Shown here: piece by piece, positions 1-32,190 of the stretch
How positions within the stretch are numbered: the first letter of the stretch is position 1
How the letters are laid out: every line of letters starts with the position of its first letter
Source: Magnetococcales bacterium
GTDB lineage: Bacteria; Pseudomonadota; Magnetococcia; Magnetococcales; JADFWT01
Assembly (NCBI GenBank): GCA_015233785.1
Contig: JADFWT010000022.1
Coordinates: forward strand, 1 to 32,190
Direction: 5' to 3'
Length of the DNA stretch: 32,190 nt
Notes under the pieces: model-generated
The model's database searches: none
The model's input: the letters and a program-made list of their open reading frames with translations, nothing else
What the model was told of the DNA's origin: nothing
Position numbers and translations under genes: made by a program

Positions 1-10
1 CACCTGGGGT

Positions 11-724
11 ATGACGCCGGTACAGCCCACACCGTCCCGTCGCACCCCGCTTAAATATTTCAACTATATCTATCCGTTGCTGGGGTTGGTGACGCTGCTC
101 TCCGCCCTGACCATCGCCGTCATCTGGCTGGAGTCCGGGCAGAAGGGGCTGGTGGGGCGCGGCACGCTGGTGCTTTGTGGCGTGGCGCTCGGTTTTGTGC
201 TGCACCGTAGTCGATTCTGCTTCTCCAAGGCGTTTCGCGAACCGCTCGTGAACGGCGATGGGGAGCAGACGCGGGCGGTAATGCTCTCTCTGATGCTGGG
301 CATGCTCTCCTTTTCACTGGTGTTTCAAAAGGAGCTCATCGACCCTTTCCGTGCGGTGCCGCCCACCTTCTGGCTCGGTTCACTGGCGGGGGGTGTGATC
401 TTCGGGATTGGCATGCTGCTGGCGGGGGGCTGCGCCTCCGGTTCGCTGTGGCGGGCTGCCGAGGGTCAAGTGAAGCTGATCATCGCCCTGATCTTCTTTG
501 CCTGGGGCGGATCCACTTTCAGCGCTCTGATCAAACAGGCCGGTTGGCTCACGCGTGAGATGAATATGGATCTTCTGGAGGAGACGGCGTTGGGTTTTCA
601 GGCCTTTATGCCGCAAATTCTCGACGGTTGGACCTGGACCTATCTGGTTAATTTTTCGCTGCTGGCGCTCTGGTACCTCATTATTAAATATAACGAAGTG
701 AGCCACCGTTTCACCGTGATGTGA
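11..724 (+). CDS. YeeE/YedE-family (sulfur-compound transport domain) membrane protein
   Basis: 237 aa hydrophobic ORF with YeeE/YedE-type motifs HRSRFCF and GMLLAGGCASGSLWRAAEG. The start may lie upstream of the window. Confidence 0.85.
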   Translation: MTPVQPTPSRRTPLKYFNYIYPLLGLVTLLSALTIAVIWLESGQKGLVGRGTLVLCGVALGFVLHRSRFCFSKAFREPLVNGDGEQTRAVMLSLMLGMLSFSLVFQKELIDPFRAVPPTFWLGSLAGGVIFGIGMLLAGGCASGSLWRAAEGQVKLIIALIFFAWGGSTFSALIKQAGWLTREMNMDLLEETALGFQAFMPQILDGWTWTYLVNFSLLALWYLIIKYNEVSHRFTVM

Positions 725-2052
725 TGGGGCGATTTACACGCTTGGCGGTGCGTTCTCCCCGTTGGGGCATGGGGCGCTGGATCATCCTGTTGACCGTGCT
801 GGGAGGGCCTCTTTGCGCCATGGCCGCCTCGGATCCGGTAGCGCACCACTGGCATCACCCCAACGCTGGTCGCATCCCGGATGCCGCACAAAAGAGCGAC
901 GGCCATGCCGAGGTGTGCCGAGCGTGTCACGAAGTGCAGTGGAGCAACTGGAGCGGGAGTCGCCACGCCAACGCCTTCTCGCCTGGGCTGCTAGCGGCCC
1001 TGCTGGAGCGCTCTCGCCAAGGGGTAGATGCCTGTCTGCGTTGCCACGCCCCGCTGGTCGAACAGCGTGAGGCGCTGCATCGCCAAGACCCTTTCTTCGA
1101 GTGGCAGGATCAAGCCGCATGGCCCCAGCGGTTGGCGGATGGTATCGCCTGTCCTATCTGCCACCAGCGCCAAGGCCGTCTCATCACACCACGCTCGACA
1201 TCAGAAAAATCCACTGCATCCGATCAAGAACTGACCATTCATCGACAACGTCAGCCGTCAGAGTGGCTTTCCCAAAGCCATTTCTGCGCTGCCTGCCACC
1301 AAGCCGACCCGCAGCAGAAACGCACCATAGGCGATGGGGAACCGCTGCTGCACAACACCTTTTCGGAGTGGAGAAAAAGCCCTTTTGCCGCACGCGGTCT
1401 CCACTGTCAGGGGTGTCATATGCCTAAACGTCACCATCTATTTAGAGGCATCCATGATCCAGCCATGACCCGTAGCGGCGTTACCGTCTGTATGGATGTC
1501 ACGCATCCCGAAAAGGTGGTGCTCACCCTACGTTCCACACGAGTGGGACATATGTTTCCCACCTATGCCACCCCGCGTATTGTGCTGCTGGGCACCCGTC
1601 TGGATTCCGCATCACACCCTCTGGATCCGGCCCCACAGCGTTGGGTCATCCAACGTCGCATGCGTTGGAGCCAGGGGGGTTGGCATCCATGGCGCGATAC
1701 ACGGCTAGCCCCTGGTGCTACCGCGAGTCTGGAGGTGCCGTGGCAACGTGCGGGTGTGCTCGCCTCCAGCATAAATCTTCAGATACGCGTCGAGCCGGAT
1801 CATCTCTACACAACGCACATTCACCCAAGGCGTTTGGTAGAAAGTGCCGACCCAACGGTACGCAAGCTATTGCAACGCGCCATCGGCGAAGGCGAGGCCA
1901 ACAACTACACTCTATGGGCGCAGACCGCCCACCGAAATCGGGTGGACGACCAGATTACACGCTCACCGCCCATGTGGCACCCTAACACGCGAGAACATAA
2001 CCCGCTGGACCATATCCCCATACCGCCGGTTGGGGATACGACATGCCCATGA
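721..2052 (+). CDS. Secreted multiheme (five CxxCH) cytochrome c family protein
   Basis: Signal-peptide-like N-terminus and five heme motifs: CRACH, CLRCH, CPICH, CAACH, CQGCH. The start overlaps the stop of the upstream gene. Confidence 0.88.
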   Translation: MMGRFTRLAVRSPRWGMGRWIILLTVLGGPLCAMAASDPVAHHWHHPNAGRIPDAAQKSDGHAEVCRACHEVQWSNWSGSRHANAFSPGLLAALLERSRQGVDACLRCHAPLVEQREALHRQDPFFEWQDQAAWPQRLADGIACPICHQRQGRLITPRSTSEKSTASDQELTIHRQRQPSEWLSQSHFCAACHQADPQQKRTIGDGEPLLHNTFSEWRKSPFAARGLHCQGCHMPKRHHLFRGIHDPAMTRSGVTVCMDVTHPEKVVLTLRSTRVGHMFPTYATPRIVLLGTRLDSASHPLDPAPQRWVIQRRMRWSQGGWHPWRDTRLAPGATASLEVPWQRAGVLASSINLQIRVEPDHLYTTHIHPRRLVESADPTVRKLLQRAIGEGEANNYTLWAQTAHRNRVDDQITRSPPMWHPNTREHNPLDHIPIPPVGDTTCP

Positions 2053-2097
2053 CCAACTGCATCACGATCAAGCTGCGCAACGGTGGTGACCATGCGA

Positions 2098-2478
2098 ACT
2101 TGGTATCACCGTTGATAGCGTATGGAACATGCCTGTTGATGAGTCGTTGGCGCAATGCATCAACGACACAAGGAACGCTCCATCTGCCGACTTCATGATT
2201 CAGCAAGGGTGAGTTCTCAAGTCGTTCCTAAACGCCCTGTGGCAGCTCCTGCCTCCACATTGGAAGAAGGCGTCGTTGACACAGTGATGAGAGGGGGCGA
2301 CACGGACACCAACGCAGCGATCTGTGGGACGCTGCTCGGGGCCGTCTATGGTCTTGATGAGGTGCCTGATCAATGGGTGGAATGCATCGTCAACTATCGC
2401 CCATCCGCTTACCGGCAGCTGACGGAGATCGTCCATCTCAGGCCCGACACCCTGGCCTGGCTGGCGAAGATCGAATAA
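2098..2478 (+). pseudogene. ADP-ribosylglycohydrolase (DraG-like) C-terminal remnant
   Basis: Family signature RGGDTDTNAAICGTLLGAVYG..P.QW. Upstream part VLKSFLNALWQLLPP is in another frame and follows an in-frame TGA (2210-2212), consistent with nonsense plus frameshift. The 5' limit is approximate. Confidence 0.75.
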
Positions 2479-2482
2479 AACG

Positions 2483-2878
2483 TCATTTTCCTCCCGTGCT
2501 CTGTTTCCTGAGACGTTCCAGTGCACTGGCCATGCCCCGGTCCAGGGTCAGCAGTTGTAGCTGGAGGATCAGCACCGTGGCGGCAATGATGGCGTCAAGC
2601 AGTTTGAACATGCCACTACGGCGCAGTAGGATGATCTGCTGTTCGATGGTCTCATCGATCGTGATGACTTCACCGCACGCCTCCAGAAATGACAGAACAG
2701 CGCGCTCTTCCTCCCCGGTCAGGCCGGGGAATCCCAGGAGTTACATGCGGGTGATTTGGCTGACAGCAACGCGCTCCAGGGCCAACCCGTATCTTTCGGC
2801 CAGTTCAACGGCAGCCTCCCGTCCTTTGAGAAGGCCGATCACCATGCTGGTGTCCAGAAGCCACTCACTCCCACTCAT
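2483..2878 (-). pseudogene. PIN-domain (VapC-type) toxin with premature TAA
   Basis: Reading through one stop gives MSGSEWLLDTSMVIGLLKGREAAVELAERYGLALERVAVSQITRM*LLGFPGLTGEEERAVLSFLEACGEVITIDETIEQQIILLRRSGMFKLLDAIIAATVLILQLQLLTLDRGMA. This is PIN-like throughout. TAA lies at + strand 2741-2743, exactly in frame. Confidence 0.8.
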
Positions 2879-3104
2879 CGCGCATCGCCTTCTGGGCCTC
2901 CACAGGATCACCCCTGAAGTGGGGGGAGTCCTTGATTATCCCGGCGAACCTTCGCCAATCCTGGAGGGCCGAAGCCCGCCGACGACCACTGATATCCTCA
3001 TCTTCCATGGGCCCCAGCACCGTCACAACGGCCCGATGTCGGCCGCGTAACGCCAACGGTTCCCGCAGCCGCACCGCGCCATTCTCGTCAACCCCCCTGC
3101 ACAA
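2865..3104 (-). CDS. Putative antitoxin partner of the PIN toxin (N-terminus probably truncated)
   Basis: C-terminal part of the long minus ORF 2865-3584: VDENGAVRLREPLALRGRHRAVVTVLGP...FAGIIKDSPHFRGDPVEAQKAMRDEWE. It ends in an out-of-frame overlap with the toxin ATG. The start (TTG at 3104) is a guess. Confidence 0.6.
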   Translation of the reverse strand: MCRGVDENGAVRLREPLALRGRHRAVVTVLGPMEDEDISGRRRASALQDWRRFAGIIKDSPHFRGDPVEAQKAMRDEWE

Positions 3105-3152
3105 ACCAAGAAAGAAACGACCATCACGCCCAAAGCGACAGAGGATCCGGTC

Positions 3153-3614
3153 ATGAAGGTCATGACGGTCAAGACATCCACCGCCGGAAAGCTGGGCCGG
3201 GACGGCGGCGGCGTCCGCTACGAGCTGGGCATTGCCGAAGGTGACAACGGCATGCCTTCCGTCCAGGTCCGCATGGTGGAGAACATCGACTCCAAGGGGG
3301 TCTACGGCAGGAGCTGGGTGGCGGTCTCGGGGCTGATCAAGGCGGCCAAAGATGGGACCGGCAAGGACGGCACCTTCGCATCCAGCGCCCTGTTCTCCGC
3401 CTGCCCCAGCAGGAGCCGCAATGATCCGTCCTTCATGGCAGCCATCCTGGTGCAGGAGGGTCTCGTGGAGCGTGCGCCCGAGCATCGGCTGAGGTTCACC
3501 GATCTGTCCATGGACACCTGGATCAAGCAGGTCACAGGTAACGAGGGCACAGATGGCTATGAGAAACCGGCCCGGAAACCCCAACGGAAGAAGGGCAAGA
3601 AGACCAACGGATGA
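3153..3614 (+). CDS. Hypothetical protein (accessory region)
   Basis: 153 aa ORF with a GAGG-like RBS upstream and protein-like composition. The open frame continues upstream of the ATG, so the 5' end may be truncated. Confidence 0.6.
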   Translation: MKVMTVKTSTAGKLGRDGGGVRYELGIAEGDNGMPSVQVRMVENIDSKGVYGRSWVAVSGLIKAAKDGTGKDGTFASSALFSACPSRSRNDPSFMAAILVQEGLVERAPEHRLRFTDLSMDTWIKQVTGNEGTDGYEKPARKPQRKKGKKTNG

Positions 3615-3698
3615 CAGATACGGGGGAAGGCCATACCGACCTTCCCCTCACCATCCATGTGTATACGACATCCATGAAGAAAAGGAGAACGGAGAGCC

Positions 3699-4100
3699 AT
3701 GATCATACAGAAAGGACCGTACCGACTGGCGCTGTCGAAGCGCCTACTTGGAATCATCCAGGGTGAGGTGGAGAAGGCCGGTGTTGAATGTGACGGCGGG
3801 ATCGCTGTCATCTTTCGGGATCCGGATTACTCGATGACCAGGGGCAGCTACCACCCGGTGGAAATCGGCATCGATGCCAAGGGACGCATCACCCACATCA
3901 CTGACTTCTCCTACGTGGGCTCGCCGCCCTATGCGGAGCTGGTCAAGGAGATCGACTTCGACCTCGCCCAGGCGGCATTCCAGCACATGGGGCGGGAGTT
4001 CCATATCGACAAGGGCCGGGGTTTGTTCAGGACTTGGCAGAAGAACTTCTGCGACTACCACGGGTGGGGCGTCTTCCAGGTGGAGGTGACTCCCCTATGA
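3699..4100 (+). CDS. DUF2787 family protein
   Basis: Resembles DUF2787: AVIFRDPDYSMTRGSYHPVEIGI...ITHITDFSYVGSPPYAELVKEIDFDL...NFCDYHGWGVFQVEV. RBS AAAAGGAGAA upstream. Confidence 0.7.
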   Translation: MIIQKGPYRLALSKRLLGIIQGEVEKAGVECDGGIAVIFRDPDYSMTRGSYHPVEIGIDAKGRITHITDFSYVGSPPYAELVKEIDFDLAQAAFQHMGREFHIDKGRGLFRTWQKNFCDYHGWGVFQVEVTPL

Positions 4101-4766
4101 TCCGGGGTCCGCTTCGACAGGATCAAGGCATTCAGGGGCATTGTAGCGAGGGCTGTTCACCTGCCTGTCCACGGCGTGAATGGAGAGCTCGTCGGACGGT
4201 GTGTAGTCCAAGATGGCCTGGAGCACCTGAGGGGACGCCGCACCGTCCAACCAGGCCGATGCCCGCCTGACGCCCAGCATCAGAGGCATGCGGTGGTGGA
4301 GCGTCCGCAGCGCCGGGTTGGCCCCAGTGGTGAGGATAGTGAAGGTCCTGAGCACCTTGCCTGCTGGGTCCTGCCACGCGTCCCACAGCCCAGCCAGGAC
4401 CATGGGACCGCCATCGGCCCGCCTGATCCACCACGGCTGCTTGCCGCCTTCCGCCTCTGTCCACTCGTAGAAGCCGTCCACTGGAACGAGACACCGCCGC
4501 ACCTTGAAAGCGTCCCGGAAGCTGGGCTTCTCCGTGACGGTCTCCACACGGGCGTTGATGGGACGGCGACCCTTCTCCTTCGACCACGCGGGTATCAGCC
4601 CCCATGACATCATGGCCATCTGGGCTTCGCCCTGCTGGATGATCACGTGGGCGTCCTGGCTCGGGGCAACGTTGTAGCTGGGCTCCAGGCACACATCACC
4701 CATCGCACCCCCGAGCACCTCCAGGGCACGGCGTTCAGCATTGATCTGGGCGAAGCGTCCACACAT
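4095..4766 (-). CDS. SRAP-domain protein (SOS response-associated peptidase, YedK/HMCES family)
   Basis: Starts MCGRF with the catalytic Cys2. Contains PSYNVAPSQ, WGLIPAW, INARVETV.EKPSFRDAFKVRRCLVPVDGFYEW and HHRMPLML. Start trimmed from the supplied ORF (4856) to the MCGRF Met at 4766. Confidence 0.95.
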   Translation of the reverse strand: MCGRFAQINAERRALEVLGGAMGDVCLEPSYNVAPSQDAHVIIQQGEAQMAMMSWGLIPAWSKEKGRRPINARVETVTEKPSFRDAFKVRRCLVPVDGFYEWTEAEGGKQPWWIRRADGGPMVLAGLWDAWQDPAGKVLRTFTILTTGANPALRTLHHRMPLMLGVRRASAWLDGAASPQVLQAILDYTPSDELSIHAVDRQVNSPRYNAPECLDPVEADPGS

Positions 4767-4896
4767 GCATGCCAGAGTCATGGAAACGGGGCCAAGGCGC
4801 AACCCGGCAAGGAGCGTCTTGGCAACGCTGTCTCTGTTGCCACCCCTCCCACGCACTGTTCACGAACTCACCCCATCCACAACAGGAGAGACCGAC

Positions 4897-5334
4897 ATGA
4901 TCGTCTTCCGATCCATGGGCGATGTGCTGCGTGCGCGTCGCCTTCTGACCGGTGACGCCTACGGCATCGTCACCCGTGAGGTTCATGACCTCATCGACAG
5001 CCATGCCAACCTTCCCGGCGGCATCGACCCCGAGACGGGAGGCTTCGTTTCCTTGCTCGACTCCGAACGGGAGCCAACAGCCGAGGAGCTCCTGGCCATC
5101 GGCATCCACCAGCCGCTCACAGACACCTACGCCATAACCGTGGAGACCGCCACCGCCGAGGGGTCTTTCATCATCGCCACGTCCGAGTTCAGCCAGGAGT
5201 GCACAGCCACCTTCCTCATCCCCCAGGAGGCGGCGTGGCTGCCGCAGTGGCTGATCGAGGCAATCGGTGATGCCTTGGAGATCCCAGACACCGGTACGCA
5301 ACGAGGAGAGATCAATGATCGAGATCACATGTAG
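4897..5334 (+). CDS. Hypothetical protein
   Basis: ATG at 4897 preceded by AACAGGAGAG RBS. Coding-like composition. Internal start within ORF 4741-5334. Confidence 0.6.
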   Translation: MIVFRSMGDVLRARRLLTGDAYGIVTREVHDLIDSHANLPGGIDPETGGFVSLLDSEREPTAEELLAIGIHQPLTDTYAITVETATAEGSFIIATSEFSQECTATFLIPQEAAWLPQWLIEAIGDALEIPDTGTQRGEINDRDHM

Positions 5335-5692
5335 AAACGACCTAACGAAGCTACAGGGCGTCGATCCGGCCATCGCGTCCCTGGTCGCCGATGAGCTACT
5401 GCCGGGCTTCGAGCAGGCCGCCGAGGATGAAGGCGAAGAGCTGGACCCGGAGGTCCACGGCTACATCACCATCATCGAGAGCATGGCTGATATCGAAGTG
5501 GGCGACGAGGACATCGCCTACTGGGACGGAGACGAGCCGTACTGGGAGTACATCATGGGCTATCCAAAGGCCAAGGCATTCGTGACGGAGACCGGGACCA
5601 ACCGCATCGTCTGCGTCGTCTTCCCTGATCAGAAGTGGCTGAACGGACCGGTCAGAAGGAGGATAGAGGAGATGCTGGGGCGCGTGGCGTGA
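5315..5692 (+). CDS. Hypothetical acidic protein
   Basis: ATG at 5315 preceded by GAGGAGAG. Overlaps the upstream gene by 20 bp. Highly acidic (DEGEELDPEV, DEDIAYWDGDE). Confidence 0.6.
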   Translation: MIEITCRNDLTKLQGVDPAIASLVADELLPGFEQAAEDEGEELDPEVHGYITIIESMADIEVGDEDIAYWDGDEPYWEYIMGYPKAKAFVTETGTNRIVCVVFPDQKWLNGPVRRRIEEMLGRVA

Positions 5693-5720
5693 GCTATGTT
5701 GAGCAGCGGATGTCGGGTAC

Positions 5721-5747
5721 GTGGGTCACTGTACAGCAGTCACCCAC
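5721..5747. terminator. Hairpin downstream of 5315-5692 (possible terminator; no T-tract)
   Basis: GTGGGTCACT-GTACAGC-AGTCACCCAC: 10 bp arms with one mismatch. Confidence 0.35.
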
Positions 5748-5781
5748 TGCCATTCCCATGCCGCAATGCCCGAGCCTGTTT

Positions 5782-5806
5782 CGATAGACCGACAATAGAC
5801 CAGCGG
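5782..5806. repeat. Copy 1 of tandem ATAGACC motif (cgatagaccgacaatagaccagcgg)
   Basis: Two ATAGACC units 10 bp apart. Near-identical to 7173-7199. Confidence 0.75.
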
Positions 5807-5856
5807 CACACGGGAAGGTGTTCCGTTGACCTTGCAGAGCCCTTTGGAATGCTAGA

Positions 5857-5900
5857 CATCCCGGTGCAATTCGAACACACGACCCGCTGATTTAGAAACA
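5857..5900 (-). pseudogene. tRNA 3'-end remnant / attachment-site-like sequence
   Basis: Minus strand TGTTTCTAAATCAGCGGGTCGTGTGTTCGAATTGCACCGGGATG contains anticodon-loop-like TTTCTAA, T-loop TTCGAAT and an acceptor-like end. No matching 5' half precedes it. Confidence 0.55.
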
Positions 5901-5934
5901 GTGGCACGCTGGAGACAAGATGGCCATGATTTCG

Positions 5935-5955
5935 GCATGACGAATTCAGTCATGC
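5935..5955. promoter_or_regulatory. Palindromic operator candidate upstream of the DUF433 gene
   Basis: Perfect inverted repeat GCATGAC-GAATTCA-GTCATGC, abutting a -10-like TATCAT and 50 bp upstream of the DUF433 start. Confidence 0.5.
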
Positions 5956-6004
5956 TATCATTTGAGAAAGCCTTGAGAGGGTCGCCTAACCCGGGAGCGT
6001 TGAG

Positions 6005-6283
6005 ATGTCGTACCATGACCGCATCACACTGGAGCCCGGCAAGCGGGGGGGACGCCCCTGCATCCGGGGCATGCGCATCACCGTCTATGACGTGCTGGAG
6101 ATGATGGCGTCGGGGATGCCCGAGGCCGAAATCCTGGCGGACTACCCCGAGCTGGAGAAGGAGGACATCCAGGCCTGCCTTTCCTACGCCGCCGAACGGG
6201 AGCATCAGACACTGGTGGTGCCTGCCGCATTTCCTGGATCAGAACCTGTCACGGCGGAGGGGATTCTATGCCCACCATCTTGA
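6005..6283 (+). CDS. DUF433 domain protein (antitoxin-like)
   Basis: DRITLEPGKRGGRPCIRGMRITVYDVLEMMASGMPEAEILADYPELEKEDIQACLSYAAEREHQ is a typical DUF433 sequence. Confidence 0.9.
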   Translation: MSYHDRITLEPGKRGGRPCIRGMRITVYDVLEMMASGMPEAEILADYPELEKEDIQACLSYAAEREHQTLVVPAAFPGSEPVTAEGILCPPS

Positions 6284-6504
6284 CCATCAACGGCTATCGG
6301 TTCTTCTTCTTCAGCAATGAGGGACAAGAGCCCGTTCATATCCATGTGGAGAAGGCGGAAGGCTACGCCAAGTTTTGGATTAAACCGGTATCGCTGGCAC
6401 GCACCAGAGGGTTCAAGGCCCGACAGTTAGCAGAGCTTCACAAGTTGGTGGAAGAGCACAAAGGGACATTCGAGGAGAGATGGAATGAATTCTTTAGCGG
6501 TTAA
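6268..6504 (+). CDS. DUF4160 domain protein
   Basis: MPTILTINGYRFFFFSNEGQEPVHIHVEKAEGYAKFWIKPV...FKARQLAELHKLVEEHKGTFEERWNEFF. Confidence 0.9.
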   Translation: MPTILTINGYRFFFFSNEGQEPVHIHVEKAEGYAKFWIKPVSLARTRGFKARQLAELHKLVEEHKGTFEERWNEFFSG

Positions 6505-6721
6505 GCTGGACCCCCTGGCGGTGGATGTCTCTCTGTCCGATGAGGCGCTTCATGTGACCCTGGCCGATGGTCGGGAGATCTCCGCCCCCTTGGCTTGGTT
6601 CCCCAGGTTGCACAATGCCACCCAGGAACAGCGCCAAGCGTGGCGGCTGATCGGTGGGGGCGTTGGGATCCACTGGGATGGGGTGGATGAGGATATTTCC
6701 ATTGAAGGTCTGTTAAAATGA
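6485..6721 (+). CDS. DUF2442 domain protein
   Basis: LSDEALHVTLADGREISAPLAWFPRLHNATQEQRQAWRLIGGGVGIHWDGVDEDISIEGLL. Overlaps the DUF4160 gene by 20 bp. Confidence 0.92.
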   Translation: MNSLAVKLDPLAVDVSLSDEALHVTLADGREISAPLAWFPRLHNATQEQRQAWRLIGGGVGIHWDGVDEDISIEGLLK

Positions 6722-6736
6722 CCTTTCAAGAACGCA

Positions 6737-6985
6737 TCACACATCCAGATACCCCAATGCCTCCTGCACCAGAGTGAGATTCTCGCTACCGACTCGGTAC
6801 ACGGCATAGGCTTGTCTTTTAAAGGGGACTGCATCCTCCACCCGGTAGAGCTGTCCCGCCTTCAGCTTGGGCGTCACCGCACTCACTGTTATTCCGCGGT
6901 GCCCACAGGAGGGGCAAGCAAATGTTGAGATCACCAAACCCGGCAGATGAGAAGACGCTATAATGATCGGATGATATTCGCTCAT
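6737..6985 (-). CDS. Small hypothetical protein with CPSCG motif
   Basis: MSEYHPIIIASSHLPGLVISTFACPSCGHRGITVS...; plausible but without strong support. Confidence 0.3.
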   Translation of the reverse strand: MSEYHPIIIASSHLPGLVISTFACPSCGHRGITVSAVTPKLKAGQLYRVEDAVPFKRQAYAVYRVGSENLTLVQEALGYLDV

Positions 6986-7172
6986 CCGGTCACTACCTAC
7001 AAGAAGGCCACGAACATAGCCCCACCCCAATGCCCGCAAGGGAAAGCCGCCCCGGTCTGCACCGACGGCCTGAGGCGCGCCTTTTCATAGCAACCCGCTG
7101 AGCATAACTCATCCGATCATCGGCCACATTCGGCCCACAATCCCGCGTAACCCTATGCCCCCAAAGGGAAAA

Positions 7173-7199
7173 CGATAGACCGCCGATAGACCGGAGCGG
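7173..7199. repeat. Copy 2 of tandem ATAGACC motif (cgatagaccgccgatagaccggagcgg)
   Basis: Near-identical to 5782-5806. Lies 42 bp beyond the 3' end of tRNA-Thr. Confidence 0.75.
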
Positions 7200-7240
7200 A
7201 TTTCCGATACTCAGCCGATTGTCATAAGTGATTGAAAATG

Positions 7241-7316
7241 TGGAGCTGGCGATGGGACTCGAACCCGCAACCTGCTGATTACAAATCAGCTGCTCTACCA
7301 ATTGAGCTACGCCAGC
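7241..7316 (-). tRNA. tRNA-Thr (anticodon TGT), CCA encoded
   Basis: Minus strand GCTGGCGTAGCTCAATTGGTAGAGCAGCTGATTTGTAATCAGCAGGTTGCGGGTTCGAGTCCCATCGCCAGCTCCA. 7-bp acceptor stem GCTGGCG/CGCCAGC, loop TTTGTAA, TTCGAGT T-loop. Confidence 0.96.
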
Positions 7317-7511
7317 ATCGACAGGATTAACCAACACCAGGATCCGCACACAGAAGGCGCGGAAGAGGTGGTGTTAAACGGCGAGATAGTACCCCAATAC
7401 GCGGCGCGGTGCAATGGCGAAGCCGCCTTGGAGGCCCATAAAAAGAGGCCCGGCAGAATCTCTCCCGCCGAGCCCCACTTTCGGCCCATCCATGTGCCTT
7501 AAACGCTGGTG

Positions 7512-8780
7512 CTACTTGCGCTCAATCAGAATGGTCTTAACCGACCGCGCATCACACTCTTTCACGGTAAACCGTGTGTCGCATGTGGTAATGAACTCGC
7601 CCTCTTTGGGGATATGGCAGAGTTTGTTCTCAATCAGGCCGCCCAGAGTATGGGACTCACCCACTGGCAGTTGCAGATAGAGTGACTCGTTGATGCGCGA
7701 TACCGGCACGCGTGCATCCACCAAATAGGCGCCACCATCTTCATCTTGGGGCTGGAGATCAAACTGACGCTTATGGGGGTTGAGATCTTCGAAATCGTAC
7801 CCAACCGTCATATCGCCCACCACCTCCTCGAAGATGTCATCCAGGGTGAGAATGCCAATGGCCGAGCCAAACTCATCCACTACAACCGCCATGTGATCAT
7901 CACGCTTCTGCATCTCGGGAAGGACCTGATCGATCATCTGACGGGGCGAGATGTAGTAGGGTTCATGGACAAAATTCATCAGAGACTTCTTGAGAACATC
8001 CTTCTTGTTCATGATGTCCCAGGTGCTCATGGTCAGGATACCGGTGATGTTGGTGATGTTGGTATCATACACCGGCAAACGGTTATAGCCGTACTGCAAC
8101 ACCTCTGCCAGCACATGGCGAATGTCATCATCTTCCGATACGCCGATCACCTCTGCCAGGGGAATCATCGCCTCGCCTGCCGTGGTATCGGCAAAGCGAA
8201 TAATCCGACCCACACGCTCTTTGTCGAACTGCTCAAGGTCCGGATTGGACTCCGACATCTCCAGAATCATACGGATACCCTCGCGGGTGATACCGTTCTC
8301 ATTATCTGCCGTGCCGCCTACCAGACGGGTGGCAAAACGGGCCACACGGCTGAAAATGAAAATCACCGGATAGAATACCAGCGACGAAAAACGCAAAGGA
8401 TAGATGATCACCTTGGCGAATTCATTGGCCTTCTGCTGGTAAACGCTCTTCGGCACGATCTCGCCGAGAATCAGCAGAAAGGGGGTCATCACGATCACCG
8501 CAAGGGGATCGCCAATGGAACCGAAGGCGTCGATAAAGATCAACGCGCCCATGGTGGAGACCGTTACCGTGGCGATGTTGGTACCCACCAGCGTGGTGCC
8601 GAGAATTACATCGGGGGTCTCAAACAGGTCCAGCACACGCTGGGCACCCTTGTTGCCCATCTTCGCCCAGTGACGCATTTTGATTTTGTCACAGTTCACC
8701 ATGGCGATTTCGGAACCGGAATAAAATCCCTTCAGGAGAAGGAAGATCAGCATGATGATAAGTTGAATTGCAAGCTCCAT
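7512..8780 (-). CDS. CNNM/HlyC-CorC family protein (DUF21-CBS pair-transporter-associated domain)
   Basis: DUF21-like N-terminus (GFYSGSEIAMVNCDKIKMRHWAKMGNKGAQ), CBS pair (EAMIPLAEVIGV..., DDHMAVVVDEFGSAIGILTLDDIFEEVVGD). Confidence 0.93.
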   Translation of the reverse strand: MELAIQLIIMLIFLLLKGFYSGSEIAMVNCDKIKMRHWAKMGNKGAQRVLDLFETPDVILGTTLVGTNIATVTVSTMGALIFIDAFGSIGDPLAVIVMTPFLLILGEIVPKSVYQQKANEFAKVIIYPLRFSSLVFYPVIFIFSRVARFATRLVGGTADNENGITREGIRMILEMSESNPDLEQFDKERVGRIIRFADTTAGEAMIPLAEVIGVSEDDDIRHVLAEVLQYGYNRLPVYDTNITNITGILTMSTWDIMNKKDVLKKSLMNFVHEPYYISPRQMIDQVLPEMQKRDDHMAVVVDEFGSAIGILTLDDIFEEVVGDMTVGYDFEDLNPHKRQFDLQPQDEDGGAYLVDARVPVSRINESLYLQLPVGESHTLGGLIENKLCHIPKEGEFITTCDTRFTVKECDARSVKTILIERK

Positions 8781-8827
8781 GGGAGTCGCCTTTCTCTCTA
8801 TTTGCTCGTCGTTCGTTCTGCCTGTGT

Positions 8828-10360
8828 TTAGGCGCTCTTGGCTTCGCTCTTGGTATCGCCTGCATCCGTATCATCGGCGCTGGCTTCCCCATCAGTTGCC
8901 ACTTCATCGGTTACCGCTTCAGCTTCGTCAGTTACCGCTTCAGCTTCGTCAGTTACCGCTTCATCAGAGCGCTTATCGGAATCGTCGTCCGCTACAGGAA
9001 CCATGCCCTCTTCGGCCTTATTGTGCTCCGAAGTTTTGGCTCTCTGCTCGAAACTCTCCTTGATGGTCAACTGCAAGGACTTGATACGCAGCCCTTCCAT
9101 CTTGGTGACGGTGTAGACGAAGTTCTGATGAGAGATGGAATCCCCTTCATGGGGAAGATAGCCGAACTGGCTGAAGACAAAACCGGCCACCGTGGTGGTG
9201 CGTGGATGGTTAAAGTCGGTACGGAACATGTCATTGAACTCACGCAGACGCATATCGCCGGGGAGGTTAAACGTCCCTTCATGCTCCAGAATCTGGTCCA
9301 ACTGCTCGCTGCTGGAGATGCCACCGAAGGTGAACATCAATACATCACGCAGCGTCACCAGACCAACCATGCCGCCATCCTCCGAGAGAATGAGCGCCAC
9401 ACGTGTGTTGTGGGCCTGGAAGTAGTCGAACATTTGATCGACTTTTTTAGTAGGCGGAACAAAGCGGGCCGGTTGAATGATATCCTCAATCTCCAGCTTG
9501 GAGAAATCGGCACCCTTCTCTACCAGTCGCAGAATATCCTCCGAATGCATCATACCGATGATATTGTCCTTATGCCCTTTGACAATCGGGATGCGCGGAC
9601 GCCGCCACTCGCGGAAGGTATCCACCAGCTCCGGTAGAGGGCTATCGGCATTGAGATATTGAACCCGCGTACGGGGGGTCATGATCTCCACCACCTCTAC
9701 GGCATTAGCGTCGAGCATGTTGTTGATCAATACACGCTCGGTGCCACTCAAGGCACCATCCTGCTCGCCATACTCAATGAGCGTCTGAAACTCATCCTGG
9801 GCCAGAATGTTACTCGATTCAGAGGCCGTGCCGACGAAGAAGGTCGTCACCATGTCCGCCACCACCCGAACCACCTCACGCAGCGGCGTAATCAGCTTGA
9901 TCCACTTCGGCAACAGAGGACCGGTAAGCTGGGAGGCAAACTTGGCCGGAAAGGTCACAGCGATGGTCTTGGGCGTCACCTCACCCACCAACAGCAGTAC
10001 CGGCACCATGATCAGAATGTTCACCCAACTGGCGTCTTCGGCACCTACCAGCATGATCAGAATAGCTGCCATGTTGGCCGAAGAGGCGATGTTGACCAGT
10101 TCGTTGCCGCACAGAATGGAGACGATCAGGCGGCGCGGCTCATCCAGAAGGGCATGAATCGTATCCGACATGGGATCGTTGCTGGTACGGAGCTTTTGAA
10201 GGTGCAGCTTGGAGAGCGAAAAGAGCGCGGTCTCCGAACCGGAAAAAAAGGCCGATGCGGTGAGCAAAACGGCCTGAACGCAAAATCGAATGATAATCTC
10301 TAGTTGCTGCGCGCTTGTGAGTGCGGCATCAGCAGCGGCGGCGGCGGTTGCAGTATCCAT
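8828..10360 (-). CDS. CNNM/HlyC-CorC family protein with acidic repetitive C-terminal tail
   Basis: DUF21 (AFFSGSETALFSLSKLHLQKL), CBS region (EIMTPRTRVQYL...), C-terminal DEAVTDEAEAVTDEAEAVTDEVATDGE. Confidence 0.92.
   Translation of the reverse strand: MDTATAAAAADAALTSAQQLEIIIRFCVQAVLLTASAFFSGSETALFSLSKLHLQKLRTSNDPMSDTIHALLDEPRRLIVSILCGNELVNIASSANMAAILIMLVGAEDASWVNILIMVPVLLLVGEVTPKTIAVTFPAKFASQLTGPLLPKWIKLITPLREVVRVVADMVTTFFVGTASESSNILAQDEFQTLIEYGEQDGALSGTERVLINNMLDANAVEVVEIMTPRTRVQYLNADSPLPELVDTFREWRRPRIPIVKGHKDNIIGMMHSEDILRLVEKGADFSKLEIEDIIQPARFVPPTKKVDQMFDYFQAHNTRVALILSEDGGMVGLVTLRDVLMFTFGGISSSEQLDQILEHEGTFNLPGDMRLREFNDMFRTDFNHPRTTTVAGFVFSQFGYLPHEGDSISHQNFVYTVTKMEGLRIKSLQLTIKESFEQRAKTSEHNKAEEGMVPVADDDSDKRSDEAVTDEAEAVTDEAEAVTDEVATDGEASADDTDAGDTKSEAKSA
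8910..8966. repeat. 21-bp in-frame tandem repeat (2.7 copies)
   Basis: gttaccgcttcagcttcgtca at 8910-8930 and 8931-8951, partial copy 8952-8966. Encodes (DEAEAVT)n. Confidence 0.9.
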
Positions 10361-10713
10361 ACTCGGTGTCCATTCGTCACATCAGGGGGTCTATGATTGG
10401 ATTGCGGGAGGGTCATGGATCCCCTCGCGGAAGGGCGTGCGCTTCAAACCTTTGTGCGTTACGTTCAGCGGCCATCGAACGGTGAAGCGCTTCACCATCA
10501 AGCGAGGAATATATAAGGAAAAAGTGTATTTTGGCAAGGGCACACAACCCGATAAATGAGACTTTTTCCCTAATGTCGACGACCATGTCACATAGGGGTC
10601 ATAAATTCGTTGCAAATACTTCTCTTCAAAAGAGCGCCATGATGCCATTTTTTTTTATCCACAATCCCCCATAATCCATATGGTGCCTTGCCGAAGGGGC
10701 CACGATCCTGTAG

Positions 10714-11982
<1,269 letters not shown>

Positions 11983-12086
11983 TTGATATGGGGGCACTGC
12001 CCCCCCTGGAGGGTGCCGCTCTTCACCCGCCAGAAGGCACGGACAGGTCCTCAAGATCCAAAAAATAATTACGGAGCGTTCCCCTC

Positions 12087-13415
12087 ATGCTGCGCTTAAC
12101 GTCCCAAGACGCCGACTTTGAAGCCCGTTTCCAGAAGCTCATTCACTGGGATGCCGGGGATCTATCCGCCATCGAAGCCACCGTTGCTAAAATCGTCGCC
12201 CAGGTACGAAGCGATGGGGATGCCGCGCTGCTGGCACTCACAGAACGCTTCGACCGCATCGCCCTGAAGCCGGATGCCATCGCCTTCACCGAACAGGAGA
12301 TTGATGACGCCATCGCCCAGGTTCCCGCCGCAGAGATGGCGGCACTGGAGCAAGCCGCCGAACGCATCTGGAGCTACCATAGCTGGCAGATGCCCACCAC
12401 AGGCATCGAACGCTATCAAGACTTCCAGGGCGTGCAGTTAGGCCAACGCACCACGCCATTGGCCCGGGCCGGCCTTTATGTTCCCGGCGGATTGGCCAGC
12501 TACCCATCATCGGTGCTCATGAACGCCCTCCCCGCTCGGGTGGCCGGCGTTCCGGAGCTCTACATGGTGGTGCCCACACCGGATGGCGACGTAAACCCGC
12601 TGGTGCTGGCAGCCGCCAAGATTTCAGGGGTGACCAGAGCCTTTCGTATCGGCGGCGCTCAAGCCGTTGCTGCGCTGGCCTTCGGCACCGAGAGTGTGCC
12701 CCGCGTCGATAAAATCGTCGGGCCGGGTAATATCTACGTCGCCACCGCCAAGCGGCAGGTGTTCGGCCAGGTGGATATCGATATGATCGCTGGGCCTTCA
12801 GAGATTCTAGTGGTCGCCGACAGCAAGAATGATCCCCGCTGGATTGCCGCCGATCTGCTCTCGCAGGCTGAACATGACAGCGCCGCCCAATCGATCTTGA
12901 TCACCGACAACGCCCCCTTTGCCGATGCGGTGGAAGCGGCCATCAAGATCCATCTCAAAACCCTGGACCGGCGGGAAATATGCCATACCTCACTTCAGAA
13001 TCGCGGCGCAGCGATTATCACCCGCAACCTTACCGAAGCGTGTGAGATTGCTTCTCGAGTTGCACCAGAACATCTTGAATTGGCAGTGGAATCACCAGAG
13101 GATTATCTGGATCTGGTGCAGAATGCCGGGGCGATCTTTCTGGGGCGCTACACCCCAGAGGCCATGGGAGATTACGTGGCCGGACCAAATCACGTGCTAC
13201 CCACCAGCGGCACAGCGCGCTTCTCCAGCCCCCTGGGCGTACATGATTTTCTCAAGCGTACCAGCCTGATTCAGTGCGATGAACAATCCGCCCGCAAGAT
13301 CGGCCCTGCGGCGGCGGTTCTGGCCGGAAGCGAAGGGCTGACCGCCCACCGGCTCAGTGTAGAGCTGCGGATGGAGAAAGCTGCCGGGCATCTTCTCCAC
13401 CCTGACAGAGACTGA
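12087..13415 (+). CDS. hisD: Histidinol dehydrogenase
   Basis: 442 aa. GPGNIYVATAKRQVFGQVDIDMIAGPSEILVVAD, AEHDSAAQSILIT, GPNHVLPTSGTARFSSPLGVHDF. Confidence 0.98.
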   Translation: MLRLTSQDADFEARFQKLIHWDAGDLSAIEATVAKIVAQVRSDGDAALLALTERFDRIALKPDAIAFTEQEIDDAIAQVPAAEMAALEQAAERIWSYHSWQMPTTGIERYQDFQGVQLGQRTTPLARAGLYVPGGLASYPSSVLMNALPARVAGVPELYMVVPTPDGDVNPLVLAAAKISGVTRAFRIGGAQAVAALAFGTESVPRVDKIVGPGNIYVATAKRQVFGQVDIDMIAGPSEILVVADSKNDPRWIAADLLSQAEHDSAAQSILITDNAPFADAVEAAIKIHLKTLDRREICHTSLQNRGAAIITRNLTEACEIASRVAPEHLELAVESPEDYLDLVQNAGAIFLGRYTPEAMGDYVAGPNHVLPTSGTARFSSPLGVHDFLKRTSLIQCDEQSARKIGPAAAVLAGSEGLTAHRLSVELRMEKAAGHLLHPDRD

Positions 13416-13521
13416 AAAGACCTAGAGACCTTATTGGCTGGATTTTCCATTCACGGCGGTTGATCCGGGGCGCATCAATGATCTGTAACTATCCCAGCAT
13501 GAACAGCGAAGCAGCCCCCCT

Positions 13522-14022
13522 CTATGGCCCCATATTCTGCATATAGCGAATCGGCGATGTGAAGCTACCCAGGCCGTAATTTATATCCCGCGACATGACA
13601 CCTACATTGCGGTTCATGTTGCTGACATTGCCGGTCATCACCGTTAGATTCCCCGCCATGGAACCCACGCTTGTGGTCATGGTGCGCATATCCCGACGCA
13701 TCACACTCAAATCCTTGCTCATCTGATCCATATCCACCGACATGTCGGTCTGAATCTTATGGATGGTCTGGTCCATGGCCACCATGTTTTTATCCATCGC
13801 CTGAATGCTGTCGGTCATGACGTTCATGGAGCTGTCCATCTCTCTCATGTAGTGCGTGATATCCACCATATTTTTATCCATGGACTGCACGCTGGACGTC
13901 ATCACCGACATGTACCCCACCATCTGGTAGAAGAGATACCCCATAAAGGCAGCGCCCACCATGCCGACAATCATCAATAGCCGCTTAACGAGTGCACCGC
14001 TTTGAGAGGTAACTTCACGCAT
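13522..14022 (-). CDS. Methionine-rich, single-TM, coiled-coil-like protein
   Basis: MREVTSQSGALVKRLLMIVGMVGAAFMGYLFYQMVG... TM segment followed by a Met-rich heptad-like region. Internal start chosen (ORF extends to 14076). Confidence 0.65.
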   Translation of the reverse strand: MREVTSQSGALVKRLLMIVGMVGAAFMGYLFYQMVGYMSVMTSSVQSMDKNMVDITHYMREMDSSMNVMTDSIQAMDKNMVAMDQTIHKIQTDMSVDMDQMSKDLSVMRRDMRTMTTSVGSMAGNLTVMTGNVSNMNRNVGVMSRDINYGLGSFTSPIRYMQNMGP

Positions 14023-14163
14023 AAGGGTTCCTAAAGGAGAGGGGTGAAACTGTGCGCCAATTATTGCGCAGAGCATACCAATAACTCAAGAAACATTAAC
14101 TTTAATGGATGCAGAAACTAAGAAAAATTATACATATTATTAGCATAATTACCTGAATAATAT

Positions 14164-16086
14164 TCACTGCGAGACTATATCATTAACCCCGTCACCCCGC
14201 TCAAAATCCATCTGCATATGGAGCACGTCGCCATCAAAATTACGAGTGATCTTCATACCGCTGTTTTCAAACAGCGCCCGCATGGCACCATTTTGGGTAA
14301 ACATTTCAGCCGTGAATCCCTGTATACCAGCGCTACGCGCCATCTTGGCCAGATGGTTGAACAGACGTCTTCCCAAACCACGCCCCTGCCATTTATCCCG
14401 AATCACCAATGCAATCTCCGCACGGTTGCTCTCCTGGTCCAAATAGTATCCGGCCACCCCCACAATCCGCTCACCGGCCGGTACCGGGATGGTGGCAATC
14501 ACAACCACCTCCCGTCGATGATCGACATAGATAAAATGGCGAATGCGTTGCAAAGTAAAGTGACGAAGCGGACTCATAAAACGACGATAGACCGCATCTG
14601 CCGACAACGAATAGAGAAATTTCTTTACCCGACGCTCATCCTGGGGCTGAACCGAGCGCACCGTTAGCCGACTGCCGTCCTTCAGGCTCAGCGTGGTACG
14701 GCCCTCATCGGGATTAACCAGAATTTTCCCCTCTACCGTGGCCAACTCGGGCCGAAGGTAGTGGGACTCAATAGCCTGATGAATCAACGGCCCCCGAAAA
14801 TCGGGATGGGCAATGGCAATGAGCGCCATCACCCGCTCCTGAATGCTCTTACCGTGCAGATAGGCCACCCCATATTCGGTGACCACATAGTGAACCTCGC
14901 CACGGGTGGTCACAACACCAGCCCCAGGTGAGAGCCGCGCCACAATGCGGGAGACCACCTCGCCTCCGATATTCGCCGTGGCAGGCAGCGCAATGATCGC
15001 CTTGCCCCCCTCAGACCGGGACGCCCCCCAATTGAAATCCACCTGACCACCCACGCCACTGTAAAACCGTTCGCCGATAGAGTCCGCACACACCTGACCG
15101 GTAAGATCCACCTCCAGCGCCGTATTGACCGCCACCATGCGATGCTGCCGGGCAATGACGGTGATGTCGTTGACATACTCCGTAGGATGCATGGAGAAGA
15201 TCGGGTTGTCGTCCATATAGTCAAACAGGCGCTGACTGCCCAAACAGAAGCTGGCCACTACCTGGCCGCAATCCACGCTCTTTTCGGCCCCATTCACCGC
15301 CCCGGACTCTACCAGATCAATCATCGCATCCGTGAGCATCTCGGTGTGAATACCTAAATTCTGCTTATTGCCCAAATGCTCCAGCGCAGCCTGGGGAATG
15401 CGACCAATCCCCACCTCCAGCGTCGCGCCATCCTCCACCAGCGTAGCAATCAGACGGCCTATCTTCTGAGTCACCGGATCCGGCCCGGGAATCTGGGCCT
15501 CTACCAAAGGCTCCTCATAAGGCACCAACAGATCGATTTCATCCACCCGCATAAAGGCATCGCCCCAGGTGCGCGGCATGCGCGGATTCACCTGGGCAAT
15601 CACCATGCGAGCCGCAGCGGCCGCGCTCTTAACAATATCCACCGAGACCCCAAGAGAGACCATGCCGCGCTTATCCGGCGGGGTCACCTGAATCAGCGCC
15701 ACATCCAACGGTAGGCGCAAACTGGAAAATAGTCGGGGAATATCAGAGAGTAATATGGGGGTATAGCTGCCAAGCCCTGCCTGGATGGCATGGCGCACAT
15801 TCTGCGAAATAAAAAAGCTGTTGACAGAGAAGCAGGAGGCCAGCTCCCGCGCCGCATAAGGCGCATCGCCGATGGTCAGTAGATGCGCCACCTCCACATC
15901 GGCCAACTGCCCGGAACGGCAACACAACGCATGAACCAGAATCTGGGGAACCCCGCAACCAGTGCCGATAAATACCCGCTGCCCAGGTCGTACATGAGCT
16001 ACAGCCTGCTCCGGCGTGCGGATCTTCTCCCGGCAGGTCTCACGCCAATCTGGATTGTAATCCGGTCTCATGTCACGCATTCCCAA
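14164..16086 (-). CDS. Acetyl-CoA hydrolase/transferase (4-hydroxybutyrate CoA-transferase-like) fused to a C-terminal GNAT acetyltransferase
   Basis: CoA-transferase motifs (TLEVGIGRIPQAALEHL, FYSGVGGQVDFNWGASRSEGGKAIIALP, YVVTEYGVAYLHGKSIQERVMALI) then GNAT (IALVIRDKWQGRGLGRRLFNHLAKMAR). Confidence 0.92.
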   Translation of the reverse strand: MGMRDMRPDYNPDWRETCREKIRTPEQAVAHVRPGQRVFIGTGCGVPQILVHALCCRSGQLADVEVAHLLTIGDAPYAARELASCFSVNSFFISQNVRHAIQAGLGSYTPILLSDIPRLFSSLRLPLDVALIQVTPPDKRGMVSLGVSVDIVKSAAAAARMVIAQVNPRMPRTWGDAFMRVDEIDLLVPYEEPLVEAQIPGPDPVTQKIGRLIATLVEDGATLEVGIGRIPQAALEHLGNKQNLGIHTEMLTDAMIDLVESGAVNGAEKSVDCGQVVASFCLGSQRLFDYMDDNPIFSMHPTEYVNDITVIARQHRMVAVNTALEVDLTGQVCADSIGERFYSGVGGQVDFNWGASRSEGGKAIIALPATANIGGEVVSRIVARLSPGAGVVTTRGEVHYVVTEYGVAYLHGKSIQERVMALIAIAHPDFRGPLIHQAIESHYLRPELATVEGKILVNPDEGRTTLSLKDGSRLTVRSVQPQDERRVKKFLYSLSADAVYRRFMSPLRHFTLQRIRHFIYVDHRREVVVIATIPVPAGERIVGVAGYYLDQESNRAEIALVIRDKWQGRGLGRRLFNHLAKMARSAGIQGFTAEMFTQNGAMRALFENSGMKITRNFDGDVLHMQMDFERGDGVNDIVSQ

Positions 16087-16308
16087 GACACTACACTGAA
16101 AACATCAGTATGCCTGAACCGCCCCGGAAAGAAACGTCCAACCATCCTGCACGATCACAACTCGGGAAACAGCACCCCGGTTTTGTGGCACGCATGATCA
16201 CCAAGTTATTGGCCGCACGCGCAGAAGCGCACCCAGCCAATTTCCCTAGCGGCCCCCCTTGGGGTACAATCCCCAGGTCAAAAACCCTCCGACCCTGGAG
16301 AAACCATC

Positions 16309-16905
16309 GTGAAGCGCACAGCCACCATCAGCCGAAAAACCGGTGAAACCGATATCCGACTCACCCTTAATCTGGACGGAACCGGTCAGCGGGAGATCAA
16401 TACCGGCATCGGCTTTCTGGATCACATGCTCGAACAGATTGCCCGCCACGGCTTGATCGATCTCACCGTACACGCCAAGGGGGATCTGCACGTCGATTAC
16501 CACCACACCGTAGAGGATGTGGGCATCGCCATGGGACAGGCGCTGAAAGAGGCCCTGGGAGATCGACGAGGTATCCGACGCTTTGGGCATGCCATGGCCC
16601 CTCTGGATGAGGCGCTATCGCGCGTGGTGCTGGATCTCTCCAATCGACCCATGCTGGTGTGGCACGTTGAGTTTCCCTGCGAAACCATCGGCACCTTTCC
16701 CACCGAAATGTTCCGGGAGTGGTTTCAAGCCCTGGCCAATAGCGCCGCCATCACCCTCCATGTGGAGTCGCTCTATGGAGTGAATGCCCACCACATCATC
16801 GAATCCTGCTTCAAAGCCCTGGCTCGGGCACTGCGGGAGGCGTGTGAAAACGATCCGCGAATCGGAAATGACGTGCCCAGCAGCAAAGGCACTTTGTCGG
16901 CATAA
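16309..16905 (+). CDS. hisB: Imidazoleglycerol-phosphate dehydratase
   Basis: [57 protein letters not shown]. Confidence 0.97.
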
Positions 16906-16973
16906 TGCCCCGCAGGTCCACACCGCCCCGCGATAAGATGACGGGCACATGATCACCATGAACCGACCACGAC

Positions 16974-18989
16974 ATGCCCATGAAGACAAACCACGCCGTC
17001 ATCGATCTCCCAATGGCCCTATCTCAGGCCATTCAGCACCACCAAAGCGGCCATCTGACCGAAGCCGAAGCGCTCTATCGACAGATTCTCCAGGCCCACC
17101 CCCAGCAGCCGGATGCCCTGCATCTACTGGGCTGCATCGCCCTGCAATCCGGTCAGGTGCAACAGGCTGAACAGTGGATTCGTCAGGCCGTGACCCTTCA
17201 GCCCCAGCGCGCCGATTTCCACAGCAATCTCGGCAACACCCTGGCCGCTTCCGGGCGCGGCTCATCGGCAGTTCGCAGCTTTGAACAGGCCCTGATGCTG
17301 GATCCCCATCTCGACGATGCCCGGCGTAATCTGGTCAACACCCTCAATGAACTGGGAAACCGCGCCCTGGAGAGTGGACGTGTTGATCGGGCTATCGCTC
17401 AATTTCAAAAGGCGCTTGCACGCGCCGATACCGACCAGAAGTCGGTGCTCTATAGCAATCTCTGCAACGCCTACTGGCACAAAGGAGAAGAAGCGGACCT
17501 GCTAAAGGGGCTCGAAGCGGGCCGCATGGGTCTGGAACTGAACCCAAACTCTGCGGCGATACAGACCAACCTCGGCAATCTGCTCGAAAGCCTGGGGCGG
17601 CTCTCCGAAGCCTCCGAGAAGTTCCAGACCGCCCTAAAGCTGAATCCACAGAGCCTGGATGCCCATAGCAATCTTGGCGTGACGCTTATGAGCCAGGGCA
17701 GAATGGCTGAAGCGCAGGAGATCTTTCACAAAGCCCTGACCATCCGTCACGACTTCCAGCAGGTCAAGAGCCTGCTGAGCAGCTACCTCTATCAGCCTGG
17801 AATCCCGGTTGATGAACTCTTTGCCGCCCATAAGCACCACATCAACGCCTGCCTGCCCGACACCATCACACCGCAAGTCACCGCACCCCCCACCATCATG
17901 CCCAAACGGCTGCGGGTGGGCTATCTCTCATCGGACCTGTTCGGCCATCCAGTGGGACGTAATATTGCGTCGCTGTTGATGCACCACCATCCGGAGCGCA
18001 TTGAGAGCTTCTGCTACGCCCTCTCCAGCCGTGAAGATGCCCTGACCCACCAACTACGCGGTAAGGTGGACCACTGGCGACAACTGCTGGATCTCCATGA
18101 TGAAGCCATCGCCCAGCGCATTCACGAAGACCATATTGATATTTTGGTGATTCTGGCCGGACTGTTCGATGAGAATCGCCCTCTGGTGGCCGCTTGGCGT
18201 CCGGCTCCGATTCAGGTCTCCTTTCATGCCGGGACCAGTAGCGGTCTTGACGCCATGGATTATTGGCTCACCGACACCATTCTTCACCCGGAAGAGAGCC
18301 CGGAATGCTTCACCGAACAACTCGTCCGCTTGCCCAACTTCTATCTCTACCTCCCTATAAAAAACGCTCCGCCACCCGGACCGCTCCCCGTCTTGCAAAA
18401 TGGCTATATCACCTTCGGCTGCTTCAATAATCCCGCAAAAATCAATCCGGAGCTGATCGATGACTGGGCACACATTCTAACCCAACTTCCCCAAGCACGG
18501 CTGCGGCTCAAATATCGCAACCTGTGGCAGGATCAGGGACTACGCAAGCGCATCCTGGAGGGATTCCAACACCACGGCATCGACCCCCAACGCATCGAGA
18601 TGATCCACGCCTTAGAAGATAGCAAAGCCCACCTCAAGCACTATCAAACCATCGATATCGCCCTGGACACCTTCCCCTTTACCGGGGCCGCCACCAATTT
18701 CCAGGCCCTCTGGATGGGCGTACCGGTGGTCTCTCGGCTGGGTGATCGGTTTATCCAGCGCATGGGGGGCTCTATTATCGCCCACGCCGGGTTGCCGGAA
18801 CTCAATGGTGCCTCTAGGGAAGCCTACGTGGAGATCGCCGTCACGCTGGCAAGCGACCGGAAACGGCTACAACATCTTCGGAATAACTTGAGAGAGCAGG
18901 TGGCCGGCTCGGTACTCTGCGACGGCGAACGCTATGCACGGGCGGTAGAGCACGCCTATCGGGAGATGTGGCGCATAAAGTTCGATTAA
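16974..18989 (+). CDS. TPR-repeat protein with O-GlcNAc transferase (SPINDLY/OGT)-like C-terminal domain (divergent)
   Basis: N-terminal TPRs (AEALYRQILQAHPQQPDALHLLGCIA). C-terminal LRVGYLSSDLFGHPVG, RPAPIQVSFHAGTSSGLDAMDYWLTD, LDTFPFTGAATNFQALWMGVPVVS. Confidence 0.9.
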   Translation: MPMKTNHAVIDLPMALSQAIQHHQSGHLTEAEALYRQILQAHPQQPDALHLLGCIALQSGQVQQAEQWIRQAVTLQPQRADFHSNLGNTLAASGRGSSAVRSFEQALMLDPHLDDARRNLVNTLNELGNRALESGRVDRAIAQFQKALARADTDQKSVLYSNLCNAYWHKGEEADLLKGLEAGRMGLELNPNSAAIQTNLGNLLESLGRLSEASEKFQTALKLNPQSLDAHSNLGVTLMSQGRMAEAQEIFHKALTIRHDFQQVKSLLSSYLYQPGIPVDELFAAHKHHINACLPDTITPQVTAPPTIMPKRLRVGYLSSDLFGHPVGRNIASLLMHHHPERIESFCYALSSREDALTHQLRGKVDHWRQLLDLHDEAIAQRIHEDHIDILVILAGLFDENRPLVAAWRPAPIQVSFHAGTSSGLDAMDYWLTDTILHPEESPECFTEQLVRLPNFYLYLPIKNAPPPGPLPVLQNGYITFGCFNNPAKINPELIDDWAHILTQLPQARLRLKYRNLWQDQGLRKRILEGFQHHGIDPQRIEMIHALEDSKAHLKHYQTIDIALDTFPFTGAATNFQALWMGVPVVSRLGDRFIQRMGGSIIAHAGLPELNGASREAYVEIAVTLASDRKRLQHLRNNLREQVAGSVLCDGERYARAVEHAYREMWRIKFD

Positions 18990-21190
18990 GAGACAGCCCC
19001 CTTGCCCGCCGCCACCCATGCATGCCAAGCGCCTCGCAACGCATCACTGACATCGCGGGCATACTGAGGCTGGTCGCAGATTGGCGAGTCGGCCATCCGC
19101 TCCCGCAAACCGCTTCGAAGCTGCACCAACCTGGCAGGATCCGAAGCCAGCGCCACCACACGCTCCACATACGCCGCCAAATCTCTGCACACCAGCTCAT
19201 CCAGTCCCAGAGTCTTCAGAAAACTGGTGGCGTGGCGGCTGGCAAAGGTCTCCCCATGCACCGTGACCATGGGCACCCCCATCCAGAGCGCCTCCAGCGT
19301 CGTCAAGCCCCCGGAGTAGGGCTGGGTATCCAAGGCCAGATCGATGCCGTTGTACTGGGCTAGTAGCGCCTCATGAGGCCGGGCACCCTCTAGAATGACC
19401 CGACTGGGCGCCACGCCGTGCCGTGCCATCACCTCATGAATGCGTGCCACGTTAAAGGGGCTGTCCATACCGTTGTACATTAGCCATAACGTGCAGTGAG
19501 GCAGACGCTGCAAGATCTTAGACCACGTCTCAAGAATCGGCCCGTTGATCTTGGAAGGATTGCCGAAATTACCCAGCACAAAGCCACGCTGCATCGCCTC
19601 CAGAGGGCGGGGAGACACCGGCGGAGCGTACGACGGCGGGGTGTAACTGAGCCAAGCGTGAGGCAGTGTGATAATTCGCTCGGTATAATAGCGCTGCTCC
19701 TCCTCGGCAATGGCGTGGCGGTCACCGATCATCCAATCCATGGTGGGCAGACCTGTGGTGCTGACATAGCCGCACCAGGCAATTTGAACCGGGGCGGGCT
19801 TCTGGGCAAACACGCCCATACGGTTGTGGGCCGTGTGACCTGCCAGATCCATGAGAATATCAATCCCATCAGCATGGATGCGCCGGGCCAGCTCGTCATG
19901 CGCCATCGGCAACGTAAAGTGCCACTGGTGGGCATACCCCTCCAGCTGCTTGGTCATGGTATCCGGCCTGCGATCCGAATAGACGATGATCTCCAACTCA
20001 TCCGGCGGATAGTGCGCCAAAAACCCGGCCATCAGATAGCCCACCGGGTGCTGGCCTAAATCCGGCGATGAGAGGCCGATACGCAACCTTCGATCCGGAT
20101 TTGGATCGTTGCGATGCGGAAACGGCATCGGTAGAACCAGCCCCGAACCCCACGATCTGTGCAGCGCGTAGAGACGCTCCAAACTCTGACCGGGCATGTA
20201 CTGCTGACACAGAAGAAGATTGCTGTTGGCACCAGGATTATCCGGTTGAACGGCCAATACCTCCCGGTAACAAGCAACCGCTTCATCAAAGCGACCCAAT
20301 GTATAATGAATATTTCCTAGATTACTGATTGCATTTAGGAAATTATGCTTCAATGCCATGGCCTTCCGATAGGCCTCACCGGCATCGTCCAGCGCCCCTT
20401 GCTCTTTCAGCGCGTTGCCCAGATGGTTGTACGCTTCAGCAAAATCGCCCCGCAGCGCAATGGCCTTGCGTGCACACGCTACCGATTCATCCAGACGCCC
20501 CATAAGCCGCAAGGCATTGCTGAGATTGCAGTAACCCTCGGCATAGTCCGGCTGAACGGCCGTGGCCCGCTGATGATGGGCAATGGCCTCCTCCAGTTGA
20601 CCATGGGTCTCCAGCAAGTTACCGAGATTGCTAAGTAACTGGGGCGAATCAGGCGCAAACGCCACCCCCTGCCGATAACAGGCCAGCGCCTCAAAAGGCT
20701 TCTGTCGTTGCATATAGAGATTGCCCAAGCTATTGAGAAACAAAGCACTCTCTGGCTGCAGCGCCAGCGCGGCCTTAAAACTGTCCGTAGCCGCTTGCCA
20801 CTGACCCCGAGCACTCTGCATATGACCCAGTTGATGATGCAGCTCGGCAGCGTCCGGCTGCACCCGGAGCAACGTCTGAAAACTGAGGATGGCATCATCC
20901 AACTGCCCAAGCGCCTGCTGCGCCTGTCCGAGATTATGCAGTGTCTGGGCATCATTCGGTTGAATGGCCAACGCCTGTTCATAGCACGACACCGCCTCGG
21001 CCAGCCCGCCCAACATATGGTATGCCCCGCCAAGATTACTCAGGGCCGGAACGTTTTGCGGCTGCACCGCCAACACCTGCTGATAACAGGCCATGGCTCG
21101 CTCCAGCTCGCCGGCCTGATGCCAGGCTAAACCTTGATCAAGCGCCTGCTGCGCCTCGGCAGCCTGGGAAGATGGGATGTGTTGATTCAT
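18986..21190 (-). CDS. TPR-repeat protein with O-GlcNAc transferase (SPINDLY/OGT)-like C-terminal domain
   Basis: About ten TPRs. C-terminal LRIGLSSPDLGQHPVGYLM, DILMDLAGHTAHNRMGVFAQKPAPVQIAWCGYVSTTGLPTMDWMIGD, LDTQPYSGGLTTLEALWMGVPMVT. Confidence 0.93.
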   Translation of the reverse strand: MNQHIPSSQAAEAQQALDQGLAWHQAGELERAMACYQQVLAVQPQNVPALSNLGGAYHMLGGLAEAVSCYEQALAIQPNDAQTLHNLGQAQQALGQLDDAILSFQTLLRVQPDAAELHHQLGHMQSARGQWQAATDSFKAALALQPESALFLNSLGNLYMQRQKPFEALACYRQGVAFAPDSPQLLSNLGNLLETHGQLEEAIAHHQRATAVQPDYAEGYCNLSNALRLMGRLDESVACARKAIALRGDFAEAYNHLGNALKEQGALDDAGEAYRKAMALKHNFLNAISNLGNIHYTLGRFDEAVACYREVLAVQPDNPGANSNLLLCQQYMPGQSLERLYALHRSWGSGLVLPMPFPHRNDPNPDRRLRIGLSSPDLGQHPVGYLMAGFLAHYPPDELEIIVYSDRRPDTMTKQLEGYAHQWHFTLPMAHDELARRIHADGIDILMDLAGHTAHNRMGVFAQKPAPVQIAWCGYVSTTGLPTMDWMIGDRHAIAEEEQRYYTERIITLPHAWLSYTPPSYAPPVSPRPLEAMQRGFVLGNFGNPSKINGPILETWSKILQRLPHCTLWLMYNGMDSPFNVARIHEVMARHGVAPSRVILEGARPHEALLAQYNGIDLALDTQPYSGGLTTLEALWMGVPMVTVHGETFASRHATSFLKTLGLDELVCRDLAAYVERVVALASDPARLVQLRSGLRERMADSPICDQPQYARDVSDALRGAWHAWVAAGKGAVS

Positions 21191-21396
21191 ACCACTCTTT
21201 CACGGGATGTTGACCTGCCGCCAGAATGGCAGACCGCTCTTCTCAGCACCATCCTGCCTGAAATTCACAGCAAACGCCATTCGAACCCAATGTCCTGATG
21301 CCATCTATCATAACCTTAATACAATCGGATTATTATAACCATCCAGATGCCATTGGAGAGGATGCTTGACTTGCTGTCTCATCTGACTCAGCCTGG

Positions 21397-21461
21397 ATGG
21401 ATGACTATCTCACCAAGCCCGCACGCTGGCGTATGTGCTGGAACATGTGCTGGAGACGTAG
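21397..21461 (+). pseudogene. Response-regulator receiver-domain C-terminal remnant
   Basis: MDDYLTKPAR then, after a frameshift, LAYVLEHVLET* resembles the end of a REC domain (compare MDDYITKPIDRSKLYAALVRWI at about 26.3 kb). Confidence 0.5.
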
Positions 21462-21696
21462 AAGAGTGCCGCATCCAACAGCTCCATAGACACCACTCAT
21501 TCCACCTCACGAGAGACCGCTGGCGACACCCCCACAACACACCCATCTTTCCCACCGCGCCCATTGGGTATACAATTCAGCAAAGAGCACCCTCCCCCGT
21601 CGGCGCGCCCCATGGTCGCCAACCGGATCGGTTGCCCTTGGGACGCATGGTACAATGCGCCCTTTGTCTATCCATCTATCGTGAAAAGAGGCCCTG

Positions 21697-22335
21697 ATGA
21701 TCACCGTCATTGACTATGGTTCCGGCAATCTGCGCTCGGTGGCCAAGGCGCTGGAGAAAGTCGGCGGAAACCAAGTCACCGTGAGCGGCAAGCCTGAAGA
21801 CCTGATGAATGCCGACCGGCTGTTGCTGCCAGGGGTCGGAGCCTTTGCCGACTGCCTGCAAAATCTACAGAAAGCTGAACTGGACGAACCGATCCTGGAA
21901 CATATTCGCAAGGGTAAGCCCTTTCTTGGAATATGTGTCGGCATGCAGCTGCTCTTTTCCAGAAGCTTTGAGTTCGGCGAGCACAACGGGCTGGATCTGC
22001 TGGCCGGAGATGTGCTGGCCTTCAAGAAGGACATGACCGATCCGCTGGATCAAAGCCGCCACCTTAAGGTGCCGCACATGGGCTGGAGTCCGGTCCAACA
22101 GCAGCAGGAGCACCCCATGTGGGATGGTATTCCCGACGCCACGCACTTCTACTTTGTCCACTCTTTTTACGCCAAGCCAAACGATGAAAAGTTAACCGTC
22201 GGGGCGGCGGATTATGGCATGCGCTTCTGTGCAGCGGTCAGCCATGAAAATCTCTTTGCAACCCAATTTCACCCGGAAAAGAGCCAAGCCCACGGGCTGA
22301 AGCTGCTTGAGAACTTTGTCACCTGGAGAGCCTAA
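21697..22335 (+). CDS. hisH: Imidazole glycerol phosphate synthase subunit HisH
   Basis: IDYGSGNLRSVAKAL, LPGVGAFADC, FLGICVGMQLLF, ATQFHPEKSQAHGLKLL. Confidence 0.98.
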   Translation: MITVIDYGSGNLRSVAKALEKVGGNQVTVSGKPEDLMNADRLLLPGVGAFADCLQNLQKAELDEPILEHIRKGKPFLGICVGMQLLFSRSFEFGEHNGLDLLAGDVLAFKKDMTDPLDQSRHLKVPHMGWSPVQQQQEHPMWDGIPDATHFYFVHSFYAKPNDEKLTVGAADYGMRFCAAVSHENLFATQFHPEKSQAHGLKLLENFVTWRA

Positions 22336-22338
22336 ATC

Positions 22339-23088
22339 ATGATCGTCATTCCCGCTATCGACCTGAAAGATGGCCACTGCGTTCGCCTGTTTCAGGGCGA
22401 CATGAGCAAAGATACCGTCTACTCCGACGACCCTGGAGCCATGGCTAAAAAGTGGCAGGATCTGGGGGCAGAACGGCTCCACATGGTGGATCTCAACGGT
22501 GCCTTCGCCGGTGAGCCGGTCAATGCCGATGCCATCCGCGCCATTCTTGAAGCCGTCTCCATTCCGGTGCAGCTCGGCGGCGGGCTGCGCAATATGGAGA
22601 CCCTGGAAGCCTGCTTTAAAATCGGCCTGCAAACCGCCATTCTCGGCACCGTCGCCTATCGGGACCCCAAGTTTGTCGGCGAGGCGTGCCGCGCCTTTCC
22701 CGGACACATCTCGGTAGGTATCGACGCCAGAGGCGGCATGGTGGCCGTTGAAGGGTGGGCCGAAGCCACCAATATCGACGCCCTAACCCTGGCCCAGCAG
22801 TTCGAGGATGTGGGCGTGGCCGAGGTGATCTTTACCGACATCAGCCGCGATGGTGCCATGACCGGCCCCAACTACGACGCCACCCGAGAGCTGGCCGAGA
22901 CCATCTCGATTCCAGTGATTCTCTCCGGCGGCATCTCCTCCCTGGAGGATGTCAAGCAGGCTGCCGCCAATGCCGGCCCCTTCACCAACGGCAACCGCAT
23001 CTCCGGAGCCATCACCGGGCGGGCGCTCTATGACGGCAGTCTCGATTTTTCCGAGGCGGTGCGGGTGACGCAGGAGATGGCTGGGTGA
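22339..23088 (+). CDS. hisA: 1-(5-phosphoribosyl)-5-[(5-phosphoribosylamino)methylideneamino]imidazole-4-carboxamide isomerase
   Basis: IPAIDLKDGHCVRLFQGD, VQLGGGLRNMETLEA, IFTDISRDGAMTGPN, VILSGGISSLEDV. Confidence 0.97.
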   Translation: MIVIPAIDLKDGHCVRLFQGDMSKDTVYSDDPGAMAKKWQDLGAERLHMVDLNGAFAGEPVNADAIRAILEAVSIPVQLGGGLRNMETLEACFKIGLQTAILGTVAYRDPKFVGEACRAFPGHISVGIDARGGMVAVEGWAEATNIDALTLAQQFEDVGVAEVIFTDISRDGAMTGPNYDATRELAETISIPVILSGGISSLEDVKQAAANAGPFTNGNRISGAITGRALYDGSLDFSEAVRVTQEMAG

Positions 23089-23211
23089 CGGTTGCTGCAC
23101 CAGAAAGTTGGGATGCGGCATTCGCCTATGAACTGCTGCCCATGCTGGAAACCTCGCCACCAACGCTTCTTGGCGCAAAGTCGATCTCATGGGAGCCGGG
23201 AAGGAGGAGGG

Positions 23212-23353
23212 GCCGGAAATAGAAATTCGCTTTCCAATCCCATGGATCAGCGTCGAAAAGAACGTTGCCCTGGAGTGTGCCCTGATCGAACGCTGTATGG
23301 AAAAAAAATTGTCCGCCCATGTGATGCGCTGGATCTCGATTAAGTTCTATTAA
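23212..23353 (+). pseudogene. Short coding-like remnant upstream of the HEPN remnant
   Basis: GPEIEIRFPIPWISVEKNVALECALIERCMEKKLSAHVMRWISIKFY*. Looks like the C-terminus of a small protein. The frame is closed upstream with no good start; boundaries are approximate. Confidence 0.35.
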
Positions 23354-23356
23354 GCC

Positions 23357-23518
23357 ATGACCATTCAACCTAATGAGCTATTGCAATTCGCCCAGGAACT
23401 GTTGTGGCATGAAAACGAAGTGGCATGGCGCACCTCATGCAGCCGTGCTTACTACGCCGCCTGCCAAGGGGATGACATGACCTTCACCCCTCCCCCACCC
23501 CACCCCCATCTATGTTAG
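23357..23518 (+). pseudogene. HEPN-domain-like N-terminal remnant
   Basis: MTIQPNELLQFAQELLWHENEVAWRTSCSRAYYAACQG resembles the HEPN N-terminus (..SRAYYAAFH). It then becomes low-complexity and stops after 53 codons. Confidence 0.5.
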
Positions 23519-23580
23519 ACTCCCGACGGGGGATCGGATCCGCCGGATGGTGATGAAACCTACCGGCATGGGGGCCATAG

Positions 23581-26500
23581 ATGTTTGATTTTCAAAATTT
23601 TACACTGCAAAGCATGACCCGTTGCGGACAGCAGATTGAACAGGGGTGCGCACCCGCCACCACTCTGGAACAGGCCAGCACCCTCATTTCCCGTTTCTTT
23701 TTTGACCACTTTATCGACCGAAAAAACGACGAAAAATCATGTGTTTTGGTGCAGTGTTTCTGTGTGCAGGCGTTCAAAACCCTCGATGGCGTGCTGAGAG
23801 AGGCCGCCATCCAGAGCATGTCTCCTATCAACATCGCTCCCAATGCCAAATTTCTCACCCTGATGGGCACCGCCGGTGTTGAGGCCGATTGGTGCTTTCC
23901 GGAACGCGCCGAAGAGCACCTGGCAACGCCCCTGGTCGATGAAAAACAGGTGATGGCCAACCCCATGTTGCGCCATCTGCTCTACCAGCTGGAGATCAAC
24001 CCCAAACACCTCATCAATCCCACCTCGAAACAGATGGAGACCCTTAGCGAAACAACCTTTAACCTGTTTCACATCGCCCAGGCCCAGGGAAGCGCCTACA
24101 TCCCCGATCAGAAGCGCATGATCCGACCCTACGGCGTGCGCTCCCTGCTGGGCATTACCAACGCACTGCCCACCGGCAACCTCTATCTCACCCTGATCTA
24201 CTCCAAAACCCCCATCCCCTACCGAACCGCCCATCTGTTTCGCAACATCGCTCTCAATATCAAAATGGCACTGGTCCCGGCCATGAGCGCTCGCTACCTG
24301 CTTGACGAAATGCGCGAAAGCTATCAGACCCGCTATAAAAATGATGCCCGCATGCAGTTAGAAACCCGTGGAGACACCTACCATAAGCTGTTGGATATAT
24401 TCCGAGAAACCGCTATCGAGCAGGCCAATCGCCACCACCATATGCTGGCTTACGCCCACGGCATCCTCACCTCTTTGGAAGATCTGGTACTGGTAACGCA
24501 TCGCGGCTTCGTAGAGTCGGTTAACCTCGACCACTGGCTCGGCTACGCCAAAGGCGACCTGATGGGACGCCCGCTGGAAGAGACGCTGCGCGAAGTGAGA
24601 GCCATTGTCTTCACCCCACGCCTGATCAACAAACTGCGACGGGAGGGAACACTCTCCGCTGTAGAGACCGCACTGCTGGACCGGAGCGGTGAGAGCATCC
24701 CCATGCTGATCTCCGCCTCCATGATGGAGAGCGGCGATATCGGCCATGGCGAACGACTGATCTACGTCTGCAAAAATATCTCCGAGTTCAAAAGCGCCCA
24801 GCAGGAGCTGCACTCCAAAGAGGCCGAACTGCTGGCCGCAGAAAGCACCAACCGCGCCAAAAGCGAGTTCCTGGCCAATATGAGCCACGAGATCCGTACC
24901 CCTATGAATGCCGTCATCGGTCTCACCGATCTGGCGCTGCAACACCACCCAACACCCGATATTCAGGACTATCTGACAAAAATCTCCAGCGCCTCCCGCT
25001 CCCTGCTGAGAATTATTAACGACATCCTCGACTTCTCCAAAATAGAAGCCGGAAAGCTCGATCTGGAGTCCCAACCCTTCCTACTGCGGGAGACCTTTGA
25101 AAACCTGGCCGATCTATTTCGTGCCCAGGCCGCTGAAAAGGGTGTGGAGCTGATTCTCTGCGTGGCCGAAGCGTGCCGGTTTCAACTGGTGGGCGACTCG
25201 CTGCGCCTGGAACAGATCCTCATGAACCTGATCGGCAATGCCCTAAAGTTCACCCAGAACGGCGAAATCGAAGTGCAGGTGGAGAGCACCCGGGAGACCG
25301 CTTCCTATCTGATGCTGCGTTTTTCGGTACGCGATACCGGTGTCGGCATGACCCCGGAACAGGTCAAGCGCATCTTTGGCGCCTTCTCTCAGGCCGATAG
25401 CTCTACCACTCGTAAATATGGTGGAGCCGGACTGGGTCTCACCATCAGCCGTCGCCTCACCGCTATGATGGGGGGTGATCTCTGGGTGGAATCCAGACGG
25501 CACCAGGGCAGTACCTTCTTCTTTACCGCCCGTTTCGGTCGCCGACTGAAGCCGGAGACAGAACAACTCATCCCCCCCGATAAGATACTCCATCTCCGGG
25601 TGCTGGTGGTGGATGACAACCCCGCCGCCAGGAATGCCATCTGCCGCATGCTGAACGCCTTTGGCCTCCAAACCACCAGCGCCGCCTCCGGTAAAGAGGC
25701 GATCCGCTGCTTGCAACAGCATGCCGAAAGCCCTATGCAACTGGCCCTGGTGGATAAAGAGATGCCGCACATGGATGGGCTGGAAACCTGCCGCCGCCTC
25801 AAAGCCGTTAATCCGGTGAGCGCACTTAAAACCGTCCTTATGCACCCCTTTGACCCCAACACCTCCCAAAACCAACACCGCTTTCACAGCGCCATCAACG
25901 CCAAGCTGATCAAACCTGTCAACTGCGCCCTGCTGTTTGAAACCATCATGGGACTGTTTGGCCAACCGCTTCCCCCATCACTCCGCACACAGGTCCCCAA
26001 CCTCAATACCGAGCGCGTGGTGGAGTGTATCGGAGGAGCCCGTGTGCTGCTGGTGGAAGATAATCCCATCAACCAACAGGTGGCCGGGGAGATCCTCGCA
26101 GGCGTCGGTCTCACTGTGGCGTTCGCCGATAATGGCCGCATTGCTATTGAAAAAGTGGAGGTTGGCGCCTTCGATGTGGTGCTGATGGATATCCAGATGC
26201 CGGAGATGGATGGCTACGCCGCCACCGCCGCCATTCGCGCCATGCCGCCACCGTGCAAAGGGTTGCCGATTCTGGCCATGACCGCCCACGCCATGAGCGG
26301 TGATCGGGAACGCTGCCTCTCGGCCGGTATGGATGACTACATCACCAAACCCATCGACCGCAGCAAGCTCTATGCAGCGCTCGTGCGCTGGATCAAACCC
26401 CGTGACCGCTCCGCACCCCCCTCCGTCACGCCGTCACAGACCGCCGCCACCCCTCAATCGGTACTGCCGGCCTCGATGCCGGGAATCGATCTTCCCAGTG

Positions 26501-27090
26501 CCCTGGATCGGCTCGGGGGCAATCGAACGCTGCTGGAGTCGCTACTAAGAACCTTTCATAGCGACCATGCCGACGCCCACCAGACCCTGACCCAAACCCT
26601 GGCCGGTCAACGGGCTGATGACCAAGCGCAAGCCCGGCAACAGGCCCATGCCATCAAGGGCATCGCCGGTAATCTCTCCGCCACCGGACTCTTTGAGGTT
26701 GCCAAAGCACTGGAGAGCGCCATCAAAAGACGGGAAGCCGATCTCTACACCCCCCTTATGAAACGCTTCGAGCAGGCCCTGAATGAGGTGATGGAGGCCA
26801 TTGCCGCTCTACCGCCACCCATTACGGCAGAGCAAGAGCCGCTGGATACGGATGCCCCCCTGGAGATGGAGAAAATCAGGCCGCTGACAGAGAGACTCGC
26901 CCGACAACTCCAGGAAGCCGCCATCGACGCCGAAGAGACCCTGAAGCAACTAACGCCGCTGATGCGTCCCGCTTCCCCCCCGGTGCATGACCTCATGCAA
27001 AAGGTTCAAAATGCCGTGGATCAATTTGATTTTGAAATAGCTTCGGAAGCGCTCACTAAAATGATGCAAGCACTCTCTTCAGACGGCTGA
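23581..27090 (+). CDS. Hybrid sensor histidine kinase (N-terminal sensor, PAS, HisKA, HATPase, two REC, HPt)
   Basis: H-box EFLANMSHEIRTPMNAVIGLTDLAL, HATPase (NLIGNALKFTQNGEIEV, DTGVGMTPEQ, GAGLGLTISRRL), REC1 (VLVVDDN..LALVDKEMPHMDG), REC2 (VLLVEDNPINQQV..VLMDIQMPEMDG), HPt (QQAHAIKGIAGNL). Confidence 0.96.
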   Translation: MFDFQNFTLQSMTRCGQQIEQGCAPATTLEQASTLISRFFFDHFIDRKNDEKSCVLVQCFCVQAFKTLDGVLREAAIQSMSPINIAPNAKFLTLMGTAGVEADWCFPERAEEHLATPLVDEKQVMANPMLRHLLYQLEINPKHLINPTSKQMETLSETTFNLFHIAQAQGSAYIPDQKRMIRPYGVRSLLGITNALPTGNLYLTLIYSKTPIPYRTAHLFRNIALNIKMALVPAMSARYLLDEMRESYQTRYKNDARMQLETRGDTYHKLLDIFRETAIEQANRHHHMLAYAHGILTSLEDLVLVTHRGFVESVNLDHWLGYAKGDLMGRPLEETLREVRAIVFTPRLINKLRREGTLSAVETALLDRSGESIPMLISASMMESGDIGHGERLIYVCKNISEFKSAQQELHSKEAELLAAESTNRAKSEFLANMSHEIRTPMNAVIGLTDLALQHHPTPDIQDYLTKISSASRSLLRIINDILDFSKIEAGKLDLESQPFLLRETFENLADLFRAQAAEKGVELILCVAEACRFQLVGDSLRLEQILMNLIGNALKFTQNGEIEVQVESTRETASYLMLRFSVRDTGVGMTPEQVKRIFGAFSQADSSTTRKYGGAGLGLTISRRLTAMMGGDLWVESRRHQGSTFFFTARFGRRLKPETEQLIPPDKILHLRVLVVDDNPAARNAICRMLNAFGLQTTSAASGKEAIRCLQQHAESPMQLALVDKEMPHMDGLETCRRLKAVNPVSALKTVLMHPFDPNTSQNQHRFHSAINAKLIKPVNCALLFETIMGLFGQPLPPSLRTQVPNLNTERVVECIGGARVLLVEDNPINQQVAGEILAGVGLTVAFADNGRIAIEKVEVGAFDVVLMDIQMPEMDGYAATAAIRAMPPPCKGLPILAMTAHAMSGDRERCLSAGMDDYITKPIDRSKLYAALVRWIKPRDRSAPPSVTPSQTAATPQSVLPASMPGIDLPSALDRLGGNRTLLESLLRTFHSDHADAHQTLTQTLAGQRADDQAQARQQAHAIKGIAGNLSATGLFEVAKALESAIKRREADLYTPLMKRFEQALNEVMEAIAALPPPITAEQEPLDTDAPLEMEKIRPLTERLARQLQEAAIDAEETLKQLTPLMRPASPPVHDLMQKVQNAVDQFDFEIASEALTKMMQALSSDG

Positions 27091-27226
27091 AGCAAACGGC
27101 ATTCAGACAACACTGGCGTCCCCTCGTCCGGCACGGCACAATCGTCATAAATCGAACCGCCCAACGTTCGGCATGCCCGGCGATGGGCGCTTGGCAACCC
27201 ATCATCAGCACCAAGGAACCGCACCC

Positions 27227-28165
27227 ATGCCCCAGGATGAGATTCAACCCGTTATCCTCATTGTGGATCGGAGTCAGGAGAACATCGATACCCTGACGGA
27301 CATGTTGCAAGAGAGCGGTATCGTGCGCCATGCCAGCCAGGCCGAGCAGGCACTGCAAGAGGCCTATGAAAGCGTGCCGGACCTGATTCTTCTGGCCATG
27401 GACCAGGCGTCCGAAGAGGGGTTTGAGATCTGCCGCCGACTCAAGGCAGAAGATATCACCCGTGACGCCCCTATCATCATGATGGGCAAGGGCATCCATG
27501 CCGTGGATGCCGAAATGGGGCTGGAAGCCGGGGCGGTGGATTTTATCTCCCAACCCATTATCGCACCCATCCTGCGGGCACGCGTGGCCCACCACATTGC
27601 CATGCACCATCAACGGGATGTCCTGGAGAGCCTGGCTATTATCGATCCCATCACCGACCTACCCAACCGGCGCCATTTTGAACAGACCCTGGAGATGGAG
27701 TGGCGACGAGCCGCACGGGCCAAAGATCACCTGTCACTGCTGCTCATCGATGTAGACCCCTTCAACGATATCGCCAACCGGTTTGGTTACGACGCCGCCG
27801 AAGAGCTGCTGCAACAAGTGGCCAGAGCCATGGCCGATACGCTGCTGCGCGCCACCGATCTGATCTCCTATCTCCAGGATGCCACCTTTGTGGCGCTACT
27901 GCCGGAAGTAGACCCGGATGGCGCTAACGACACCGCCGAACGGCTCCGTGCCCAGGCCGCCGCCATCTCCAACGACCCGGAGAACCATCCCATCTCCATC
28001 AGCATTGGCTGCGCCACCACCACTCCCCAGCCTGGCAGCAGCCCCGAAGAGCTGATGGATGCCGCCGACAATATGCTCAATACCGCCATCGACGAAGGAC
28101 GGGACCGGGTGAAATCCATCCTCTGCGGCAATACCGTGGTCTACGCCGCCGCTCAACCCGCCTAA
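27227..28165 (+). CDS. REC-GGDEF-like protein with degenerate receiver and GGDEF sites
   Basis: Receiver-like N-terminus (VILIVDRSQENIDTLTDML...DLILLAMDQASEEGFEICRRLK). GGDEF-like C-terminus (DPITDLPNRRHFEQTLEMEW, LLLIDVDPFNDIANRFGYDAAEELLQQVA, ISIGCAT). Start set at the Met in PMPQDE. Confidence 0.88.
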   Translation: MPQDEIQPVILIVDRSQENIDTLTDMLQESGIVRHASQAEQALQEAYESVPDLILLAMDQASEEGFEICRRLKAEDITRDAPIIMMGKGIHAVDAEMGLEAGAVDFISQPIIAPILRARVAHHIAMHHQRDVLESLAIIDPITDLPNRRHFEQTLEMEWRRAARAKDHLSLLLIDVDPFNDIANRFGYDAAEELLQQVARAMADTLLRATDLISYLQDATFVALLPEVDPDGANDTAERLRAQAAAISNDPENHPISISIGCATTTPQPGSSPEELMDAADNMLNTAIDEGRDRVKSILCGNTVVYAAAQPA

Positions 28166-28375
28166 AGGGCACGCCTCTTGGAAGCACATCGCCCCTCCAC
28201 TCGGCTCGACTCCACCTTGTGAACCGCAATCAACATATTGATCGTACAAATCAATATTCTATAGAAGCGCTTGGCGCATCCCACCTTGAATGTTAGCATG
28301 TGAGTGGGATGCATTATTATATTTTTTACGAGGGGATGCGGTGGGCCGCACGTCGTTCAAAGAGGGAGCTGCGCC

Positions 28376-29257
28376 ATGAATAATCCATCTGGAAGCCCAT
28401 TTCCAGCCAATGCCGAGTACCTGGTCTTCTCCATTGAAGGTCGCCAATATGCCGTGCCCGGCTCCAATGTGGTCTCGGTGATCAATATGCCGGTAGAGAC
28501 CGTGATTCCACATGTGCCGCCCGCCATGCGCGGCATCATCTCCTTTCAGGAGAACAACGTCACGCTGTTTGATCTGCGAACACTGTTTGGCATCGAAGGT
28601 CGTAAAAAAGAGATCGATGCGCTCATCTCCAACATGGCAGCACGAAAACAAGACCATATCAACTGGTTGAACACGCTGCTCAAAGAGGTGGACAACCATC
28701 AAACCATCACCGTGCAAACCAATCCACACCTTTGCGCGTTCGGGAAGTGGTACGATAAGTTCACAACCGATAACCTACAGCTACGGTCCTATATGGAGCG
28801 CTTTGATACGCCCCATAAGGAGATTCACGCCCTGGCAATCACCGCTGCCGAATTGGCAGGTAATGACGATACTGCCGGCGCGCACACTCTGATTAAACAG
28901 GCCGAATCTGGGGTGCTGGCCAAACTTCTGAACCTGTTCGACGGCATCGGCGACTTGGTGCGACGCTATATGATGGAGTACGCCATTGTCTGCGAGACGG
29001 ACAATGTGCAGTTCGCCATCGCTGTGGATGACATCAACTTTTTCAGCCCGCTGGAAAAAATCGAGTATCCAGCACCCAAAGGCATCGCGCGGGATGAGAA
29101 CGATATTGTTCAGGCGGTGGGGCGCTATCGGGCCAAATCAGAGGATGAATACAGCAATATCCTACTGCTGGAGCTCGGACAGATTACCCAGCAGTTTGAT
29201 ATCGACGGTCTGGCCGACCTGGCCCCCTCACAACCGCAACCGGTGGCCACAGCCTGA
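28376..29257 (+). CDS. CheW-like protein with an internal CZB (chemoreceptor zinc-binding) domain
   Basis: CheW N-half (EYLVFSIEGRQYAVPGSNVVSVINM..RGIISFQENNVTLFDLRTLFGI), CZB (DHINWL..HLCAFGKWYDKF..PHKEIHALA), CheW C-half (FAIAVDDINFFSPLEKIEYPAP..EYSNILLLELGQI). Confidence 0.88.
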   Translation: MNNPSGSPFPANAEYLVFSIEGRQYAVPGSNVVSVINMPVETVIPHVPPAMRGIISFQENNVTLFDLRTLFGIEGRKKEIDALISNMAARKQDHINWLNTLLKEVDNHQTITVQTNPHLCAFGKWYDKFTTDNLQLRSYMERFDTPHKEIHALAITAAELAGNDDTAGAHTLIKQAESGVLAKLLNLFDGIGDLVRRYMMEYAIVCETDNVQFAIAVDDINFFSPLEKIEYPAPKGIARDENDIVQAVGRYRAKSEDEYSNILLLELGQITQQFDIDGLADLAPSQPQPVATA

Positions 29258-29328
29258 GGCACCGCCCAGCTTCATCTCCTCTTGAGCCACTCCGGCATCG
29301 GAACTATGATCGTGGCCCACCGCTATCA

Positions 29329-30552
29329 TTGATTCCGCGCCGGAGCCGCTTCATGATCCGATTCCTTGCCTTGATTCTACTGGTTGGCCTCACACTGCTG
29401 ACCACGCTTCCTGCTGCGCATGCCGAACCTGTAGAGCCGCTTTCGGAGACGGAACTCCAGATGCTGGAACGTGCCGAATCGATCGATGAGATGGCCGAAA
29501 CACCGTCTCTGGTACCCGAGGCTCCACCTACTCTCCATCGCGTGGTGGTGATCGCCATCCGAGATGAGAAAATTCTGATCGATGACGAAGCGCCCCAAAT
29601 CATTCAACACCTGACCGTACAGCCCGAAACGCGTCAAGGCACCCCACCAAGGGGGCCTATGACGCTGGAGCGCCAACTCTGGTCGCGACAGAGTGATCAG
29701 CAAGAAGCGCTGGTCGTTGGTGATACCATCGTCGTCGCTGAAACCGCGCCGGGACAGTACCAGTTCCACGACCACTACCGGCTGCCGCAACTGGCGCTAT
29801 TGCTGGGACTGTTTCTGGTGATGGTGACATTGGGGGCACGACTGCGGGGTATCACGGCTGCGCTGGGACTGGCGGTAAGCCTTCTGGTGATCTTTCAGGG
29901 GATTGCCCCGGCCCTGATCGGCGGGGCCTCGCCGCTGCTGGTCTTTCCCATCGGCGCGGCGCTGATTGCCACCTTTACACTCTATCTGGCCCACGGATTC
30001 TCCAGACGCACCACCGTCGCCTGGGTGGCCACGCTGATCTCGCTATTACTGGCGGTGGCCATCGGCTGGTTTAGCATCCGACTGCTGGGCATCAGCGGGG
30101 CCGATGGCGAAGTGGGAATGTTTGCCGATCACGGCGTCTTGAAGCATATCGACCTGCGTGGGCTGTTTCTGGGTGCTACGCTACTGGGCGCGCTGGGGGT
30201 GCTGGATGATGTCACCACCGCCCAGGCGGCCGTCGCCGAAGAGCTGCATCTGGCCAATCCCGAGCTGGATGCCAAGGCGCTCTTCACCCGAGGCATGTCG
30301 GTAGGACGAGAGCACATCGTCAGCATGGTCAATACCCTGGCTATGGCCTACGTCAGTGCCTCGTTTCCCATGTTATTGATCGCCATTCACGATGGAGAAC
30401 TTCCCTGGTGGGGTATCCTCAATAGCGCCTTCATCACCGAGGAGATCATTCGCACCCTGACCGGCAGCATGGCATTGGCCCTGGCGACACCCCTCACCGC
30501 CCTGATCGCCGCCTGGACGTTTGCCCCAAGACAATCCGTAGAAACTGCTTGA
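29329..30552 (+). CDS. YibE/F-like integral membrane protein
   Basis: Signal peptide, then multiple TMs with YibE/F-type GVLDDVTTAQAAVAEELHLANPEL and VGREHIVSMVNTLAMAYVSASFPMLL. The start may be 29353. Confidence 0.87.
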   Translation: MIPRRSRFMIRFLALILLVGLTLLTTLPAAHAEPVEPLSETELQMLERAESIDEMAETPSLVPEAPPTLHRVVVIAIRDEKILIDDEAPQIIQHLTVQPETRQGTPPRGPMTLERQLWSRQSDQQEALVVGDTIVVAETAPGQYQFHDHYRLPQLALLLGLFLVMVTLGARLRGITAALGLAVSLLVIFQGIAPALIGGASPLLVFPIGAALIATFTLYLAHGFSRRTTVAWVATLISLLLAVAIGWFSIRLLGISGADGEVGMFADHGVLKHIDLRGLFLGATLLGALGVLDDVTTAQAAVAEELHLANPELDAKALFTRGMSVGREHIVSMVNTLAMAYVSASFPMLLIAIHDGELPWWGILNSAFITEEIIRTLTGSMALALATPLTALIAAWTFAPRQSVETA

Positions 30553-30690
30553 TGATTGCGTCTTATTTACGATATTATCACTGTGCATTCAAGGTAGGAT
30601 GGTGTGCAAACCGATCGCCTCTGATGCCTCTGAATATCCTGAGATACCCCCTACGCATGATACCTCCAGCTTAGTGGACCCCATAACGCT

Positions 30691-31272
30691 ATGTACCGAC
30701 CTCACAAAGAGACCCAACAGGAGCGCATCGACCGCCTTACGCAAGAGGCGGAAAAGCGCGTTGATCAGGAAGGCACAGCGGAACCCTATACTCTGGAGCG
30801 CTTCCGAAAGACCATGTTCAGCAAGCTGCGTAAGGTGGGCGTGCGGGAGTTTGACGACCATCATGTGCAACTGGTGAACTACATTGTCGATGTCTACGAA
30901 GTGGTACAGGTGCTGCAACTGCGCGCCCCCAATCAGGAGACCCTGGACAAGCTGACCTTGGTGCTGGACAAGCTCCAAGAGTACACCGTCTTTCACTTCG
31001 GGGAGGAGGAGATCTTTTTCGAGAAAATTGAATACCCCCATCGGCAGACACATATCGCCCAACACAAAGCGTTTGTGGCGCGCTTTCTTGAGATCCGTCG
31101 AGAGATCGCCGCCGGACGCCCCCAGTTTGTCATGGACCTTTTTTTCGCCGCCTTCGGTTGGCTCTTTGACCACATCAACCAACACGACATGAAGTATAGC
31201 CGCTATGTTCAGGATAATCCTAAACTTCTAACGTCCTTGCGTCGCAGCCCACCCAAACCACGCCCATCCTGA
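30691..31272 (+). CDS. Bacteriohemerythrin
   Basis: Hemerythrin ligand pattern: FDDHHVQLV, HFGEEEIFFEKIEYPHRQTHIAQHKAFV, LFDHINQHDMKYSRY. Confidence 0.93.
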   Translation: MYRPHKETQQERIDRLTQEAEKRVDQEGTAEPYTLERFRKTMFSKLRKVGVREFDDHHVQLVNYIVDVYEVVQVLQLRAPNQETLDKLTLVLDKLQEYTVFHFGEEEIFFEKIEYPHRQTHIAQHKAFVARFLEIRREIAAGRPQFVMDLFFAAFGWLFDHINQHDMKYSRYVQDNPKLLTSLRRSPPKPRPS

Positions 31273-31367
31273 CCCACCCCACAGGTCGCTGAGAGCGGTT
31301 CTAATCGTCCCCGTGGGCTGCTATAGTGAACGCAGTTCAAAACCATAGCCTGGGGCCACCCCAAAAG

Positions 31368-32063
31368 ATGCGAAAACGCACCCCCCACACCACCGTGATC
31401 CGCTGGCAGCCACGTACCGCCTCTACCCAGCAATCTCTACAGGCGTTTCAAGAACTCAGGCAGGCCAACCGACGCGCCAAACGCCAGCTATCGCCCCTTA
31501 CACCGCTTCCCGAACGGCTGGATCCGCAACTGGACGCCGCCCTGACGCCCCCGGCCCACCCAATACCCGCTCCAGCCGAATCCACCAACGCCCATCGAGC
31601 ACCCACAAACCAAACCGCCTCCCAACGGCCCTATTCCCTGGCGCGTTATCGCCAGATCATGCGGGCCAAACTGCGTAAGGTGGGCCTGGCGGAATTTGAC
31701 CAGCACCACGCCCAGTTGATGGATGATGTGGTAGATCTCTATGCCGCCACCCAGTTGCGTACACCCACACCCGAAGCGCTGACTCAACTGAAACAGGCCC
31801 TGGATAAACTGCACCAAAACATTCAACACCATTTTCACGAAGAAGAGCGCTTTATGGAGACCATCGGCTATCCGGCGCTACCCTCCCATCGGGCACTGCA
31901 CCGCTCGTTTATGGAACGATTTACCGAGCTGCGCCGAGAGATCGACAGCGGTCGCTACACCTCGGTAACGCCGCTATTTCTGACGGCCTTCGGCTGGCTG
32001 TTCGAACATATCAATACCCATGATATGCAGTATGCACGCTACTATCTGGAGATGAGAGATTGA
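31368..32063 (+). CDS. Bacteriohemerythrin (paralog of upstream gene, Pro-rich N-terminal extension)
   Basis: FDQHHAQLM, HFHEEERFMETIGYPALPSHRALHRSFM, LFEHINTHDMQYARY. The alternative GTG start at 31326 is possible. Confidence 0.92.
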   Translation: MRKRTPHTTVIRWQPRTASTQQSLQAFQELRQANRRAKRQLSPLTPLPERLDPQLDAALTPPAHPIPAPAESTNAHRAPTNQTASQRPYSLARYRQIMRAKLRKVGLAEFDQHHAQLMDDVVDLYAATQLRTPTPEALTQLKQALDKLHQNIQHHFHEEERFMETIGYPALPSHRALHRSFMERFTELRREIDSGRYTSVTPLFLTAFGWLFEHINTHDMQYARYYLEMRD

Positions 32064-32190
32064 CCGCCGCCCCCAAACGCTCCTATACCATCCCCCCCAT
32101 CATAGCAGCCCTTCTGACAGCCCTCTCCAGCTACTCTAAAAACCAGGAAAACGAACCCCCCCCCGACCAACCACACACCCCCCACGCGAT
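32061..32190 (+). CDS. Possible partial ORF running off the window (TTG start)
   Basis: Frame open from TTG at 32061 to the window end; N-terminus MTAAPKRSYTIPPIIAALLTALSSYS is hydrophobic. Confidence 0.2.

Follow-up and report, generated by a model that had tools for sequence, protein, structure and literature searches.

Is the gene at 28376-29257 (+) of this Magnetococcales contig a chemosensory adaptor that itself carries a zinc sensor, and how might such a protein act? Within the window, by which we mean the whole stretch of 32,190 nucleotides analysed here, the first-pass annotation had read this frame as a CheW fold interrupted by a complete CZB domain, and its coordinates and all the peptides that it quoted agree with the translation of the ORF. 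The 293 encoded residues contain one CheW domain in two halves, N-terminal and C-terminal, with a complete CZB domain between them. The segment AGAGGGAG is found at 28361-28368, upstream of the ATG at 28376, and the features are laid out as follows.

28376..29257, +, CheW-CZB gene, 293 aa plus stop; homologues begin near the equivalent position
28415..28600, +, CheW N-terminal half, residues 14-75 (Pfam CheW, hhalign, strands of the model)
28601..28969, +, inserted CZB, all helical, residues 76-198 (Pfam CZB, AlphaFold helices, Foldseek 3t9o)
28655..28657, +, His94, zinc ligand 1 by alignment, invariant in 28 sequences
28733..28735, +, Cys120, zinc ligand by alignment, within CAFGKW, invariant in 28 sequences
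28814..28816, +, His147, zinc ligand by alignment, invariant in 28 sequences
28826..28828, +, His151, zinc ligand by alignment, invariant in 28 sequences
28970..29200, +, CheW C-terminal half, residues 199-275 (hhalign probability 95.8%; strands 202-265)
29201..29254, +, tail, residues 276-293, unconserved and of low confidence (identity, pLDDT)

Both Pfam models scored above their cut-offs, CheW (PF01584) at residues 14-78 (model 1-65 of 138, E 5e-14, 52.5 bits versus a cut-off of 23.5) and CZB (PF13682) at residues 94-157 (model 1-63 of 64, E 1.3e-10, 41.9 bits versus 29.4). The C-terminal half of CheW gave no Pfam match when the C flank was scanned alone, and joining the flanks extended the CheW match to model positions 1-133 with a gain of less than 1 bit (53.3 versus 52.5), hence Pfam by itself is weak for this half. 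Profiles of the family were more informative: the N flank aligned with residues 17-77 of E. coli CheW (hhalign, probability 99.0%) and the C flank with residues 85-154 (95.8%), and both flanks taken in order reached a joint profile-profile probability of 99.5%. These alignments place the CZB in a loop at about residues 77-85 of E. coli CheW. For the distant homologue L017, a plain Pfam scan detects CheW as two stretches totalling 102.6 bits.

The AlphaFold model of the window protein, for which the alignment input was 28 sequences, reached a pLDDT of 91.1 and a pTM of 0.82, with strands at 14-66, helices at 76-198 and strands again at 202-265. The tail has a mean identity of 5% within the order, and its final two 10-residue blocks have a pLDDT of 62. 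When the model was compared with the PDB by Foldseek, CheW structures were the top matches. The 140-residue CheW chain 2ch4_Y was aligned across 264 columns (target TM 0.79), and such stretching indicates that the two flanks are one CheW; the insert matched the CZB of DgcZ (3t9o_B, target TM 0.62), ranked after the CheW structures. The gammaproteobacterial relative L020, which is 24% identical, was modelled as well and showed the same layout with a pLDDT of 84.3 (2ch4_Y TM 0.81, 3t9o TM 0.72-0.73). HMMs, profiles and structure prediction thus substantiate the annotated interruption: the models show no pair of independent domains, one CheW chain covers both flanks so that the fold is complete, and the helical CZB with all four ligands stands as an insert. 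We conclude, from sequence and predicted structure, that the window protein is a single CheW fold carrying a CZB in the loop between its sequence halves.

The predicted His3Cys site of the insert (H94, C120, H147 and H151) is invariant in all 28 aligned sequences, and the residue after the zinc Cys is an Ala (CAFGKW) which is nearly invariant across the family. The CZB is also the most conserved segment, with a mean identity within the order of 55% compared with 45% for one CheW half and 41% for the other, as expected if it were the working sensor. In a tree of CZB domains the CheW-CZBs group with N-terminal receptor CZBs, apart from the C-terminal chemoreceptor CZBs; with few columns and long branches, the tree is compatible with either a single or a multiple origin of CheW-CZB. 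The order is rich in CZB domains, with 2-17 per genome. Frames with two successive N-terminal CZB domains were seen at L003/L004 (G000:C122:1488-1973) and L115; the L003 frame also contains an MCP signalling domain, and in the CZB tree the domains of these frames cluster with those of CheW-CZB proteins. Two short frames of 127 and 146 aa, L006 (G000:C22:41011-41202) and L007 (G000:C177:18243-18434), apparently consist of CZB alone.

Proteins of the CheW-CZB kind have been catalogued since 2021, which the first-pass annotation did not mention, and as far as we found their function is unexplored in the literature. According to the accessible text of a survey of 10,140 CZB sequences from that year, the CheW-CZB subgroup makes up 1.4% of them, is commonest in Clostridia and, behind the zinc Cys, has either Ala or a variable residue (PMC8262984); in 2023 CheW-CZB was named among the known CheW architectures (PMC10653840). 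The nesting of CZB within CheW is not stated in the accessible text of the survey, where the words insert, embedded and flank are absent, and was likewise not found in that of PMC10653840. We found no published binding, zinc or motility experiment on CheW-CZB. As far as the accessible text of PMC8262984 describes them, the window protein resembles the members of the subgroup in being a soluble protein with both CheW and CZB and in the Ala behind the zinc Cys (C-A-F-G), and it resembles cluster III of the survey in that the CZB of its family stands apart from C-terminal chemoreceptor CZBs; the surveyed subgroup has its highest abundance in Clostridia, whereas the branch of the window is an order in Pseudomonadota.

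Among better known systems, E. coli DgcZ (CZB-GGDEF) shares the CZB fold, the His3Cys ligands and the structural match 3t9o, but its output is a diguanylate cyclase and its CZB is N-terminal rather than nested. The soluble CZB chemoreceptors TlpD of H. pylori and McpA of Salmonella also have a CZB in a chemotaxis protein; in TlpD it is found at the C-terminus of the receptor coiled coil, whereas the window CZB is in an adaptor, and the architecture of McpA is described as similar to that of TlpD (PMC13370339). The CheWS of Treponema denticola (CheW-CheRlike) is likewise a CheW adaptor fused with a domain supplying sensing input, but there a SAM-binding CheR-like domain is joined end-to-end (PMC10653840). 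CZB domains elsewhere confer zinc and HOCl/redox control on chemoreceptors and a diguanylate cyclase (PMC8262984, PMC13370339), and a 2026 preprint makes the case that the CZB reports exogenous redox and oxygen via the soluble zinc pool, not by direct Cys oxidation alone (PMC13370339). The zinc-pool mode would, we infer, fit a bacterium with no exposure to host HOCl.

The likeliest reading, which the first-pass annotation had already put forward, to which we would give an even chance and which is not secure, is that the window protein is a cytosolic chemosensory scaffold that responds to zinc or redox at the adaptor. The zinc occupancy of the CZB would depend on the available zinc pool or on whether Cys120 is oxidised, and a change in occupancy would shift the helices entering and leaving the insert. 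Because both ends of the insert are anchored in the CheW fold, such a shift would alter the docking of the CheW part with CheA P5, other CheW-like domains or receptors, and kinase output could then be tuned directly at the adaptor. This explanation is favoured by the split CheW with its complete CZB, the same layout in L020 and L017, the four invariant ligands, the conservation of the CZB, the full chemosensory repertoire, the nearby flagellar genes and the roles of CZB elsewhere. It is weakened by the loss of Glu38 in 24 of 24 order members, by Gln at the Arg62 position in nine of them and by the orphan position of the gene away from che synteny. Input to chemotaxis arrays is normally attributed to receptors. 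We speculate, tentatively and with doubts outweighing confidence, that the order has a CheW-derived protein without Glu38 that is itself a zinc- or redox-sensing array component, the signal entering at the scaffold ring and not at the receptor. A scaffold with its own zinc or redox sensor would deliver a cell-wide signal to CheA directly, under many receptors at the same time. The family further offers a clear nested topology, invariant ligands for mutation and Glu38 as a mark against ordinary CheW.

In E. coli CheW, Glu38 lies in the receptor site and the Glu38-Arg62 pair aligns receptor and kinase sites (PMC3828127). Mapped onto that protein, the Glu38 position is Ser, Ala or Thr in every order member (Ser in the window protein) and the Arg62 position is Arg in 15 of the 24 and Gln in the remainder, the window protein included, while Gly57 and Asp70 are retained. 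Both Glu38 and Arg62 are kept in the plain CheWs and CheVs of the genome and in the distant L017; the exception in the genome is a CheW-like domain, the second domain of L009. The window protein hence lacks the Glu38-Arg62 pair of a classical CheW (class F7 type). This point, missed in the first-pass annotation, weakens the view of it as a normal receptor-CheA adaptor. It should be noted that the CheWs of T. maritima also have no Glu there and seem to rely on a different Glu-Arg pair (PMC3828127), so the absence of Glu38 alone is no proof of lost coupling. The changes at Glu38 and Arg62 argue for an altered coupling and do not imply its absence. The loss of Glu38 in order-wide CheW-CZBs is a point not found in the accessible text of PMC8262984 or PMC10653840.

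The main rival to the zinc- or redox-responsive scaffold, possible though we rather doubt it, is that the protein modulates arrays and is not a coupler. Its CheW part would fill CheW or CheA-P5 positions in the ring without proper receptor coupling, and the zinc state might dilute, cap or dimerise array units. CZB domains dimerise. The disappearance of Glu38 from all order members, with the Glu38-Arg62 pair broken, is consistent with such a role, as are the separate intact CheWs and CheVs in the genome, which can do the coupling, and the R62A variant of E. coli CheW, which still binds its partners and impairs chemotaxis (PMC3828127); the alternative pair proposed for T. maritima speaks against it.

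The chemosensory repertoire of the genome includes about 30 MCP proteins, CheA, plain CheWs and CheVs. At L010 and L012 (G000:C288, C109) two alike chemosensory modules were seen, each with a CheW-/receiver-like frame and then a CheW; the CheW of the second frame carries additional sequence in another loop. The CheW-CZB gene itself is an orphan, as no conserved synteny with a che operon was found among the homologue neighbourhoods. A conserved operon was also rejected, as the neighbours differ between genomes and are not orthologous to one another. In seven of 20 homologue neighbourhoods flagellar genes are found no more than about 6 kb away: FlhA in G024 and G028; FlgD, FlgE and FliM in G006; flagellin in G016, G039 and G036; and FlgE/F/G-type rod proteins in G021. 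As some of these genomes share a genus, the flagellar neighbours give mild support to a motility role for CheW-CZB.

Genes for a hybrid histidine kinase (23581-27090) and, directly before CheW-CZB, for a response regulator-GGDEF protein (27173-28165) lie upstream in the window, and the downstream side has genes for one YibE/F-like and two hemerythrin-like proteins. The GGDEF neighbour illustrates a further alternative, which we consider unlikely, namely that the protein is a CZB sensor whose degenerate CheW binds a partner outside chemotaxis arrays, such as a histidine kinase or a c-di-GMP enzyme. The locus of the closest homologue likewise has RR-GGDEF and RR-GGDEF-EAL genes upstream, and GGDEF, HD-domain, PilZ or hybrid-kinase genes are found near several other homologues. 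However, GGDEF domains are abundant in these genomes (39 in G000, 21-50 in others), GGDEF in about five of 21 neighbourhoods is no clear excess over this high background, and a link to c-di-GMP genes was rejected for that reason; the lack of orthology between neighbours also counts against such a partner.

When 100 related genomes were searched, 24 of the 48 from the same order carried a full-length homologue, along with one fragment. No homologue was seen at E 1e-15 in some 350 further genomes from the phylum, where scoring covered no more than the six top candidates of each genome. A scan of a genome collection added four distant relatives, from MAGs of Desulfobacteraceae and Gammaproteobacteria. 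A protein search of a plasmid collection revealed no CheW-CZB, its single match being a clostridial chemoreceptor whose CZB is C-terminal. Judged from these sequences, CheW-CZB is a real architecture that has long been conserved as a unit. A chance fusion, an assembly error or a decaying gene might be suspected in a draft genome of 364 contigs that is 72% complete, but is refuted with near certainty by an architecture shared by 24 order genomes and four distant ones, by the invariant ligands and by the single fold predicted at high confidence by AlphaFold.

Two tandem CheW-CZB copies, 83% identical, are found in G036 (L068, G036:C429:3755-5455), and these might form heterodimers. Past the YibE/F gene of the window, the hemerythrin-like pair (30691-31272 and 31326-32063, both +; Pfam 1.1e-7 and 1.8e-11) are candidates for oxygen-related sensing or storage. 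Elsewhere in the window, two TPR proteins that have Glyco_transf_41 (O-GlcNAc-transferase-like) domains are encoded convergently at 16974-18989 (+) and 18986-21190 (-).
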